A stretch of 64,000 nucleotides of DNA from Knoellia sinensis KCTC 19936. Lineage in GTDB: Bacteria; Actinomycetota; Actinomycetes; Actinomycetales; Dermatophilaceae. Under the pieces are notes generated by a model. That model saw nothing but the letters and a program-made list of their open reading frames with translations, did no database searches and was not told the DNA's origin. Location of the stretch: contig NZ_AVPJ01000008.1 in assembly GCF_000768705.1 (NCBI RefSeq), positions 1-64,000 of the forward strand, written 5' to 3'. A program made the translations under genes and the position numbers. Shown piece after piece: positions 1 to 64,000 of the stretch (positions are counted from its first letter, which is position 1; each line of letters starts with the position of its first letter).

Positions 1-58
1 TGCCGTCCTCCTCGGTGGTGGCCTCGTGGTCACCCGTCGCAGCGCAGCGCGCCACTGA
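1..58 (+). CDS. C-terminal end of a membrane-anchored surface protein (partial)
   Basis: Only the last 18 codons lie in the window, read in the frame starting at base 2 and ending in TGA at 56-58. They encode a short hydrophobic glycine/valine/leucine stretch followed by an arginine-rich end (TRRSAARH). This matches the tail layout of the secreted protein at 404-1180 (hydrophobic segment, then RRR), so a cell-surface protein held by a C-terminal membrane anchor is the likely reading. The rest of the gene, including any sorting motif, lies before base 1, so function cannot be assigned. Confidence 0.4.
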   Translation, partial: AVLLGGGLVVTRRSAARH

Positions 59-257
59 TCCTCGGCGCCTGATCGCGGCCGCGGTGGCCATGGTCGCCGC
101 CGTCGCAGTACTCGTCTGGGGCCCGGCCCTTCGCGGTGACTCCTCCGAGTCACCCGAGGGCCGGGCCTCGGCCGCACCGGGCGCGAGCGCCACGGCGACT
201 CCGGTCAAGGGCGGCCACGACGCAGGCACCTGGGTCGTCTCAGCCACGCTCGCCTGA
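15..257 (+). CDS. small protein with one N-terminal membrane segment, unknown function
   Basis: This 80-residue reading frame starts at GTG 15 and overlaps the end of the preceding gene by 44 bases. Internal starts at GTG 84 or ATG 90 are equally possible. Residues 18-37 form a hydrophobic segment after two arginines, followed by a Ser/Ala/Pro/Thr-rich extracytoplasmic stretch typical of the region after the anchor in actinobacterial surface proteins. I recognise no domain. The following 146 bases up to the next gene hold no feature I can name. The frame could be spurious; it is listed because the membrane segment looks genuine and the reading direction fits its neighbours. Confidence 0.3.
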   Translation: MVASWSPVAAQRATDPRRLIAAAVAMVAAVAVLVWGPALRGDSSESPEGRASAAPGASATATPVKGGHDAGTWVVSATLA

Positions 258-403
258 CCGCCCAAGCGAATGGCCTCCACCTTTGCGGCCACTGGCGAAA
301 CTTTCTGACGCCGGATGCAACCATTCACCCCCCTTGGTGCGTCACCATGAGTGAGCGCGGCAACAGGCCGACGCAGTCTCACGATCTCCACAGGGGGAGT
401 CCC

Positions 404-1180
404 ATGCACGCCCGCACGTTGACCCGCAGCACCGCCGCAACCCTGCTGACGGCGGGGGTGGCGTTCGGGCTCGGCGCAGCACCAGCCCACGCCGCGAGCG
501 AGAGGTTCCGCTACCTGTGCGACGCGACCACCGAACAGGGTTCCTTCACAAATCTGCCCACCACGGCCGCAGGTGACATCGCCCCCGAGGACGACGCACT
601 CCATCCGGAGGGTAGGCGCGTCCCCATCAGCTCCGTGGTCGTGTCGATGCAACCCGGCGCCGCCCTTCGCGACGTGGTCGAGGCTGTGGAACCGAAGGAC
701 TCGGTCGACATGTGGGATGTCGACGCCCACATCGAGGTCTCAGAACTCCCTGACATGCGCGTGAATGTGGCTTGGCAGCCAGAGTGGTTCGGCATGGGGA
801 ACAAGTCGATCGGCTTTCTCGGACTCACCGACGCCTCAGTCGTCGCCTCGGTGGCGTCGCCCTACACGGTTCGTATGGGCGAATTCACGCTGACGTATCC
901 CGCGGGTGAGACCCCAGTCGCCACTCTGACCTGTGCACCCGTCCCTGGTCAGGACCTCCAGATTGGCCACATCCACTCCTTCAAGGGTCCGATCTACACC
1001 CCCACCTCCACCTCCACGCACACCTCCAGCCCGGCACCGTCGCGCCCCACCGTCGTCCAGACCGACGCCGAGCAGCCGCCGCCCGGGGACAACCGACTCC
1101 CGTATGCCGTCGCCGGACTCACCGCTCTCGTTGCGGCGGGTGCCCTTCTCGTTCGACGACGCGGCACGCAGGTGCACTGA
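404..1180 (+). CDS. secreted, C-terminally anchored surface protein
   Basis: A 258-residue protein. The start at ATG 404 is chosen over an upstream in-frame ATG at 347 because GGGGGAG lies 5 bases before it and because translation then opens directly with a signal peptide (MHARTLTRS, a hydrophobic core, then cleavage after AHA near residue 30). The exported part contains a few cysteines and beta-rich sequence. It is followed by a Pro/Thr/Ser-rich wall-spanning linker (about residues 190-228) and a C-terminal hydrophobic segment ending in RRRGTQVH. The sequence before that segment, RLPYAVAG, only loosely resembles a sortase signal, so covalent anchoring is not claimed. The first domain is reminiscent of actinobacterial DUF6801-type proteins, but this is a weak impression. 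Confidence 0.7.
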   Translation: MHARTLTRSTAATLLTAGVAFGLGAAPAHAASERFRYLCDATTEQGSFTNLPTTAAGDIAPEDDALHPEGRRVPISSVVVSMQPGAALRDVVEAVEPKDSVDMWDVDAHIEVSELPDMRVNVAWQPEWFGMGNKSIGFLGLTDASVVASVASPYTVRMGEFTLTYPAGETPVATLTCAPVPGQDLQIGHIHSFKGPIYTPTSTSTHTSSPAPSRPTVVQTDAEQPPPGDNRLPYAVAGLTALVAAGALLVRRRGTQVH

Positions 1181-1201
1181 CGGCGCGAGGCCCGGCTGGG
1201 C

Positions 1202-1663
1202 TCAGTCGTCGTCAGCGGGCGGCTCGACCTGGCACCAATGCTGCGCCACGAGACCGGCGACGGTGAGGATGAGCGCGGCAGCGACAAGGATCGCGAGTCG
1301 CCACAGGCGTGACTCATTGGCCACGAGCGAGAGGTCACCGGCGACGACAGCCAGCTGGCCGGCATACCAGCCAACGGCAGCAGCGCCAGTGAGGGTGGCG
1401 GCCTGGGCGAGCACGACGACGCGCGCAGCGCGCAGTGGGTCAAACGGTCGGGTGGATCGGCCTGCGAGATAGGACCGGACGGGCCAGGCGAAGCCGACGA
1501 CGAACGCCGCCATCGCCGCGAGCAGGACGGCGGCGAGCCACGACGGGCGAGGCACCAGGCTGCGTTCGCTCGTGATCAGCTGCCAGAGCAGCCACGACCC
1601 TCCCCCGACGACGAGCGCGACGAGGAGTGCCACCCCGGGACGCACACCACGACCGTTCACCAT
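1202..1663 (-). CDS. DUF3180 family membrane protein
   Basis: A 153-residue protein with four predicted membrane segments, arranged as two hairpins separated by a basic loop (about residues 65-75). Length, topology and position immediately downstream of the folate genes match the DUF3180 family found at this place in many actinobacteria. The ATG at 1663 overlaps the end of folBK by 7 bases, so it is probably translated with the folate operon. No catalytic residues are apparent and the role is unknown; a structural or transport role next to folate synthesis would be a guess. The C-terminus ends in acidic residues (PPADDD) facing the cytoplasm. Confidence 0.85.
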   Translation of the reverse strand: MVNGRGVRPGVALLVALVVGGGSWLLWQLITSERSLVPRPSWLAAVLLAAMAAFVVGFAWPVRSYLAGRSTRPFDPLRAARVVVLAQAATLTGAAAVGWYAGQLAVVAGDLSLVANESRLWRLAILVAAALILTVAGLVAQHWCQVEPPADDD

Positions 1664-2541
1664 CCGTCATCCATGAGGTTGACGTCGGGTCCGAGTGCGA
1701 CGCCCTCGTGCCCGACCTCGTCGACGAGTTCGGCCACGCGGCGCACCTTGCCGTCCACCCGCAGCGCGGCTTCGGGGTCGGCGTCGGCCCAGGGCACGAG
1801 GACGAAGGCCCGCTCGCGCGCCCGGGGATGGGGAAGGGTGAGCGCCTCGGTCGACAGTCGGACGTCCGTGTCGAACACGGGGTCGCCGTACTGGATGAGG
1901 TCGAGGTCGAGGGTGCGCGGCCCCCACCGCTCGTTGCGGACCCGGCCGTACTCGAGCTCGATGTCCTGGAGCGTGCGGAGCAGTCGTTGCGGCGACATCT
2001 GGGTCGTGCCGACGACGACGGCGTTGAGGTAGGCCGCCTGCGCGGGTCCGCCCACCGGTGCGGTCTCGTAGACACGCGATGCAGACTTCAGTTCGAGCGC
2101 GAGCCAGAGTGCCCCGACCGCGTTCTGAATGGTCTCGAGGGTGTCACCCATGTTGGAACCGATGGCGATGACGACGGGGGTCTCGCGCAGCCGTTCGACG
2201 GTGACGGCGACATCGGTGAAGGGGTGCCCGACCGGTGCCTGCGGCTTGTGCACCGTGACCGTGACGGCCTCGACGAGCGGACGGGTGAGCACCTTGGCGG
2301 CGATCCGGTCGGCGAGCGCCTCGATGAGGTCGAGCGACTCGCCCTCGATGAGACTGACCACGTCGCCTGCGACCTCGGCGTAGTTGACGGTGTCGTCGAG
2401 ATCGTCGCTCGTGCCAGCAGGCCCGAGGTCGACTTCCATCACCACATCGACGACGAACGTCTGGCCGTCCCGCTTCTCGAAGTCGAGGACCCCGTGGAAG
2501 CCCGTCGCCGAGATGCCCTTGAGCGTGATCCGGTCACTCAT
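1657..2541 (-). CDS. folBK: bifunctional dihydroneopterin aldolase / HPPK (FolB-FolK fusion)
   Basis: This cytoplasmic 294-residue enzyme joins two consecutive folate steps. Residues 1-119 are FolB (dihydroneopterin aldolase, which cuts dihydroneopterin to 6-hydroxymethyl-dihydropterin) with the family GFHG motif near residue 14. Residues 121-294 are FolK (6-hydroxymethyl-dihydropterin pyrophosphokinase) with GSNMGD at 128-133 and the signature RWGPRTLDLDL at 205-215, whose two aspartates bind magnesium in this family. The fusion is common in Micrococcales. The gene overlaps folP by 8 bases upstream and DUF3180 by 7 downstream, so the products are probably translationally coupled. Confidence 0.95.
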   Translation of the reverse strand: MSDRITLKGISATGFHGVLDFEKRDGQTFVVDVVMEVDLGPAGTSDDLDDTVNYAEVAGDVVSLIEGESLDLIEALADRIAAKVLTRPLVEAVTVTVHKPQAPVGHPFTDVAVTVERLRETPVVIAIGSNMGDTLETIQNAVGALWLALELKSASRVYETAPVGGPAQAAYLNAVVVGTTQMSPQRLLRTLQDIELEYGRVRNERWGPRTLDLDLIQYGDPVFDTDVRLSTEALTLPHPRARERAFVLVPWADADPEAALRVDGKVRRVAELVDEVGHEGVALGPDVNLMDDGW

Positions 2542-3388
2542 GGCTGCTCCTCAACTGGTCGGTGCCACCGAGCGCGTCGGCGACATCCAGCGCCTGGATC
2601 GTCGAGGCGACGTCGTGCACGCGCACCGCCCACGCACCGTGCCGGGCGGCGTGGAACGAGGTGACTGCCGTCTGCAGGTCACGCTCTGGGGCAGGTCGTG
2701 GCTCGGCGCCCTCGGGTCGCCCCAGTCGTCCGAGGAAGGCCTTGCGGGACGTCCCGACGAGGAGCGGGTGGCCGAGTTCGACGAGGTCATCGAGGTGCCG
2801 CAGCAGCGTCCAGTTGTGCTCGGCCGTCTTGGCGAACCCGAAGCCTGGGTCGAGGATGATCCGCTCGCGGCGAACTCCACTCGCCTGCAAGGCATCCACC
2901 CGGTCTCGCAGCTCGCGGCTCACTTCGGCGATGACGTCGCCGTAGACCGCGCGGGACTGCATGTCGGCGCTGTGACCGCGCCAGTGCATCGCGATGAACG
3001 GCACGCCGGACTCCGCCACGAGTCCCGCCATCTCGCCGTCGGCGAGGCCACCGCTGACATCGTTGACGAGGGACGCTCCGTCCTCGAGGGCGGCTGCGGC
3101 GACGGAGGCTCGCATGGTGTCGATGGACAGGACGGCCCCCTCCGCGGCCAGGGCGCGCACGACGGGGATGACCCGGCGCAGCTCCTCCTCGACGGGAGGA
3201 CGCTCGGCACCCGGCCGGGTCGACTCACCGCCGATGTCGAGGAGGTCCGCCCCCTCCGCCAGGAGGGAACGGCCGTGGGCGATCGCCGCCTCCGGCTCGA
3301 ACCACTCACCGCCGTCACTGAACGAGTCGGGGGTGACGTTGACGACCCCCATGACGAGCGGCCGGGGACCGGCGACGAGGGGGATCAC
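2534..3388 (-). CDS. folP: dihydropteroate synthase
   Basis: A 284-residue TIM-barrel enzyme that condenses hydroxymethyl-dihydropterin pyrophosphate with p-aminobenzoate to give dihydropteroate; it is the target of sulfonamides. Both family signatures are present: MGVVNVTPDSFSDGG at residues 13-27 and GGESTRPG at 53-60. DPGFGFAKT (near residue 200) and a late SRK motif belong to the pterin- and phosphate-binding loops. Translation starts at a GTG 11 bases after the folE stop, and the 3' end overlaps folBK, consistent with one transcript. All active-site loops expected of the family seem intact, so a functional FolP is likely rather than a divergent paralogue. Confidence 0.96.
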   Translation of the reverse strand: MIPLVAGPRPLVMGVVNVTPDSFSDGGEWFEPEAAIAHGRSLLAEGADLLDIGGESTRPGAERPPVEEELRRVIPVVRALAAEGAVLSIDTMRASVAAAALEDGASLVNDVSGGLADGEMAGLVAESGVPFIAMHWRGHSADMQSRAVYGDVIAEVSRELRDRVDALQASGVRRERIILDPGFGFAKTAEHNWTLLRHLDDLVELGHPLLVGTSRKAFLGRLGRPEGAEPRPAPERDLQTAVTSFHAARHGAWAVRVHDVASTIQALDVADALGGTDQLRSSHE

Positions 3389-3399
3389 CGGAGCGCCGA

Positions 3400-4035
3400 T
3401 CAGCGCTTGCCGCCGAGGAGCAGGGACATGGCCTCGGCCCGGGTCGCAGGGTCACGCAACTGCCCGCGCACGGCGGACGTGAGGGTGCGAGACCCTGGCT
3501 TGTGCACCCCACGCATCGACATGCACAGGTGCTCGGCCTCGATGACGACGATGACGCCCTGGACGTTCAGGTGCTCGACGAGGGCGTCGGCGACCTGGGT
3601 CGTGATGCGCTCCTGCACCTGTGGGCGACGCGCGAAGACGTCGACGAGCCGGGCGAGCTTCGACAGCCCGGTGACCGTGCCGTCCACGGCCGGGATGTAG
3701 CCCACGTGCGCCACCCCGTGGAAGGGCAGCAGGTGGTGCTCGCACGTGGAGAAGAGCTCGATGTCGCGCACGATGATGAGCTCTTCGTGGTCGATCGAGA
3801 AACGCGCCGACAGGACATCGGCCGGGTCCTGCGACAGACCGGCATACAACTGCGTTGCGGCGCGCGCGACACGGTCCGGGGTGTCCCGAAGCCCTTCGCG
3901 GTCCGGGTCCTCGCCGATCGCGAAGAGGTATTCACGCATGGCCGCGCGGGCGCGCGCGTGGTCGACCTGCCTCGGGGGGATCGTGTCTTCCTCGTCGTCG
4001 AACTCAGAGGCCCGGCGGTCCGCGGGTTCGGTCAC
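3400..4035 (-). CDS. folE: GTP cyclohydrolase I
   Basis: A 211-residue protein that converts GTP to 7,8-dihydroneopterin triphosphate, the entry step to tetrahydrofolate. The zinc ligands of type I enzymes are readable: Cys98 and His101 in the STCEHH segment and Cys171 in the EHLCMSMRG segment. The acidic first 25 residues are a variable extension. The start is GTG at 4035, only 4 bases after the ftsH stop, so expression probably depends on the ftsH transcript. It heads the folE-folP-folBK series, whose order matches the order of the pathway reactions. Confidence 0.96.
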
Positions 4036-4039
4036 GGGA

Positions 4040-6163
4040 TCAGTGGCCTTCCGGGTCGACGCGCTGACCGTCAGGCACCTCGATCACCTGCGTCGGCGGG
4101 TTCTCGCCTCCGGTCTGGGTCGCGGGGTGGGCGCCCGCGTCGGCAGCCTTGTCGATGGCAGCCGTCGTCGACGGGTCGCCCTCGTTGACGTGAGCACCGA
4201 CGGGCTCACCCGACGGGCCGTGCCCGTTGAGGGCAGCCTGCTCGGCCGGCGTGAGCACCGGCGGCTGGTCGGAGATGCCGCGGTGCTCACTCGACAACCA
4301 GGTCGGGCGCAGCGGACGCTTGACGATGTCCGCGAAGACCTCGGCGATCTCCTTCTGGTTGAGCGTCTCCTTCTCGAGCAGCTCAAGGACGAGAGCGTCG
4401 AGGATGTGGCGGTTGTCATTGATGACGTGCCACGCCTCGTCGTGGGCTGCCTCGATGAGGGAGCGCACCTCTTCGTCGACGATTCCGGCGATCTTCTCGG
4501 AGTAGTCGCGCTGGTGGCCCATGTCCCGGCCGAGGAAGACCTCGCCCTGGCTCTGGCCGAGCTTGATTGCGCCGACTCGCTCGCTCATGCCGTATTCGGT
4601 CACCATCTTGCGGGCCATCGCGGTGGCCTTCTCGATGTCGTTGGCGGCACCGGTCGTCGGGTCGTGGAAGATGATCTCCTCCGCGACACGGCCGCCCAGG
4701 GCGTAGGCGAGCTGGTCGAGGATCTCGTTGCGGGTCGTGGAGTACTTGTCGTCGATCGGCATGACCATCGTGTAGCCGAGGGCGCGACCCCGCGGCAGGA
4801 TCGTCACCTTCGTGACGGGGTCCGTGTGGTTCATCGCCGCGGCGACGAGCGCGTGCCCACCCTCGTGGTAGGCCGTGATCTTGCGTTCCTTGGCCGACAT
4901 GATCCGCGTCTTCTTCTGCGGACCGGCGATGACGCGGTCGATGGCCTCGTCGAGGGTCGCGTCGTCGATGAGGGTCTTGTCGGTGCGCGCCGTGAGCAGC
5001 GCGGCCTCGTTGAGGACGTTGGCGAGGTCCGCACCGGTGAAGCCGGGAGTGCGACGGGCCACGGCGAGCAGGTCGACGCCGGCGGCCATGGGCTTGCCCT
5101 GGGAGTGCACCTCGAGGATGCGGTGGCGGCCGAGCATGTCGGGGGCCTCGACGGCGATCTGGCGGTCGAAGCGGCCCGGGCGGAGCAGTGCTGGGTCGAG
5201 GATGTCAGGGCGGTTGGTCGCCGCGATGAGGATGACGTTGGTCTTGACGTCGAAGCCGTCCATCTCGACGAGCAGCTGGTTGAGCGTCTGCTCGCGCTCG
5301 TCGTGACCGCCACCGAGGCCGGCACCACGGTGGCGACCCACGGCGTCGATCTCGTCGACGAAGACGATGGCCGGGGCGTTGGCCTTGGCCTGCTCGAAGA
5401 GGTCACGCACGCGCGAGGCACCGACACCGACGAACATCTCGACGAAGTCCGAGCCGGAGATCGAGTAGAACGGCACCCCGGCCTCGCCTGCGACGGCGCG
5501 CGCGAGGAGGGTCTTGCCCGTCCCGGGAGGGCCATAGAGCAGGACGCCCTTGGGGATCTTGGCGCCGACCGCGAGGAACTTCGCCGGGTCGGACAGGAAC
5601 TCCTTGATCTCGTGGAGCTCCTGGACCGCCTCATCGGCTCCGGCGACGTCGTCGAAGGTGACCTTGGGCGTGTCCTTGGTGGCGAGCTTGGCCTTGGACT
5701 TGCCGAACTGCATGACCCGGGAGCCGCCACCCTGGGCCTGGCTCATCATGAACCAGAACAGACCCACGAGCAGCAGGATGGGGAAGATGCTGATGAGCAG
5801 GGTCCAGAGAGGGTTCTGGGTCTCGCGCTTGTCGTTGTAGCCCTCGGTCGGCTCGTTGGCCTTGACCAGTTCCACGAGCGACTCGGCGCGGGCCTCGACG
5901 AACTCCGCCTGCACCTTGTCGGCGTCGGCGATGTTGGCTTCCTCGTCGGAGTACGCCGATCCGTCCTTGAGGTCGAGCCTGAGGATGTTGTCGCTCGTGA
6001 GCTCGGCCTTGTCGACCTTCTTGTCAGTGATGAGCTTCTCGGCCTTGGCGGTGTCGATCGTCGCGTAGCCGCCGTCACCTCCGAAGCTGAACATCACGAC
6101 GGTGATGGCGATGACAGCAAGGACCCAGAACAACGGGGTCTTGAACACGCGCTTGGCATCCAT
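4040..6163 (-). CDS. ftsH: ATP-dependent zinc metalloprotease FtsH
   Basis: A 707-residue membrane-anchored AAA+ protease that degrades misassembled membrane proteins and short-lived regulators. Two membrane segments (about residues 9-27 and 119-139) flank a small extracytoplasmic domain. The AAA module follows, with Walker A GPPGTGKT at 211-218, a Walker B VDEIDAVG and the FVG pore motif. The zinc site is HEGGH near residue 435; Gly replaces the more common Ala in the third position but both histidines and the glutamate remain. The C-terminal 60 residues are a low-complexity Gly/Ala/Thr/Pro/Glu tail often seen in actinobacteria. It is followed directly by folE, a conserved adjacency. Confidence 0.97.
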
Positions 6164-6341
6164 GAAATGTGTCGAGGGCCGGGGCCCACGTCCTCCTGAT
6201 CAACGAGCTCATCCGTGCACGCTCGCGCGCCACAGGCCTAGGTGTACACGCTACCCGTGACAGTGCCGTCACTACTGAGTGCGTCCGACCGAACAACGAG
6301 CGACGTATGCCGTGTGTTCCGCCCCGCTGCCCGCCCACCTT

Positions 6342-6419
6342 CCCGACTTTGTGCCCGATTGGGACACGGTCGTCGGCCGAAGGCCTCCTCAGCGTGTCCC
6401 AATCGGGCACAAAGTCGGG
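6342..6419. repeat. perfect 27-bp inverted repeat downstream of hpt
   Basis: Arms 6342-6368 and 6393-6419 are perfect reverse complements (core TTGTGCCCGATTGGGACAC), separated by a 24-base spacer that itself holds a smaller GGCCGAAGGCC dyad. It begins 3 bases beyond the hpt stop codon. On the hpt strand the stem is not followed by a T-run, so a classical intrinsic terminator is not supported; transcript-end stabilisation or a REP-like element are alternatives. One GTATGCC word lies 37 bases further on, at 6305. Confidence 0.85.
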
Positions 6420-6422
6420 GTT

Positions 6423-6974
6423 TCAGCTGTAGACGTGGGGGGCCAGGGTGCCGACCTGGCGCAGCCCGCGGTACTGCTCGGCGTAGTCGAGGCCGTAGCC
6501 GACGACGAACTCGTTGGGGATGTCGAAGCCGACCCACTTGACGTCGACCTCGACCTTGGCGGCCTCGGGCTTGCGCAGCAGGGTCACGATCTCGACCGAC
6601 GCCGGGTTGCGCGACTCGAGGTTGGCCTTGATCCACGAGAGGGTCAGGCCCGAGTCCACGATGTCCTCGACGATGAGCACGTGCCGGCCCGAGATGTCGA
6701 CGTCGAGGTCCTTGAGGATGCGGACGACTCCGGAACTCTTGGTGCCCGAGCCGTAGGACGAGACCGCCATCCAGTCGACCGGTGCGGTGATGGGCAGGGC
6801 ACGCATGAGGTCGGCCATGACCATGACGGCTCCCTTGAGAACGCCGACGAGGAGGACATCCTTGTCGGCGTATTCGCGGGCGATCTCTTCAGCGAGTTCG
6901 GCGAGCTTGGCCTGGATCTCGTCCTCGGTGACGAGGACCCGCTCGAGGTCGGCTCCCATGTGGGCAGCGTCCAC
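6423..6974 (-). CDS. hpt: hypoxanthine phosphoribosyltransferase
   Basis: A 183-residue type I phosphoribosyltransferase of purine salvage, making IMP or GMP from hypoxanthine or guanine and PRPP. The PRPP-binding loop VLIVEDIVDSGLTL spans residues 99-112 and the family VGVLKGA segment lies near 43-49. The GTG start at 6974 is preceded by AGGAG at a spacing of 8, which favours it over the internal ATG at 6959. In many actinobacteria hpt follows tilS directly; here about 1.2 kb with an ArsR-type regulator separates them, so hpt may need its own promoter in the 256 bases upstream. A long palindrome follows its stop codon. Confidence 0.95.
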   Translation of the reverse strand: MDAAHMGADLERVLVTEDEIQAKLAELAEEIAREYADKDVLLVGVLKGAVMVMADLMRALPITAPVDWMAVSSYGSGTKSSGVVRILKDLDVDISGRHVLIVEDIVDSGLTLSWIKANLESRNPASVEIVTLLRKPEAAKVEVDVKWVGFDIPNEFVVGYGLDYAEQYRGLRQVGTLAPHVYS

Positions 6975-7230
6975 GGTGCACTCTCCTGGTCGTTCGTGGT
7001 CGTCCGGTTGGTCGTGTCCTAGTCAACCGGACGCGACCAGCCGGAGGACAGCCGGGCATCAGCCAGATGGGGCCGCGGTTGCTGCGCGCGCGAAGCGACC
7101 GCCGAGCGATGACTGCAGGGCCGCGTCACGATGAAGCATGGGACTTCATCATTGGATCACCGGCCCAAGGCGGCGGGATCCTTTTTCTTGGTCTGGTCCT
7201 CTGCGCGCCGACCTGGGCTCGGAGGGGCGC

Positions 7231-8196
7231 TCAGGTCGGCGGAGAGAGGTCTCCGAGGAATGCCTCGGCCGCCTCCGTGCGGAAATAGAGCAGCGAGCGG
7301 CCGTCACGGATACTCGCGACGAGGCCGACGTCGCGCAGCCAGCGCAGTTGCTGGTTCGCCGCGGAGACACTGATCCCGCGCCTCGATGCCACGGTCGTGC
7401 TCGACATGGGCTCGCGCAGATTCACCAGCAGGGTGGCACGCGTGTCACCGAGAAGTCGGGCGGCGCGCTCCGGCGCGGCGTCGGGCAGCGCGAGCCGACC
7501 CCGACCGAGTGCCGGATAGAGGATGTAGGGCGGTGCCTCGGCATTGAACGGGTACGACGCGTGAGGCGTGAAGTGGGTCGGGACGAACACGAGCCCGCGC
7601 CCGCGCGCGTCGGCCTCGAAGTGCGGACCACTCGGGTTCCAGGCGTGGATCTCCTTGCCCTCGAGCGTCAGTGCCGGACTCAGCCCGCTCAGCATGGGAC
7701 GCAGCCCGATGCGCGTACTCGTCACTGCCCGGATGGTGATGTCGCCCGACAGGTTCGCGTGCATGGGGCTCCACCACGGCCGCACACACTGCACCCAGTA
7801 CTCGTCGAGAGCACGAACGATGCGATCGAGGACCCGGCCAGTCGGTCCGACGAGTGCTGCTGGACGCCCGCTCGGATAGAGGTCGTCGAGGTCCCGCTCG
7901 ACGATCCGCACCGGCAGCCGCGAGACCGTGAGGAGCTCCGCGTCGAAGTCGGTCGTGGCCGCGACGGGCCGCGGGTTGAGGAACTCCGGTGTCGAGTAGT
8001 CCGGCGCCACGAGGGCCAGCAGCATCTCGAGGTCAACCCCCGCCAGACGACGCTCGATCTCCCGACGCCAGGGCGACATGTGGGGGTAGATCTCCGGACG
8101 CCACACGGCACGCAGCGACAGGGTCGTCTCACTGAGCGTCGAGATCCCGAAGGTCGCCATGGTGAGGTCGCGCTCGGCAATCCGATAGGTCACCAT
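7231..8196 (-). CDS. ArsR-type winged-helix regulator with a large N-terminal domain (DUF5937-like)
   Basis: A 321-residue protein whose last 80 residues form an ArsR-type winged helix (a segment around LREPMSSTTVASRRGISVS followed by a recognition helix and a wing ending in LLYFRTEAAE). The first 230 residues match the layout of actinobacterial DUF5937 regulators, a putative ligand-binding domain of unknown specificity. The ATG at 8196 shares its A with the tilS stop (TGATG), implying translational coupling; a longer reading upstream would run through tilS and is rejected. This gene interrupts the usual tilS-hpt neighbourhood and looks like a later insertion. No target site is evident nearby. 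Confidence 0.8.
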   Translation of the reverse strand: MVTYRIAERDLTMATFGISTLSETTLSLRAVWRPEIYPHMSPWRREIERRLAGVDLEMLLALVAPDYSTPEFLNPRPVAATTDFDAELLTVSRLPVRIVERDLDDLYPSGRPAALVGPTGRVLDRIVRALDEYWVQCVRPWWSPMHANLSGDITIRAVTSTRIGLRPMLSGLSPALTLEGKEIHAWNPSGPHFEADARGRGLVFVPTHFTPHASYPFNAEAPPYILYPALGRGRLALPDAAPERAARLLGDTRATLLVNLREPMSSTTVASRRGISVSAANQQLRWLRDVGLVASIRDGRSLLYFRTEAAEAFLGDLSPPT

Positions 8197-9275
8197 CAGG
8201 GCTGCTCCCCGCCCGGTGAACTCGCCTGTGCCGCAATGACACCGGCCCGCCGTGTCACTGCAACTCGACCGGGCGCATGCACGGCTCCTTGTCCGTGCCA
8301 GTTCGTGATCAGGGCGTCGCACGCCTCCGTATGCCGTGCGCTCACCTGCCCTGCCGGCGCACCTGCCGAGATGAGGAGCCTTCTCCAGACCCGGGTCCGG
8401 ACGGCCCGGGGCAGGACCTTGAACGCCGCAACGTCCCACGGCCCGGCGCCGAGTTCCAACACGGCCTCGTCGGCCATCGCGTCGAGGGCGTCGGCGTCCT
8501 CACGAAGCTGATCGGCCGAACGCCCCAGTGCCGCAACGACTCCGGGCCCGAGGTCGGCCTCAAGGTCGGCGATGGCTCGCCGTGTCCGAACACGTGTGAA
8601 GGCCGGATCGTCGTTCATCGGGTCCTCCCACCAGGACACCCCTTCCGCATCCAACGACTCGCGGCATTCGAGGCGGGTCACTCCGAGAAGGGGTCGTCGG
8701 AAGATGCCGCGGGCGGACGGCATACCGGAGAGGGAACGGGCACCGGACCCGCGAACGAGACCGAGGAGCACCTGTTCGGCCTGGTCGTCGAGGGTGTGAC
8801 CCAGCAGGACCACCGCGGCGCCGAGCCGCTCTGCTGCACCGGTCAACGCGGCATACCGGGCATCCCGCGCGGCGGCCTCAAGCCCAGAACCGCTCTCCGA
8901 CACCGCAGCTCGCTCGACCACGACTGGATCCAGTCCGAGGTCACGGCAGCGTTGGGCCGTGAGTTCGGCAACCTGGGCCGACCCGACCTGCAGGCCGTGG
9001 TCGACGACGACAGCCCCACCCCGCCACGGGGCATGCCGCTGCTGGTGTGCGACCGCCTCCGCGAGCGCCATGGAGTCCCCACCACCCGAGCACGCCACCA
9101 GCACCAGAGGTCTTCCCCCCGTACCGAACTCACCCAATTGGACGGTTGGGGACACGACCCGCCCGTCCCCAACCGTCCAATTGGGTGAGTTCGGTACGGG
9201 ACCGGGTGAGAGGTCTGCGAGAGCCGCGCGGACGGCATACCGGATCTTTGCCGTGGAGGGATGCGGACCGGACAC
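8196..9275 (-). CDS. tilS: tRNA(Ile)-lysidine synthetase carrying a palindrome-encoded insertion
   Basis: A 359-residue enzyme that converts the wobble cytidine of the AUA-reading tRNA-Ile to lysidine using ATP and lysine. The PP-loop SGGGDS is at residues 63-68, and HTLDDQAEQ later in the N-terminal domain is a family hallmark. GTG 9275 is the likely start; GTG/ATG codons up to 9305 remain possible. Residues 26-53, just before the strand leading to the PP-loop, are encoded entirely by a perfect 83-bp palindrome (9118-9200) and match nothing expected in TilS. The reading frame stays open through it. The gene lies 40 bases after the zincin gene and is coupled to the regulator downstream. Confidence 0.92.
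   Translation of the reverse strand: MSGPHPSTAKIRYAVRAALADLSPGPVPNSPNWTVGDGRVVSPTVQLGEFGTGGRPLVLVACSGGGDSMALAEAVAHQQRHAPWRGGAVVVDHGLQVGSAQVAELTAQRCRDLGLDPVVVERAAVSESGSGLEAAARDARYAALTGAAERLGAAVVLLGHTLDDQAEQVLLGLVRGSGARSLSGMPSARGIFRRPLLGVTRLECRESLDAEGVSWWEDPMNDDPAFTRVRTRRAIADLEADLGPGVVAALGRSADQLREDADALDAMADEAVLELGAGPWDVAAFKVLPRAVRTRVWRRLLISAGAPAGQVSARHTEACDALITNWHGQGAVHAPGRVAVTRRAGVIAAQASSPGGEQP
9118..9200. repeat. perfect 36-bp-arm palindromic element inside tilS
   Basis: Arms 9118-9153 and 9165-9200 are exact reverse complements with an 11-base loop. Each arm contains GTACCGAACTCACCCAATTG followed by GACGG, a core that recurs twice as a direct repeat at 44408-44500. The element lies within the tilS coding region and is translated on the minus strand. 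No target-site duplication or transposase is visible, which suggests a non-autonomous REP-like or small inverted-repeat element. Confidence 0.95.
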
Positions 9276-9315
9276 GGCCCCAGCCTGCCAGCCACGGCCG
9301 GCCACGCAACCGCAC

Positions 9316-10368
9316 TCAGCCGTGGACGCGCGTCACCCAGGCAGCCGGGTCGGTGATCTCGAGCGGCTTCGGGAGCGTCTCGGGCGAGGTCCAGACGGCG
9401 TTGAAGCCCTCGACGCCCACGCGCTCCTGGACGCCGCGGACGAACGCTGCGCCGTCCTTGTACTGACGCATCTTGGCCTCGAGCCCCAGGAGCCGCCGCA
9501 ACACCTTGTCGACCGCGCCGGCGCCCTTGCGTCGCTCGGTGAACTTCGCGCGGATCTCGGCGACAGTCGGGATGTGCGCCGGCCCCACGTCATCCATGAC
9601 GACGTCGGCGTGGCCCTCGAGGAGCGACATGACGGCCGTGAGCTCGGCGAGCTTGGCACGCTGCTCAGGCGTCGTCACGAGGTCCGTGATGCCACCGGAG
9701 CCGCTGCTGAACAGCTCGGGAAGCTTCTCGGTGATGCGCTTGGTGAGCTCCTGCACGCGCTCCTGATCGGGCGCCATGTCGGTCGCGAGCTGGCGCGCCT
9801 CAGTGATCATGTGGTCACGCAGCCACGGGACCGCGGTGAACTGCACCCGGTGCGTCTCCTCGTGCATGCAGACCCAGGCGCGGAAGTCCTCGGGGTCGAC
9901 GCCCAGCTCGCGCTGCACCTGGAGCAGGTTCGGAGCGACGAGCAGGAGCGCCGGCGTCCCGCCGGGCGCCAGGTCGTACTGGCCCAGGACCTTGCTCGAC
10001 ATGAACGCGAGCAGCGCACCTGCCTCCGCGCCGGTGACCTTGCCGCCGATCGAGGCGGCGATGCCGTTCGGAGCCGCGGCCGTCCCCCGCTTGGTCATGA
10101 TCTGCTCGAACGCCGGCCCGAGCATGGCGCCCATGGAGTCGGCGTTCATCGCGATCCACGTCGGGCGGTCGACGATCAGGGCATCGGGTGCGTCGTCGGG
10201 CGTCTGCAGCCGGGAGGTCTCCGCCACCGGTCCGTGGGCGCGCCGCGCCGCCTCGCGGATCGCCCCGACCTCCGCGGCCGCTTCATCGGCCGAGACGCTC
10301 GGCCCGGCGGCGACGAGAGTCCTCCCGGTGGTCTTGGCGAATTCCCAATCGACGTAGGTCGTGCTCAC
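9316..10368 (-). CDS. zinc-dependent metalloprotease-like protein (DUF2342 / zincin family)
   Basis: A 350-residue protein of the actinobacterial family annotated as coenzyme F420 biosynthesis-associated or zincin-like. A metalloprotease-type HEETH motif (MHEETHRVQF, near residue 187) would supply two histidine zinc ligands and the catalytic glutamate. It has no signal peptide, so it should be cytoplasmic. GTG 10368 is chosen because AGGAGG precedes it by 4 bases and its GTGA overlaps the dacB stop; a longer form from 10392 would overlap dacB further. It sits in the conserved position between dacB and tilS. The physiological substrate is not known. Confidence 0.88.
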   Translation of the reverse strand: MSTTYVDWEFAKTTGRTLVAAGPSVSADEAAAEVGAIREAARRAHGPVAETSRLQTPDDAPDALIVDRPTWIAMNADSMGAMLGPAFEQIMTKRGTAAAPNGIAASIGGKVTGAEAGALLAFMSSKVLGQYDLAPGGTPALLLVAPNLLQVQRELGVDPEDFRAWVCMHEETHRVQFTAVPWLRDHMITEARQLATDMAPDQERVQELTKRITEKLPELFSSGSGGITDLVTTPEQRAKLAELTAVMSLLEGHADVVMDDVGPAHIPTVAEIRAKFTERRKGAGAVDKVLRRLLGLEAKMRQYKDGAAFVRGVQERVGVEGFNAVWTSPETLPKPLEITDPAAWVTRVHG

Positions 10369-11849
10369 GTGCCCTCCTGACGGCAACCGCACTTGGTCAA
10401 GGCGGTGACGAACCGATCCAACGCCTTGCGCGCTCCCAGCGTTCCCGACGTTGCCGGAACCTTGTCCGCAAGGATGACGAACGTCAGGAGACGCCCGTCG
10501 GCGTCGACGGTCGTTCCGGCCAGGCTCGAGATGCCTCTGAGCGTTCCCGTCTTTGCCCTCGGTATGCCGGCCACGGCCCGGGTCTCGTTGCTGCGGTAGC
10601 GATCGTGGAGACTGCCGCTCAACCCTGCCACGGGGAACGTCGCGACCGCCCGGCGGAACTCGGGGAGGTCACCCGTGGCGGCCCGTCCGAGGAGTTCGGA
10701 CAGGGAACTGGCGGTCAGTGCCTGGCCTGGCGAGAGACCACTGGCGTCGAGGATGCGCAGCCCGTCTGTGGGTATGCCGGCCGCACCGAGGGTCGACACG
10801 AGGAACTGCCCGGGCCCGCTCGGTGCGGCGGGAGACTCACCGGCCGCGACCATCGCCTGGCGGACGAGGTTCTCGGTGAGGGCGTTGTCGCTGAGGGCCA
10901 TGGCCACGCCGAGGTGCTCGCCGTAGGTCGCTGACTCGACGGACCCGAGCTCGGTGGCTCCCTGCGGAGCCGCCGTGCCGGCACCCCGCACCGGCAGAAC
11001 GGTCGTCTTGTGTCCATCCGCCGTGAGCGCAGCGGCGAAGGCCTTGGCGACGCCGGCCTCGGGGTTGGACGGTGGCTTCTTGCCGGGAACGGCACGCTGC
11101 GAGACGAGGTCCAGCATCGACACGGCCTGCGAGAAGCCGGCCGCGACATCTTCTGGCTTCCACGTGGTGGGGTGGCGAGGTCCGGCGGCGTAGGTCGCGT
11201 CGACGCGGAGGGTCACCGGCCCGACTCCACGGGCGGTGAGGGCCTCCGCCACCTGGTCGGCGAGCGTGGTGAGACCCGCGTGGCCCTCGACCGAGGTGGG
11301 ATCGGACCGCCCCTCGGTGAGGAGGGTGTCTCCGCCGGCGACGAGGACGATCTCGTTCGGAGCGTCACCCGTGACGACCTTGGTGGTCATGCGCGCGTCG
11401 AGGTCGACGTGCTCGCTCACGGCGAAGGCGCTGAGGACCTTGAGGGTCGAGGCGGGCGCACGTGGGACATCCGGTGACACGGCATACAACTCCTCGCCGG
11501 TCACGCCGTCCCGGACGCTGATGCCGACGCTGGGACCCAGCCATGGGTCCTTGGCGAGCGCGGCGAGGGCCGTGGTGAGACCTGCGGACGTCGGGCCGGT
11601 CCCCGCCACCCCCGCGGACGGATCGGCGCTCGGCGACACCGCGGGGTCGGCACTGGGAAGCGCAGCCCACGTGGGGCTCGCGGTGGCCGTGCCGGTCGGC
11701 GTCGGCGGTGCGACGGGGGCCCCGTCATAGGTGAGGATGCCGGGCGCGAGGTCGACGACGTCGGCAGCGGCATAGCCGACACCTCCCACGAGAAGGCACG
11801 TGACCCCCGCCACAACTGCCCGTCGCACGCTCAACCCCTTTCGACGCAT
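10365..11849 (-). CDS. dacB: D-alanyl-D-alanine carboxypeptidase/endopeptidase (PBP4, family S13)
   Basis: A 494-residue class C low-molecular-weight penicillin-binding protein that trims or cleaves peptidoglycan cross-links outside the membrane. An N-terminal basic segment and hydrophobic stretch (residues 9-29) form a signal or anchor, followed by a Pro/Thr/Ala-rich linker up to about residue 90. The three active-site motifs are present: STLK at 134-137 (Ser134 nucleophile), SDN near residue 330 and KTG near 445. The start at ATG 11849 gives this N-terminus. It is divergent from ppa, with 66 bases between, and overlaps the zincin gene by 4 bases. Confidence 0.95.
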   Translation of the reverse strand: MRRKGLSVRRAVVAGVTCLLVGGVGYAAADVVDLAPGILTYDGAPVAPPTPTGTATASPTWAALPSADPAVSPSADPSAGVAGTGPTSAGLTTALAALAKDPWLGPSVGISVRDGVTGEELYAVSPDVPRAPASTLKVLSAFAVSEHVDLDARMTTKVVTGDAPNEIVLVAGGDTLLTEGRSDPTSVEGHAGLTTLADQVAEALTARGVGPVTLRVDATYAAGPRHPTTWKPEDVAAGFSQAVSMLDLVSQRAVPGKKPPSNPEAGVAKAFAAALTADGHKTTVLPVRGAGTAAPQGATELGSVESATYGEHLGVAMALSDNALTENLVRQAMVAAGESPAAPSGPGQFLVSTLGAAGIPTDGLRILDASGLSPGQALTASSLSELLGRAATGDLPEFRRAVATFPVAGLSGSLHDRYRSNETRAVAGIPRAKTGTLRGISSLAGTTVDADGRLLTFVILADKVPATSGTLGARKALDRFVTALTKCGCRQEGT

Positions 11850-11915
11850 CCGTCCGGATGCGGGACACTGATCCCCGAGCGTAGGTCATCCGTATAGATC
11901 TGAAAGGCCACCACC

Positions 11916-12578
11916 GTGGAGTTCGACGTCACGATCGAGATCCCCAAGGGACACAAGAACAAGTACGAAGTGGATCACGAGACGGGGCGTATCCGCCTCG
12001 ACCGGATGCTCTTCACCTCGATGGCGTACCCGTCGGACTACGGCTACGTCGAGGACAGCCTCGGCGAGGACGGCGACCCGCTGGACGCCCTCGTGCTGCT
12101 CGACGAGCCGACCTGGCCCGGCTGCCTCGTCGCGGTGCGCCCCATCGGCATGTTCCACATGCGTGACGAGGCCGGCGGCGACGACAAGATCCTGTGCATC
12201 CCGGCGGGCGACCCGCGCAAGGCGCACATCACCGAGCTCGAGCACATCAACGAGTTCGATCGCCTCGAGATCCAGCACTTCTTCGAGACCTACAAGGACC
12301 TCGAGCCCGGCAAGTCCGTCGAGGGCGCGCACTGGGCCGGTCGTGAGGACGCCGAGCGCACCATCAGGGAAGCGCTCCAGCGCGCGAAGGACAACGGCGT
12401 GAGCACGGCCCGCTGGCGCATGCCGGCCGGTCACGAGTCCGACGGCCATGCGCCGTCGTTCGAGGAAGGTCACGAGTCCGCTGCCCGCACCGAGGAGGAG
12501 CACGCTCACGCGGCCGCGAAGGCCAAGGAAGAGCTGGCCACCAAGGAGAACCCGCTCAGCGACTCCCCCGACGCCTGA
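11916..12578 (+). CDS. ppa: inorganic pyrophosphatase with a His/Glu/Ala-rich tail
   Basis: A soluble family I pyrophosphatase of 220 residues that hydrolyses pyrophosphate and so pulls biosynthetic reactions forward. The signature aspartates are in DGDPLD (Asp52, Asp54 and Asp57). The core ends near residue 165, the usual family length; about 55 further residues are rich in His, Glu and Ala (for example [13 protein letters not shown]) and look like a disordered or helical, possibly metal-binding, extension. The GTG start at 11916 follows GAAAGG. The window also encodes a membrane pyrophosphatase (60086-62584), so the cell has two routes for pyrophosphate use. Confidence 0.95.
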
Positions 12579-12593
12579 GTTCACCCAGACAAC

Positions 12594-12644
12594 GACGACG
12601 TATGCCGTGTGCGCACCTTGGGTGCCCACACGGCATACGTCGTC
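12594..12644. terminator. bidirectional terminator built from the GTATGCC word
   Basis: Arms 12594-12611 and 12627-12644 are an exact 18-bp inverted repeat containing CGTATGCCGTGTG, with a further GCACC/GGTGC pairing inside, giving a long hairpin with a tiny loop. It lies between the convergent ppa (ends 12578) and the secreted protein gene (ends 12661). Short T-containing tracts follow the stem on the plus side (GTCTCTTGAGCTC). Placement and stem length support termination in both directions. Confidence 0.8.
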
Positions 12645-12660
12645 TCTTGAGCTCTGTCAG

Positions 12661-13203
12661 TCACGAGCAGGTGAAGATCTCCCGGGAGACGACCGGAGCG
12701 CCCTTGGCGTTGACGGTCCACTTGCCGGAGAGCTGGAGCAGCAGCGCCGAGCCGTCCGTGCCCTTGAGCGGAAGGCGCAACCGGAACTGGCCGACCCTGA
12801 GGATGTCGTCGCCGGTCTCGGGGTCGACGCCAGTGATGATCGCGTTGAGCTTCTCGCGGTAGGTGCCGGAGTAGGTGGGCAGCGAGGGGTCATCAGGGAT
12901 GAGCTCGACGAACCCGTCCACGACGCCGTTGACGTGGAACTCGCCTTCGACCTGGCCACCGGGCGGGACGTGCACGCGATAGCCACCGGTGCGAACCTCG
13001 TGGAACGTTGTCGCCCAGTCGCCGCAGAAGTTGTCCTCGGCGGCCAGGTGTTCCGTGCCGTCGAAGGCGGCATCGACGAACTGGTGCTCCGCCCGCTGGG
13101 GCGCTGCAGTCGCGGTGGCGGGGGTCAGCGCGACGGCCGCAATCAGGGCGACGCCGAGAGCGGAGGCGAGGCTGGAGACTCTGGACGTGCGGTGGGTCAA
13201 CAT
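12661..13203 (-). CDS. secreted protein of unknown function
   Basis: A 180-residue exported protein. A signal peptide with basic start, hydrophobic core and AXA site (ATATAAPQ, cleavage near residue 34) is clear, and AAGGAG stands 7 bases before the ATG at 13203. The mature part contains two cysteines (one in DNFCGDW, one in the last residues, FTCS) that could form a disulfide, and a mostly beta-strand pattern. I recognise no catalytic motif. Similar small secreted beta proteins occur in actinobacteria, but without named function. Convergent with ppa. Confidence 0.75.
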   Translation of the reverse strand: MLTHRTSRVSSLASALGVALIAAVALTPATATAAPQRAEHQFVDAAFDGTEHLAAEDNFCGDWATTFHEVRTGGYRVHVPPGGQVEGEFHVNGVVDGFVELIPDDPSLPTYSGTYREKLNAIITGVDPETGDDILRVGQFRLRLPLKGTDGSALLLQLSGKWTVNAKGAPVVSREIFTCS

Positions 13204-13273
13204 GGTCGTGCTCCTTCGTGGTGGTGATCAGTCCCGGTGAGTTGTCCTCATCGGTGGTGTGGTGCGTCGAGGG

Positions 13274-13731
13274 TCAGCCGACGACGCACAGGAACGCGCC
13301 CGCCGTGAAGGCGAGCAGCCCGAGCACGAGTCCGATGGTCGACCTGGCTGACAGTGAGCCGACCCGGCGCCGGTACTCCAGCGCGAGCCCTGCTGCCGTG
13401 AGACCGAACACGAGCGGCCAGCCGGACCAGAAGGCCCAACCAGTGACGAGGGCAGCGATCCCGAGTCCGAGCGCGACGTGCTCGAGCCGCGTTGGCTGCC
13501 CGTTCCACGCCCATCGGCCGAGGGCGACCGCCAGAACGACGGCTGCGGCCACGACACCGATGTAGCCGAGGATTTCGCCGTGCTGATCGGCGGGGAGTCG
13601 GGTTCATTCCCGCCCGGGTCGAACCTGTAGTTGATCGACATCGTGACGCCGAAGACGGCGGCGCCGACGAGAGACGTGACGAATGGGCTGAGCGCCGAGA
13701 TCTGGCTGGGGCGAGTGGCTGCGATGGTCAT
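13274..13731 (-). pseudogene. frameshifted small membrane protein
   Basis: From ATG 13731 (preceded by GGAGG at spacing 5) the frame reads MTIAATRPS, a membrane segment and MSINYRFDPGGNEPDSP; at the CCCC run (plus-strand GGGG at 13592-13595) continuity passes to the neighbouring frame, ADQHGEILGYIGVV, followed by three or four hydrophobic segments ending at 13274. Adding one C would restore a single protein of about 152 residues with five membrane segments. Without it the second half has no good start. Possible explanations are a real mutation, slippage in the C-run, or a sequencing error. Function unknown. Confidence 0.6.
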
Positions 13732-13892
13732 GACGACCTCCGATCGGGGCAGGTGCTGGGACGCATCCAGCACAGCGCGGGGCGGAATCCGGGACCAGCG
13801 CCGGGCGTCACGGACTGCCCGGGAGGATGTCCCGGCCGCCCAAGGACTCCAGCCCCCTGACAGGACGCCCTGTCGAGGTTCACACTCGGGAC

Positions 13893-15893
13893 ATGGAGGC
13901 CCCACGGTCCCCGACCACGACACCTGTGCGGGTGGCTTGGCTGCTCGCGGCGGGCTCGCTGGTGCTCGTCGCCGCAGCCCCGCTGTTCCTGCTGGGCGAG
14001 GTCATGGACAGGCCCGGAGTTCACGGCGAGAACGCGCCAGGTGAGCACGTCACCTTCGTTGTCATCGTCGCGGCCTTCACGCTGTCGGGGGCGTGGCTCG
14101 TGCGAGCCAGACCCCGCAATCCGATCGGGTGGATCCTGCTGGCCAGTGGAGTGCTCCAGGCCGTGCAGCGGAGCACGGAGCTCTACGGGACGAGAGCAGT
14201 GACAGATCCCGACCAGTCGCTGCCGCTCGGCCTGACTGCGCTGTGGGTGGCGTCGTGGACCTGGATGCCATCGTTGCTCATCGTGGTGGCGGTGCTCCCC
14301 GGCCTCTATCCATCCGGCCGGCCGGCATCGCGCCTCTGGGTCTGGCAGATCCGACTGGCTGCGACCGCGATTGCCCTGGTGGCCCTTGCCGTCATGACCA
14401 CCCAGGGCGGCGTCGATGACGCGGTCGACGGCACCCGTTTGCCGTGGGACCTGCCGGCTTGGTGGCCGTGGGTCGTCGGCATTCTCGCGGCGGCCAGCCT
14501 CGCTGTCGCCGTGGCCATCGCCGTCGTTGGCACCCTCGTTCGAGTCGTGCGCGCCACGTCACCGGAGCGACAGCAGCTCCTCCTGCTCCTCGTCGCGATC
14601 ACGGCGATGGTCGGCACCGTCTTCCTGCCCTTGGAGTTCGTGTTCCCTGTGGCCTACGCCGCCGTACCCGTCGCGGTCATGGTCGGGGTTCTGCGCTACC
14701 GGTTGCTCGGCATCGAGGTCGCTCTGCGCAAGACCCTGCTCTATGTCCCGTTGACGTTGATGATCGCGCTGATCATCGGAGGGACGACGACGGTGCTGGC
14801 TCGACTACTGCCCGACGGACCACTCGCCCTGCTGATCGGCTCGGGAGTCGTCGCAGCGCTGTTCTTCCCCATATCGGGGTTCCTCCGACGAGGCGTCGAC
14901 CGGTTCATCCTCGGAGGCCGGGCCGACCCACTCGGAGCGGTCACGCGGGTGACCAGCGATGTGGAGTCCTCGGGCCACGACCCGGTCGCGTCGATGCTGG
15001 ACGCGGTCACGGCGGCGACCGGAGCCACCTACGCCACGGTGACCGACGCGTCCGGAGCGGTGCTGGCGGCGACCGGAGCCGAGTCCGCCTCGCTCACCGA
15101 GGCTCCTCTCCTCCACGGCGGCGACCGGCTCGGAACCCTCCGCATCGCACCGCGGAAGGGCGAGCGGAGGGTGACGGATCAGGATGCCCGCCTGGTCGCG
15201 GCCCTCGCGCCACACTTCGCCGTGGTGCTCCGCAGCCAACAACTCACGCAGGAACTGGACCGGGAACGACGCCGGGTCACCACCGCGACCCTCGCGGAGC
15301 GGGACCGGTTGCGCCGCGACTTGCATGACGGCCTCGGACCTTCCCTGTCAGGGATCGCACTGGGCATCCAGGCCGCCACCCAAAGCCTGGACCACGACCC
15401 TGCCGCCTCCCGAGTAGTGCTCGACCGCACTCGGGCCGAAGCAGAGCGGGCCGTGGCCGAGATCCGGCGAGTTCTGCAGGGCCTGCGCCCCTCCGTGCTC
15501 GACGAGCGCAGCCTGGTCGACGCACTGCACCAGGCCGCGTCATCGATGGGGTTCGGGCAGCCCGGCCACCCGCTTCTCTCGCTCGACAGCACGCCCCTCC
15601 CTGTGCTCAGGCCGGAGGTGGAGGAGACGGCCTTCCGGATCGTCGCCGAGTCGCTCAACAATGTCGCTCGGCACTCCGGTGCGGCCCACTGCACGGTGTC
15701 CTTCACCAGCACCCACGGCGATCTCCGGATCGGCATCGTCGACGATGGTCACTGGCACCAGCCGTCCTCCGAGGATGGCGTGGGGGTGCCTTCGATGCAT
15801 CGACGGGCGACCGACCTCGGCGGGCATCTCTCCGTGATCCCCGGTCCGGACGGCACGGTCGTGGAGGCCACCCTTCCGATGGAGGCGCGATGA
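13893..15893 (+). CDS. sensor histidine kinase, NarL-partner type, polytopic membrane
   Basis: A 666-residue kinase. The first 330 residues contain about eight membrane segments, which may form the sensing part; a GAF-like region (around 350-450) follows. The HisKA_3 dimerisation helix carries the phosphoacceptor His478 in DRLRRDLHDGLG, and the ATPase domain has the N-box ESLNNVARHSGA. The G1 box is altered to DDGHWH, weaker than the usual DNGxG. ATG 13893 is preferred over 13827 because the protein then begins just before its first membrane segment. The stop overlaps the response regulator start by 4 bases. Signal unknown. Confidence 0.88.
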   Translation: MEAPRSPTTTPVRVAWLLAAGSLVLVAAAPLFLLGEVMDRPGVHGENAPGEHVTFVVIVAAFTLSGAWLVRARPRNPIGWILLASGVLQAVQRSTELYGTRAVTDPDQSLPLGLTALWVASWTWMPSLLIVVAVLPGLYPSGRPASRLWVWQIRLAATAIALVALAVMTTQGGVDDAVDGTRLPWDLPAWWPWVVGILAAASLAVAVAIAVVGTLVRVVRATSPERQQLLLLLVAITAMVGTVFLPLEFVFPVAYAAVPVAVMVGVLRYRLLGIEVALRKTLLYVPLTLMIALIIGGTTTVLARLLPDGPLALLIGSGVVAALFFPISGFLRRGVDRFILGGRADPLGAVTRVTSDVESSGHDPVASMLDAVTAATGATYATVTDASGAVLAATGAESASLTEAPLLHGGDRLGTLRIAPRKGERRVTDQDARLVAALAPHFAVVLRSQQLTQELDRERRRVTTATLAERDRLRRDLHDGLGPSLSGIALGIQAATQSLDHDPAASRVVLDRTRAEAERAVAEIRRVLQGLRPSVLDERSLVDALHQAASSMGFGQPGHPLLSLDSTPLPVLRPEVEETAFRIVAESLNNVARHSGAAHCTVSFTSTHGDLRIGIVDDGHWHQPSSEDGVGVPSMHRRATDLGGHLSVIPGPDGTVVEATLPMEAR

Positions 15894-16564
15894 CCATCCG
15901 CGTCGTGGTGGCAGACGACCACCCCATGTACCGCTACGGCATCACGGCCATCCTCGGCCAGGCCGACGGGATCGACGTCGTGGCCGAGGTGGCCGATGGT
16001 GAAGCCCTGGTCAAGGCCGTCCACCAGTTCCAGCCCGATGTCGTTCTGACCGACCTCTCCATGCCGGTGCGCGATGGTGCAGCGGCTGCGGGTGCGCTGA
16101 TCTCTGCGTTCCCTGAACTGGCCGTGCTCGTCATCACGATGCACGAGGACGACGAGCATGTCTTCGCCGCGCTGCGGGCCGGTGCTCGCGGCTACCTGGT
16201 CAAGGGCGCCGACGGCGACGAGATCGTCCGAGCGGTCAGGGCGGTCGCGAACGGCGACGCGGTCTACGGCGGGCCGGTGGCGCGCCGCATCGTCGCTGCC
16301 TACTCGGGGGGAGAACGGGGATCCGTGACCGCGCGGGCCTTCCCGACCCTCACGCCCCGGGAGCGCGAGGTGCTCGAGTTGGTCGCGACCGGCTGTCGCA
16401 ACCACGAGATCGCTCGGCGCCTGTTCATGTCGGAGAAGACGGTCCGCAACCACGTGTCCCAGGTATTGCTCAAGCTGCAGGTCCCGGACCGCACCGCCGC
16501 CGCCCTCAGGGCCCACGAGGCCGGGGTCCGCGGCCCAAACCCGGGTTCAGGGGGTCGCCAGTGA
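15890..16564 (+). CDS. NarL/LuxR-type response regulator
   Basis: A 224-residue two-domain regulator. The receiver domain (1-125) has the acidic pair Asp9-Asp10, phosphoacceptor Asp55 (LTDLSMP) and a lysine in LVKGADG. The LuxR-type helix-turn-helix (about 150-215) has the LTPREREVLELVATG and NHEIARRLFMSEKTVRNHV segments. It overlaps the histidine kinase by ATGA and is surely its partner. Its targets cannot be deduced; the adjacent frameshifted membrane gene points away from the pair. The 3' end overlaps the convergent GNAT gene by 18 bases. Confidence 0.92.
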   Translation: MTIRVVVADDHPMYRYGITAILGQADGIDVVAEVADGEALVKAVHQFQPDVVLTDLSMPVRDGAAAAGALISAFPELAVLVITMHEDDEHVFAALRAGARGYLVKGADGDEIVRAVRAVANGDAVYGGPVARRIVAAYSGGERGSVTARAFPTLTPREREVLELVATGCRNHEIARRLFMSEKTVRNHVSQVLLKLQVPDRTAAALRAHEAGVRGPNPGSGGRQ

Positions 16565-17245
16565 ACGTCGCTGGTGGCCTCCGGCGTCGAAGTTGGCGGG
16601 ATCGAGCCAGGCCTCATGCGCGGCCCGCACCCGCGGCCACTCCTCGCCGATCACCGAGAACCAGTCGGTGTCGCGGTTCCGTCCCTGCGTGACCATGTGG
16701 TTGCGGAAGCGACCCTCCTGCGTGAACCCGAGTCGCAGCGCGGCACGTCGGGACGGCTCGTTGAGGCTGTCGCACTTCCACTCGAAACGGCGGTAGCCCA
16801 GGTCGTCGAACGCGTGCTTCATGAGCAGGTGGATGGACTCGGTGGCCGCGCGCGTGCGCTGGAGCACCGAGCCATAGAGCACGCCCGCGACCTCCACCTG
16901 CCCGGTCCGAGGGTCGATCCGCTGGAACGACGCGATCCCGGTGGCCTTCCCGGCCCGCTCCCCCTCGAGCGGGATCAGCGCACAGGTTGGATGCGCCTCA
17001 GCGGTGGCCGCCAGGTGCATCCACAAGGTTGCGAGCGACGTGGGCTTCGGGATGGGCCGATAGGTCCACAGGGCACCGTCGCCCTCACCGCACACGGCTG
17101 CGAAGAGGTCGGAGTAGTGCACCGAGTCCAGCGGGACCACACGGACATAGCGCCCGTCCAGCCGCACCGCCTCCGCAACCGGACGCCGCCCCCAGCCCGG
17201 CACCACGTCACCCACCGACTGACCGAACTCGTTCACCTCGGTCAC
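16547..17245 (-). CDS. GNAT acetyltransferase, RimJ/RimL type
   Basis: A 232-residue protein with the GNAT fold of the RimJ/RimL branch: an N-terminal acceptor half, then a strand-helix run with the acetyl-CoA-binding region around residues 120-150, and the motif SLNEPSRRAALRLGFTQEG (near 170-188) typical of this group. These enzymes acetylate N-termini or small molecules; the substrate here is unknown. The ATG at 17245 overlaps the preceding PNPOx-like gene by 4 bases, so the two form an operon. Convergent overlap with the response regulator gene is short. Confidence 0.88.
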   Translation of the reverse strand: MTEVNEFGQSVGDVVPGWGRRPVAEAVRLDGRYVRVVPLDSVHYSDLFAAVCGEGDGALWTYRPIPKPTSLATLWMHLAATAEAHPTCALIPLEGERAGKATGIASFQRIDPRTGQVEVAGVLYGSVLQRTRAATESIHLLMKHAFDDLGYRRFEWKCDSLNEPSRRAALRLGFTQEGRFRNHMVTQGRNRDTDWFSVIGEEWPRVRAAHEAWLDPANFDAGGHQRRSLATP

Positions 17246-17826
17246 TGCGCCGCGACCTCCGAGTCGGCCACGCCCGGGTCGTCGTCGAACGCCGGGAGAC
17301 CGTCGAGGCTGGTGCGGTTCTTGGTGCGGCGATAGGCGGCCGAACCGTCAACACCCTTGCGCTCGAAGAACTGTTGGAGCAGATCCCGCTCCCCCACATG
17401 AGACATGAGCGGCACGCCCCACCCACACGAGTCCGAGACCCGCGCGACGTCGACGACGACAACAGCCCTCGCGCCGGGCAGATCGGTGAACCGCGAGGCC
17501 CACGCGTCGTAGTCCTCGTCATAGATCGTGACGACGCGCCCCGTACCGTGCAGTCGAACGATGTTGGGCGCGCCCTCGAAGGCGCAGAACATCACCGTGA
17601 TCCTGCCGTTCTCCCGTAGGTGAGCGATCGTCTCGCTCCCGCTGCCGGTGCCGTCGAGCCAGGCGAAGGTGTGCTCATCGATCACGGCAAACGTGCCCGG
17701 GAGGCCGCGCGGTGACACGTTGGCGTGCCCGTCCGCGGCCAGTGGCGCAGTGGCGACGAAGAAGACGTGCTGCGCCTCGATGAACTCACGCAGCCGGCCG
17801 TCGATCGCCTCATGCACCTTTCCCAT
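17242..17826 (-). CDS. pyridoxamine 5'-phosphate oxidase-related flavoprotein
   Basis: A 194-residue split-barrel protein of the PNPOx-like superfamily. Its start aligns with related actinobacterial proteins at MGKVHEAIDGRLREFIE, so ATG 17826 is taken instead of an upstream start at 17859. The segment VSPRG in NVSPRGLPG and the TGSGSETIAHLRENGRITVMF stretch are typical FMN- or F420-contact regions of this group. A simple oxidoreductase or flavin-binding role is likely; the substrate is unknown and true pyridoxine metabolism is improbable. It overlaps the GNAT gene by 4 bases downstream. Confidence 0.85.
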   Translation of the reverse strand: MGKVHEAIDGRLREFIEAQHVFFVATAPLAADGHANVSPRGLPGTFAVIDEHTFAWLDGTGSGSETIAHLRENGRITVMFCAFEGAPNIVRLHGTGRVVTIYDEDYDAWASRFTDLPGARAVVVVDVARVSDSCGWGVPLMSHVGERDLLQQFFERKGVDGSAAYRRTKNRTSLDGLPAFDDDPGVADSEVAAQ

Positions 17827-17848
17827 GGCCAGCACCCTAGGCGTGCAG

Positions 17849-18298
17849 TCAGGCGCCACCCCGCACTGCCCCGACCATGCCTCGTTCGCAGGACCGCATC
17901 ATCCAGGTGTGGTTCGCACGGAGGAGCGGTGCGAGGGCCGGAGCGACATGGCGCAGGCCCCGGGCCGTGATCTCCACCTCCTGCCGAAACGCCACTGCCG
18001 CACCGGCATTCACGCCCTCGGAGATCCGGAACTCGGCCCAGCCCGTGAGGTCACGCTCGAGCCGGACCCGCAGCCGACCGGTTGCCGGGTCCTCGATCTC
18101 GCGAGTGATGAGCAGTCGCAACGTGTAGGGGAGGACGCTCCTCACCCGCGCCTCCCCGCTCCCCCCGTCGACCCGCTGTATGGAACGGATCTCACGCCAC
18201 CAGGTGGGGTAGTCATCGACGGCCGCGCACACGGCATACACGTCCTCGACGGGAGCCGGGACGAGCCAGCCGTGGGCGAACCGCCAGAGCCGAGGCAT
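17849..18298 (-). CDS. SRPBCC / polyketide-cyclase-like protein
   Basis: A 149-residue protein with the START-like helix-grip layout: an N-terminal strand, the DVYAVCAAVDDYPTWW helix pair characteristic of SRPBCC proteins, a long curved sheet and a C-terminal helix (HVAPALAPLLRANHTWMM). Such domains bind hydrophobic ligands in a cavity. ATG 18298 gives the family-like start MPRLWRF; GTG 18313 is an alternative. Neither has a strong ribosome binding site. It ends 22 bases before the PNPOx-like gene, probably the first gene of that minus-strand group. Confidence 0.8.
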   Translation of the reverse strand: MPRLWRFAHGWLVPAPVEDVYAVCAAVDDYPTWWREIRSIQRVDGGSGEARVRSVLPYTLRLLITREIEDPATGRLRVRLERDLTGWAEFRISEGVNAGAAVAFRQEVEITARGLRHVAPALAPLLRANHTWMMRSCERGMVGAVRGGA

Positions 18299-18397
18299 GG
18301 GTTCAGTGTTCACGACTTTCCGTATGCCGTCCGCTCCCGTTCGCCGGACAGGCCCCCTTCGCGCGGCGTACGTTCACAGCATCGAGGAGGTGGCGCG

Positions 18398-19597
18398 ATG
18401 CGCGGTGGCCTGCGGTGCTGCGTCATCGCACTGTGCTGCGTCCTCCTCGCCGCCTGCGGATCGCGCACCACGTCGGAGACCGACTGGGCCGAGCCGCAGC
18501 TTGCGACCAGCCCCGGATTCCGAATCAGCGACCGCGACCCCGATGGTGCCGCGATCGCGAAGGCGGCACGCGAGTGGGTCGATCAGGGAAGCCTGCCCGG
18601 AGCCGGGACCCGTTGGGAGTCGATGAGCCGCTGGGCGCTCATCGACATTCACCAGATGATGAGCGGCCTCGGCGAAGGTGGCGCGCCAGCCGCGGGCGCG
18701 GCGCCGAGTTGGGGCTACTTCTGGCCGCGTGACGGAGCCTTCCTCATCGTGGCGCTGGACCGGACGGGTCACCACGAGGAGGCTCGGCACCTCGTGGACG
18801 TGTTGGCCCGGCTGCCCTTCGACGAGACCGAAGGCTTCGACGCGCGCTATCTCCTGGGTGGGGAACGGGTGACGCTTGATCCGCGCGGTCCGCAGTCGGA
18901 CGGGTGTGGCTGGGTGCTGTGGGCACTCGGGTCGATGGCGGCCTCGTCGCTGCCGCCGAGCGCGGCCGGCCTGCGGTCGCAATGCCTCACCAACCTCATG
19001 CGACTGACCTGGAGCGGATGGCAGCTGCCGCCCCCTTCGCCGGACTACTGGGAACTCCCGGTGACGCGGACCTCACTGGGAACCGTCGCGCCCATGGTCG
19101 CCGGGCTGCGTGCGGTGGCTCGATCAGGCACGAAGACAGAGCGCGCACTCGCGGAACCCATGGCCAAACGGCTTGCGGCACAGGTGCATTCGGAGCTCGG
19201 ACCCGAGCTGGGGCGCTTCGGCGACAGTGGCGGCATGGACGCGGCGGTGGCCATGCTTATGCCGCCCTTCGGCCCGACGGACAGGCGAGTGACCTCACGA
19301 TGGCTGGCGTACCAACGGGACGCGGCGCGTTCCTCGGGCGGGTTGGCTCCCGGTTCCGGCTGGAGGAACGACGGGACGTCCTGGACACCGGAGACGGCGC
19401 TCGTGGCCTACACCGCGGCGGCAGCGGATCGGGATGCGACCGCTCGACGCTGGCTGGACTGGCTCGACGAACACCGCACCGAGTGGGGGTCGTTGCCGGA
19501 GAAGGTCAACAGGTCGGGCAACCCCGCAGGTCCCGCTCCTTTGCTGTGGACGGCAGCCCTCGTTCTGTTGACCCTGGACGAACTGGACGCTGCTTGA
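18398..19597 (+). CDS. lipoprotein with GH15 / glucoamylase-like toroid domain
   Basis: A 399-residue exported lipoprotein. ATG 18398 stands 7 bases after AGGAGGT and opens a signal ending in the lipobox LAAC (Cys near residue 20). The mature part looks like the alpha/alpha toroid of glycoside hydrolase family 15: SWGYFWPRDGAFLIVALDRTG (shown in part) is the conserved WxRD segment, and WNDGTSWTPETAL-like residues near 325-340 correspond to the second half. A glucoamylase or trehalase-like activity outside the membrane is plausible, but the catalytic pair of glutamates is not clearly recognisable, so activity is uncertain. Confidence 0.75.
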   Translation: MRGGLRCCVIALCCVLLAACGSRTTSETDWAEPQLATSPGFRISDRDPDGAAIAKAAREWVDQGSLPGAGTRWESMSRWALIDIHQMMSGLGEGGAPAAGAAPSWGYFWPRDGAFLIVALDRTGHHEEARHLVDVLARLPFDETEGFDARYLLGGERVTLDPRGPQSDGCGWVLWALGSMAASSLPPSAAGLRSQCLTNLMRLTWSGWQLPPPSPDYWELPVTRTSLGTVAPMVAGLRAVARSGTKTERALAEPMAKRLAAQVHSELGPELGRFGDSGGMDAAVAMLMPPFGPTDRRVTSRWLAYQRDAARSSGGLAPGSGWRNDGTSWTPETALVAYTAAAADRDATARRWLDWLDEHRTEWGSLPEKVNRSGNPAGPAPLLWTAALVLLTLDELDAA

Positions 19598-19605
19598 CTG
19601 TGGGC

Positions 19606-19995
19606 ATGACCGCGTCAGCCGCCTCCCCAGCCAGTTCGGTCGAACTCACCTTCACGGTGACCGAAGAGGACACGGCCACGGCGCTCGGCTCGGGCAGCCT
19701 GCCCGTGCTGGCGACGCCCCGGCTGCTCGCGTGGTGCGAGGCGGCGACGTGTGCGGCGGTGGAACCCGCCCTGGGCGCCGGGCAGACGAGCGTCGGGACG
19801 CGGGTGTCCCTTGAGCACTCCGCTGCGTCCCCTGTCGGGGCAGAGGTCATCGTGAGCGCGGACCCGACCCACCGCGACGGGCGACTGCACCGCTTCAGGG
19901 TGAGCGGACGGCATACGGACGGGAAGGTCGTCGCCACGGGAGAGGTGACGCGCGTCGTGGTCGACACCGACCGATTCCTCGCGCGGCTCGGCTGA
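19606..19995 (+). CDS. hotdog-fold thioesterase
   Basis: A 129-residue single hotdog domain resembling the fluoroacetyl-CoA thioesterase-like (FlK) group of acyl-CoA thioesterases: TPRLLAWCEAATCAAVEPAL supplies the long central helix, and TSVGTRVSLEHSAASPVGAEV the following sheet, in which the conserved Thr/Ser and His-like residues usually lie. It starts 8 bases after the lipoprotein stop and may share that transcript. The substrate is unknown; such proteins in actinobacteria often act as housekeeping acyl-CoA cleaners. No membrane segment or signal is present. Confidence 0.82.
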   Translation: MTASAASPASSVELTFTVTEEDTATALGSGSLPVLATPRLLAWCEAATCAAVEPALGAGQTSVGTRVSLEHSAASPVGAEVIVSADPTHRDGRLHRFRVSGRHTDGKVVATGEVTRVVVDTDRFLARLG

Positions 19996-20005
19996 CGCGC
20001 CAGCG

Positions 20006-20359
20006 TCAGTCGCCCTCGTGGAGCGCGATCACGTTGCCGTCGGGGTCCTCGAAGGTTGCCCACCAGCTCGTCTCGCTGATCTGCTCCTTCTCCTTCGTGA
20101 CTCGACCGCCCTGGGCCTTGACCTTGGCGAGGGCGTCGTCGATCGAGTCGACCTCGACCGTGGAGCGCGGCTGGGTGAACGAGCCGTCGCGCGGGGCGAG
20201 TCCGCCGCCGCTGACCTCGTTCGGTGATCGAAACATGGGGTAGCCCTCATAGCCGGGGTACTCGACGAACTCCCAGCCGAAGAGGTCCGAGTAGAACGCC
20301 TTGGAGCGTTCCATGTCGCCGCTGGGGATGTCGACGTGCGTGATGTCGCCGTGGGCCAT
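20006..20359 (-). CDS. VOC (glyoxalase/bleomycin-resistance) superfamily protein
   Basis: A 117-residue protein with two beta-alpha-beta-beta-beta modules. The start MAHGDITHVDIPSGDMERS is typical for this family, with AGGAGT 6 bases before ATG 20359; a longer form from 20437 lacks a ribosome binding site. The motif FYSDLFGWEF near residue 25 and the C-terminal WWATFEDPDGNVIAL are conserved in stand-alone VOC domains. The first metal-ligand position (His9) and final glutamate region (HEGD end) could still bind metal. Function cannot be narrowed down. Convergent with the thioesterase gene, 10 bases apart. Confidence 0.85.
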   Translation of the reverse strand: MAHGDITHVDIPSGDMERSKAFYSDLFGWEFVEYPGYEGYPMFRSPNEVSGGGLAPRDGSFTQPRSTVEVDSIDDALAKVKAQGGRVTKEKEQISETSWWATFEDPDGNVIALHEGD

Positions 20360-20466
20360 GTGCCAACTCCTGGTGATGGGGGCGGCCGTTGTGTCGACCG
20401 CATCTGTCGTCGCTTCTGGCGCCTCCGAGTCTGGCACGCTGCTCGTGGCCGCAACAGCGTCTGCGC

Positions 20467-21456
20467 ATGGCAGGATCGCCGCTTGTGCATCGGATCATCT
20501 GGGCCCCTGTAGCGGTCGTTCTGGCACTGGCGGGGTGCACCTCCAGTGCCACGCCTGCTGCCCCGGAAGCATCGTCCTCGACGGTGGAGGCTGCCTCCGC
20601 AGCTCCGGTCGCGGCGTCGGCGCCCGATCGTGATCTCGGTCCGGATCCGGGAGCCGATGGCTATCGGACTCTCAACCTGTGCGCGCTGGTGACACCCCGT
20701 GAGCTTGAGCCTGCCTTCCACAAGGAGGGCGGGACCGGGAAGGTCATCGGGGAGGTCGGCGGGCCTGGCGCCTGCGACTACCGGCACGAAAATGACAAGG
20801 GGACTCGGGCCAGGATGGAGTTCGCGGATCCTCGCGCTGAGATGCCCGTCGATGTTCGCACCACTGACCCCGGCACGAACAAGGTCGACTCCAGTGATGC
20901 GGGCGTTCTTGTCCACGACGCGGCGGTCGCCGTGGTCCACGTGCTCTCGAAGTCCGGCTACATCGTGAAGGTGACCGGACCCGGTGACACCGTCGATGCG
21001 CAGCGACTGACGCTGGCTCTGAGCAAGAAGGTTCGCGAACGCCTGGGCGCCGACGCGCCGTTGCCGCGGCTCGAGGTGCCTGACACCGCTCTGAGCCGGC
21101 AGGACATCTGCGCAGCTGCGAAGGAAGCCGACGTCATGGGTGCGCTCAGGGTGACCGGGAGCGTCAAGAGCAGTGTTGACGGACGTGTGTGCGAGTTCCC
21201 GGACGGGTTCTGGGTGAGCTTCTCTGTCATGGGGAACCTGCCGGCCACCACCTCGTCCGCGGGTGAGCTCCACATCGCGGGCAAGGCAGCCCAAGTCACG
21301 TCGAACTGCGAGATTCTCGTCCCGCTGCGTCGCGCACCCAAGGGTTCCTGGTGGGAGCAGGACTCCCTCTTCGCTGGTGCGAAGGACGAGAGTCCAGCCG
21401 CATGCGACCGGCTCATCCGAGCGCTCGACCCATTGGTCACGCACCTGACCGGGTGA
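20467..21456 (+). CDS. lipoprotein, DUF3558-like
   Basis: A 329-residue lipoprotein; ATG 20467 is taken, with GTG 20485 a close alternative. The signal ends in the lipobox LAGC (Cys near residue 24). A Ser/Ala/Pro-rich linker is followed by two similar halves, each beginning with a cysteine-containing segment (LNLCALVTPRELEPAF near 78 and RQDICAAAKEADVMGAL near 220) and each with a later cysteine (ACDYRH, VCEFPD). This repeated layout resembles DUF3558-type actinobacterial lipoproteins. The role is unknown; two paired disulfides are likely. It stands divergent from the VOC gene, 107 bases apart. Confidence 0.7.
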   Translation: MAGSPLVHRIIWAPVAVVLALAGCTSSATPAAPEASSSTVEAASAAPVAASAPDRDLGPDPGADGYRTLNLCALVTPRELEPAFHKEGGTGKVIGEVGGPGACDYRHENDKGTRARMEFADPRAEMPVDVRTTDPGTNKVDSSDAGVLVHDAAVAVVHVLSKSGYIVKVTGPGDTVDAQRLTLALSKKVRERLGADAPLPRLEVPDTALSRQDICAAAKEADVMGALRVTGSVKSSVDGRVCEFPDGFWVSFSVMGNLPATTSSAGELHIAGKAAQVTSNCEILVPLRRAPKGSWWEQDSLFAGAKDESPAACDRLIRALDPLVTHLTG

Positions 21457-21549
21457 CGTCAAGGCGCCGCGGCTCACCGATGGCGCTTCCAGGCACACCT
21501 GGGTGTGCGCACTCTCCTCCCGGTGGCCGGGCTGGGTCAGGATGTCGTC

Positions 21550-22212
21550 ATGACGACGCCGAAGCAGCACCTCCGGAACGCGGCGGGCTTCACGCTGGTG
21601 TGGGTCGCGGCGACGGCTGCGCACCGAGTGCGTTTCCGGACGGCAGGGTCGGTGCCGCGCACCGGACCGGTCATCCTCGTCGCGAATCACCTGACAATGA
21701 CCGACCCGCTGGCGGTGGCGCGAGCGGCGATCGGGCACAGGCGCTTCCCGCACTTCCTCGCGATGCAGGAAGTGTTCGGGTGGCCGGGCGTGGGGGCTCT
21801 GGCCCGGGCTACGGGGCAGATCCCCGTGGCGCGGGGGTCGGCGTCGGCGGCTGCGGCCTTGGACCTTGCATCGGAGCACCTCTCCAAGGGGCACTTGGTC
21901 GCGCTCTATCCCGAGGGACGCTTGACGACCGAACCGGACCAGATGCCGGGGCCGGCGCGGACCGGCGCAGCGCGGTTGGCGCTGCGGCATCCCGAGGCGC
22001 CCGTCATCCCGGTCGGGACGTGGGGACCGAAGCAAGGCAACGAGCACATCTGGCACCGCCACACGGCGTGCCTGTCCGTGGGCGCCCCGGTCGATCTGTC
22101 GGTGTGGGCGGGCAGGACCGATGAGGCCGCGGCGCGCGAGGTGACCGAGGCGATCATGGCTGCCATCCGCGACGAGATCGCTCACGCCAAGGAGATGTGG
22201 CACGACCGCTGA
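21550..22212 (+). CDS. 1-acyl-glycerol-3-phosphate acyltransferase (PlsC family)
   Basis: A 220-residue membrane-associated acyltransferase that would add the second acyl chain to lysophosphatidate in phospholipid synthesis. The catalytic HX4D motif is NHLTMTD (His near residue 52) and the glycerol-phosphate-binding motif is YPEGRL (near 122). ATG 21550 is preferred over 21505 because the sequence then begins with the typical hydrophobic lead helix after a short basic stretch. It probably makes phosphatidic acid; paralogues with other acceptors exist in actinobacteria, so the gene symbol is left open. Confidence 0.88.
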   Translation: MTTPKQHLRNAAGFTLVWVAATAAHRVRFRTAGSVPRTGPVILVANHLTMTDPLAVARAAIGHRRFPHFLAMQEVFGWPGVGALARATGQIPVARGSASAAAALDLASEHLSKGHLVALYPEGRLTTEPDQMPGPARTGAARLALRHPEAPVIPVGTWGPKQGNEHIWHRHTACLSVGAPVDLSVWAGRTDEAAAREVTEAIMAAIRDEIAHAKEMWHDR

Positions 22213-22231
22213 CCGCTGAGCGGTCGGCGGT

Positions 22232-22318
22232 GGGGCGATGCGGGCACTGCAAGCGGCAAACGCCCCACTGAGCGGGTCGGTCACGCGTGGGGGACCGGGA
22301 GCCGTCGTCGTTTGCCGC
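22232..22318. repeat. overlapping inverted repeats between plsC-like gene and a small membrane protein
   Basis: GGGGCG at 22232-22237 can pair with CGCCCC at 22261-22266, while GCGGCAAACG at 22253-22262 is an exact reverse complement of CGTTTGCCGC at 22309-22318. The two pairings are mutually exclusive. Both neighbouring genes end here in convergent orientation, so a transcription-end role is likely. Confidence 0.5.
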
Positions 22319-22332
22319 CTGACGTGCTCAAC

Positions 22333-22593
22333 TCAGGAGCGTGATGCGCTGGCGCGGCGACCGGTGATGGCTCCGGGCGTGTTCCTGTGGACGAGGAGGT
22401 TCACGACCAGGACGAGGTAGCCGATCCAGGGCAAGACGAAGAGGAGCACGAACCACCACACGGGCTTGAGGTTGATCCAGGGCAGGAGCCAGCCACCCGA
22501 CACATGCTTGGCGTAGAACGCGATCGCGAGAGCGGGGATCAGGAACAGCGGGACGACGCCCCAGTTGATGAAGAAGCCCACGTCCACGTCCAC
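22333..22593 (-). CDS. small membrane protein, PLDc-N/phospholipase-nuclease-like topology
   Basis: An 86-residue protein with two or three hydrophobic segments: GVVPLFLIPALAIAFYA near residues 12-28 and two closely spaced segments around 43-67 with many tryptophans (KPVWWFVLLFVLPWIGYL). The C-terminus is short and basic. The tandem short-helix pattern with a WxxYL core resembles small bacterial membrane proteins of unknown role. No ribosome binding site is obvious at ATG 22593. It is a monocistronic gene on the minus strand, convergent with the acyltransferase gene. Confidence 0.65.
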   Translation of the reverse strand: MDVDVGFFINWGVVPLFLIPALAIAFYAKHVSGGWLLPWINLKPVWWFVLLFVLPWIGYLVLVVNLLVHRNTPGAITGRRASASRS

Positions 22594-22725
22594 GTGGGCA
22601 GGCTACGCAGTTGACGCCTGACCACGCAGAGGAACCGCCCGAGCCGCCCACCCGATCCACCCCACCGCGCCTAGAATTGACGCGTCCTCACGCGATGGAG
22701 CAGGGCGAGCGGCCAGGAGGTCGTC

Positions 22726-23109
22726 ATGGGTGAGTCCGAGAACCGAGCCGTCATCGAACGCCTCGTGCAATGCCTCAACGACAAGCGGACCGAGGTGATG
22801 GACGACCTCTTCCACGAGGACGCGGTCATGGACTGGCCCCAGTCCGGCGAACAGGTGATTGGTGCGGTCAACCGTCGAGCCATCTACGGCGCGTTCCCCG
22901 GGCTGCCAACGATCACGCCGCGACGGATGCTGTCGGCCGGGGACCTGGTGACCCTGGAGGCCACGCTGGACTACGACGGTCCGGTGTATCGGAGCGTGTT
23001 CATCTTCGAGCTGCGCGACGGCCGCATCGCCCGCGAGACGGCCTACTGGGCCGAGCCGTTCGAGGCTCCGGACTGGCGCGCGGCGTGGGTCAAGGTCGAC
23101 CCTGCCTGA
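22726..23109 (+). CDS. SnoaL-like (NTF2-fold) protein
   Basis: A 127-residue cone-shaped NTF2-like domain: an N-terminal helix (ENRAVIERLVQCLNDKR), a strand pair around FHEDAVMDWPQSGE and the terminal sheet RSVFIFELRDGRIARETAYW, the classic SnoaL end with the (R/K)IxxxxxYW pattern. Such proteins act as small-molecule isomerases, hydrolases or ligand carriers. ATG 22726 is preceded by GGAGGT at a spacing of 4. Substrate and partners unknown. It stands alone between a minus-strand membrane protein and a plus-strand DUF2798 gene with a structured leader. Confidence 0.85.
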   Translation: MGESENRAVIERLVQCLNDKRTEVMDDLFHEDAVMDWPQSGEQVIGAVNRRAIYGAFPGLPTITPRRMLSAGDLVTLEATLDYDGPVYRSVFIFELRDGRIARETAYWAEPFEAPDWRAAWVKVDPA

Positions 23110-23165
23110 CCACAGAGGGCGGGCCGCGCGCGGCCCAGCGGGATAGGCCCACCGGCGAGAGCCGA

Positions 23166-23339
23166 TACAATGGACGTGCCTAAAAGATTCAGGCTGGTGT
23201 GGTTATTCCAGCCCTCGGTACTCCTGAGATGAAGTCGCGCCACACGGCGCGAACCCGAGGCGCCCAACCCCTCAAGATTGCGGTTGGCGGCGCCCCTCGG
23301 AGCATCGATGGCGTCGTCGTCGCGGACAAGGAACGGACG
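23166..23339 (+). ncRNA. candidate structured 5' leader of the DUF2798 gene
   Basis: A TACAAT -10-like box at 23166-23171 would put transcription start about 160 bases before ATG 23340. The leader folds by eye into three helices: GGCTGG/CCAGCC (23192-23197 with 23208-23213); CCTCGG/CCGAGG (23213-23218 with 23255-23260) enclosing the 7-bp hairpin TCGCGCC-ACAC-GGCGCGA; and GGCGCC+CAACC paired with GGTTG+GGCGCC (23259-23294) with a 2-base bulge. The first and third helices compete for bases with the second. I do not match it to a known riboswitch class. Confidence 0.4.
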
Positions 23340-23591
23340 ATGGACAAGAAGAGCGCCCTCATCTCGCAGGTCATCATGACCTTCATCATGGCTGCGACCA
23401 TGTCGGGCACCATGGGCCTGATTTTCGCTGGGCCATCCATGGAATGGCTGGCCGCCTGGCCCCGGCAACTCATCATCGCCTGGCCCATCGCGTTCGCGCT
23501 CACGATGATCGCGTGGCCGGTGTCGATGAAGCTGACGGGCGCGATCCTTCGGCCTCGCGAGCGCACACCCCGACCCGCGAACGCTGACTGA
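23340..23591 (+). CDS. DUF2798 family small membrane protein
   Basis: An 83-residue protein with two membrane segments (about residues 8-30 and 40-60) separated by a short loop with SMEWLAAWPRQ, the hallmark layout of DUF2798. The start ATG 23340 follows AAGGAA; the longer frame from 23199 would run through the structured leader and is rejected. The function of the family is not established. The long leader before it suggests post-transcriptional control. The cytoplasmic C-terminal tail is short and basic. Confidence 0.85.
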   Translation: MDKKSALISQVIMTFIMAATMSGTMGLIFAGPSMEWLAAWPRQLIIAWPIAFALTMIAWPVSMKLTGAILRPRERTPRPANAD

Positions 23592-23594
23592 ACG

Positions 23595-24170
23595 TCAGAT
23601 GACCGAGGGTCGGTCGACCTGCCAGTAGTTCAAGCCCACCTCGTCGAACTGCGACTCCAGAGCCTCCAGCCCCGAGGCAGCCACAAGGTCCCGCTCGGCC
23701 ATCGTGATCGGGAGCAGCCACAGGAACTCAACGTGTCGATCACCAACATGGGACGTCTGGAGGTCGGGTCCGTACGGGTAGGGGCGACAGACAAGCAGAT
23801 GGTCACACCCGGAACCCGGCAACCACGGTTCTCCGATGGGCTGCGTGTGGCCGATGCTCAACTTCCCACCTCGGTTGTAGAACACGATCATGGCGAGCAG
23901 TTCCACGGCTCGGTCCTCTGCGGTTGCGGTGGAGAGTACGAACTCCAGCCCGGAGTCGCCGTCGGCGTCAGCCCAGCCGCCGACGGAAACGTAGGTCCAG
24001 ACGTCTGCGGTCGTGGCTGGTGCAACACGCAGAACCCGAAAGTGCGGGTTCTGCTCGTGGATCGGCCCAGCGGGCCACGTCAGAACGTCGATCGTGCGGC
24101 CTGCAAAGAAGCGGCGAACATGCTCCTCCAGGGCGCCGCACACGTCATCACAGGGCGGAAAATCCGGCAC
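23595..24170 (-). CDS. suppressor-of-fused (SUFU) domain protein
   Basis: A 191-residue protein of the bacterial SUFU-like family. Recognisable stretches are the middle HFRVLRVAP and WTYVSVGGW strands, the helical ELLAMIVFYNRGG and the late segment HVEFLWLLPITMAERDLV, which is the most conserved part of the family. Bacterial SUFU domains are often immunity proteins in polymorphic toxin systems; here no toxin gene lies next to it, so this role is only a possibility. The GTG start at 24170 gives an N-terminus of normal length. Convergent with DUF2798, 3 bases apart. Confidence 0.8.
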   Translation of the reverse strand: MPDFPPCDDVCGALEEHVRRFFAGRTIDVLTWPAGPIHEQNPHFRVLRVAPATTADVWTYVSVGGWADADGDSGLEFVLSTATAEDRAVELLAMIVFYNRGGKLSIGHTQPIGEPWLPGSGCDHLLVCRPYPYGPDLQTSHVGDRHVEFLWLLPITMAERDLVAASGLEALESQFDEVGLNYWQVDRPSVI

Positions 24171-24333
24171 CGGCAGAGTGTAGGACGAGCGGACGAGCGC
24201 CTGTCGTCATCATCGGGCTGAAACCGTCACAGAACGGTCCAAGCGCTGCGCGAGGGCTGCCGTGAGTACGGCTGGCCACGCCGCTCAGTTGGTCACTCAG
24301 AGCACACTTTCGGCGCTACCACCAACGGACACG

Positions 24334-24375
24334 GAAACGGCCCCTCGCCTGCTTGTGCGGGTGAGGGGCCGTTTC
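24334..24375 (-). terminator. terminator of tRNA-Thr
   Basis: GAAACGGCCCCTCGCC (24334-24349) pairs with GGGTGAGGGGCCGTTTC (24359-24375) around a short loop, just past the encoded CCA end of the tRNA on the minus strand. The TTTC/GAAA ends allow a weak T tract. The stem is the only strong hairpin in the 208 bases between the tRNA and the SUFU gene. Confidence 0.8.
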
Positions 24376-24378
24376 TGG

Positions 24379-24455
24379 TGGAGCCGCTTATCGGAATCGA
24401 ACCGATGACCTATTCATTACGAGTGAATCGCTCTGGCCGACTGAGCTAAAGCGGC
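24379..24455 (-). tRNA. tRNA-Thr, anticodon CGT, CCA end encoded
   Basis: On the minus strand the gene begins GCCGCTTTAGCTCAG and ends AAGCGGC-T-CCA. The acceptor arms GCCGCTT/AAGCGGC pair perfectly. The D arm starts AGCTC, the anticodon stem-loop is ATTCA-CTCGTAA-TGAAT giving anticodon CGT for ACG codons, and the T arm is ATCGG-TTCGATT-CCGAT. The CCA is encoded in DNA. All invariant positions I can check are normal. A TATACT box lies 35 bases upstream (24490-24495). Confidence 0.97.
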
Positions 24456-24489
24456 GTGGTGCCCGACGCGAGGTCGAGTACGCCGGACG

Positions 24490-24495
24490 AGTATA
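24490..24495 (-). promoter_or_regulatory. -10 box of the tRNA-Thr promoter
   Basis: TATACT on the minus strand, within GTTCGTATACTC, fits a sigma-70-type -10 element and would start transcription about 28 bases before the mature tRNA. A -35 element is not clear; the expected position holds a GC-rich sequence. The rest of the 239 bases between the tRNA and the next gene holds one GTATGCC word (24649, reverse orientation) and nothing else I can name. Confidence 0.4.
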
Positions 24496-24694
24496 CGAAC
24501 AACCCCGCCCCAACCCGAAATCGGGGCCCGCTCGAGCACCATCCGAAGCTGACACGACCGCCAACCGGGCCTCCGGACATGCAGTGCCGCCGACCCAGCC
24601 CACCCAGCCCGCCGAGAACCCGCGCCAGCGCACGAGAGGTGAGCGGACGGCATACCCACTGCATGTCCGTGGGCACACGGCTCCCGTCAGACGG

Positions 24695-26239
24695 TCAGCA
24701 CTTCAGCCCATCCTGCGGCACGGTCCCCTTGACGTAGAACTCGTTGATCGGCTCGTCGACGCAGTCGCTGGACCGCATGTATGCCGTGTGCCCGTCACCG
24801 TCGTTGGTGATGAGCGACGCCTTCGCGAGTTGCTCTCGCAGCCGCACCGACCATTCGTAGGGCGTGGCGGGGTCACGCGTCGTCCCCACGACCACGATCG
24901 GCGGCGCACCCTCCGCGCTGACCTTCTTCGGCGGCTCCGACGATCGCTCGGTCTCGACCGGCCACGAGCCGCACGTCAGCGACGACCACATGAGGAACGG
25001 GCCCCAGGTGGGCGCCTCTGCCAACGACGCCTTCGCTGCGGCCGCCTGCTCCTGGGCCGAGTCGGACTGGGGCTTGTCGAGGCAGTTCACGGCATAGATG
25101 ACTTCCATGATGTTGCCGGTGTAGCCACCGTTCGGAACGCGGTCGGCATAGGTGTTGGCCAGCCCCATGAGCTCCGTGCCTTCACCGTCGAGGGCCGCGC
25201 GCATCGCCTCGACGAGCGTGTCCCACTTGCCCTCGTCATACATCGCGGCCGCGATCCCGGTCGACGCCCAACCCTCGGTGAGTTGGGTGACGGCACTGTC
25301 CCCGGTCTCCGCGAGCGGCTGCTCGTCGACCTTCGCCAGGAAGTCGCGCATCCCCTGCATCACCTCGTCGACAGAGTTGCCCAGCGGACACTCGCCCTGG
25401 TCGATGCAGAACTGCGCCCACGCTCGGGTCGCGGTCTCGAACCCCTTGGCCTGACCGAGATTGCTCTCGGCCGCGGTGAGGTCGGGGGCCACGACACCGT
25501 CGAGAACGAAGCGGCCCACGAGCTGTGGGAACAGGTCGGCGTAGGTCGCGCCGAGATAGGTCCCGTAGGACTTGCCGAGGTAGTGCAGCTTCTCCTCCCC
25601 CAGCGCCGCCCGCAGGACGTCCATGTCCTTGGCGGCGTCGACGGTCGAGACGTGACCGAGGAGTGGCCCCGCGTTGCTGCCGCACGCCTGCGCGAAACCC
25701 TTCCAGCGATCTGCGAAGGCCTGCTCCTCACCGGCGTCGTCCGGCGTCGGGTCGGAGCCCAGGAGGGTGTCGAGTTCGGAGTCGCCGAGGCAGTCGATCG
25801 GCGCGGACCGACCCACACCCCGGGGATCGAAGCCGACGACGTCAAACCGCTCCCGCACGCCGGCGCCCACGATGAAGTCCGCGGCGCGCGCATAGTTGAC
25901 CCCCGACGCGCCCGGGCCACCGGGGTTCACGACGAGCGAGCCGATCCGCTGCGACTGCTTGCGGGCCGGGACGCGGAGCACGGAGACCTTGATGGTCTCT
26001 CCGTCGGGCTTCGCGTAGTCCACGGGCACCATGAGGTCGGCGCAGAGCCCGCCGCTGCACGACTCCCACTCGAGCTTCTGCTCGTAGAACGTGTCCAGTC
26101 CCTCCATGCCGGTCGGCGGCTCCTGCGGCGACCACGACGGGTCCGGCGCCTGCTGCGCGAACAGGTCCTCGACTGTGGAGCACCCCGACGCGAGCAGGGC
26201 GACCGAGACGAGGGCTGCGGTGAAGGAGGTGCGGCGCAT
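24695..26239 (-). CDS. exported alpha/beta hydrolase, tripeptidyl-aminopeptidase type
   Basis: A 514-residue lipoprotein enzyme. It opens with a signal peptide and lipobox LASGC (Cys near residue 18). The hydrolase fold carries the nucleophile elbow GKSYGTYLG (serine near residue 205), the oxyanion region NPGGPGASG near 98, the acid in TTRDPATPYEW and the histidine in GDGHTAY. The C-terminal segment matches the TAP-type domain. Such secreted enzymes remove tripeptides or small ester/amide groups outside the cell. ATG 26239 is chosen because longer readings have no signal peptide at the start. The gene lies just downstream of holB in the same direction, but 67 bases apart and with no shared function. 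Confidence 0.9.
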   Translation of the reverse strand: MRRTSFTAALVSVALLASGCSTVEDLFAQQAPDPSWSPQEPPTGMEGLDTFYEQKLEWESCSGGLCADLMVPVDYAKPDGETIKVSVLRVPARKQSQRIGSLVVNPGGPGASGVNYARAADFIVGAGVRERFDVVGFDPRGVGRSAPIDCLGDSELDTLLGSDPTPDDAGEEQAFADRWKGFAQACGSNAGPLLGHVSTVDAAKDMDVLRAALGEEKLHYLGKSYGTYLGATYADLFPQLVGRFVLDGVVAPDLTAAESNLGQAKGFETATRAWAQFCIDQGECPLGNSVDEVMQGMRDFLAKVDEQPLAETGDSAVTQLTEGWASTGIAAAMYDEGKWDTLVEAMRAALDGEGTELMGLANTYADRVPNGGYTGNIMEVIYAVNCLDKPQSDSAQEQAAAAKASLAEAPTWGPFLMWSSLTCGSWPVETERSSEPPKKVSAEGAPPIVVVGTTRDPATPYEWSVRLREQLAKASLITNDGDGHTAYMRSSDCVDEPINEFYVKGTVPQDGLKC

Positions 26240-26306
26240 GGCGCCCGACTCTAAGTGACAAACCTTGGTATGCCGTCCGCCCCCGTCCCAGCGAAACCTC
26301 GCCGTC

Positions 26307-27446
26307 TCAGCGTGGGAGGCGGAGGTCGAGGGCCATGGCCTCGAGCGCCAGCAGGGGCTGGACGTTGGCGGCGATGCGCTCGCGCGCCGTCCCAATGGCG
26401 TCCATGGCGATGAGCACGCGCTCGGGCGACAGCACCTGCGCAACCTGGGTCACGGTCTGTCGTGAGTCCTCGTTGACGAGGGCCGTTGGCGCGCCGGTGT
26501 GGAGGACGAGCGCGTCGCGATAGACCGACAGCAGGTCGACGAGCGCCCGGTCGACCATGTCGCGGGAGAAGCGTGTGGCCCGGGCTTTCTGCTCCTTCTC
26601 GAGCGCCGACAGTTGCGAGCGGATGTGTGGCGGCTGGGTCCGGGCGCTCGGGTCGGCGCCGAGGACCTCCATGAGTTTGGCCTTCTCGGCGGCGTCACGT
26701 TCCGCCGACGATGCCTGCGACTCCTCGGTCGCGATCGTCGAGAGGTCCGAGGCGGCGTCAATCGCGTCGCCGACCGTGCGGATCTTGGCCGCCATGGTGA
26801 TGACGTCGTGGCGCCGGATCCGGGCGTTCTCGTCGCGAGCCAGCCGACGCGCGAGGCCGACGTGCGACTGAGCCGCGCGGGCGGCATACATCGCCATCGG
26901 GGGGTCGATCCCGTCTCGGCGCACGAGCAGATCGGCGACGGACTCGACCGACGGGGTGCGCAGGCGGACGTGCCGCGAGCGCGAGCGGATCGTGATGATG
27001 ACGTCCTCGACCGAAGGAGCGCAGAGCATCCACACGGTGCGCGGGACCGGCTCCTCGAGCGCCTTGAGGAGGGCGTCGGCGGCGCGTTCGGTGAGGCGGT
27101 CGGCGTCCTCGACGATGATGACGCGCCACCGGCCGACCGACGGTCGGTGCGCCGCCAACGCCACGAGGTCACGAGCTTGCTCGACCTTGATCGAGAGGCC
27201 CTCCGTGGCGATGACGTCGACGTCGGCGTGGGTGCCGTCGGCTGCTGTCCGGCATTCGCGACATTCGCCGCACCCGCCCGTCGGGCACTGCAGGGCGGCG
27301 GCGAAGGCCCGCGCCGCCACGGAACGGCCCGACCCCGGCGGTCCGGTGAGCAGCCACGCGTGCGTCATCGACCCCGGCTCGGCCACGGCCCGTGACAGGG
27401 TCGCGACGGCCGCGTCCTGGCCGATGACGTCCCGCCACACGCTCAC
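26307..27446 (-). CDS. holB: DNA polymerase III delta' subunit
   Basis: A 379-residue clamp-loader subunit that helps place the sliding clamp on primed DNA. Its AAA+ fold has a phosphate loop GPPGSGRS at residues 35-42, with arginine in place of the catalytic lysine, as expected for an inactive delta' ATPase. The four-cysteine zinc module (Cys54, 59, 62, 65) and the SRC-like SRSRHVRLRTPS segment follow. The GTG at 27446 overlaps the tmk stop (GTGA). Pairing with tmk is conserved in many bacteria. The C-terminal half is the collar-forming helical domain. Confidence 0.94.
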   Translation of the reverse strand: MSVWRDVIGQDAAVATLSRAVAEPGSMTHAWLLTGPPGSGRSVAARAFAAALQCPTGGCGECRECRTAADGTHADVDVIATEGLSIKVEQARDLVALAAHRPSVGRWRVIIVEDADRLTERAADALLKALEEPVPRTVWMLCAPSVEDVIITIRSRSRHVRLRTPSVESVADLLVRRDGIDPPMAMYAARAAQSHVGLARRLARDENARIRRHDVITMAAKIRTVGDAIDAASDLSTIATEESQASSAERDAAEKAKLMEVLGADPSARTQPPHIRSQLSALEKEQKARATRFSRDMVDRALVDLLSVYRDALVLHTGAPTALVNEDSRQTVTQVAQVLSPERVLIAMDAIGTARERIAANVQPLLALEAMALDLRLPR

Positions 27447-28075
27447 GCCGAACCACCGCCCAGCAGCCCCGACGCCGTGAGCCGCCCCATGACGGCCGCG
27501 TGGATCTCGTCGGGCGGGAGCGTGCCGTCGACGACGAGGTAGCGCTCCGGCGACCCCTGCGCCATCGCGAGGAAGTGTGCCCGGATCGCGTCGTGGAAGG
27601 TGTCGGCCTCGGACTCGAGCCGGTCGTGAACATCGCCCCGGCGCCTGCGCCCCTCGTCGGCCGTAACGTCGACGATCACCGTGAGGTCGGGCAGCAAAGA
27701 GTCCACCGCCCACATCTGCAGGTCGTGCACCTCCGCCGCGCCGAGGTCGCGGCCAGCGCCCTGGTAGGCCACGGCCGAGTCCGTGTAGCGATCGGTGATG
27801 ACGACAGCGCCCCGGTCCATCGCCGGCCGGATGAGCTGGTCGACGTGGTGCGCCTTGTCCGCGGCGAAGAGCAGGGCCTCGGCCCGCGGCGACACGTGGT
27901 CACCGTGGAGGACGAGGTTGCGGATCTCCGCCCCGAGGTCCGTCCCACCCGGCTGGCGGGTCACGACCACCTCTCGACCGAGCTCCTCGAGCGCGCCGGC
28001 CAGCAGACGCACCTGCGTCGACTTGCCCGCGCCGTCGCCGCCCTCGAAGGCGATGAAGAGTCCCTGTCCGCTCAC
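27443..28075 (-). CDS. tmk: thymidylate kinase
   Basis: A 210-residue enzyme that phosphorylates dTMP to dTDP for DNA synthesis. The P-loop EGGDGAGKST is at residues 11-20, TRQPGGT is the conserved segment after the second strand, and the DRYTDSAVAYQG stretch (near 97-108) holds the DRY/H motif. GTG 28075 is the natural start, leaving a 9-residue lead; a longer frame to 28105 is less likely. A lid region rich in arginine (RRRRGDVHDR) is typical for this family. It is co-translated with holB and separated from the upstream MerR gene by a strong terminator. Confidence 0.95.
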   Translation of the reverse strand: MSGQGLFIAFEGGDGAGKSTQVRLLAGALEELGREVVVTRQPGGTDLGAEIRNLVLHGDHVSPRAEALLFAADKAHHVDQLIRPAMDRGAVVITDRYTDSAVAYQGAGRDLGAAEVHDLQMWAVDSLLPDLTVIVDVTADEGRRRRGDVHDRLESEADTFHDAIRAHFLAMAQGSPERYLVVDGTLPPDEIHAAVMGRLTASGLLGGGSA

Positions 28076-28153
28076 GCGCCCGAGCCTAGGCGAGCGGAAC
28101 GACAACCGAACTGGCCGGCATACAGGCGTGGTCTGAGACGACCGGACGAAAAG

Positions 28154-28192
28154 TGCGGGGTCCGGAGGGAAATCAGCCCTCCGGACCCCGCA
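28154..28192 (-). terminator. terminator of the MerR-type gene
   Basis: TGCGGGGTCCGGAGGG (28154-28169) and CCCTCCGGACCCCGCA (28177-28192) are a perfect 16-bp stem with loop AAATCAG. It lies 30 bases after the MerR gene and before tmk on the minus strand. On that strand, CTTTTCG follows the stem, a modest T tract that supports intrinsic termination. This separates the tmk-holB transcript from the regulator. Confidence 0.85.
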
Positions 28193-28222
28193 CCACCCCT
28201 CATGGGGAGCAAAAGTTGGGGC

Positions 28223-29029
28223 TCACGAGGCGCCAGCGTGGCGGTCGGCGTTCGCGTGGATCGCATCCCGCACGTACTGCGCCAAACCCGGCGCGATGTC
28301 CTCGTAGGTCTTCGTGAACCGAGGGTCCGCGACGTACATGTCGGCCAGGTTCCGCTGGAAGTCGTGGTCCAGGTCGTAGAACCACGTCTCGATCTGCACC
28401 CGGTGCGCCTCCGCGGCATCCATCGCCTCCGCCGACGTCGCCGGAAGCCCCGCCTCCAGCGCCGCGACGAACGCCTCGTTCACCGCGTCACCCTCGGCCT
28501 TGATCTTCTCCCAGTCGGCCTTGGTGTAGCCCTTGGTGCGCTTCGCCGACTGCTTCCACGCGTCGGTCTCGCCCCAGCGCTCCTGCGCCTCGGACTGGTA
28601 CTCGTCGCTGAACCCGTCGCCGAAGATCTCCTTGAGGTCCTCGTGGGTTGCTGCCTGCTCGTTCATCTCTCTCTCCAATGCTCGGTCGATCGCGTCGACG
28701 AGCCCGTGCAGCTCCTCGACCTTGTGCATGACCGCGTCGCGCTGGCGCCTGAGGTGCTCGACGGCCGAGCCGTCGCCACGCAGCAGCGCCGCCACCTCGT
28801 CGAGGGACAGGTCCAGCCGCCGGTAGGTGACGATCGTCGCCAGCCGCTCCAGGTCCCCGGGGGTGTAGAGGCGATAGCCGGCGTACGAACGCTCCGACGG
28901 ACTGAGCAGCCCGATCTCGTCGTAGTGGTGCAGCGTTCGCACCGTCACGCCGAAGATCTCGGCCACCTGGCCCACCGTGAGCATCTCGTCCTTGTCGAGC
29001 ACGGCAACAGTCTCTCGAATCGCGGTCAT
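28223..29029 (-). CDS. MerR-family regulator with TipAS ligand-binding domain
   Basis: A 268-residue TipA-like activator. The MerR helix-turn-helix (MLTVGQVAEIFGVTVRTLHHYDEIGLL, in part) occupies residues 16-85, a long coiled-coil links it to the C-terminal all-alpha TipAS domain (about 125-265: WGETDAWKQS, then AFVAALEAG and DLDHDFQRNLADMYVADPRF), which in relatives binds thiopeptide and other macrocyclic drugs. ATG 29029 matches a promoter that would make a leaderless mRNA starting at that codon; ATG 28984 is the alternative. It is probably autoregulated through the dyad at 29045-29061. No adjacent resistance gene is evident. Confidence 0.92.
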   Translation of the reverse strand: MTAIRETVAVLDKDEMLTVGQVAEIFGVTVRTLHHYDEIGLLSPSERSYAGYRLYTPGDLERLATIVTYRRLDLSLDEVAALLRGDGSAVEHLRRQRDAVMHKVEELHGLVDAIDRALEREMNEQAATHEDLKEIFGDGFSDEYQSEAQERWGETDAWKQSAKRTKGYTKADWEKIKAEGDAVNEAFVAALEAGLPATSAEAMDAAEAHRVQIETWFYDLDHDFQRNLADMYVADPRFTKTYEDIAPGLAQYVRDAIHANADRHAGAS

Positions 29030-29035
29030 GAAAGA

Positions 29036-29066
29036 AGCGTCACGCCTCACGTCGCGTGAGGGTCAA
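29036..29066 (-). promoter_or_regulatory. MerR-type autoregulated promoter with operator dyad
   Basis: On the minus strand, TTGACC (29061-29066) serves as -35 and GACGCT (29036-29041) as -10, separated by 19 bases, the over-long spacing typical of MerR-activated promoters. The spacer holds the perfect dyad CCTCACG-CGA-CGTGAGG (29045-29061). The -10 ends 6 bases before ATG 29029, so the mRNA would start at the initiation codon. Confidence 0.7.
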
Positions 29067-29091
29067 CTTCCTTTTCCCGTATGCCGTCCGC

Positions 29092-29670
29092 TCACGTCTT
29101 CGGCGCTTCCTCGCCGTCCGGCTGGAGCGCGTACCAGTTGCCACCGTTGAGGAAGATGTCGTGGCACCTCACCTCGTTCTTGCCCTCATGGGCGTAGAAG
29201 TAGAGCGGTCGATCGTTGTAGGTCACCTGCACCGAGCCATCACTGCGTGTGGTGGTGCCAAGCAGCCTCGCGCGAGCACCCGTGCCCGCGACCGGTTCGC
29301 CGTCGGTCAGGACTGGTGGCCACGCCTCGGCGCAGTCGTCGTAGCACGCGGGCTCCGCGGTCGTCTCGAGGTCGAACACGTAGATCGCCTGCCCGCTGGC
29401 GTCGAAGAGCACGGCGCCGAACTGGCTGTCGGCCGCGATGATGCTCGTGCCGTCTGCGGCGGCGGTCGAGGTGGCCGAGGGAGTCGGCGCACTCGGAGTG
29501 GGCGAGGCGACCGTTCCAGTCGAGCCCGCGGTGGTCGGCGGCGAACTGCTCTCCCCTGCCTCCGGGGCGGGTACGGTCCCGCACGCACCCAGCCCACCCA
29601 CGAGGACCAGCGCCAGGATCCCTCGCCGTGCGCGATGCCATGGACCGTGCGTCCAACGGGCACTCGCCAT
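29092..29670 (-). CDS. lipoprotein with secreted-repeat (COG4315-type) domain
   Basis: A 192-residue lipoprotein. ATG 29670 lies 8 bases after GGAGG; the signal peptide ends in the lipobox LGAC. A Ser/Thr/Pro-rich spacer (about 37-70) leads to two copies of a beta-hairpin repeat: LFDASGQAIYVFD... and the pair VTYNDRPLYFYAHEG and CYDDCAEAWPPVL, with WYALQPDG at the end. This is the layout of the COG4315 / secreted repeat family of unknown function, often next to membrane redox proteins. Here it is divergent from the AroE-like gene, 63 bases apart. Confidence 0.85.
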   Translation of the reverse strand: MASARWTHGPWHRARRGILALVLVGGLGACGTVPAPEAGESSSPPTTAGSTGTVASPTPSAPTPSATSTAAADGTSIIAADSQFGAVLFDASGQAIYVFDLETTAEPACYDDCAEAWPPVLTDGEPVAGTGARARLLGTTTRSDGSVQVTYNDRPLYFYAHEGKNEVRCHDIFLNGGNWYALQPDGEEAPKT

Positions 29671-29733
29671 TGCCCCATCCTCCACCCTTGCAGGACCCTC
29701 GTCATCACCTTCTGGCCGTGGGAGGCTGACGAC

Positions 29734-30594
29734 GTGGCGAACGGCTTCCTCAGCACGTTGACCGGTTCCTTCTCCTCGCCCGCCGACGACAACCCGACGG
29801 TGGCGATGATGGAGGCGGCCTACGCCGCGGCCGGGCTCAACGCCCGCCACGTCAATGTCGAGGTGAAGTCTGCCGACCTCGCCGACGCCGTCACCGGAGC
29901 CCGGGCCATGGGCTGGGTCGGGTTCACCTGCTCGGCGCCGCACCACGTCGCGGTCATCGACCACGTGGACCAGCTCGCCGAGTCGGCCGAACTCATCGGC
30001 GCCGTGAGCTGCGTCGTGGTCAACAACGGGAGCCTCACCGGACACAACACCGACGGCCGGGGTTTCGTCGAGGCGATGCGTGAGTTCCGTCATCCGGGCG
30101 GGACGCACGTCGTCGTCCTCGGGGCTGGCGGTGTGGGACGAGCCATCGCCGTCGAGACGGCCCTCGCCGGCGCTGCTCGTATCACCGTCGTCAACCGCGA
30201 TATCGGCCAAGGCGAGGCCCTGGCCGCGCTCGTCGCCGACCGCACGGGTGTGGACGCGGACTTCCAGCCGTGGACGACCACGTATGCCGTCCCCGACAGT
30301 GCCGATGTCGTCGTCAACTCGACGCCGGTCGGGTGGGGTGACGACGGTGCCCTCCACGGCATCGACGTCGACAGCCTGAGACGCGAGTTGCTGGTTGCCG
30401 ACGTGAGCCCGACTCGGCAGCGGACGGCATACCTGCGCGAAGCGGATCTGCGGGGAGCCGAGACGCTCGACGGAATCGGCATGCTCGTCGCGCAGGGCGC
30501 CGTCGCCATCGAGCTCTGGCACGGCCTCAGCCCCGACCGGGACCTCATGCGGACCCGCTTGTCCGAGGCGCTGGGTGCGGAGACGGTGATCTGA
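29734..30594 (+). CDS. shikimate dehydrogenase-like protein lacking the catalytic lysine
   Basis: A 286-residue AroE-family protein. The NADP-binding GAGGVGRA is at residues 130-137 and NTDGRGF (Asp107) matches the family NTDGxGF segment. The usual NVTxPxK motif, whose lysine is required for shikimate oxidation, reads TCSAPHH (65-71), with His71 at the lysine position. The N-terminal shikimate-binding SxS motif is also changed (SFSSPADDN). GTG 29734 is preceded by GGAGG. It is therefore unlikely to be the main shikimate dehydrogenase; another substrate or a non-catalytic role is more likely. No other aro gene lies in the window. Confidence 0.85.
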   Translation: MANGFLSTLTGSFSSPADDNPTVAMMEAAYAAAGLNARHVNVEVKSADLADAVTGARAMGWVGFTCSAPHHVAVIDHVDQLAESAELIGAVSCVVVNNGSLTGHNTDGRGFVEAMREFRHPGGTHVVVLGAGGVGRAIAVETALAGAARITVVNRDIGQGEALAALVADRTGVDADFQPWTTTYAVPDSADVVVNSTPVGWGDDGALHGIDVDSLRRELLVADVSPTRQRTAYLREADLRGAETLDGIGMLVAQGAVAIELWHGLSPDRDLMRTRLSEALGAETVI

Positions 30595-30683
30595 CGCGAG
30601 GATGTACCGTCTTTCCCGTTCCCCTCGTCGGAGCAGCGACGAATCCGCTGCACGAGGTGATCAGCAAAGGATCAGGTACGCCC

Positions 30684-33515
30684 ATGAGCCGCAAGCTCGT
30701 CATCGTCGAGTCGCCCGCGAAGGCCAAGACCATCGCCGGATACCTCGGATCCGACTGGGACGTCGAGGCGTCCGTCGGCCACATCCGCGACATCCCCACC
30801 CCGTCGGAGATGCCCGCCGACATGAAGAAGGGCCCATTCGGCCGCTTCGGGGTGGACGTCGACAACGACTTCGAGCCCTACTACGTCGTCGACTCCGACA
30901 AGAAGAAGAAGGTCGCCGAACTCAAGCGGCTGCTCAAGGGCGCCGACGAGCTCTACCTCGCCACTGATGAGGACCGCGAGGGCGAGGCCATCGCCTGGCA
31001 CCTCCTCGAGACGCTGCAGCCCAAGGTCCCGGTCAAGCGCATGGTGTTCCACGAGATCACCAAGGAAGCCATCCAGCGCGCCGCAGCCAACACCCGCGAC
31101 CTCGACACGGCCATGGTCGACGCCCAGGAGACCCGCCGCATCCTCGACCGCCTGTATGGCTACGAGATCTCGCCGGTGCTCTGGCGCAAGGTCAAGGCCG
31201 GGCTCTCCGCCGGTCGCGTCCAGTCCGTCGCGACCCGCATGGTCGTCGAGCGCGAGCGCGAGCGCATGGCGTTCCGGTCCGCCAACTACTGGGACGTCGA
31301 GGGTGAGTTCACGCCCGACGCCGAGTCCTCCGCGTTCACCGCCCGGCTCTCGTCGGTCGATGGCCGACGCGTCGCGACCGGTCGTGACTTCGGTGACGAC
31401 GGCCGCCTCAAGGGCGACGTGGCGCACCTCGACGAGGCTGCGGCGACGGGCATCGCCCACGCCGTCATGGCCGCCGACGTCTCTGTCGTGTCGGTCACCG
31501 AGAAGCCGTACACCCGCCGTCCGAGCGCGCCGTTCACGACGTCGACGCTCCAGCAGGAGGCCTCCCGCAAGCTGCGTCTCTCGTCGAAGAACGCGATGCG
31601 CGTGGCGCAGCGGCTCTACGAGAACGGCTACATCACCTACATGCGAACGGACTCGACGGCCCTGTCGCAGTCAGCCCTCACCGCGGCACGTCAGCAGGCC
31701 CGCGACCTCTACGGCGGCGACTACGTCCCCGACGCTCCTCGCAACTACGCCAAGAAGGTCAAGAACGCGCAGGAGGCCCACGAGGCCATCCGCCCCGCCG
31801 GTGACCGCTTCCGCACGCCGGCGCAGGTGGCCGGTGAACTGCGTGGTGACGAGTTCCGCCTCTACGAGCTCATATGGAAGCGCACCATCGCCTCGCAGAT
31901 GGCCGACGCCAAGGGCTCGACCGCCACCGTCCGTCTCGGCGCCACCCTCGACTCGGGTGCCCCCGCGGAGCGGGTCGAGTTCACCGCGAGCGGAACGGTC
32001 ATCACGTTCCGAGGCTTCCTCGCGGCATACGAAGAAGGCCGGGACGAACAGCGCAACGCGACGACCGACGAGGAGCGCCGCCTCCCCCGCATGGGTGAGG
32101 GCACGGCCCTCAAGACCCTGCGCGCCGAGGCCGACGGTCACGACACGTCGCCGCCGGCCCGCTACACCGAGGCCACGCTCGTCAAGGCCATGGAGGAGAA
32201 GGGCATCGGTCGCCCGTCGACCTACGCCTCGACGATCGGCACGATCCAGGACCGCGGCTACGTCTCGAACCGCGGCAACGCCCTCGTCCCGTCGTGGCTT
32301 GCCTTCGCGGTGACGCGCCTCATGGAGGAGCACTTCACCCGTCTCGTCGACTACGACTTCACCGCCTCGATGGAGGAGGACCTCGACGAGATCGCGCGCG
32401 GCGACGAGCAGCGTGCGGCGTGGCTCAAGCGCTTCTACTTCGGTGACGAGGCGAAGTCGTCCGAGGGCCTGCGCGACCTCGTCGCCGACCTCGGCGAGAT
32501 CGACGCCCGCGGCATCTCCACGATCGAGATCGGCGACGGCATCGTCGTGCGCGTCGGCCGCTATGGGCCGTATGTCGAGGAGGTCGCACCCGCCGGCGTC
32601 GACCCCGTGACCGGCGAGATTTCCGAGTCGTATGCCGGTGACTCGGCTTCCGACGACCAGCCCGCCACTCCGCGACGCGCGACGATCAACGACGACATCG
32701 CCCCGGACGAGATGACGCCAGAGAAGGCGCGTGAACTGTTGGCCACGGCCGCCGACGACGGGCGCGTGCTCGGCCAGGATCCGGAGAACGGCCGCGACAT
32801 CGTCGCCAAGGCCGGGCGCTACGGCCCCTATGTCACGGAGGTCTTGGATGAAGAGACGGCCGCGCTCAAGGGCAAGGCCAAGGTCAAGCCCCGCACCGCC
32901 TCCCTCTTCAAGGACATGGACCTCGCGACCCTCGACCTCGAGACCGCGCTCAAGCTGCTCTCCCTCCCCCGAGTCGTCGGGGTCACCACCGACAAGGTGA
33001 CCAACGAGGACGGCACCGAGGGCGAGAAGCAGGTCGAGATCACGGCGCAGAACGGTCGCTACGGCCCCTACCTCAAGAAGGGCACGGACTCGCGCTCCCT
33101 CGAGACCGAGCAGCAACTCTTCGACATCACGCTCGAGGAGGCCGAGGCCATCTATGCCCAGCCCAAGCAGCGTGGCCGAGCCGCCGCGAAGCCTCCGCTC
33201 AAGGAGTTCGGCCCGGACCCCGTGTCGGGCAAGCCGGTCGTGGTCAAGGACGGTCGCTTCGGTGAATACGTCACCGACGGCGAGACCAACACGACGCTCC
33301 GCCGCGACGACGACCTCGAGACCCTGACCGCCGAGCGCGCCTTCGAGATGCTCGCGGAGAAGCGCGCCAAGGGTCCGACGACCCGCAAGCGTGCCGCGAA
33401 GAAGACGGCCAAGAAGACCACGAAGAAGACGGCCAAGAAGACCACGAAGAAGACTGCGGCCAAGAAGACCACCGCGAAGAAGGCCACGGCGAAGAAGGCC
33501 ACCAAGAAGGCCTGA
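30684..33515 (+). CDS. topA: DNA topoisomerase I with lysine-rich tail
   Basis: A 943-residue type IA topoisomerase that relaxes negative supercoils. The TOPRIM domain holds ATDEDREGEAI (93-103); the active-site tyrosine is Tyr319 in YITYMRTDS. Several C-terminal TopoI repeats follow (each with a GRYGPYV-like element), but there are no zinc-finger cysteines, as in mycobacterial TopA. The last 40 residues are almost only Lys, Ala and Thr (KKTAKKTTKK type), a DNA-binding tail of actinobacterial enzymes that favours processive relaxation. ATG 30684 follows AAAGGATCAGG. A strong terminator follows the gene. Confidence 0.97.
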   Translation: MSRKLVIVESPAKAKTIAGYLGSDWDVEASVGHIRDIPTPSEMPADMKKGPFGRFGVDVDNDFEPYYVVDSDKKKKVAELKRLLKGADELYLATDEDREGEAIAWHLLETLQPKVPVKRMVFHEITKEAIQRAAANTRDLDTAMVDAQETRRILDRLYGYEISPVLWRKVKAGLSAGRVQSVATRMVVERERERMAFRSANYWDVEGEFTPDAESSAFTARLSSVDGRRVATGRDFGDDGRLKGDVAHLDEAAATGIAHAVMAADVSVVSVTEKPYTRRPSAPFTTSTLQQEASRKLRLSSKNAMRVAQRLYENGYITYMRTDSTALSQSALTAARQQARDLYGGDYVPDAPRNYAKKVKNAQEAHEAIRPAGDRFRTPAQVAGELRGDEFRLYELIWKRTIASQMADAKGSTATVRLGATLDSGAPAERVEFTASGTVITFRGFLAAYEEGRDEQRNATTDEERRLPRMGEGTALKTLRAEADGHDTSPPARYTEATLVKAMEEKGIGRPSTYASTIGTIQDRGYVSNRGNALVPSWLAFAVTRLMEEHFTRLVDYDFTASMEEDLDEIARGDEQRAAWLKRFYFGDEAKSSEGLRDLVADLGEIDARGISTIEIGDGIVVRVGRYGPYVEEVAPAGVDPVTGEISESYAGDSASDDQPATPRRATINDDIAPDEMTPEKARELLATAADDGRVLGQDPENGRDIVAKAGRYGPYVTEVLDEETAALKGKAKVKPRTASLFKDMDLATLDLETALKLLSLPRVVGVTTDKVTNEDGTEGEKQVEITAQNGRYGPYLKKGTDSRSLETEQQLFDITLEEAEAIYAQPKQRGRAAAKPPLKEFGPDPVSGKPVVVKDGRFGEYVTDGETNTTLRRDDDLETLTAERAFEMLAEKRAKGPTTRKRAAKKTAKKTTKKTAKKTTKKTAAKKTTAKKATAKKATKKA

Positions 33516-33534
33516 CCTCGCGGCACTCTGCTCG

Positions 33535-33572
33535 TGGGGCCAGGCGCGCAACATCCTGCGCGTCTGGCCCCA
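33535..33572 (+). terminator. terminator after topA
   Basis: TGGGGCCAGGCGCGCA (33535-33550) pairs with TGCGCGTCTGGCCCCA (33557-33572) with one mismatch and a 6-base loop (ACATCC), followed by TTGGCAATT. It begins 19 bases after the topA stop. The remaining 120 bases up to the next gene contain no obvious feature other than a purine-rich AGAAGG before its start. Confidence 0.8.
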
Positions 33573-33696
33573 TTGGCAATTCGCGGCCGATCCGCGACGG
33601 GCGACGCGTTGGACTCCGCTACTCTGACGCTGCCGCGCCGTGGGGGCCGGACGTCGCGGGCGGGGATCGTTCGCCAGAACAGAAGGTTCCTCGTCT

Positions 33697-35553
33697 ATGC
33701 GTGCCTCGCTGCGCCGACTCCTGTCCATCCTCGGAACGGCCGCCCTGGTCCCGATGCTCCTCGCCGCAGCACCAGCGTCCGCCGTGGTGAGCGACACCGC
33801 CTACCCCACGCTCCGTGGGGTCACGATGAGTGCGACCACCGTGGCTGCCGGAAGCTCGATCGTGGCAGTGCTCGATGCCTCCGATGACGTCGCCATCGCG
33901 AGCGCGAAGCTGAGGTTCGTCAGCTCCGAGAGCTCACACCGCATCGAGACCACCCGTCCCTGGAGGGACGACGGGAGGGTCGGTCTCGCGGTTCCCGAGA
34001 GCAGCACGACCGGGGCCTACACGCTCGACCTCGTCACCCTGACGGACAGCTCCGGCAACAGCGCGACCTACCAGGTGCTGGGACGCAACCTCACGCTCCA
34101 GCCACCCGTGTCCACCGGCCCCTTCACGCACGGGCTCGACCTCTCCGCCACGACCTTCACCGTCACCGGCGGGGTCGACCGGACAGCGCCCCGGGTCACC
34201 TCCCTGTCGATGCCGGTCCGCCCGACGTACGCCGAAGCACCGGGCGTCCTGGAGGTGGCGGTCGATGATCTCGGTCCCGTGGAGGTGACCGCAGTGTGGC
34301 GGCAGCCCTACGGCATATGGGGTACGCCGTACGGCAAGGTGACCGCGCGGGGCGGCACCGGTCGAGTGCCATTCCGGCTCCCCATTGCGGGCACACACAC
34401 CCTCGACGGTCTTGTGGTGATCGACGCGGAGGGCAACGGCCGCCAGTACGACCGTGACGGTCGCGAGTCGTCCATGAACGGACAGGCGCGGCACACGCTG
34501 GACTTCTCACCCTTCGACGTGACCCTGCGACCCAGCCCGCCGAGTGCACGCCTGATCGCCCGTCCCGGGTCCGCGCGGGTCGTCCTCCACGCGACGGAGG
34601 ACGTTGCGAAATCCATCGACGGCTGGCGCATTTCCGTCTACCCCGGGTCCACCGTGCGCCACGTCCCCGCCAAGGCCGGGCTGACGCAGGTGGACATCGG
34701 CGGCCTGTCCAACGGACAGTCGTACAGCGTCTTCGTGACCGCTCAGAGCAAGACCGGTGCCAGCCGGCGGTCCGGCGGGGTGGTCCGCCCCATGCTGTCG
34801 ACCAATGTCTTCGCCGTCGCCGACGCTACCGGCGACCGACGCGTCGACCTCATCGCGCGGCAGCCGTTCAGCGCCGCGGGCGAGGGCGACAGCTATGTCT
34901 ACCCGACGAACGGCACGGCTGGCGTCGGGCGACGGTTCGCAGCCTTCCGCGCTGGTGACAACTCGTGCGAGCGAATCGCCCCCTTCGACCACTACATCCT
35001 CGGCGACGGTGAGGTGCTCTGCTATGGCCCCGACCTGCTGGCACTGAACAAGGACGGCAGCGGCTCGATTCTGGCCACCGGCGGCTGGTCCGCGATGCGG
35101 TTCGTCGACGGCGGATCCGACCTCACCGGGGACGGCTGGCCCGACATCATCGGGGTCGGCACGGACGGTGCGCTCAGGGTCTACCAAACCCGGGACGAGT
35201 CACGGATCGTGTCGACCACGAAGGTGGGCGGTGGTTGGGGAGCCTTCACTGCGCTCATGCAGGTGGGCGACTTCAATGGCGACCGCAAGTCCGACCTCGT
35301 CGCGGTCGACACGGCCGGGCGCGTGTGGCTCTACCCAGGGAACGGCCGCGCAGGCTTCGGCGCCCGCACCCAGATCGCGTCCGGCTGGGGCGGTTTCGGT
35401 GCCGTCCTCCCGCTCCGCGACTTCAACGGCGACGGCAAGGTCGACATCGGCACGATCACCATGGACGGCATCCTCTACATGTATCCCGGCAATGGCCGCG
35501 GAGGTTTCCTGCCCAGGGTCGCCATCGGCGGCGGTTGGGGCGTCTACCTCTGA
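33697..35553 (+). CDS. large secreted protein with FG-GAP / VCBS repeats
   Basis: A 618-residue exported protein. ATG 33697 follows AGAAGG and begins a signal peptide (MRASLRRLL, hydrophobic core, cleavage after ASA near residue 29). Residues 30-350 contain immunoglobulin-like beta domains; the segment around 300-370 is fibronectin-III-like. The last 260 residues hold at least four FG-GAP repeats with calcium-binding-type Asp/Asn loops (DATGDRRVDLIA, DLTGDGWPDIIG, DFNGDRKSDLVA, DFNGDGKVDIGT), each followed by a YPGNGRAGF-like strand. Together they likely form a beta-propeller for surface or polymer binding. No enzyme domain is visible. Confidence 0.9.
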   Translation: MRASLRRLLSILGTAALVPMLLAAAPASAVVSDTAYPTLRGVTMSATTVAAGSSIVAVLDASDDVAIASAKLRFVSSESSHRIETTRPWRDDGRVGLAVPESSTTGAYTLDLVTLTDSSGNSATYQVLGRNLTLQPPVSTGPFTHGLDLSATTFTVTGGVDRTAPRVTSLSMPVRPTYAEAPGVLEVAVDDLGPVEVTAVWRQPYGIWGTPYGKVTARGGTGRVPFRLPIAGTHTLDGLVVIDAEGNGRQYDRDGRESSMNGQARHTLDFSPFDVTLRPSPPSARLIARPGSARVVLHATEDVAKSIDGWRISVYPGSTVRHVPAKAGLTQVDIGGLSNGQSYSVFVTAQSKTGASRRSGGVVRPMLSTNVFAVADATGDRRVDLIARQPFSAAGEGDSYVYPTNGTAGVGRRFAAFRAGDNSCERIAPFDHYILGDGEVLCYGPDLLALNKDGSGSILATGGWSAMRFVDGGSDLTGDGWPDIIGVGTDGALRVYQTRDESRIVSTTKVGGGWGAFTALMQVGDFNGDRKSDLVAVDTAGRVWLYPGNGRAGFGARTQIASGWGGFGAVLPLRDFNGDGKVDIGTITMDGILYMYPGNGRGGFLPRVAIGGGWGVYL

Positions 35554-35556
35554 GGT

Positions 35557-36330
35557 TCAGCCCCAGGTGACGCGGGCGAGTTCGCGCCAGCGCGCGAGCA
35601 TCGCCTCGTCATCGGTGGTGACCTCGTCGCCGCGGTTCCACAGTCCCAGGCAGAGGTCGGCGGCAGTGCCGCGGAACGTCACGTCGGCGTCGTCCAGCTC
35701 CACAGCCTCTGCCGTATGCCGTGTCGCCGCCGGCTGCTCAGCCCTCACCTCGACGATCCACGCACGATCGACGTCGGTCGGGCGCACGGCCACGCGCACC
35801 GGCTGTTGCGTGCGGAGCTTGCTCTTGGGGCGTGGCAGGAAGCCGGTGAGCAGTTCGTCCAACCCGTCCACCGCGACGGGCGACGAGACCTCGGAGAGGC
35901 GGGCGGACGGCATACCGCCAATCCGGGCGGACAACGCGTCCGCAGCGTGGATCGTCGTCTCGTGACACTGCCGACGGGCCCAGAACTCCCGCGGCGCAGG
36001 CGCGTCCGCGAGGAACACGAACGCCTCGAGGTCGGCGGGAGCGGCAGCGAGCGCGGCGATCAGCGCCGAACTCCCCTCGACCAGCCATGACACGGGGTCG
36101 GCATGGGCGAGGCCCTCTTCCTCGAACGCCGCCGGAACCTCGATCCCTGCGCTATTTCCGAGCACCTGCGCCGTGGCCCAGCGGTGGACCATCCCCTGGT
36201 GCGCGATGAGGTCGCGGACCGACCAGCCGGGGCACGTCGGGACCCGCGCGTCGAGGCCCGCAGCCTGTGCGTCGCGGGCGAATCGGCCCGTCGCTTCGGC
36301 CAGTGCGGTGACGTGGGCGCTCAGATCCAT
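35557..36330 (-). CDS. maleylpyruvate isomerase family mycothiol-dependent enzyme
   Basis: A 257-residue protein with the DinB-like four-helix fold (MDMPI N-domain, first 150 residues): metal-ligand-like histidines lie in LIAHQGMVHRW (His44, His49) and QCHETTIHAAD (near 140). A C-terminal domain of about 90 residues resembles the SCP2-like MDMPI C-domain (FRGTAADLCLGLWNR). Such enzymes use mycothiol, the actinobacterial thiol, for transferase or isomerase reactions; the substrate here is unknown. ATG 36330 gives a standard N-terminus (MDLSAHVTAL). Convergent with the FG-GAP gene, with only 3 bases between the stops. Confidence 0.88.
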   Translation of the reverse strand: MDLSAHVTALAEATGRFARDAQAAGLDARVPTCPGWSVRDLIAHQGMVHRWATAQVLGNSAGIEVPAAFEEEGLAHADPVSWLVEGSSALIAALAAAPADLEAFVFLADAPAPREFWARRQCHETTIHAADALSARIGGMPSARLSEVSSPVAVDGLDELLTGFLPRPKSKLRTQQPVRVAVRPTDVDRAWIVEVRAEQPAATRHTAEAVELDDADVTFRGTAADLCLGLWNRGDEVTTDDEAMLARWRELARVTWG

Positions 36331-36452
36331 GGGTGCATGGTGGCCGTCGGGTGTGACGGGAGGCACGGGCGTCCACGCCTTGTCGCCCTACCTACTCCAA
36401 CGTAGGGTCTTCGCTTGATACCCCCCGCACCTCAACGAGGAGGACCCTCGCT

Positions 36453-36905
36453 ATGCCCACGATCGACCCCACGACCTTCGCCACGATGGACCCGGCCGAG
36501 TTCGCCGCCACCGTGAAGAAGATGTCCGACAAGGAGATCAACGAGATCATGGGCGGGGAGCACCGTCAGTCGATCCTCGACGCGATCTTCGACCGCTTCC
36601 CGGTGCTGTTCAACGCCGAGAAGGCCAAGGGCGCCGACGCCCGCGTCAACTGGCGCATCACCGGCGGTCCCGGTGGGAGCGATGACACCTACGCGGTCGT
36701 CGTCAAGGACGGCGCCTGCACCGTCGAGAAGGACCCGACCGAGGAGCCCAAGACCTCGATCATGCTCGGCCCGGCCGAGTTCGCCAAGCTCATCACCGGC
36801 TCTGGCAACCCGACGATGATGGTCATGATGGGCAAGGTCAAGGCCCGTGGCGACCTCAGCGCGGCGATGGCGTTCCAGAACTGGTTCGACACACCCAAGG
36901 CCTGA
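36453..36905 (+). CDS. SCP2 sterol-carrier domain protein
   Basis: A 150-residue protein in which residues 30-148 form an SCP2-type lipid-binding domain (INWRITGGPGG-like strand, TSIMLGPAEFAKLITG, then NPTMMVMMGKVKARGDLSAAM, the conserved C-terminal helix region). SCP2 proteins carry fatty acyl-CoA or sterol-like lipids. The gene has a strong ribosome binding site (GAGGAGG) and ends 5 bases before the acyl-CoA ligase gene, an arrangement that suggests presentation of hydrophobic acyl substrates or products to or from that enzyme. Confidence 0.9.
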   Translation: MPTIDPTTFATMDPAEFAATVKKMSDKEINEIMGGEHRQSILDAIFDRFPVLFNAEKAKGADARVNWRITGGPGGSDDTYAVVVKDGACTVEKDPTEEPKTSIMLGPAEFAKLITGSGNPTMMVMMGKVKARGDLSAAMAFQNWFDTPKA

Positions 36906-36910
36906 TCCCC

Positions 36911-38488
36911 ATGACGATCAGCCTTCTCACCGTCGGTGCCGTCATGGCCAAGCGCGGGATGCTCGCGCCCGGCCCACCCCACCGCCAGATCAACCAGCTC
37001 CGTGCCCTGGGCAAGTGGGGTTGGGGACTGGCCGGCGAGCTCCGTCAGGCGGCCAACCGCAGCCCCAACCACACCGCCGTCATCGACGAGGAGCGGGGCG
37101 AGATCACCTACGCCGAGCTCCTCAACCGGTCCGAGCGGGTGGCCCTCCTCCTGCACGAGAAGGGCTTCCGGCAGGGACAGCGTCTCGGCCTGCTGGCGCG
37201 CAACCACGTCGGCGCCATCGAGATCATGACGGCTGCATCGTCCATCGGTGTCGACCTCGTGCTCATGAACACTGGCTTCTCGGCGAGCCAGCTCGCTGTC
37301 GTCGCCGACCAGCAGAAGATCGACGGGCTGATCCACGACGACGAGTTCGACTCGGTCGTCACGGAGCTCTCGCGACGCATCCAGGTCGTCCGGGAGAGCA
37401 GCTGGAACGAGCAGCTGGAGGCCACGCCGGCTCCCCAGCGGATGGTTCCGCCCGAGAAGGGTGGCCGCACGATCATCCTCACGTCCGGCACCACCGGAAC
37501 GCCCAAGGGTGCGGCGCGCCGGACGCCCAAGGGCTTCGGTCCGCTGATCTCGATCATCGACCGCATCCCGCTGCGGGCGCATGACCGCATCTTCATCGCC
37601 GCGCCGATCTTCCACACGTGGGGCTATGCAGCGATGCAGCTCACCATGGCGCTGCGCGGGACCATGGTGCTCCAGCGCCGGTTCGACCCGCAGCGCGCCA
37701 AGGACACCTTGGAGATGAAGGAGTGTCACGCGATGTTCGCCATCCCCGTGATGCTCCAGCGCATGATGGAACTCCCCTCCGACGAGGGCGGCAAGAAGCG
37801 TCGCAAGAACCTGCGCATCGTGGCCACGTCCGGCTCGGCCTACCCGCACGGGTTCACCACGAAGTTCATGGACGAGTACGGCGACGTGCTCTACAACCTC
37901 TATGGCTCGACCGAGGCGTCGTGGGTGTGCATCGCCACGCCCGAGGACATGCGGCGTGAGCCCGACACCGCGGGCACTCCCCCGCTCGGGACCGTCGTCA
38001 AGATCCTCGACGAGCAGGGCAAGGAGGTGAAGCCCGGCGAGACCGGTCGCATCTTCTGCGGCAACGACCTCGTCTTCGAGGGCTACACCTCGGGCGCCAA
38101 CAAGGACTTCATCGACGGACTCGTCTCCACGGGCGACATGGGCCACGAGAAGGACGGCCTGTTCTTCGTCGACGGCCGCGACGACGACATGATCGTCAGC
38201 GGTGGCGAGAACGTCTATCCGATCGAGGTCGAGTCGCTGCTCATCGAGCACCCTGCGGTGCGCGAGGTGTCCGTCGTCGGCGTCCGCGACGCCGAGTTCG
38301 GCCAGCGTCTGGTGGCGTTCCTCGCCCTCCACGACGGCCACGAGCTCTCCGAGGACGAAGTCTTGCAGCACGTCAAGGCAAACCGGGCCCGGCACGTCGT
38401 GCCCCGCGAGGTGCACTTCATCGACGAGCTCCCCCGCAACGCGACCGGCAAGATCCTCGTCCGGGAACTGCGCGCCAGCGTCGACTGA
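36911..38488 (+). CDS. fatty-acid--CoA ligase (long-chain acyl-CoA synthetase type)
   Basis: A 525-residue adenylate-forming enzyme that activates a carboxylic acid with ATP and joins it to CoA. All core motifs are seen: the phosphate loop TSGTTGTPKG (near residue 195), YGSTEASW (near 337), the hinge-like GRDDDMIVSGGENVYP (about 418) and the final catalytic lysine in NATGKILV (near 512). The N-terminal 30 residues form a short helical extension typical of actinobacterial FadD12-like ligases. Its exact acid is unknown. It is co-transcribed with the SCP2 gene and followed by a perfect 23-bp hairpin. Confidence 0.93.
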   Translation: MTISLLTVGAVMAKRGMLAPGPPHRQINQLRALGKWGWGLAGELRQAANRSPNHTAVIDEERGEITYAELLNRSERVALLLHEKGFRQGQRLGLLARNHVGAIEIMTAASSIGVDLVLMNTGFSASQLAVVADQQKIDGLIHDDEFDSVVTELSRRIQVVRESSWNEQLEATPAPQRMVPPEKGGRTIILTSGTTGTPKGAARRTPKGFGPLISIIDRIPLRAHDRIFIAAPIFHTWGYAAMQLTMALRGTMVLQRRFDPQRAKDTLEMKECHAMFAIPVMLQRMMELPSDEGGKKRRKNLRIVATSGSAYPHGFTTKFMDEYGDVLYNLYGSTEASWVCIATPEDMRREPDTAGTPPLGTVVKILDEQGKEVKPGETGRIFCGNDLVFEGYTSGANKDFIDGLVSTGDMGHEKDGLFFVDGRDDDMIVSGGENVYPIEVESLLIEHPAVREVSVVGVRDAEFGQRLVAFLALHDGHELSEDEVLQHVKANRARHVVPREVHFIDELPRNATGKILVRELRASVD

Positions 38489-38499
38489 CCGACCCTCCA

Positions 38500-38548
38500 A
38501 CTGATTGCCCCTCACTGCACGGCCACCGTGCAGTGAGGGGCAATCAGT
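38500..38548 (+). terminator. perfect 23-bp hairpin after the acyl-CoA ligase gene
   Basis: Arms 38500-38522 and 38526-38548 are exact reverse complements (core CTGATTGCCCCTCACTGCAC) with a 3-base loop CCA, followed by CGTTTC. It starts 12 bases after the stop codon. It ends the SCP2/ligase transcript and, with the next palindrome, separates convergent genes. Confidence 0.85.
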
Positions 38549-38568
38549 CGTTTCAGGGGGCGCTTCAC

Positions 38569-38661
38569 GCGGCACGACACAGACGCCCCCGGTGGGGAGC
38601 GCTCAGTGGGCCCCTGATCCCACCGAGCGCCCTCCGCCGGGGGCGTCCGTGTCTGCTGCGG
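38569..38661 (-). terminator. long imperfect palindrome after the ABC-2 permease gene
   Basis: Left arm 38569-38610 and right arm 38619-38661 pair along about 40 bases with some mismatches: GCGCTCAGTGGG pairs against CCCACCGAGCGC, CCCCCGGTGGGG against its approximate complement, and an outer GCGGCACGACACAGACG block. It lies directly beside the permease stop (38663). It is unrelated in sequence to the adjacent hairpin at 38500-38548. Confidence 0.65.
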
Positions 38662-38662
38662 C

Positions 38663-39493
38663 CTACTTCACCTCGCGGTGCATCACCCGCCAGGCACCGA
38701 TGGCGAGCGGCAACAGCACCCACACGCCGGTCGACGACGCGAGCTGCGCCCAGTTCTCGCCGGTCATGGACCCGCTGAACAGCGGATCGGTCACCTGGTT
38801 GAGGTCGAGCCACTTGCTCGGCTCGGCCAAGGACGCGATCATGCCGACCGCGATGCTCCACAGGGTCGGAAGCAAGAGCGACGCGACAATCGCGAACGGC
38901 GTGTTGAGGAAGACGAACCCGAACGCCAAGCCCTGCAGGACGAAGATCGCGAACGCCAGGGTCACGCCCAGCGCGACCTGCCACGTCAGGTCCCACGCTC
39001 CGTTGCCATCGCCGAAGGTCGAGCCGATGACATTGCCCAACGCTGAAGCGGCGAAGGCGGTGGCCGTGACGACAAGGCCGAGCATGAGCGTCGCGATGAT
39101 CTTCGCGACGATGACGCGTCCGCGCCGTGGCTCCAGGGTGAAGGTCACGAGTCCGGTCCGTTGGCTCCACTCCGAGGTCGCCGCCATGATGCCGAGGATC
39201 GGCAGAAGGATGACGAGCGGGAGCGACGTCAGGCCGAGCAGCTCGCTGTAGTTGGCCTCCTCGGACGGACCCCAGATGAGGAACGCCGCCATGACGACGA
39301 GCGAGATCGCCGACATGACGATGAGCATCCAGCGGCCGGCCCTGGTGTCGACCATCTTGCGGAGCTCGACGCGGATGAGTCGCTGCAGCGGCACGCCGGG
39401 GCTGCCGTCGACGTCACCCGTCGCTGCGGGGCGAGCCACCTTGGCCGGGTCGACCTGAGGCGCCTGCGGGGTGCGGGTGTCGGTGGTGGTCAT
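38663..39493 (-). CDS. ABC-2 type transporter permease
   Basis: A 276-residue membrane protein with six predicted membrane segments, preceded by a 40-residue cytoplasmic lead rich in Pro and Thr. The segment LQRLIRVELRKMVDTRAGRWML (shown to name the elbow helix) precedes the first membrane helix, as in ABC-2 exporters of the drug- or lantibiotic-immunity type. It overlaps the ATPase gene by ATGA and must form a complex with it. The substrate is unknown. A long palindrome lies after the stop codon. Confidence 0.88.
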   Translation of the reverse strand: MTTTDTRTPQAPQVDPAKVARPAATGDVDGSPGVPLQRLIRVELRKMVDTRAGRWMLIVMSAISLVVMAAFLIWGPSEEANYSELLGLTSLPLVILLPILGIMAATSEWSQRTGLVTFTLEPRRGRVIVAKIIATLMLGLVVTATAFAASALGNVIGSTFGDGNGAWDLTWQVALGVTLAFAIFVLQGLAFGFVFLNTPFAIVASLLLPTLWSIAVGMIASLAEPSKWLDLNQVTDPLFSGSMTGENWAQLASSTGVWVLLPLAIGAWRVMHREVK

Positions 39494-40386
39494 GCTGCGG
39501 TTCCTTCGCGGGAGGTGGCGGCCGTGAGGCTGAGGAACATCTCCTCCAGCCCCTCAGAGCCGCCGGAGCGGAGCTCGAGCAGGACGATGCGCTCGTCCAG
39601 GGCGATCTGACCGACGACACCCGGTTCGGCGTCGACGACAAGTCCCGACGCGACGGAGGTGACGTGGACCTCGGCACGGGAGAGTGCGGCATACAAGGCG
39701 GCGTCGTCCGTGGAACGGACGGTCGTGCCACCGCGACTGAGGAGTTCGTCCTTCGTGCCCTGCGCGACGATCTTGCCGCGACCGATCATGACGAGGTCGT
39801 CGGCGATGACCTGGACCTCGTGGAGGAGGTGGCTCGAGAGAAGCACGGTGCCGCCTCCGTCGGCGAAGCTGCGCAGGAGTCCGCGCATCCAGTGGATCCC
39901 CTGCGGGTCGAGACCGTTGGCCGGCTCGTCGAGGATGAGCACTTCGGGCTGCCCGAGCAACGCGGACGCGAGACCGAGTCGCTGTCGCATGCCGAGCGAG
40001 TAGTTGCGCACCCGACGCTTCGCCTCCTCGTCCGTCAGCCCGACGAGCGCGAGCGCGTCGTCGACGCGCGACTTCGGGACCCCGATCTGGATGGCCGCGA
40101 GGCGCAGGATCTCGCGGCCGGTACGGCCGGGGTGCTGCGCCGAGGCATCGAGCATGACGCCGACCTGTCGGCCGGGGTTGTGGAGGTCGCGGTAGGGCTT
40201 CCCGAGGACGGTCGACCGGCCGCTCGTCGCGGGGGTCAGGCCCGTCATCATCCGCATCGCCGTGGACTTGCCCGCCCCGTTGGGTCCGAGGAACCCGACG
40301 ACGCTCCCCGGCCGGACCTCGAAGGAGATGTCGTCGACGGCAGTGAAGCCGCCGTAGCGCTTCGTGAGGTTCTCGACTGTGATCAT
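39490..40386 (-). CDS. ABC transporter ATP-binding protein (ABC-2 exporter)
   Basis: A 298-residue ATPase. Walker A GPNGAGKST is at residues 34-42, the signature NYSLGMRQRLGLASALLG is near 133-150, Walker B LILDEPANGLDP near 155-166 and the switch histidine in LLSSHLLHEV near 190. The C-terminal 80 residues are the accessory domain found in drug and bacteriocin exporters. ATG 40386 is chosen as start (MITVENLTKRYG), shortening a longer frame by 3 codons. It is followed by the permease gene with 4-base overlap. Adjacent to, but divergent from, a two-component pair that may regulate it. Confidence 0.92.
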   Translation of the reverse strand: MITVENLTKRYGGFTAVDDISFEVRPGSVVGFLGPNGAGKSTAMRMMTGLTPATSGRSTVLGKPYRDLHNPGRQVGVMLDASAQHPGRTGREILRLAAIQIGVPKSRVDDALALVGLTDEEAKRRVRNYSLGMRQRLGLASALLGQPEVLILDEPANGLDPQGIHWMRGLLRSFADGGGTVLLSSHLLHEVQVIADDLVMIGRGKIVAQGTKDELLSRGGTTVRSTDDAALYAALSRAEVHVTSVASGLVVDAEPGVVGQIALDERIVLLELRSGGSEGLEEMFLSLTAATSREGTAA

Positions 40387-40529
40387 GACAACCACTCTTG
40401 TCCGCGGCGTGGGTCGCGCACATCCGTCGGACGGACAGAACGGCCTACGACTTTGGTATGCCGTCCGCTCGCGTTCCGCAGCCCCTGGGCTGACGCGTCG
40501 GGCGCGGTCTCGGGCCTACGCTGCCGAAC

Positions 40530-41711
40530 ATGTCCGACACCACGACCCGCGAGTACGGCCGAGGGAGCGCCCTTTGGCGCTGGGCCCTCGCGCTGCTCAT
40601 CAGCGCAGTGGTGTGGGGCACCATCGCCATCGACATGGCCATGGCGGACGTGAGCGACGGGCCGATCATCGGCTGGTTCTTCGTTGCCGACCTCGTCATC
40701 GGACTCCTGTCGTTCCTGTTCGTCCCCATGCGCCGCGAGTGGCCCCGCGGCGTCGCCGTCGCCCTCAACCTCGCCTCGACCGTCTCGGCGAGCTCGACCG
40801 GACCTGCCACGTGGGCGATGGGCTCCCTGGCGGCCAAGCACCGGTGGCGCGACCTCCTCGTGGTTGCTCCCCTGGCTGTCGTCGCGGGTCTGGGGCAGGA
40901 ACGCCTCTACCCCGGGGGTGACGAGTTGCCGGCGTGGGCGATCGTGCTCTTCGGGCTCCTCGTCGTCGGCATCGTCATCGCCATCGGATGGGCGATGGGT
41001 TCGCAGCGCAACCTCATGGAGTCCCTGCGTGATCGAGCCGTCACGGCCGAGCGCGAGCAGCAGGCACGGGTCGCCCAGGCCCAGGCAGCCGAGCGCACGC
41101 GCATTGCGCGCGAGATGCATGACGTTCTCGCACACCGGATTTCGCTCGTGGCGATGCACGCCGGAGCGCTGAGCTATCGGACCGACCTCTCCGCCGAGGA
41201 GCAGTCCACGGCCGCGAAGACCATCGAGGAGAACGCCCACCGGGCATTGCGCGACCTCCGTGACGTGCTCGGCGTCCTGCGGGATCCGATGGCACCGACA
41301 GGCTCCGGGCCAGAGCAGCCGCAACCAGTCATCGGCGACATCGCCCGCCTCGTGGAGGAGGAGCAGGCCAACGGGATGCGCGTGTCTCTGGCTGAGACCC
41401 TCGACGGCGACGTACCCGACGGACTGGGGCGGACGGCATACCGGATCGTCCAGGAAGCACTGACCAACGCGCGCAAGCACGCGCCCGGTACCTCGGTCAC
41501 GGTGAGCCTCACCGGGTCGCCGACCGATGGGCTGACGGTGACGGTGCGCAATGCGGCGCTCGTCAGCGCGAGTGCCTCGCCGCTGCCCGACTCCGGCCTC
41601 GGCCTCATCGGCCTGGACGAACGCGTGGCCCTCTCCGGTGGGCGCCTGCGCCACGGGCCGGACGCCAGTGGCGGATATGTGGTCGAGGCGTGGATACCGT
41701 GGGAGGCGTGA
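40530..41711 (+). CDS. sensor histidine kinase, HisKA_3 type, short membrane sensor
   Basis: A 393-residue kinase with four to five membrane segments in the first 155 residues and no large external loop, pointing to sensing of membrane stress or of an exporter. A coiled-coil (160-190) joins the HisKA_3 domain with the phosphoacceptor His197 (RIAREMHDVLAHRISL). The ATPase domain has the N-box-like VQEALTNARKHAPG and the glycine-rich GLGLIGLDERVAL. GTGA couples it to the response regulator. Such intramembrane-sensing pairs often sit next to ABC-2 exporters, as here (39490-40386, divergent, 143 bases between). Confidence 0.92.
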   Translation: MSDTTTREYGRGSALWRWALALLISAVVWGTIAIDMAMADVSDGPIIGWFFVADLVIGLLSFLFVPMRREWPRGVAVALNLASTVSASSTGPATWAMGSLAAKHRWRDLLVVAPLAVVAGLGQERLYPGGDELPAWAIVLFGLLVVGIVIAIGWAMGSQRNLMESLRDRAVTAEREQQARVAQAQAAERTRIAREMHDVLAHRISLVAMHAGALSYRTDLSAEEQSTAAKTIEENAHRALRDLRDVLGVLRDPMAPTGSGPEQPQPVIGDIARLVEEEQANGMRVSLAETLDGDVPDGLGRTAYRIVQEALTNARKHAPGTSVTVSLTGSPTDGLTVTVRNAALVSASASPLPDSGLGLIGLDERVALSGGRLRHGPDASGGYVVEAWIPWEA

Positions 41712-42376
41712 GCGACTCCGCACCGATCCGGCTGGCCATCGTCGACGACGACCCGATGGTGCGCGCCGCCCTCGGGATGATGCTCGGCGGCAACTCCGGC
41801 ATCACGGTGGTCGGTGAGGCGGTGAACGGAGTGGAGGCGCTCACTGTGGTGCCGCAGTCCGGTGCCGACGTGGTGCTCATGGACATCCGGATGCCGGTTC
41901 GTGACGGTTTGAGCGCGACCGAGCTACTCCTGCAACGGGATTCGACACTCAAGGTCATCGTGCTCACGACCTTTGACGCCGACGACATGGTACTGCGGGC
42001 GCTCCGTCTGGGTGCTGCCGGGTTCATGCTCAAGGACACTCCACCGGCTCGGCTGGTCGACGCGGTGCGCACGGTTGCGGCAGGCCAGCCGATGCTGTCG
42101 CCGAGTGTGACGGCCCAGCTCATCGCGGCGGTCACGGAGACCGACGGCGGGGCAACGGATCGTGCAGACGCCGCTCGGGCGCGCCTCGCCGGGCTGACGG
42201 AGCGTGAGCGCGAAGTGGCCGATGCGGTCGGCCGCGGCCTGAGCAACGCGGAGATCTCTTCTGAACTCTTCATGAGCGTTCCCACCGTCAAGACCCATGT
42301 GGGGCGCCTGTTCACCAAGCTCGATGTCGACAACCGGGTCCAGGTTGCGATCCTCGTCCACGATGCCGCCGACTGA
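41708..42376 (+). CDS. NarL/LuxR-type response regulator
   Basis: A 222-residue regulator. Receiver domain residues 1-120 have Asp13-Asp14, phosphoacceptor Asp59 (VLMDIRMP) and the lysine in FMLKDTPP. The LuxR helix-turn-helix (about 155-215) shows LTEREREVADAVGRGLSNAEI and SVPTVKTHVGRLF. GTG 41708 overlaps the kinase stop (GTGA) and is preceded by GGGAGG. It is the partner of the kinase at 40530-41711; the adjacent ABC-2 transporter is the most likely target. The 3' end overlaps the next gene's ATG by 14 bases. Confidence 0.93.
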   Translation: MSDSAPIRLAIVDDDPMVRAALGMMLGGNSGITVVGEAVNGVEALTVVPQSGADVVLMDIRMPVRDGLSATELLLQRDSTLKVIVLTTFDADDMVLRALRLGAAGFMLKDTPPARLVDAVRTVAAGQPMLSPSVTAQLIAAVTETDGGATDRADAARARLAGLTEREREVADAVGRGLSNAEISSELFMSVPTVKTHVGRLFTKLDVDNRVQVAILVHDAAD

Positions 42377-44354
42377 GGCACCAGACGTGACCCAGAGGAC
42401 GAATGTGGTCGCCACCGAGGGTGCTGCGGCCCCGCAGGTCGGGATCGTCGTGCACCCGGTCAAGCAACGGAGCTCCGATGCCCTGGCCGCCGTGCGTCGG
42501 GCCACGCGACATCGCGGCTGGCCCGAACCACTCATCCTCGAGACGGCCATCGACTCCCCCGGCTCCACCCAGGTCGGGGAGCTCCTGTCCCAGGGCGCCG
42601 ACCGGCTCGTCGCGATCGGCGGCGACGGTACGGTCCGCGAGGTGGCAGCCGCGCTCTCCCGTTCGGGACCGGCCTCCGAGCACGTGACTCTGGGCGTCGT
42701 TCCCACGGGTACAGCGAACCTCTGGGCCCGCACCATCGGGATCCACGGCGCATCGCTCGACGAGGCCGCGGTGATCGCCATCGACGGAGCCACCCGCGAC
42801 AGCGACCTTGCCTGGCTCACCCTGACCGAGGGGGATGGCACCACGCGGACGCACGACGTTGCTGTCGTCATGGGTGTGGGGATGGACGCGGAAGCGTTCG
42901 CGGAGACGGCTGAGCGGGCGAAGGCAGCCCTGGGGTGGGCGGCATACTTCGTTGCCCTCGGACGCCGAGCGGTCGGCGAGCCGATGACGCTGACCGCCCT
43001 TCTCGATCGCCGGGAACCCGTCCGCGAGTCGGCACGCACTGTCCTCGTCGGCAACTGTCGGGTCCTGCCTTTGGGCCTCCCCCTCATGCCCTCCGCTTCG
43101 ATGACCGACGGGCAACTCGATGTGCTCGTGGTCGCGCCACGGTCCGTCATCGGCTGGCTCGGCGTCGCCGCGGGAGTGGTCACGCGACGTCGCGGCGCCT
43201 GGACTGCGATGCGCACCCGCCGGGCCCGACACGTCGTCCTCGACCTCGACCGACCCACAGCGGTTCACGTCGACGGCGACCCGGTGGGCGAGGCCATGCG
43301 CGTCGAGATTGGTGTGACGCCAGGGGCGGTGCTCGTCCGCACGGGCTCGGCGGCGTCCGACGACCCCGCTGCTCGTGTCCGCGCTCTCGTTGCGTCACCG
43401 GATCCCGATCTCCCTGCCCGCGCGGGCGCCCTGCAGCGCAGCCGCCGAATGTCTTCGGACCATGCTCACGAAGGGCTGGTCCGTGACGCCTTCCTCGGGC
43501 TGCGAGGGCCTGACCTCACCCGGTTCAAGAGCCTGCTGAACTCCGGTCGGGACCACCGCGACCTCGAGCACCTCGTGTATGACGTCGTCGACGACGAGGG
43601 ACTCCGCCGCGACATCCTCGACCACATCGCCTCCGAGGCTGCGCTCGTCGACGTCCCGGACCTCCACGTCCTCAGCGACATCGACGACACCCTGCGCTGC
43701 GCGCTGCACGACGACCGCTATCCCCGGGGAACGGTCTATCCGGGAGTCGTGGCGCTCTATCGCGCGCTCGACGCCGGGCATGCCGCGGACCCCGAGGCGC
43801 CGGGGGATCTGACCTTTGTCACGGCGCGTCCGATGGACCCGTTCGGACTCATCGAGCAGCACACCCGACGGGGATTGCGCGACCTCGGGCTCCCGCCGCA
43901 CGCCGTCCTGTCGGGCACGTTCGAGGGGCTGCGCAGCCACGACGCGATGGCTGGGGTCAAGCTCGAGAACTTCGTGCGCTTCCGCGCCCTCATGCCCGAG
44001 ACGCACGTCGTCTTCATCGGGGACAGCGGTCAGGGCGACATCGAGGTGGGCCGGCGCATGCTCGGCGCGGACCGCGATGCCGTGCGGCTGGTCCTGATCC
44101 ACGACGTCGTCGCGCTTCCCGATGAGAAGCGAGAAGCATTGCGGTCAGAGGGGATTGTCGTTGTCGACACCCCCGCGGGTGGCGCTCTGGAGGCGTATGC
44201 CGTGGGGCTCGTCTCCGCGTCCGGCCTCACCTCGGTCGTCGCTGCTGCTGAGCGCGAACTCGAACTCATCGAGTGGGACTCCCCCGAGCAGGCGAAGGCG
44301 ACGCGAGCGCTCCTGGAGCGCGATCTCGAAGCCGCGCGCACGGCACACAACTGA
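42363..44354 (+). CDS. fusion of a diacylglycerol/lipid kinase and an App1-like phosphatase
   Basis: A 663-residue two-domain protein. Residues 25-330 are a DAGK/LCB5-type lipid kinase: GGDGT at 86-90 (nucleotide loop), PTGTANLWAR at 114-123, and a C-terminal sandwich with VDGDPVG. Residues 370-660 resemble the App1/DUF2183 phosphatidate-phosphatase family: the catalytic DxDxT as Asp439, Asp441 and Thr443 (SDIDDT), VTARP at 486-490, a conserved Lys533 and the GDSGQGD at 553-559. One half would make a lipid phosphate, the other remove one. Translation probably starts at ATG 42363, with GTG 42387 as alternative. The 14-base overlap couples it to the response regulator. Confidence 0.85.
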   Translation: MPPTEAPDVTQRTNVVATEGAAAPQVGIVVHPVKQRSSDALAAVRRATRHRGWPEPLILETAIDSPGSTQVGELLSQGADRLVAIGGDGTVREVAAALSRSGPASEHVTLGVVPTGTANLWARTIGIHGASLDEAAVIAIDGATRDSDLAWLTLTEGDGTTRTHDVAVVMGVGMDAEAFAETAERAKAALGWAAYFVALGRRAVGEPMTLTALLDRREPVRESARTVLVGNCRVLPLGLPLMPSASMTDGQLDVLVVAPRSVIGWLGVAAGVVTRRRGAWTAMRTRRARHVVLDLDRPTAVHVDGDPVGEAMRVEIGVTPGAVLVRTGSAASDDPAARVRALVASPDPDLPARAGALQRSRRMSSDHAHEGLVRDAFLGLRGPDLTRFKSLLNSGRDHRDLEHLVYDVVDDEGLRRDILDHIASEAALVDVPDLHVLSDIDDTLRCALHDDRYPRGTVYPGVVALYRALDAGHAADPEAPGDLTFVTARPMDPFGLIEQHTRRGLRDLGLPPHAVLSGTFEGLRSHDAMAGVKLENFVRFRALMPETHVVFIGDSGQGDIEVGRRMLGADRDAVRLVLIHDVVALPDEKREALRSEGIVVVDTPAGGALEAYAVGLVSASGLTSVVAAAERELELIEWDSPEQAKATRALLERDLEAARTAHN

Positions 44355-44407
44355 CTCACCGGGGCATACGCCTGACTGACCCAGCCGACCCGCCCACCCA
44401 CGGCCGT

Positions 44408-44500
44408 GTACCGAACTCACCCAATTGGACGGGTTCTGCACACGACGTGCCCTCCTGCCCGTACCGAACTCACCCAATTGGACGGGTGCTGCACACGGCG
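44408..44500 (+). repeat. 40-bp direct repeat sharing the tilS palindrome core
   Basis: Copies at 44408-44447 and 44461-44500 differ at 2 of 40 positions and begin 53 bases apart. Both start GTACCGAACTCACCCAATTG and continue GACGGG, the same first 25 bases as each arm of the palindrome in tilS. They lie just after the lipid kinase gene and before the promoter at 44505. No inverted partner is present here. Confidence 0.9.
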
Positions 44501-44504
44501 GCAC

Positions 44505-44548
44505 TTGACAAGTCCTTGACATGGGATAGATAAACTATCCAATATTGG
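44505..44548 (+). promoter_or_regulatory. promoter and operator dyads before the four-helix membrane protein
   Basis: Two TTGACA boxes (44505-44510 and 44516-44521) precede the AT-rich stretch TAGATAAACT, so alternative -35/-10 pairings are possible. Overlapping this is the perfect dyad GGATAG-ATAAA-CTATCC (44524-44540) and, directly next, the palindrome CCAATATTGG (44539-44548). Such placement fits a repressor operator on the -10 region. No regulator gene is adjacent. Confidence 0.55.
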
Positions 44549-44574
44549 AGAGCACGCCTATCCAAGGAGTCCCG

Positions 44575-45024
44575 ATGTCCCTCTTGACCGATCCGCAGGC
44601 GATGGCGACCGCCACCGCCACTCTGTCCGATGCCTCGCGCACCACCGCAGGGATCCTGCTGCTCGCACTCGTCACCGTCGAGACGGGCGGGCTCTACCTG
44701 CTCAGCATCGTGCGTGGCTCCGCCGAGGTGACGCCGTTCCAGGAGAAGTTCGCCCGCGCCGGTCACGCCCACGCCGGCGTCCTGCTGCTGCTCGCCCTCA
44801 TCTGCCAGGTGCTGGCTGACTCGACGACCCAGACCGGCGCGCTGAACTGGCTGTCGCGTTCGGGGGTCGCGATCTCCGCGCTCCTGATGCCAGGCGGCTT
44901 CTTCTTCTCGTCGATGGGGGCCGGGCGGACGAAGCCCAACAAGTTCATCTGGATGGTCTTCGCTGGTGCGGCCCTGCTCGCCCTCAGCCTGATCAGCCTG
45001 GGAGTTGGGCTGCTGACCGCTTGA
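44575..45024 (+). CDS. four-helix membrane protein of unknown function
   Basis: A 149-residue protein with four predicted membrane segments (about residues 23-43, 63-82, 95-112 and 124-146). ATG 44575 follows AAGGAG at spacing 6. The loop after the first segment has EVTPFQEKFARAGHAHAGV, with closely spaced histidines that might coordinate a metal or be part of a proton path. I do not know the family. Its promoter overlaps two operator-like dyads, so expression is likely inducible. Transcribed away from the lipid kinase, towards a secreted beta-propeller protein. Confidence 0.75.
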   Translation: MSLLTDPQAMATATATLSDASRTTAGILLLALVTVETGGLYLLSIVRGSAEVTPFQEKFARAGHAHAGVLLLLALICQVLADSTTQTGALNWLSRSGVAISALLMPGGFFFSSMGAGRTKPNKFIWMVFAGAALLALSLISLGVGLLTA

Positions 45025-45069
45025 AGACTGGCCCGTGACATCGTCTGGAGCCCGTGCGCAAAATGGAAG

Positions 45070-46050
45070 ATGGTCACTCCAGCCCGCCCCTCCCGCCGTC
45101 TGATCCTGACCGGCGCCGCAGCAACCGTCGTGGCGTCCACCTCCTCTCTGTCCGCACCCGCCTCCGCCGGACCCCGACGGGCTCCACGCGCTCCAGAGAC
45201 CGTCGCACTGCCCAACGGACTCCAGCCCGAGGGCATCACGTCCGGGCCCGGCACCCGCTTCTATGTCGGCTCGCTCGCCGGCGGCCGCATCGTCGCCGGC
45301 GACCTGCTGACAGGCACGTCGAACACCCTGCTCGCCGGCGCGACCGGGCGCTCGATCCGCGGCCTCTTCTGGGATTCCCGCACCAACCTCGTCTGGGCCG
45401 TCGGCAGCGTCGGCGCTGTGGGCCACGTGTGGGCGGTCAACGGCACCACCGGGGCGATCGTCCAGGACACCGTCGTCCCCGGCGCCGGCTTCCTCAATGA
45501 CCTCGTGGTCCAAGGCAACACGGTATGGGTCACGGACTCCCCCCTCGACCGGCTCACCGCGATCGCCCTGACACCCGGGGGCGCACCCACAGGCGCCGCT
45601 CCGACGTTCCTCCCGCTGAGTGGCGACTGGCCCGCCGCAGGCGGAGCACCGTTCAACTCCAACGGAATTCGCGCCCTCTCGGACGGCAGCCTCATCCTCA
45701 ACAACTCGCGGGTCGGCGGCCTCTGGCAGGTGAACCCGATGACCGGCCACACCACCGAGATTCCGGTCCGTGGCGGGCCGGGCATCATCGGCGGCGACGG
45801 ACTCGTCCTCGACGGACAGTGGCTCTACAACGTTCGCGGATCGGGTCCGAACCAGGTGTCGCTCCTCCGGCTCTCTCAGGCCGGGTCGGGCTGGACGGCC
45901 CGCTGGCGTGGCGCCCGCACCGACGAGACACTCGACGTCCCGACGACGGCCACGATCGCAGGCGGCTGGCTCTGGGCGGTCAACGCCCGCTTCGGTGTCG
46001 CGTCACCCGGCACCGCGAGCTACTGGATCACCCGAATGCCCGCTCGCTGA
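45070..46050 (+). CDS. Tat-exported SMP-30/gluconolactonase-like beta-propeller
   Basis: A 326-residue exported protein. The N-terminus SRRLILTGAAATVVAS carries twin arginines followed by a weakly hydrophobic core and an ASA cleavage site near residue 33, a Tat-type signal. The mature part shows six similar blades, each with a small-hydrophobic strand and a turn (for example GITSGPGTRFYVGSLAGGRI and VWVTDSPLDRLTAIAL). It resembles SMP-30/gluconolactonase-like propellers, but the metal-binding Glu/Asn/Asp set cannot be verified. GTG/ATG 45070 follows shortly after the preceding gene. Confidence 0.75.
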   Translation: MVTPARPSRRLILTGAAATVVASTSSLSAPASAGPRRAPRAPETVALPNGLQPEGITSGPGTRFYVGSLAGGRIVAGDLLTGTSNTLLAGATGRSIRGLFWDSRTNLVWAVGSVGAVGHVWAVNGTTGAIVQDTVVPGAGFLNDLVVQGNTVWVTDSPLDRLTAIALTPGGAPTGAAPTFLPLSGDWPAAGGAPFNSNGIRALSDGSLILNNSRVGGLWQVNPMTGHTTEIPVRGGPGIIGGDGLVLDGQWLYNVRGSGPNQVSLLRLSQAGSGWTARWRGARTDETLDVPTTATIAGGWLWAVNARFGVASPGTASYWITRMPAR

Positions 46051-46085
46051 CCGCCCACGACCCGATCCGGGCCTAGAGTCGCGCC

Positions 46086-46874
46086 ATGGAGACTCGCACC
46101 CCGACGATCTATCTCAGCCACGGCGCCCCGCCCCTCGCCGACGACGAGCTCTGGACGAGCCAGTTGTCGGCGTGGTCGGCCGACCTGCCCCGGCCCACCT
46201 CGATCCTCATGGTGTCCGCGCATTGGGAGCAGGCCCCGATCTCGGTGAGTTCGACGACTGCGGGCACGCCGCTGCTCTACGACTTCTATGGCTTCCCGCA
46301 GAAGTACTTCGAGGTCACCTATGACGCCCCGCCCGCACCCGAACTGGCCCAGTCCGTGGCCGGTCTGCTGGGTGACGTCGGCGGCGGTCTGCACCAGGAC
46401 CCGAACCGGGGCCTCGACCACGGCGCCTACGTCCCCCTCGTCGAGATGTTCCCCGAGGCCGACATCCCCGTCGTCCAGTTGTCGATGCCGACCCTCGAGC
46501 CCGAGCAGCTCTTCGCGATCGGCCAGCGCCTCGCTCCCCTGCGCGACGAGGGTGTCCTCATCGTCGGCTCGGGGTTCACCACGCACAACCTGCGCTGGTT
46601 CAGGCCGCGTGACGGCGCCGACAGCCCGCCTCCCCAGGCCTCCTCGGAGTTCGACAACTGGGCAGCCGAGGCCGTCGACGCCGGCGACGTGGACTCGATT
46701 CTCGACTTCATGAACAAGGCCCCGGCCGCCCAGGAGGCGCACCCCCGCACCGAGCACTGGGCGCCCCTCTACGTCACCCTCGGAGCCGCCCACGCCGGCG
46801 GCGGCATCGACGGCGACAGCGTCATCGACGGATTCTGGTACGGCCTGTCGAAGCGTTCCTGGCAGTTCGCCTGA
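46086..46874 (+). CDS. class III extradiol dioxygenase-like protein (LigB / 4,5-DOPA type)
   Basis: A 262-residue enzyme of the DODA/YgiD group. Conserved histidines are visible at SHGAP (near residue 12), SAHWE (near 45), LDHGAYVPL (near 118) and HPRTEHWAPL (near 220-229), which in family members bind zinc or iron and act as acid/base. The enzyme would open catechol-type rings such as DOPA, though many relatives have unknown substrates. It starts 35 bases after the propeller gene. Strong palindromes follow it. Confidence 0.9.
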   Translation: METRTPTIYLSHGAPPLADDELWTSQLSAWSADLPRPTSILMVSAHWEQAPISVSSTTAGTPLLYDFYGFPQKYFEVTYDAPPAPELAQSVAGLLGDVGGGLHQDPNRGLDHGAYVPLVEMFPEADIPVVQLSMPTLEPEQLFAIGQRLAPLRDEGVLIVGSGFTTHNLRWFRPRDGADSPPPQASSEFDNWAAEAVDAGDVDSILDFMNKAPAAQEAHPRTEHWAPLYVTLGAAHAGGGIDGDSVIDGFWYGLSKRSWQFA

Positions 46875-46906
46875 CCTCGAACGCTCGGGGACGTTGAAGT
46901 CTGCAC

Positions 46907-46938
46907 GTCCCGAACCGAGGAATTCCTCGGTTCGGGAC
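46907..46938. repeat. perfect 32-bp palindrome without loop
   Basis: The sequence from 46907 to 46938 reads identically on both strands (16 bases per arm, GTCCCGAACCGAGGAA then its complement, with GAATTC at the centre). It stands 33 bases after the LigB-like gene and 15 bases before a second hairpin. Loopless symmetry suits a dimeric protein site or cruciform better than an RNA hairpin. Confidence 0.85.
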
Positions 46939-46953
46939 TGAGCCGTCACGCGA

Positions 46954-47008
46954 AAAAGCGAGATGCCCTGTATGCCGGCCACACGGCATACGGGGCATCT
47001 CGCCTTTT
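46954..47008. terminator. bidirectional terminator with GTATGCC in its stem
   Basis: AAAAGCGAGATGCCCTGTATGCCG (46954-46977) pairs with CGGCATACGGGGCATCTCGCCTTTT (46984-47008) around a 6-base loop. A-runs on the left and T-runs on the right give a U tract for either direction, fitting its place between the convergent LigB-like gene and the 98-residue membrane protein gene. Confidence 0.9.
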
Positions 47009-47012
47009 CGGG

Positions 47013-47309
47013 TCAGTGCTTGGGCTTGGGCTTGTTGCGTGGTGCCGGACGGGTCTCGTCGTCCGGTGGCCGCTCGACGTGGTCGGGGACAACGGTCGGG
47101 CGGGCCTTGGCCCAAGCCATGAACCCGGCCGCGACGACGAGGAGTGCGAGACCGGTCCAGAGGTTGGCGTTGACGCCGCCGGTCTTGTCGAGCTCCTTGT
47201 CACCGAACAGGCCCATGAGCGTGAGGATGATGCCGTAGAGCCCGAGGAGCAACCCGATGAAGTTGCGGATGTCGAAGGCTCCGGCGGTCTTCTTGGTCGT
47301 GTCTGACAT
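47013..47309 (-). CDS. small two-helix membrane protein, partner of the symporter
   Basis: A 98-residue protein with two membrane segments (about residues 18-34 and 50-66) joined by a loop with KELDKTGGVN, and a charged, proline-rich cytoplasmic tail (RPPDDETRPAPRNKPKPKH). It lies 12 bases downstream of the sodium:solute symporter gene and in the same direction. Many SSS transporters for organic acids have a small two-helix companion; the same is likely here, but I cannot name the family. The start ATG 47309 follows GGAGG. Terminator directly after the stop. Confidence 0.75.
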   Translation of the reverse strand: MSDTTKKTAGAFDIRNFIGLLLGLYGIILTLMGLFGDKELDKTGGVNANLWTGLALLVVAAGFMAWAKARPTVVPDHVERPPDDETRPAPRNKPKPKH

Positions 47310-47321
47310 GTCGAGACCTCC

Positions 47322-49067
47322 TTAGAAGATGAAGTTGAGGACGAGGACCATGACGCTGGCGAGGAGAGCCAGGGGGACCGTGCGCTGGTACCACGGCTTC
47401 GAGGCCTCGTCGGGATCGATGAGGTCCTCCTTGGGGGTCTCCGAGTAGACGAGGCCCTTGAGCTCAGACGCCGGCTTCGGCTCGGTGGCCAGCGAGACCA
47501 CGACCGAGACGACGATGTCGACGACGAACGCCGTGGACGCCGCGACGAACGCGAGACCCTGTCCGGGCAATGAGAACCAGCCGAGGATGTCCGGGTTGCC
47601 GGCAAGCCAGACCAGGACGGCCGAGAGCGTTCCGGACACGAGGCCCATCCAGCCGGCTGTCGGGGTCATCCGCTTCCAGAACATTCCGAGGATGAAGGTC
47701 GCGAACAGCGGTGCGTTGAAGAAGCCGAACAGCGTCTGGAGGTAGTCCATGATGTTCGAGAAGTTGCCGGCGATGGACGCGGTGAAGATCGCGATGATTG
47801 TTGCCGCGACCGTGGCCAGACGCCCGATGCGCAGGTAGTAGTCGTCGCTGCGGTCCTTGCGGATGTAGCGCTGCCACAGGTCGTAGCTGAACACCGTGTT
47901 GAACGCGGAGATGTTGGCTGCCATGCCGGCCATGAAGGCCGCGAGCAGACCCGCGATCGCCAGACCCAGGAGTCCGTTGGGGAGGACGTCGCGCATCAGC
48001 AACAGGAGCGCGTCGTTGTATTTGACCTCGCCGCTCGCTCCACCGGCGGGGGTGCCACCGTTCTTGAGCTCGACCATCTCCGTGACGAGGACGGCCGCGA
48101 TCATGCCGGGGAGGATGACGATGAACGGGATGAACATCTTGGGGAAGGCACCGATGATCGGCGTCTTGCGCGCGGCCGAGATCGAGTTCGAGGCCATGGC
48201 GCGCTGGACCTCGACGAAGTTCGTCGTCCAGTAGCCGAAGGAGAGGACGAAGCCGAGTCCGAAGACGATGCCGACTACCGACAGGATCGAGGAGTCGAAG
48301 CCGGAGAGCGCCGTTCCTGGCCAGGACGAGGCCTGCTCGGCGACAGTGGCGGTGGTCTCGCCCTCGGCGTCGATCGCGGGCTGCATCTTGTCCATGAGCC
48401 CGTCCCAGCCTCCGACCTTGTTCAGGCCGATGAGGGTGAGCGGGAGCAGCGCGGCGACGATGACGAAGAACTGTAGGACCTCGTTGTAGATCGCCGCCGA
48501 CAGGCCACCGAGGGTGATGTAGGACAGCACGATCACGGCGGCGACGATGAGTGCGACCCAGAGCGGCCAGCCCAGGAGCGCCTGCACGATCGTGCCGAGG
48601 AGATAGAGGTTGACGCCCGCGATGAGCAGCTGCGCGAGGGCGAAGCTGATCGCGTTGACGAGGTGGGCGCCGGTGCCGAACCGCCGGAACATGAACTCAG
48701 GGACCGAGCGCACCTTGGAGCCGTAGTAGAACGGCATCATCACGACGCCGAGGAAGAGCATCGCCGGGATCGCGCCGACCCAGAAGTAGTGCACGGTCGG
48801 CAGGCCGATCTGCGCACCGTTGGCCGACATGCCCATGATCTCGACGGCACCGAGGTTGGCCGAGATGAAGGCCAGGCCCGTCACCCACGCCGGGAGGGAT
48901 CGCCCGGAGAGGAAGAAGTCGATCGAGTCGGACACGGCTCTTCGGGCCGCGAGGCCGATACCCATCACGAACGCGAAGTACAACGCGACCATGAGGTAGT
49001 CGACGACGTTCGCGTCGATGAGCGGTTCGGCAGCAGCCAGGGCCACCGGGGAGAGGGTCACGGACAT
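47322..49067 (-). CDS. sodium:solute symporter (SSS family)
   Basis: A 581-residue transporter with about 14 membrane segments. Family landmarks are FFLSGRSLPAWVTGLAFISANLGAVE (near 52-77, quoted only to mark the site; the RSLP/ISANLG parts are conserved in the vSGLT-like group) and the long substrate-site helices after FWVGAIPAM. The vSGLT-like sequence suggests a sugar or small organic solute carried with sodium. ATG 49067 has AGGAGG 7 bases before it, so the 10-codon longer form is rejected. Co-transcribed with the small membrane protein. Confidence 0.9.
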   Translation of the reverse strand: MSVTLSPVALAAAEPLIDANVVDYLMVALYFAFVMGIGLAARRAVSDSIDFFLSGRSLPAWVTGLAFISANLGAVEIMGMSANGAQIGLPTVHYFWVGAIPAMLFLGVVMMPFYYGSKVRSVPEFMFRRFGTGAHLVNAISFALAQLLIAGVNLYLLGTIVQALLGWPLWVALIVAAVIVLSYITLGGLSAAIYNEVLQFFVIVAALLPLTLIGLNKVGGWDGLMDKMQPAIDAEGETTATVAEQASSWPGTALSGFDSSILSVVGIVFGLGFVLSFGYWTTNFVEVQRAMASNSISAARKTPIIGAFPKMFIPFIVILPGMIAAVLVTEMVELKNGGTPAGGASGEVKYNDALLLLMRDVLPNGLLGLAIAGLLAAFMAGMAANISAFNTVFSYDLWQRYIRKDRSDDYYLRIGRLATVAATIIAIFTASIAGNFSNIMDYLQTLFGFFNAPLFATFILGMFWKRMTPTAGWMGLVSGTLSAVLVWLAGNPDILGWFSLPGQGLAFVAASTAFVVDIVVSVVVSLATEPKPASELKGLVYSETPKEDLIDPDEASKPWYQRTVPLALLASVMVLVLNFIF

Positions 49068-49190
49068 CAACAGCCTCCTCGCGATCGGACGGCTCATTGA
49101 GCCCGAACGATCTCAACGTACTCCCGGAGGCACCCTCAAGCGGGGACGACGAACCGGCCGATCACGAGTCCCGACCCGAGGTGGCGGACG

Positions 49191-49475
49191 TCAACGCGTT
49201 GCGGTGACCCGCTCCCCGACCCATGTGCCGAGCTCGCGCAGCGTCTCGAGGGTGATGCCGTGACCGCCCGGGTCGCGCCGTGCGCGCGTTGTCGCACCCG
49301 ACTCCACATCGAGGTAGTCCCAGGTGCGGTCGAGCAGCTCTCGCGGGATCACGTGGTCGGCGAGACTCACGATCTGGGTCTCGTCCGAACCCCGGCCGTG
49401 GAGGAGGACGACGAGCGGCGCGTCGGGGTCGGTGGACCCGGCGCGGGCGACGACGGGTGCCGCGAAGGCGGTCAC
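49191..49475 (-). pseudogene. carboxylesterase/phospholipase remnant, middle deleted in frame
   Basis: A 94-residue frame from GTG 49475 (GTGA overlap with the VOC gene). It begins like Abhydrolase_2 esterases (PLVVLLHGRGSDETQIVSLAD) and ends like them (VIPRELLDRTWDYL, then GGHGITLETLRELGTWV with the catalytic histidine), but the roughly 110 residues in between, including the GxSxG serine and the acid, are missing. The join at ADH-VIPRE is in frame and has no stop codon. It therefore cannot be an active esterase, although it is probably translated. Confidence 0.75.
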
Positions 49476-49999
49476 GCCGTGGCCTCGGCGGCTTCGACGC
49501 TCTCGGTGACGATGCGGCCGGCGGTGCGGACGCCACCCCATTCCGCGATGTCCTTGTCGAGGTTGAGAGGGAGAACGGGTGCGAGGTCGTCGAACTCGCC
49601 CCACTTCTCGACGGGGAGCATCCACATGATCTCGAACTCGTTGCCGTCGGGGTCCTTGCCGTAGACGCTGCGGGTCGCTCCGTGGTCGGACTCGCCGACG
49701 AAGGCGCCGGCCGCCATCAGGAGATCGCGGGCGGTCTCGAGGTCGGTGATCTCGTCGACCTGCCAGGCAAGGTGGTAGAGCCCCGTGCGGTGCGTCTTGG
49801 GGGTGGTGTCCGGGCCGACACCGAAGAGGCCGAGGTCGTGGTGGTTGCCCGAGCGAGGCAGGCGGAGGAAGGCCGCACCGAAGCGGGGCTCGCTGGCGAC
49901 GACCTCCATGCCGAACACGTCGGTATAGAAGGCGACGGACCGGTTGAGGTCGGCAACATAGAAGACGGCGTGGTTGAGACGGACCGGGTTGATGCCCAT
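49472..49999 (-). CDS. VOC dioxygenase-like protein (catechol 2,3-dioxygenase type)
   Basis: A 175-residue protein with two VOC repeats. Putative metal ligands appear as His10 (RLNHAVFYVAD), a histidine near 77 (RTGLYHLAWQV) and a glutamate in EFEIMW (near 122), the usual H-H-E set of type I extradiol dioxygenases and glyoxalases. The C-terminal 45 residues are an extra tail. It is the first gene of a minus-strand pair with the esterase remnant, and its promoter region contains a dyad (50025-50047) shared with the MarR-controlled genes. Likely degrades or modifies an aromatic or electrophilic compound. Confidence 0.88.
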   Translation of the reverse strand: MGINPVRLNHAVFYVADLNRSVAFYTDVFGMEVVASEPRFGAAFLRLPRSGNHHDLGLFGVGPDTTPKTHRTGLYHLAWQVDEITDLETARDLLMAAGAFVGESDHGATRSVYGKDPDGNEFEIMWMLPVEKWGEFDDLAPVLPLNLDKDIAEWGGVRTAGRIVTESVEAAEATA

Positions 50000-50024
50000 G
50001 AGGAGCTCCCTGCGAGAGTTGTTC

Positions 50025-50047
50025 GATTAGTTGACTTGACAACCAAT
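50025..50047. promoter_or_regulatory. MarR-type operator upstream of the VOC gene
   Basis: The reverse strand reads ATTGGTTGTCAAGTCAACTA, a TTGGTTG-N5-CAACTA dyad. The same pattern recurs at 50619-50641 and 50639-50661, in front of the reductase gene. It stands 26 bases before the VOC start, where a repressor would block transcription. Confidence 0.6.
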
Positions 50048-50063
50048 CTAACGCACGTCCGGG

Positions 50064-50570
50064 TCAGTCTGTTCCAGCGCCGCGCCGGTCCTGCGGCGCG
50101 TCACCCTTCGGGTCGACCTTGGTGAGGATGGCCCCGAGGGCTTCGGAGAGCGCAGCCACCTGACGTCCGTTGAGCGGATCGAGGACGTGCTCGCGCACGG
50201 TCTGGACGTGGCCGGGCGCCGCGGCGACGATGACCTCCCAGCCGGCGTCGGTGAGCGTGGCGTCGTTGGCGCGCTTGTCGTCGGGGGCCACGGTGCGGGC
50301 CACCAGGCCGCGACCCTCGAGGCGCTTCACCACGTGCGACAGGCGCGGCAAGGTCGCGTTCGTCTCACGGCCGAGCTGCGTCATGCGCAGGGTGCGGTTC
50401 GGCGCGTCGGAGAGCATCGCGAGGACCTGGTACTCGTAGTGCGTCAACCCACTGTCCCGCCGGAGCTGGGTGTCGAGGACGCCCGGCAGTCGCTCGGCGA
50501 CCGCGATGAGGCGCAGCCACGCGGTCATCTCGTCGCTGTCGAGCCACTTGACCTCATCGTCCGCAGTCAC
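50064..50570 (-). CDS. MarR-family regulator
   Basis: A 168-residue winged-helix regulator. The DNA-binding region spans MTQLGRETNATLPRLSHVV (near residues 65-83) and the wing contains VARTVAPDDKRANDATLTDAG with the conserved D-(K/R)-R. GTG 50570 with GGAG just before it is the most likely start; the longer frame from 50822 crosses the divergent promoter and is rejected. The N- and C-terminal helices form the dimer. Operators in front of both the VOC gene and the divergent reductase imply it represses both; an aromatic or quinone-like ligand is plausible. Confidence 0.92.
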   Translation of the reverse strand: MTADDEVKWLDSDEMTAWLRLIAVAERLPGVLDTQLRRDSGLTHYEYQVLAMLSDAPNRTLRMTQLGRETNATLPRLSHVVKRLEGRGLVARTVAPDDKRANDATLTDAGWEVIVAAAPGHVQTVREHVLDPLNGRQVAALSEALGAILTKVDPKGDAPQDRRGAGTD

Positions 50571-50618
50571 GGCTCCGAGATTAGCGCCAACATGGACCCG
50601 TACCTGCCCCATCGATTC

Positions 50619-50661
50619 ATTGGTTGCACAATCAACGAGTTTAGTTGTAACATCAACCAAG
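50619..50661. promoter_or_regulatory. two overlapping MarR-type operators in the divergent promoter
   Basis: Sites 50619-50641 (ATTGGTTGCACAATCAACGA) and 50639-50661 (reverse strand CTTGGTTGATGTTACAACTA) match the TTGGTTG-N5-CAAC pattern also found at 50025-50047. They lie between the MarR gene and the reductase gene, 34 bases from the reductase start, in a region much richer in A and T than its surroundings. Confidence 0.65.
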
Positions 50662-50694
50662 AACACGATCCGAACCCCACCACAGGAGGCAGCA

Positions 50695-51270
50695 ATGGCC
50701 AGCATCACGATCTTCGGAAGCGGCAACATGGGCGGCGCCATCGCCGACATCGCCAACGCCGGCAGCAACGAGGTCCAGGTCCTCGGCAAGGAGGACGCCG
50801 CCGCCGCCGTCACCGGCGACATCGTCGTCCTGGCCGTCCCCTACGGCGAGGTCGCTGGCATCGTCGAGGCACGCCGCGACCAGTTCTCGGGCAAGGTCGT
50901 CGTCGACATCACCAACCCGGTGAACCAGGAGACCTTCGACGGACTCGACGTTCCGGCCGACTCCTCCGCGGCTGCGGTCATCGCTGACGCACTCCCCGAC
51001 GCCAAGGTCGTCAAGGCCTTCAACACGACCTTCGGCGGCACGCTCGCCGCCAAGGAGGTCGGCCCCCTCCCGACGACCGTCCTCATCGCCGGTGACGACG
51101 CGGACGCCAAGTCCTCCGTCGCTGACTTCATCGAGGCCGGTGGCCTCAAGGCCATCGACGCCGGCTCCCTCAAGCGGGCCCGCGAGCTCGAGGCCCTCGG
51201 CTTCCTCCAGATCACGCTCGCCGCCGGCGAGAAGGTCTCGTGGAACGGTGGCTTCGGCGTCGTCCGCTGA
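50695..51270 (+). CDS. NADPH-dependent F420 reductase-like oxidoreductase
   Basis: A 191-residue Rossmann protein of the F420-dependent NADP reductase/ pyrroline-reductase-like group. It opens with the nucleotide loop FGSGNMGGAIAD (7-18) and contains a NPVNQETFDGL and an AFNTTFGGTLA segment conserved among NADPH:F420 oxidoreductases and 2-dehydropantoate-like enzymes. It is shorter than classic Fno (about 210-230 residues) but all core strands seem present. The AGGAGG ribosome binding site is strong. Divergent from the MarR gene and probably controlled by it. A 19-bp perfect hairpin follows. Confidence 0.85.
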   Translation: MASITIFGSGNMGGAIADIANAGSNEVQVLGKEDAAAAVTGDIVVLAVPYGEVAGIVEARRDQFSGKVVVDITNPVNQETFDGLDVPADSSAAAVIADALPDAKVVKAFNTTFGGTLAAKEVGPLPTTVLIAGDDADAKSSVADFIEAGGLKAIDAGSLKRARELEALGFLQITLAAGEKVSWNGGFGVVR

Positions 51271-51289
51271 CCCCTCCCCACCTGCGGCT

Positions 51290-51335
51290 AGCGTCCGCAA
51301 CATTGGTCACCAGAGCGACCAATGTTGCGGACGCT
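51290..51335 (+). terminator. perfect 19-bp hairpin after the reductase gene
   Basis: AGCGTCCGCAACATTGGTC (51290-51308) and GACCAATGTTGCGGACGCT (51317-51335) are exact complements with an 8-base loop and TTTC directly after. A degraded copy of the same sequence, GCGTCCGCAACTTTGGTCAC..., follows at 51354-51399, on the side of the convergent ABC exporter gene. A GTATGCC word lies between them (51339). Confidence 0.85.
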
Positions 51336-51403
51336 TTCGTATGCCGCCCGCTTGCGTCCGCAACTTTGGTCACCTGGGCGACCACACTCGCGGACGCAAC
51401 CCC

Positions 51404-53398
51404 TCACTCGACGGGTTCGGCGACTGCGGAACGGAACTGCGCGGCATACAGGGCGGCGAAAGCACCACCCGCAGCGAGCAGGTCCGCGTGCGAGCCCTGC
51501 TCGACGATCCGGCCGTTCTCCATCACGAGGATCAGATCGGCGTCGCGGATCGTCGACAACCGGTGGGCAATGACGAAGCTCGTCCGGTCCTGACGCAGCG
51601 CGGACATCGCATGCTGCACGAGCTGCTCCGTGCGGGTGTCGACCGACGACGTCGCCTCGTCGAGGATGAGCAGTGCCGGGTCCGAGAGGAACGCGCGCGC
51701 GATGGTGATGAGCTGCTTCTCCCCGGCGCTGATGTTGCCGGCCTCCGCGTCGAGGACCGTGTCGTAGCCGTCGGGCAGTGAGTGGACGAACCGGTCGACA
51801 TAGGTCGCGCGCGCGGCGGCCATGACGTCCTCGTCGGAGGCACCCGGCCGCCCATAGGCGATGTTGTCGCGGATCGTCCCGCCGAACAGCCAGGTGTCCT
51901 GCAGCACCATCCCGATCTCTCCGCGCAGGTTGTGCCGCGTCAGGTCGGTGATGTCGACGCCATCGAGCGTGATGCGACCGGAGTCCAGCTCGTAGAACCG
52001 CATGATGAGGTTCACGAGCGTCGTCTTGCCCGCACCGGTCGGGCCGACGATGGCGACCATCTGCCCCGGCTCCACGGTGAGATCGAGGTTCTCGATGAGC
52101 GGGGAGTCGGGGCTGTAGGAGAAGGACACGTTCTCGAACTCGACGCGCCCGTGGGGGTCGTCGAGCACAGTGGGCCGGGCCGCCTCGGCCTGCTGCTCCG
52201 GTGCGTCCAGCACCTCGAACACCCGCTCGGCAGAAGCCACCCCGGACTGCATGAGGTTGGCCATCGACGCCACCTGGGTGAGCGGCTGCGTGAACTGACG
52301 CGAGTACTGGATGAACGCCTGCACGTCACCGAGGGTCATCGAACCATTGGCCACGCGCAGCCCGCCGACCACGGCGATGACGACGTAGTTGAGGTTCCCG
52401 ATGAACATCATCGTCGGCATGATGATGCCGCTGACGAACTGCGCCCCGAACCCTGCAGCGAACAGGTCGTCGTTCTTCGCCTTGAACGACGCGCGGGCCT
52501 CGTCCTGACGGCCGAACACCTTGACGAGCTGATGGCCGGTGTAGGTCTCCTCGACGATGGAGTTGAGCTCCCCCGTCGACTTCCACTGCTGCACGAAGTG
52601 CTTCTGCGACCGCTTGCCGATGAGGGCGGTCACCACCATCGTCACGGGAATCGTCACCAGCGCGATGAGCGCGAGCAGCGGCGAGATGTAGAGCATCATC
52701 GCCACCATCGCCACGACGGTGAGCAAGGACGTGAGCATCTGGTTGAGCGTCTGCTGGAGGCTCTGCGACACGTTGTCGATGTCGTTGGTGACGCGACTGA
52801 GGAGTTCACCGCGCGGCTGGTTGTCGAAGTAGGGCAACGGCAGACGGTTGAGCTTGTCCTCCACGTCGCGACGCAGGTTGAAGATCGTGCGGTTCACCGC
52901 GCCGGTGAGGATGTAGCCCATCGCCCACTGAAGCAGGCTCGCAACGACATAGATCGCCATGACGATGAGGAGCACTCGGGCGACAGCACCGAAGTCGATG
53001 CCGGCACCGGGAACGAGGAACGGCATGCTCTCGACCATGTCGGCGAAGGTGTCCTGACCTCGGGCCCGCAGCCCCGCAGCGATCTGCGCGACGGTGCCCT
53101 CGGTGGGGAGTTGCTTGCCGACGACACCGGCGAAGATGAGGTCGGTCGCCCGCCCCAGGATCTTGGGCCCGATCGCATTGAGGGCCACACTGCCCACGGC
53201 AAAGGCGAGGACGGCATACAGGGCAAGTCGTTCGGGACGCATGAGTCCCAGGAGGCGCTTGGCCGACGGAAGGAAGTTGGCCGACTTCTCCCCCGGCTGA
53301 CCCACGCGCATGTGCGGCGGTCCGCCGCGGTGAACGGCACCCGGGCCCCGACGCTCCGCGGCGGCCTTCTCTTCTTCGGTGAGGATCCGGTCGGTCAT
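51404..53398 (-). CDS. ABC exporter half with degenerate signature (type IV)
   Basis: A 664-residue fusion of a six-helix transmembrane domain and an ATPase. Walker A is GPTGAGKTT, Walker B LILDEATSSVDT with the catalytic glutamate, but the signature reads NISAGEKQL, a loss of the LSGGQ consensus. This is typical of one half of heterodimeric exporters (TM287/288, BmrCD-type). The N-terminal 45 residues are a polar tail (ERRGPGAVHRGG). ATG 53398 overlaps the other half by 4 bases. Probable multidrug or lipid export. Confidence 0.93.
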   Translation of the reverse strand: MTDRILTEEEKAAAERRGPGAVHRGGPPHMRVGQPGEKSANFLPSAKRLLGLMRPERLALYAVLAFAVGSVALNAIGPKILGRATDLIFAGVVGKQLPTEGTVAQIAAGLRARGQDTFADMVESMPFLVPGAGIDFGAVARVLLIVMAIYVVASLLQWAMGYILTGAVNRTIFNLRRDVEDKLNRLPLPYFDNQPRGELLSRVTNDIDNVSQSLQQTLNQMLTSLLTVVAMVAMMLYISPLLALIALVTIPVTMVVTALIGKRSQKHFVQQWKSTGELNSIVEETYTGHQLVKVFGRQDEARASFKAKNDDLFAAGFGAQFVSGIIMPTMMFIGNLNYVVIAVVGGLRVANGSMTLGDVQAFIQYSRQFTQPLTQVASMANLMQSGVASAERVFEVLDAPEQQAEAARPTVLDDPHGRVEFENVSFSYSPDSPLIENLDLTVEPGQMVAIVGPTGAGKTTLVNLIMRFYELDSGRITLDGVDITDLTRHNLRGEIGMVLQDTWLFGGTIRDNIAYGRPGASDEDVMAAARATYVDRFVHSLPDGYDTVLDAEAGNISAGEKQLITIARAFLSDPALLILDEATSSVDTRTEQLVQHAMSALRQDRTSFVIAHRLSTIRDADLILVMENGRIVEQGSHADLLAAGGAFAALYAAQFRSAVAEPVE

Positions 53399-55131
53399 GC
53401 CGCCGCCTCCTCTGCGCTGCGCTGGCTCTCGACGATCTCGACATAGGTCGGGCACGTCTCGAGGAGTTCGTCGTGCGTGCCCTGGCCGACGACGACTCCG
53501 TCGTCGAGCACGACGATGTGTTCGGCGTCGATGATCGTCGAGACCCGTTGTGCGACAACAACAACCGTCGTATGCCGTGTCACCGGCCTGAGTGCCTCAC
53601 GGAGCCTTGCATCCGTGGCCAGGTCGAGCGCCGAGAAGCTGTCGTCGAAGAGGTAGACGTCGGGCTTGGCGACGAGCGCGCGCGCGATGGCAAGGCGTTG
53701 ACGCTGCCCACCTGAGACGTTGGTTCCGCCCTGGGCGATGTGGCTCTCGAGGCCTTCGGGCATCGCGCGGACGAAGTCCTCGGCCTGGGCGATGCGCAGC
53801 GCCTCCCAGAGGTCCTCGTCCGTGGCATTGGCGTCGCCGTAGCGAAGGTTCGACGCGACCGTGCCGGTGAACAGATAGGGCTTCTGCGGGACGAGCCCGA
53901 TGCGCGACCACACGTCCTCGAGGGTCGCGTCGCGCACGTCGACCCCGCCGAGGAGGACTGCACCGTCGGTGACGTCATAGAGCCGCGGGATGAGGGACAA
54001 CAGCGTCGACTTCCCCGAACCGGTGCTGCCGATAATCGCCGTGGTGCGCCCGGGTTCCGCCGTGATCGAAATCCCCTGCAGCACAGGCACATCGGCGCCA
54101 GGGTAGGCGAACTCGACATCGCGGAACTCGACGGTCGTGCCACCGGTGGGCAACGCCGCCGGCTGGATCGGCTGCACGACGGTCGACGACGTGTCGAGCA
54201 CCTCCGCGATGCGTCCGGCGGACACCGTGGCACGCGGGATCATCATCGACATGAACGTCGCCATCATCACGGACATGAGGATCTGCATGAGGTAGGCCAT
54301 GAACGCGGTGAGTGCACCGACCTGCATCTGACCACTGTCGACGCGCTGCGCGCCGAACCACAGGACGGCCACGGTGGACGCGTTGAAGATGAACATGACG
54401 ATCGGGAAGATCAGCGCCTGGAGCTTGCCGACGGCGAGCGCGGTGCCGGTGTATTGCGTGTTGGCCTCGGCGAAGCGCTCCTTCTCATGGTCCTCACGGA
54501 CGAAGGCACGCACGACCCGAATGCCCGTGATCTGCTCACGCAGCACGCGGTTGACCCAGTCGACCGACTCCTGCATGAGGCGGAAGTTGGGGATCATCTT
54601 GCGGATGACGAGGGTGACGCAGAGCGCCAGCAGCGGCACGGCCACGGCGACGAGCCAGGACAGGCCGACGTCCTCACGCAACGCCATGATGATGCCGCCG
54701 ATCATCATGATCGGGGCCGAGACCATCATCGCGGCACCCATGAACACGACGGTCTGGATCTGCGTCACGTCGTTGGTGTTGCGTGAGATGAGGGTCGGGG
54801 CGCCGAAGCGCGAGACCTCCTGAGCCGAGAAGTCGCCGACCCTGGCGAAGATGCCGGCTCGCAGGTCGCGACCGAAGGCGGCGGCGGCACGCGCACCGAG
54901 ATAGGTCGCCGCGATCGACGCGGCGATCTGCACGAGGGACACGGCGAGCATCCAGCCGCCTGCCGAGAGGATGTAGTCGGTGTCGCCCTTGGCGACACCC
55001 TCATCGATGATCCTGCCGTTGAGGCTCGGCAGGTAGAGCGCGGCGATCGTGCCTGCCAGTTGCAGCAGGACGAGCACCGCCAGTGACCCGCGGTAGGGCC
55101 GCAGGTAGTCACGCATGATTCTGATCAGCAC
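53395..55131 (-). CDS. ABC exporter half with degenerate Walker B (type IV)
   Basis: A 578-residue half-transporter with six transmembrane helices (first 320 residues) and an ATPase with Walker A GSTGSGKST and the standard signature NVSGGQRQRL. Its Walker B reads VYLFDDSFSALD, with Asp in place of the catalytic glutamate. With the other half (altered signature, intact glutamate), one ATP site is complete and one degenerate, as in heterodimeric drug exporters. GTG 55131 shares a base with the TetR stop; ATG 55116 is possible. Co-transcribed with and probably regulated by the TetR gene upstream. Confidence 0.93.
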   Translation of the reverse strand: MLIRIMRDYLRPYRGSLAVLVLLQLAGTIAALYLPSLNGRIIDEGVAKGDTDYILSAGGWMLAVSLVQIAASIAATYLGARAAAAFGRDLRAGIFARVGDFSAQEVSRFGAPTLISRNTNDVTQIQTVVFMGAAMMVSAPIMMIGGIIMALREDVGLSWLVAVAVPLLALCVTLVIRKMIPNFRLMQESVDWVNRVLREQITGIRVVRAFVREDHEKERFAEANTQYTGTALAVGKLQALIFPIVMFIFNASTVAVLWFGAQRVDSGQMQVGALTAFMAYLMQILMSVMMATFMSMMIPRATVSAGRIAEVLDTSSTVVQPIQPAALPTGGTTVEFRDVEFAYPGADVPVLQGISITAEPGRTTAIIGSTGSGKSTLLSLIPRLYDVTDGAVLLGGVDVRDATLEDVWSRIGLVPQKPYLFTGTVASNLRYGDANATDEDLWEALRIAQAEDFVRAMPEGLESHIAQGGTNVSGGQRQRLAIARALVAKPDVYLFDDSFSALDLATDARLREALRPVTRHTTVVVVAQRVSTIIDAEHIVVLDDGVVVGQGTHDELLETCPTYVEIVESQRSAEEAAA

Positions 55132-55763
55132 TACTTGTTCCCCCTGGTGGACGTGGAGTTCTGGGTGAGGCGCGCGTCGCTCGCGAGCGCACCGTCGAGG
55201 AGCACGTCGATCAGTGCCTCCGGCGAGGACGCTTCCCCGCCGAGCATCGGGTGGACGCTGGAAAGGGTGAGCATCCGCAGGTGGCCCACGAAGGTGGATG
55301 CAGGGATGCGCAGGTGGGCTGCGTCGCCGCCGATGAGTTCGACGAAGGCTGCGTCGAGCTCTGCGGTCGCCTCCTCGCGCCGGCGGTGTGCCTCGCCGTC
55401 GTGGTGCGGTCGCAGGGGTTGCCCCGAGGACTGCAGCACGGTCATGAGGGCGAACATGCCGCGGAGGTGCTCCTGCATGATCGCCACGCCGGCCGCCAGC
55501 CGCCCACGGAGCGGAAGCGCCCGGTCGATGTCGGCGAGTTCGACGATCAGGGTGGAGTTGTCGAAGGCGTCGTGGATCGTCGCCTCGATGAGCGCTTCCT
55601 TGCTCTCGAAGACCCTGAAGATCGTGCCTTCGGCGATCCCTGCCGCCTTCGCGATCTCCTTGGTGCTGACGACCCGACCCCGCTCGCGGAGCAGTGGCAT
55701 CGTCACGGCGATGATCGAGGCCCGGCGGGCTTCGGGGCTCATGGCGGGGGCGCGGGGAGTCAC
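55131..55763 (-). CDS. TetR-family repressor of the ABC exporter operon
   Basis: A 210-residue regulator with the TetR helix-turn-helix at about 30-55 (TKEIAKAAGIAEGTIFRVFESKEAL, in part; the GTIFRVF tail is typical) and a helical ligand-binding C-terminus. GTG 55763 is chosen over ATG 55742 and over a longer form; it lies shortly after the operator dyad at 55775-55796. The stop overlaps the exporter start, so regulator and transporter form one operon, which the repressor likely closes until a substrate of the pump binds. Confidence 0.9.
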   Translation of the reverse strand: MTPRAPAMSPEARRASIIAVTMPLLRERGRVVSTKEIAKAAGIAEGTIFRVFESKEALIEATIHDAFDNSTLIVELADIDRALPLRGRLAAGVAIMQEHLRGMFALMTVLQSSGQPLRPHHDGEAHRRREEATAELDAAFVELIGGDAAHLRIPASTFVGHLRMLTLSSVHPMLGGEASSPEALIDVLLDGALASDARLTQNSTSTRGNK

Positions 55764-55774
55764 GTCCTCAAGTA

Positions 55775-55796
55775 TGAGTGAGTGAGCACTCACTCA
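55775..55796. promoter_or_regulatory. TetR operator dyad
   Basis: TGAGTGAG-TGAGCA-CTCACTCA is an inverted repeat with exact 8-bp arms and a 6-base centre. It lies 12 bases upstream of the TetR GTG, suitable for autorepression of the TetR/ABC-exporter operon. The same CACTCACTCAC string recurs in a hairpin loop at 55852-55862. Confidence 0.8.
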
Positions 55797-55840
55797 CAAC
55801 AAGATTCCTGACCTGCGGCGTTACGGGCCACGAAGTCCCC

Positions 55841-55874
55841 ATCGGCCCGCCCACTCACTCACGGGCGGGCCGAT
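55841..55874 (-). terminator. terminator of the CHRD protein gene with a TetR half-site loop
   Basis: ATCGGCCCGCC (55841-55851) pairs exactly with GGCGGGCCGAT (55864-55874); the 12-base loop CACTCACTCACG repeats the half-site of the nearby operator. It follows the minus-strand CHRD gene (stop at 55918) by 43 bases and precedes the TetR promoter. Confidence 0.75.
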
Positions 55875-55917
55875 CCGTCGGTGGTTGGTGCTGCTGCCTG
55901 AGTCGGCCTCAGGCGTC

Positions 55918-56436
55918 TCAGTCGTCCGAGTGGAGCTGGCCCCGAACGGCCCCGGAGGGGAACTCACCGTTGTGGATGTTGACGTAGTAGTCCTCCGGGT
56001 TGGCGAGGATCTCCTGGACCTCGCCCGGGTCGAGACCCTTGCCCACCTCACCCTCGGTGAGGCAGTCCGCCGCCTGGCCGCCTTGCGGGAAGGCGAGGTT
56101 GACCTCGACCGGTCCGTTGGCGCCCTTGGCGCCCTCGTGGATGTGCGCCATCCGCGGTCCGCCGGGCGCCTGGTCGAGCTCGGCGATCTTGCTCACCTCG
56201 AGGATGTAGCAGAGGGTCGTGGGGTCGCCGTCGATGCCGAAGACGTAGGCCTCACCCCGACCGTTGGGGTCGCCGGCCATCCGGTTGGAACCGTCAGCGG
56301 CCACTTCGGCCCGACCCGTGAGGTGGGCCCCGATGAGGGTGTTGGTGTGGCCCGCCTGGGCCGCGCTGGGTGCCAGCACGAGGCCGGCCGCGAGTCCGGC
56401 GGCGCCCATGGCACCGCCGATGAGAATGCGCTTCAT
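55918..56436 (-). CDS. secreted CHRD-domain protein
   Basis: A 172-residue exported protein. A signal peptide (MKRILIGGAMGAAGLAAGLVL, cleaved after AQA near 28) is followed by one CHRD-type immunoglobulin-like domain of about 130 residues, recognisable from the TGRAEV start, the HIHEGAKGANGPVEVNL strand pair and the final YYVNIHNGEFPSGAVRGQL. Bacterial CHRD domains are of unknown function and contain conserved histidines that may bind metal. Two cysteines (TLCYIL and ADCLTEG) could form a disulfide outside the cell. It is 91 bases downstream of the methyltransferase gene. Confidence 0.92.
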   Translation of the reverse strand: MKRILIGGAMGAAGLAAGLVLAPSAAQAGHTNTLIGAHLTGRAEVAADGSNRMAGDPNGRGEAYVFGIDGDPTTLCYILEVSKIAELDQAPGGPRMAHIHEGAKGANGPVEVNLAFPQGGQAADCLTEGEVGKGLDPGEVQEILANPEDYYVNIHNGEFPSGAVRGQLHSDD

Positions 56437-56527
56437 TGCGGATCAACTCACTTTCGCAGGGAGGGTCGCGGAGTCGACCCTGTGCGTTGTTCGTTGCCGA
56501 TGGCGTTCCGGATTGCTCCGGCCCGGA

Positions 56528-58039
56528 TCAGGCCTGCGCTTCGACCAGCAGCGCGTCCTTGGCGGCATCGCGCACGAACGCGACGATCTCGCGCTCGGTC
56601 TCGGCCGGATCCACGTCGAGGATTCCGGCGATCGCGCCTGCCGCCTGCCTTGGGGTGAGCTCACCGTCCGCGACGGAGAGGTATGCCGCGGTCACCGTCG
56701 AGAGCGTGATGATCCGTCCCAGCCCACCGCCTTGACGAGCCACGATCACCGACGGATCGGAGGCGCCGGGGAGGGTGTGACGCTCCTCGGTGACGTCGGG
56801 CGTCGCCTTCCACGCCCGGTCGAGCACCTCGTCATCGGTGTGTTCTGCCAACCACGTGCGCGCCTCCAGCCCCACCCACACGGCCTCGCCCATCGCCAGG
56901 GGGACGGGTCCACGCTCGTCCATGAGGTCGAGGAAGGGCTCGCGGTCCGTGGTCGGCCGGTGCAGGGTGATCACCCCGAGGCCGATGGACTCGATGTCGC
57001 GAGATGCGAAGTCGTCGAGCCACGCGGCATACATCGCGTCGAAGTCCGCCGTCCCGGCGTGGTGACCGCCGTCGCGAGACCACGTCTCGGCGTACTCCGC
57101 GGGGTCCTGCACCTCGCGTTGGACGACCCACGCGTCCACGCCTGCGCCGTCCAGCCACCCGCCGACACGCTCGGTCCAGGTGGAACCCGCCGGCACCTCC
57201 CAGTTGCCGAGGAACTGCGCCACTCCCCCTGGCTCGAGGTGCTCCCCGATCGAGCGCACGAGTCCGGCGACGACCGCGTCACCAGCAGCCCCTCCGTCGC
57301 GGTACTCGAACAACGGCACCTCGCCCGATCGGGGAGTGATGACGAAGGGCGGGTTGCTGACGATGAGGTCGAAGCGTTGTCCTGCAACGGGTTCGAGCAT
57401 CGAGCCGTCGCGCACGTCCCAGTGCACGTCGTTCAGAGCTGCCGTGAATCGTGCGAAGGCGAGAGCTCGCTCGGAGAGGTCCGTGGCGACGATCGAGTCG
57501 GCGTGGGCCCCGAGGTGAAGGGCCTGAACGCCGCATCCAGTGCCCAGGTCGAGAGCGGTGCCGACCGGTCGACGGATCGTCCATGCCGCGAGAGTCGTCG
57601 AGGCCCCACCGATGCCGAGGACGTGGTCCTCCCTCACCGGCGATCCCGTCGCGACTTCCGCGAGATCGGACACCACCCACCAGTGGCGCTCGTCAGCGGC
57701 GTAGGGACGCACGTCGAACCGCGCCACCACGGCGTCGCCCTCCTCATCGAGGAGGCCGAGGTCCACCGCACCAGTCGCACGCAGGGTCGGCAGGGCCACG
57801 TCGACCTCGGAGACGTCGACGGGGTCACCGAGGGTGAAGAGCCGGATGAGGGTCGCGGCCGGAGCGTTCGAAGCACCAGCCACCCGGCGGGCAGGCAGCG
57901 GCTGCTCGCGCAAGAGCGCACTGCTCGCGAGAGGTCCGAGCACGTCGAGGACCCCGGTCACGGTGAAGTCTGCAGCCGCCAGGTCGGTGCGCAGGCGCGC
58001 GATCAGATCGAGGTCGAGGTGCGGTACGCGGGCGGACAC
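56528..58039 (-). CDS. class I SAM-dependent methyltransferase with extra N- and C-domains
   Basis: A 503-residue protein of the actinobacterial DUF7059/DUF7782-containing methyltransferase group. The SAM-binding DLGTGCGVQAL is near residue 165 and the catalytic NPPF, typical for N-methyltransferases that modify glutamine or exocyclic amines (HemK/PrmC-like), near 233. An N-terminal helical domain of about 120 residues and a C-terminal winged domain of 130 residues surround it. The target may be RNA or protein; it cannot be told from sequence. GTG 58039 starts 12 bases after the AIM24-like gene, so both are co-transcribed. Confidence 0.85.
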   Translation of the reverse strand: MSARVPHLDLDLIARLRTDLAAADFTVTGVLDVLGPLASSALLREQPLPARRVAGASNAPAATLIRLFTLGDPVDVSEVDVALPTLRATGAVDLGLLDEEGDAVVARFDVRPYAADERHWWVVSDLAEVATGSPVREDHVLGIGGASTTLAAWTIRRPVGTALDLGTGCGVQALHLGAHADSIVATDLSERALAFARFTAALNDVHWDVRDGSMLEPVAGQRFDLIVSNPPFVITPRSGEVPLFEYRDGGAAGDAVVAGLVRSIGEHLEPGGVAQFLGNWEVPAGSTWTERVGGWLDGAGVDAWVVQREVQDPAEYAETWSRDGGHHAGTADFDAMYAAWLDDFASRDIESIGLGVITLHRPTTDREPFLDLMDERGPVPLAMGEAVWVGLEARTWLAEHTDDEVLDRAWKATPDVTEERHTLPGASDPSVIVARQGGGLGRIITLSTVTAAYLSVADGELTPRQAAGAIAGILDVDPAETEREIVAFVRDAAKDALLVEAQA

Positions 58040-58051
58040 GACGTGCTTCGC

Positions 58052-58762
58052 TCAGCCGTCGAGGAGTCCGCCGAGCATGCCGCCGCCGCCTCCGCCGCCC
58101 GAGGCCGCCGCCGGCGGGCCCTCGCTCGGCTGGACGACGACGAAGCCCGGGCCGTGGAACGCGTACTGGAACGCTTCGCCACTCCCGCCTCGCAGCATCG
58201 AGCGCATGTTCATGCTCGACACGACCTGCGGCACGAGACCGAGCGACCAACCGACGCAGGACTGCACGTCGACGTAGGTCGGCTGCTGCGAGCAGTCGAG
58301 GACGACCGGCTGCCCGACCGTGTGCATGGCCACGGTGCCCGTGCCCTGGAGGGTGGTGTTGAAGAGGCCTCCGCTCATCATCCCCGCGCCCTGGACGCGC
58401 TTGATGTCCCATTCGATCGCCGCGTCGAAGGCCAGGAGGTTGCGGACGTTGAGGCTGATCCCGTCACCGGTGAGCTCGATGAGGTGCACGAAGCCGGCGT
58501 CGCTGGCGAAGAAGACCTCACCGTTCCCGGCGACACGCATGAGGCTGACGTCCTCGCCGGTGACGACCTTCTTGAAGAGTTTGCCGACGCTGCCGGCCTT
58601 CTCGTGGTCGAAACGGACCTGCCCCTGGTAGGCGACCATCGCGCCCTTGACGGCGAGGACGTCGGCACCGAGCCGCACCCTCAGGAGCTGCGGGTTCTGG
58701 AGGGCGAACGCGTGGTCGGATTCGAGCTCGAGGTTGGCCTGTTCGAAGAGCGAGGAGCGCAT
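58052..58762 (-). CDS. AIM24 family protein
   Basis: A 236-residue all-beta protein of the AIM24/TRAP-like family (two-fold pseudo-symmetric beta structure). Family-typical parts are ALQNPQLLRVRLGADVLAVKGAMVAYQG (near 20-47, quoted only in part) and MMSGGLFNTTLQGTGTVAMHTVGQP with the glycine-rich turn. The tail is almost only glycine (SGGGGGGGMLGGLLDG). Function unknown; some relatives associate with membranes or phage tail-like structures. It leads a two-gene operon with the methyltransferase. Confidence 0.9.
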   Translation of the reverse strand: MRSSLFEQANLELESDHAFALQNPQLLRVRLGADVLAVKGAMVAYQGQVRFDHEKAGSVGKLFKKVVTGEDVSLMRVAGNGEVFFASDAGFVHLIELTGDGISLNVRNLLAFDAAIEWDIKRVQGAGMMSGGLFNTTLQGTGTVAMHTVGQPVVLDCSQQPTYVDVQSCVGWSLGLVPQVVSSMNMRSMLRGGSGEAFQYAFHGPGFVVVQPSEGPPAAASGGGGGGGMLGGLLDG

Positions 58763-58855
58763 GCCCCCACCCTAGGGCCGCCCTCTGGCGCGACGACGGG
58801 GCTCCCGAGCATTCCCGCTCCGCGCCAGAGCTGCGACGGTCATCTGTGGCGCGAA

Positions 58856-58915
58856 CGAGCCAATAGTTCCCGAGCGCGTCACCGGTGGATGATGCATTCG
58901 CCAATTATTGGCTCG
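58856..58915. repeat. inverted repeat with TTGGCTCG core beside the DUF559-like gene
   Basis: CGAGCCAATA (58856-58865) and TATTGGCTCG (58906-58915) are exact complements separated by 40 bases. The 8-base word TTGGCTCG appears again on the other side of the neighbouring gene, at 60041-60048. No T-run follows, so it is more a repeat element than a terminator. Confidence 0.65.
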
Positions 58916-58963
58916 CTCGGCTCCCGGTCAGTCGGGGGACCCAGGTCGAGGCTCTCTGGGCAC

Positions 58964-59929
58964 CTAAGCCGCGTCGAACCACTCGTTGCGGGCAGTGGGC
59001 CGAACTCCCTGTGCCGCCAACCTGGCGACCATGAGCTGTGGCCGAGTGGCCTCCGCCCAGACCCACCGCGCCATCCTGCGGTCGGTAGCCCGGATGCGGT
59101 CCTCTCGCTTCTTCTCACGCCAGAGCACCTGCGTGACCTCCTCGGCTGCCATGCCTTCGTCCACCTGGTACTTCTTGAGGCCGTCGAACTCCCCCACCAC
59201 ACGCTCCCGCTTCCACCAGAAATCGCAGATGCCCACCAGTCCGTCGTCATCCTCGATGGGCACTTGCAGCTGGGGCCTCGGGACGTTGAGCCGAAACATC
59301 TGGACTCGGGACAAGGACTCCCCCACCGACATCGCCCCGGGCTCGGCAAAGTCCACGACCAGAGCGGCCCGCGCCCGCCCCCTCGCGCCCACGGGGACCT
59401 TGTCGAGTTCGGCCATGAGTTCCTCGCGAGTGCACAACTTGTGGTGCAGCGCATGATCGGCCGCCGCAACCGCGTCAGGGAGTTCCTCGGCGCGTGCGAT
59501 GTCGATGATCGTGCGAGTCAACGTCGTCACGAGAAGACCATCGATGACGTCATACTCATCCACCTCGCCGATGTGCCTCTTCACCAGACCTGATGAGCGC
59601 ACCGTCGGGCGCGTCGAGGTCACGGCAATGCGCGTGGGCCACGGAGTGATGCGCGGCAACGCCCGAAGCGCGGCAGCCGACGTGTGGGAGAACCCGATCA
59701 GCCTCGAGCCCCTCATCTGCATGGCTGACGCGTGGACGAAGGCGGCGTGTCGCTGTTCCGGCTTCAAGCCAGTCCATAGGTCTGCCGGTGCAACCACCCC
59801 GTGCCGGACCATCGTCCACTTGGGCTTGCCCCGAGCATCCCGGTCTTCAGGACTCTCTCCCAGTCTGCGCAGATCCGCGGTGGGACGCAGTCGGCTGAAC
59901 ACCGGTTCATGTGGGCTCGAGGTGGGCAT
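58964..59929 (-). CDS. DUF559/Vsr-like endonuclease-fold protein
   Basis: A 321-residue protein of a large, mostly actinobacterial family. The N-terminal half is an AbiEi-like winged-helix region (GFSHTSAAALRALP, then DGLLVTTLTRTIIDIAR). The last 110 residues look like a Vsr/DUF559-type nuclease fold: PQLQVPIEDDDGLVGICDFWW gives the strand with Asp, followed by VVGEFDGLKKY and WREKKREDRIRATDRRMARWVW, which match catalytic Glu/Asp and a basic helix. Longer forms would run into a palindrome at 60002-60035, so ATG 59929 is used. Palindromes lie on both sides. Function uncertain: DNA processing is possible. Confidence 0.75.
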   Translation of the reverse strand: MPTSSPHEPVFSRLRPTADLRRLGESPEDRDARGKPKWTMVRHGVVAPADLWTGLKPEQRHAAFVHASAMQMRGSRLIGFSHTSAAALRALPRITPWPTRIAVTSTRPTVRSSGLVKRHIGEVDEYDVIDGLLVTTLTRTIIDIARAEELPDAVAAADHALHHKLCTREELMAELDKVPVGARGRARAALVVDFAEPGAMSVGESLSRVQMFRLNVPRPQLQVPIEDDDGLVGICDFWWKRERVVGEFDGLKKYQVDEGMAAEEVTQVLWREKKREDRIRATDRRMARWVWAEATRPQLMVARLAAQGVRPTARNEWFDAA

Positions 59930-60001
59930 GCTCGATCGTGGCAGCGATGGCGATGTCGCCCGGGGTGTTATCCACAGGGCACCGCGACCGATGCACCAAT
60001 G

Positions 60002-60035
60002 GGTGAGCCGACCACCCGTGGGTGGTCGGCTCACC
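60002..60035. repeat. perfect 16-bp hairpin upstream of the DUF559-like gene
   Basis: GGTGAGCCGACCACCC (60002-60017) and GGGTGGTCGGCTCACC (60020-60035) are exact complements with a 2-base centre, followed by AACTTTTGGCTCG, which ends in the same TTGGCTCG word as the repeat at 58856-58915. It lies between the DUF559-like gene start and the hppA stop (both minus strand) and may terminate hppA. Confidence 0.8.
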
Positions 60036-60085
60036 AACTTTTGGCTCGCACGGGTTCAGAACCGCGGCGTATGCCGTGTGCGCGC

Positions 60086-62584
60086 CTAGCGCTGGGCGGG
60101 CACCTCGACCGCGTCGCCGTTCCTGACGCCGTCGCCGTCGGTCAGGACGTCGCCCTTGTCGGCGAGATCGCCCTGCTCGAGAGCCTCGTCGACGGCCTCA
60201 CCGGGCTCGGTCACCGCACCGGAGTCGGGCGCCGAGGCGTCGAGCTCGCCGGCCGACTCCACGTCGTCGTCGCCGCCGATCGCGAGGTCGCGACGCTTCG
60301 AGATGGCCACGGCCGTGACGACGATGACGAGCGCGATGCCGGCGATGCCATAGCGGAGCGGGGCACTCGCGTCGCCGCCGACCGACAGGATGACGATCGC
60401 GGGGGCGATGAGCACCGAGACGAGGTTCATCACCTTGAGGAGCGGGTTGATGGCGGGGCCAGCGGTGTCCTTGAACGGGTCACCGACCGTGTCGCCGATG
60501 ACCGTCGCGGCGTGGGCCTCCGAGCCCTTGCCACCGTGGTGGCCGTCCTCGACGATCTTCTTCGCGTTGTCCCAGGCGCCGCCCGAGTTCGCGAGGAAGA
60601 CGGCCATGAGCGCGCCGGTGCCGATCGCGCCGGCCAGGAAGCCGGCGAGGGCGCCAATGCCGAGACCGAAGCCGACGATGACCGGGCTCAGTGCCGCGAG
60701 CAGACCCGGGGTCGCGAGCTCGCGCAGGGAGTCACGCGTGCAGATGTCGACGACCTTGCCGTACTCCGGCTTGGTCGTGCCCTCCATGATCCCGGGGATG
60801 TCGCGGAACTGACGACGGACCTCGAAGACGATGGCGCCAGCGGCACGGGTCACTGCGTTGATGGCGAGGCCGGAGAAGAGGAACACGACGGCCGCACCCA
60901 GAAGCAGACCCACCAGAGTGGCCGGGTTGGTCACGAGTGCCTGGGCATCGCCGAGGAAGGCCTCGGCCTGCTCCTGCGTCGTCGTGCCCGGGTCGGTGAT
61001 CTCGCGGACCGCGGTCTGCCACGCGTCGGTGTAGGACCCGAAGAGCGCCGTGGCCGCGAGGACGGCAGTCGCGATGGCGATGCCCTTGGTGATGGCCTTG
61101 GTCGTGTTGCCGACCGCGTCGAGCTCGGTGAGGATCTGCGCGGCCTCCTCGTCGACGTCGCCCGACATCTCGGCGATGCCCTGGGCGTTGTCCGAGACCG
61201 GACCGAACGTGTCCATGGCGACGATGACGCCGACGGTCGTGAGGAGTCCACAGCCGGCGAGGGCGATGAGGAAGAGCGAGAGCGCCACCGAGCCGCCGCC
61301 GAGCAGGAAGGCGAGGTAGACGGCACCACCGATGATCACCGCGGTGTAGACCGCCGACTCGAGGCCGACGCCGATGCCGGACAGGACGACGGTCGCGGCG
61401 CCGGTGAGCGACGTGCGCGCGACGTCCTTGGTCGGGCGCTTGTCGGTGCCGGTGAAGTAGCCGGTGAGCCACAGGATGATCGCCGCGAGGACGATGCCGA
61501 TGATGACCGCGAGCGTCGCGGTGATCCGCGGGTCTCCCTCGAGGGAGGCGATCCCCTGGTCACGCGAGCCGAGCTCGGCGAACGTCGCGGGCAGGTAGAA
61601 CCAGGCAGCTGCGGCGGACCCGACCGCGGCGATGACGGCCGAGATGTAGAAGCCGCGGTTGATGGCGTCGAGCGCGCTCTCCGAACCCCGGGCCTTGGTG
61701 ATGAAGACACCGATGAGGGCCGTGATGGCGCCGATGGCCGGGACGAGCAGGGGGAAGACGAGGCCGTAGGAGCCGAACGCCACGGAGCCGAGGATGAGAG
61801 CAGCAACCAGCATCACGGCATACGACTCGAAAAGGTCGGCGGCCATGCCCGCGCAGTCGCCGACGTTGTCACCGACGTTGTCGGCGATGGTCGCGGCGTT
61901 GCGCGGGTCGTCCTCGGGGATGCCGGCCTCGACCTTGCCGACGAGGTCGGCGCCGACGTCAGCGGCCTTGGTGAAGATGCCACCACCGACACGCATGAAC
62001 ATGGCGAGCAGCGCGGCACCGAAGCCGAAGCCCTCGAGAACCTTGGGGGCCTCTGCCTTGTAGAGGAGGACGACGGTCGCGGCGCCGATGAGGCCGAGTC
62101 CGACGGTCGCCATGCCGACGACACCACCGGTGCGGAACGCGATGCGCATGCCCTCGTCGCGACCGTTCTCACCGCGGGAGGCGGCGGCGACACGGACATT
62201 GGCCTTCGTCGCGAGCTTCATGCCGAGGTAGCCGATCGAGGCCGAGAAGAGCGCCCCGACGATGAAGAAGCCGGAACGGCCGAGCTTCACACCCCAGTCG
62301 GGAGCCGGCAGGAGGAGCAGCAGGCCGAAGACGAGGACGACGAAGATCCCCAGCGTCTTGAACTGACGGGTGAGATAGGCCTGAGCCCCCTCTTCGACCG
62401 CGGCGCCGATCTCGCGCATCTTGTCGGTACCGGTGTCCGCACGCAGGACCTGCTGCCGGAAGACGAAGCCCATGACGAGGGCGATCGCGCCGATGACCGC
62501 GACAGCGACCACGAGCGTGACGTTCGATCCGGTGAGGTCCAGCGTGGACGTCGCCTCGGCTGGCGCGAGAGCGAGTGCAGCCAT
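60086..62584 (-). CDS. hppA: K+-independent proton-pumping membrane pyrophosphatase
   Basis: An 832-residue, 16-helix pump that couples pyrophosphate hydrolysis to proton export across the cytoplasmic membrane. The substrate loops DVGADLVGKVE (209-219) and GIPEDDPRNAATIADNVGDNVGD are intact. Lys496 in GNTTKAITKG marks the potassium-independent class. The last 60 residues are an acidic, non-conserved tail (DASAPDSGAVTEPGEAVDE). It complements the soluble Ppa at 11916-12578. A strong AAGGAGG precedes ATG 62584, and a CRP/GlxR-like site lies further upstream. Confidence 0.96.
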   Translation of the reverse strand: MAALALAPAEATSTLDLTGSNVTLVVAVAVIGAIALVMGFVFRQQVLRADTGTDKMREIGAAVEEGAQAYLTRQFKTLGIFVVLVFGLLLLLPAPDWGVKLGRSGFFIVGALFSASIGYLGMKLATKANVRVAAASRGENGRDEGMRIAFRTGGVVGMATVGLGLIGAATVVLLYKAEAPKVLEGFGFGAALLAMFMRVGGGIFTKAADVGADLVGKVEAGIPEDDPRNAATIADNVGDNVGDCAGMAADLFESYAVMLVAALILGSVAFGSYGLVFPLLVPAIGAITALIGVFITKARGSESALDAINRGFYISAVIAAVGSAAAAWFYLPATFAELGSRDQGIASLEGDPRITATLAVIIGIVLAAIILWLTGYFTGTDKRPTKDVARTSLTGAATVVLSGIGVGLESAVYTAVIIGGAVYLAFLLGGGSVALSLFLIALAGCGLLTTVGVIVAMDTFGPVSDNAQGIAEMSGDVDEEAAQILTELDAVGNTTKAITKGIAIATAVLAATALFGSYTDAWQTAVREITDPGTTTQEQAEAFLGDAQALVTNPATLVGLLLGAAVVFLFSGLAINAVTRAAGAIVFEVRRQFRDIPGIMEGTTKPEYGKVVDICTRDSLRELATPGLLAALSPVIVGFGLGIGALAGFLAGAIGTGALMAVFLANSGGAWDNAKKIVEDGHHGGKGSEAHAATVIGDTVGDPFKDTAGPAINPLLKVMNLVSVLIAPAIVILSVGGDASAPLRYGIAGIALVIVVTAVAISKRRDLAIGGDDDVESAGELDASAPDSGAVTEPGEAVDEALEQGDLADKGDVLTDGDGVRNGDAVEVPAQR

Positions 62585-62663
62585 TCCATCCTCCTTGACG
62601 GGTGTGCGTCATCAACCGCCCGAGGATCGAGTGCCACAGGCAGACGCGGGGTGGACCTTACCC

Positions 62664-62679
62664 GGTGACTCAGGTCACA
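62664..62679. promoter_or_regulatory. CRP/GlxR-like site upstream of hppA
   Basis: GGTGACTCAGGTCACA contains GTGA-N6-TCAC, the core recognised by cAMP receptor-type regulators (CRP/GlxR) in actinobacteria. It lies about 80 bases before the hppA start, and a second dyad, GGTCACGATGTGACC, stands about 12 bases further upstream. The first base of the classic TGTGA is changed to G. Promoter elements between the site and hppA are not clear. Confidence 0.35.
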
Positions 62680-62740
62680 TGTGGGCGCCGGTCACGATGT
62701 GACCGCCGTCACGCCTCGCCTCGGAGTGTCGGGAGACGAA

Positions 62741-63133
62741 TCAGGCAGAGACGCCGGGCTCGGCGACCGGTGCGTCGCTCGCCCCTTCGACCTGCACGCC
62801 CTCGATCGCCGCGTCGACGCTCTCGTGAACCGGCAGCACACGGTCGAGTCCGGTGATCCCGAACAGGCGCAGGATCCGCTCGTTGGTGCACACCACTCGC
62901 AGCCAGCCGTCGTCCAGCTTCTTGAGGACCTTGAGCCGGCCGACGAGCACTCCCAGGCCGGTCGAATCCAGGAATCCCACGTCCTCCAGGTCGACGACAA
63001 GCTGCGTCCGACCTGCGGCGATGCTCTCCTCGAGCGCAGAGCGCAGCTGGGGGGCGGTATAGACGTCGACTTCGCCCGACACCGTCACGATGGTGACGTC
63101 GTCGCGCTCACTGGTTGACACGGTCAGCTTCAC
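62741..63133 (-). CDS. STAS-domain anti-sigma-factor antagonist
   Basis: A 130-residue SpoIIAA/BldG-type protein. The whole length is one STAS domain with the phosphorylatable serine Ser57 in FLDSTGLGVLV; the following helix and RVVCTNERILRLF fit the group that interacts with RsbW-like anti-sigma kinases. It would free a sigma factor when dephosphorylated. GTG 63133 is preceded by AAGGAG. No kinase or sigma gene is in the window. Position next to a DUF1998-type helicase gene, which is transcribed divergently, is conserved in actinobacteria. Confidence 0.93.
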   Translation of the reverse strand: MKLTVSTSERDDVTIVTVSGEVDVYTAPQLRSALEESIAAGRTQLVVDLEDVGFLDSTGLGVLVGRLKVLKKLDDGWLRVVCTNERILRLFGITGLDRVLPVHESVDAAIEGVQVEGASDAPVAEPGVSA

Positions 63134-63247
63134 AGCAGCCGGCTCCTTGCTCGTTGCTCACGCAATGCGAATGACTCGTGTGCCCGACCCCCTGCCAGCG
63201 TCCATGGGACGCGAAGACTGTCAGTGCACCGCATTACGGTAACGCGC

Positions 63248-64000
63248 ATGTCGTCATCTGCCGAGCCGACTGCGATTCTTGCCGCGCTGGCCGCGGGGGA
63301 TCGTGCTGGTCGCCTGCGCCATGTGGAGCACATCGCGGCGCGGCCGGCGCAGGTCTCGGAGTGGCCCGACTGGATCGCTCCGCAGGTCCTCTCGAGTCTG
63401 ACCGGCGGCGGTATCGCCCGCCCGTGGTCGCACCAGCGGGAGGCAATGGACCTCGCTCACCGTGGCTCCCACGTCGTGCTGTCGACCGGCACCGCGTCGG
63501 GCAAGAGCCTGGGCTACCTCGTGCCGGCCCTCACCGCAGTCCTCGACGGACTCGAGGCACCGACCGGTCGGGGCGCCACTGTCCTCTACGTCGCGCCGAC
63601 CAAGGCCCTGGCGGCCGACCAGCTCGCCCGCATCGAGGCGTTGGCGATCCCAGGGGTGCGCGCCGCGACCTACGACGGTGACACTCCGACCGACGAGCGG
63701 CGCTGGATCCGCGAGCACGCCAACGTCATCCTCACCAACCCCGACCTCCTCCACCACTCGATGCTGCCGGGTCACCAGCACTGGTCGCCGTTCCTCCGCG
63801 CGCTGCGCTACGTCGTCATCGACGAGTGCCACATCTATCGCGGCGTCTTCGGCTCCCACGTGTCGTCCGTGTTGCGTCGCTTGCGGCGGGTGGCGGGGCG
63901 CTACCGCTCCCAGCCGACGTTCGTGCTCGCCTCCGCGACCGTGAGTCACCCAGCGGCCCACGCCACTTCCTTGATCGGTATGCCGGTCAGTCCCGTCGAG
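63248..64000 (+). CDS. DEAD/DEAH-box helicase (DUF1998 type), 5' part
   Basis: The first 251 codons of a large helicase that runs past the window end; no stop codon is reached. Motif I is STGTASGKS (about residue 78-86), the Ia-region PTKALAADQ follows, TNPDLLH is the Ib region, and the Walker B motif is DECH in VIDECHIYRG. SATVSHPAAH is motif III. Related actinobacterial proteins carry a DUF1998 zinc-binding C-terminal domain and act in DNA repair, but that domain lies outside. ATG 63248 is the start; STAS is divergent, 114 bases away. Confidence 0.95.
   Translation, partial: MSSSAEPTAILAALAAGDRAGRLRHVEHIAARPAQVSEWPDWIAPQVLSSLTGGGIARPWSHQREAMDLAHRGSHVVLSTGTASGKSLGYLVPALTAVLDGLEAPTGRGATVLYVAPTKALAADQLARIEALAIPGVRAATYDGDTPTDERRWIREHANVILTNPDLLHHSMLPGHQHWSPFLRALRYVVIDECHIYRGVFGSHVSSVLRRLRRVAGRYRSQPTFVLASATVSHPAAHATSLIGMPVSPVE

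Follow-up and report, generated by a model that had tools for sequence, protein, structure and literature searches.

The 64,000-nt stretch of Knoellia sinensis DNA analysed here (the window; its genome is designated G000) carries a minus-strand open reading frame (8196-9305) identified as tilS by NCBIfam and Pfam models (Table 1). The likely start of the gene is the GTG ending at 9275 because the TilS proteins of relatives in the genus start at VSGPHPS. Inside this essential gene lies a perfect palindrome of 83 bp (9118-9200), composed of two 36-nt arms that are 100% complementary and an 11-nt loop. A sequence-only reading of this DNA had described the same coordinates, arms, loop and in-frame position within tilS, and its assignment of the palindrome to TilS residues 26-53 is borne out by the start at 9275. 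Folded as RNA, the 83 nt reach -79.3 kcal/mol (z = -13.2), a stability equaled by 0 of 200 dinucleotide shuffles. Further long inverted repeats lie between or near genes of the window (38500-38548, 38576-38653, 46941-47020, and 51286-51402).

Table 1. Genes and repeat features of the window discussed in the text
Feature	Coordinates	Strand	Basis
Class B inverted repeat with perfect arms of 27 nt, in the space separating ftsH from the next gene	6342..6419	.	
tilS (tRNA(Ile)-lysidine synthetase)	8196..9275	-	TIGR02432 (E 3e-42), PF01171, PF09179; start from relatives; open frame to 9305
Left palindrome arm	9118..9153	+	class A unit 9121-9153 (+) inside; covariance model 45.2 bits
Spacer between the two class A units, 11 nt	9154..9164	.	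sequence
Right palindrome arm	9165..9200	-	class A unit 9165-9197 (-) inside; covariance model 45.2 bits
Second class A place, two direct units between predicted genes	44408..44493	+	

Two oppositely oriented copies of a 33-bp hairpin-type unit, termed class A and with the sequence GT(A/C)CCGAACTCACCCAATTGGACGGTTNGGNAC, make up the palindrome. Class A units occur singly, as direct arrays, or in inverted pairs. A BLAST search of the 83 bp against their own genome gives 203 matches, and one with the surrounding 161 bp gives 211; the genomic places are fewer than the matches because a palindrome matches both strands. The unit was defined by reading 32 stretches around listed genome places. Selection by core yields 133 units from these stretches and the window together, of which 118 are distinct with flanks. 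Each spans 32-33 bp, with a 14-15-nt core, TCRCC-n-AATT-nnnCG, between two 9-nt arms; in 22 of the 118 distinct units the core is TCACCGAATTCCTCG instead. The terminal GT and AC are mutually paired in 87-95% of these 118 units and a C precedes the GT in 81%, so that CGT(A/C) is present yet forms part of the stem, unlike an unpaired GTAG or CGTC end tag. One of the six reading frames is closed in every unit, whereas the other five are open in 116-133 of the 133, and such an insert can therefore be translated. Matches to Rfam microRNA families fall below the gathering scores and were taken as chance matches of a long stem.

Inverted pairs number 45 in five genomes, and in 30 of them the unit centers are 42-44 bp apart. 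The two units of a doublet are more alike than units of different loci in G000, G003, and G005, which does not hold for G001 and G004. Among ten doublets in the G000 loci, that in tilS alone is perfect. Long perfect inverted repeats can be assembly artefacts produced by a fold-back read, and the singular perfection of the tilS doublet would agree with such an origin. However, the frame is open, there are many copies elsewhere, and a different palindrome occupies the tilS site in G003, a genome assembled as one contig, which renders misassembly highly improbable.

The TilS protein of the window is 30 residues longer than its counterpart with an empty site in G006. In an AlphaFold2 model based on 37 sequences (mean pLDDT 90.4), the insert appears as a low-confidence loop ahead of the PP-loop strand, between a helix at residues 6-18 and a strand at 57-61. 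On the best explanation, the insert adds about 30 residues as a loop between the first TilS helix and the PP-loop strand and leaves the catalytic domain intact; the enzyme presumably stays active.

A covariance model built from 19 units of seven genomes finds class A units in all nine genomes of the genus, with 7 to at least 154 hits each at E ≤ 0.1 (at most 150 candidates were scored per genome, and the counts of 154 and 143 are lower bounds). A search of 149 genomes of the family under stricter filters matches 18, namely the nine of the genus and nine of the 140 others, the latter with 1-3 hits each and a best score of 38.8 bits. The spelling of the unit is particular to each genome, with variation within the genome; examples are GTCCCCAACTCGCCAATTCCCCCGTTGGGCAC in G001, GTCCCGAACTCGCCAATTCCTCCCCTCCGGGAC in G003, GTGCACAACTCGCCAATTCCTCCCGTTCGGCAC in G004, and GTGCGTTTCTCACCCAATTCCCCCGAAATGCAC in G005. 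These spellings derive from 60 stretches and six earlier loci of the four genomes, in which 125 of 136 model hits were counted; the other 11 were cut at a contig end (2), lay opposite a listed hit on the other strand (5), or scored low (4). Related unit types are common to several species. Because alignment A1 consisted of units selected for pairing, covariation of the arms was retested on core-chosen units. In these, the arms pair at 6.35-7.07 of 9 positions versus 2.65 in random windows. When arms are swapped between genomes, pairing falls clearly for G005 and less regularly for the others, with some pairs unchanged. Compensatory arm changes are thus well established in G005 alone.

Three protein sites hold inserts in more than one genome of the genus. 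The tilS site is filled in four of the nine genomes (G000, G001, G003, and G005; the G001 contig starts inside the insert) and empty in five. The four inserts differ in sequence, and each resembles the units of its own genome. A second site is the linker of an ABC transporter, where extra residues of differing sequence follow PDHP in all nine genomes. Class A units are recognizable in this linker in G000, G001, G002, G003, G004, and G005, G006 and G008 carry a class B palindrome, and G007 has a short remnant-like stretch. Insertion at the linker is presumed rather than seen, as an empty site was found in none of the nine genomes. The class B repeat between ftsH and its neighbor in the window is of the same type as the linker inserts of G006 and G008, judged by the common GACTnnnTGCCCnnTTGGGAC pattern. 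The third site is a gamma-glutamyltransferase loop. Four genomes have an insert there (G000, G002, G003, and G007, the last with a degenerate one), and the site is empty in the other five.

These data support the proposal of the sequence-only reading that a small inverted-repeat element was inserted and is tolerated as a protein extension: the segment is missing from TilS in five of the nine genus genomes, the 36-bp arm recurs at many places in the genome including a few within other genes, and the structural model places the insert in a low-confidence loop. Two points go beyond that reading, namely that a 33-bp unit is present twice in the 83 bp and that three sister species have palindromes of their own at the tilS site. 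As an RNA hairpin, the palindrome could alternatively regulate tilS by slowing ribosomes or tuning its expression. The high stability of the hairpin would suit such a function, but five of the nine genomes have a tilS without the hairpin and the class A unit lies at many unrelated places, which makes this role very unlikely.

At the tilS site of G013, a member of another genus, the insert is a low-complexity repeat and was rejected as a palindrome. In G018, also of another genus, the insert at this site (L034, 1555-1662) folds into a long imperfect hairpin. Palindromes may thus be accepted at the tilS site in other genera as well.

The occupied sites could also be older than the species that carry them: filled once in an ancestor, with the copies rewritten genome by genome through gene conversion and the empty tilS and transferase sites representing losses. 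Occupancy of the ABC linker throughout the genus, the match of inserts to the units of their own genome, and the sharing of related unit types by several species are all consistent with this history. On the other hand, two of the nine linkers hold an unrelated class B palindrome, which argues against ancestral filling followed by conversion. In a tree of three proteins, moreover, genomes with a filled tilS stand beside empty ones (G000 versus its sister G006, and G003 versus its sister G007), a scatter that speaks against ancestral filling, with several supports in this tree below 80. A single ancestral filling is accordingly possible, although repeated insertion is favored. The class B units at the shared linker favor repeated insertion and the full occupancy of that linker favors the rewriting of older inserts; the two processes may both act.

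Class A units lie mostly in intergenic space and behind genes. The 44 clusters in the G000 stretches comprise 15 between convergent genes, 13 and 10 between co-directional genes, one between divergent genes, one at an edge, and four in or overlapping genes. The gene caller missed tilS, and moving its cluster by hand changes the co-directional count from 13 to 12 and the in-gene count from 4 to 5; other clusters labeled intergenic may hold similar errors. The 64 clusters in the stretches of four sister genomes are distributed alike: 27 lie between convergent genes, 17 and 9 between co-directional genes, one between divergent genes, four at edges, and six in predicted genes. Two of these six in-gene clusters lie at the end of the protein, and in G000 further class A units extend or end proteins. 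A palindromic unit of 33 bp, within the 20-40 bp of REPs in the broad sense, that has many copies per genome and is mostly intergenic, between convergent or co-directional and rarely divergent genes, has the characters of a REP, and the class A pairs correspond to the inverted REP doublets of REPINs.

Spread of the unit could alternatively be driven by selection of sites if it were a double-stranded binding site of a chromosome-organizing or regulatory protein, the coding copies being incidental. The preference of inverted units for a spacing of 42-44 bp and of direct units for one of 64-66 bp, a period of 10.75 bp in 109 spacings, and the fixed offsets of a GTATGCCG motif from the units all point in this direction. 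However, the helical phasing, strong at first, is lost when similar spacers are merged and the two dominant spacing peaks taken out (R 0.146, n 20), and in-frame copies within enzymes are a poor fit, so that a binding site is an improbable explanation.

The GTATGCCG motif occurs 44 times in the window versus 2.35 expected from base composition (for example at 9233-9240 on the minus strand, 12600, 12631, 46970, and 46984), and GTATGCCGT occurs 27 times versus 0.37 expected. In class A arrays of G000 and its sisters, the position of GTATGCCG relative to unit centers is -34 in 14 of 66 pairs and +30 to +32 in 19 of 66, with both on the same strand in 60 of 66. A GTATGCCG copy is kept at the same place in all nine ABC transporter and all nine gamma-glutamyltransferase genes of the genus (L156-L173). 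The 14-mer GGTATGCCGTCCGC is present 45-163 times per genome on both strands in the nine genus genomes, and its reversed control is absent. In the family-wide search, GTATGCCGTCC was found 240-620 times per genus genome versus 0-11 for the reversed control. It is near the control level in many other genera and enriched in some (226-358 in eight genomes of g74), and is therefore independent of the class A unit. The GTATGCCG motif resembles a DNA uptake sequence or a Chi-like motif.

Taken together, the class A unit is best read as a REP/REPIN-like, probably non-autonomous mobile repeat that works in the manner of the Rickettsia palindromic elements (RPEs). New sites would gain single units, inverted doublets with a short spacer, or tandem arrays, and some of these would settle within a protein loop that tolerates extra residues. 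Tolerant protein sites would be filled more than once, each species using its own spelling of the unit. That the unit moves we infer from filled versus empty sites; the mode of movement and a mobilizing enzyme are inferred as well. The RAYT transposase family (PF01797) is found in none of the nine genus genomes, and 5 of 14 control genomes are positive in the same search. Six genes between unit clusters were scanned and none is a transposase gene; they encode a glycine transporter, QRPTase, MOSC, aldolase, and MoaC domains and a small DUF559/MTES_1575-like protein. Target-site duplications, as expected of MITEs, show no excess in 39 inverted doublets, whose longest flanking repeat averages 4.15 nt versus 4.62 nt in random windows. 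The tilS doublet alone is flanked by an 8-nt direct repeat, which has a random rate of 1.8%; it was rejected as such a duplication, given the lack of any excess across the 39 doublets.

Protein-inserting repeats are best known from Rickettsia and Wolbachia, whose hosts are intracellular; the genus that carries the class A unit is free-living. The available text on RPEs and their Wolbachia counterparts describes several families of palindromes, 105-150 bp or so in the case of RPEs, that lie in frame in conserved protein genes of obligate intracellular alphaproteobacteria, are translated, and have an unknown mode of movement (PMC10969869, PMC2229807). Both RPEs and class A are palindromic repeats found in frame in conserved protein genes. 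In-frame insertion with an open frame is seen here, translation being predicted from that frame. Class A, however, is a 33-bp unit that lies mostly between genes of an actinobacterial genus. The comparison with RPEs made by the sequence-only reading thus holds for the mode of working but does not establish membership, as the unit, the host phylum, and the end tag differ.

CGTC-tagged REPs, which include RPE-4 and RPE-6, are described in the accessible part of their source as having 8-9-bp stems, 4-5-nt loops, and a CGTC end that stays unpaired; most are inverted dimers, intragenic copies occur, there is no dedicated transposase, and the five phyla given there do not include Actinomycetota (PMC3733652). 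Class A shares the short stem-loops, inverted dimers, intragenic copies, and, as far as searched, the lack of a dedicated transposase, and differs by its 14-15-nt core and paired GT/AC ends. REPINs are inverted doublets of REPs that RAYTs mobilize; their spacer is short, their sequences are particular to the genome, and they form clusters and tandem arrays (PMC3116915). All of these features of arrangement recur in class A, but the RAYT that serves REPINs has no counterpart by PF01797 in the nine genus genomes. The anatomy is thus REP/REPIN-like and the placement in proteins RPE-like, by analogy with the described systems.

Palindromes as such are not new in Actinomycetota because RepRanger counts REP-like sequences in three genomes of the phylum (PMC12306157). 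The accessible literature on palindromes of Knoellia, Intrasporangiaceae, and Dermatophilaceae and on actinobacterial REPINs, RAYTs, or intragenic REPs yielded no report of such elements. What is new here is the actinobacterial host, the species-own sequences, and the repeated use of the same protein sites. Tentatively, a class of mobile, RAYT-less palindromes of Actinomycetota, spelled in each species' own way, may return to the same few protein sites, given that one ABC linker holds class A units in some species and unrelated class B units in others. An unknown enzyme and recurrent, nearly site-specific settling in protein loops would then be implied. Since nine genomes of this genus can be compared, with sites both filled and empty and no RAYT, it becomes testable what moves RAYT-less REP-like repeats and why certain protein loops repeatedly take inserts.
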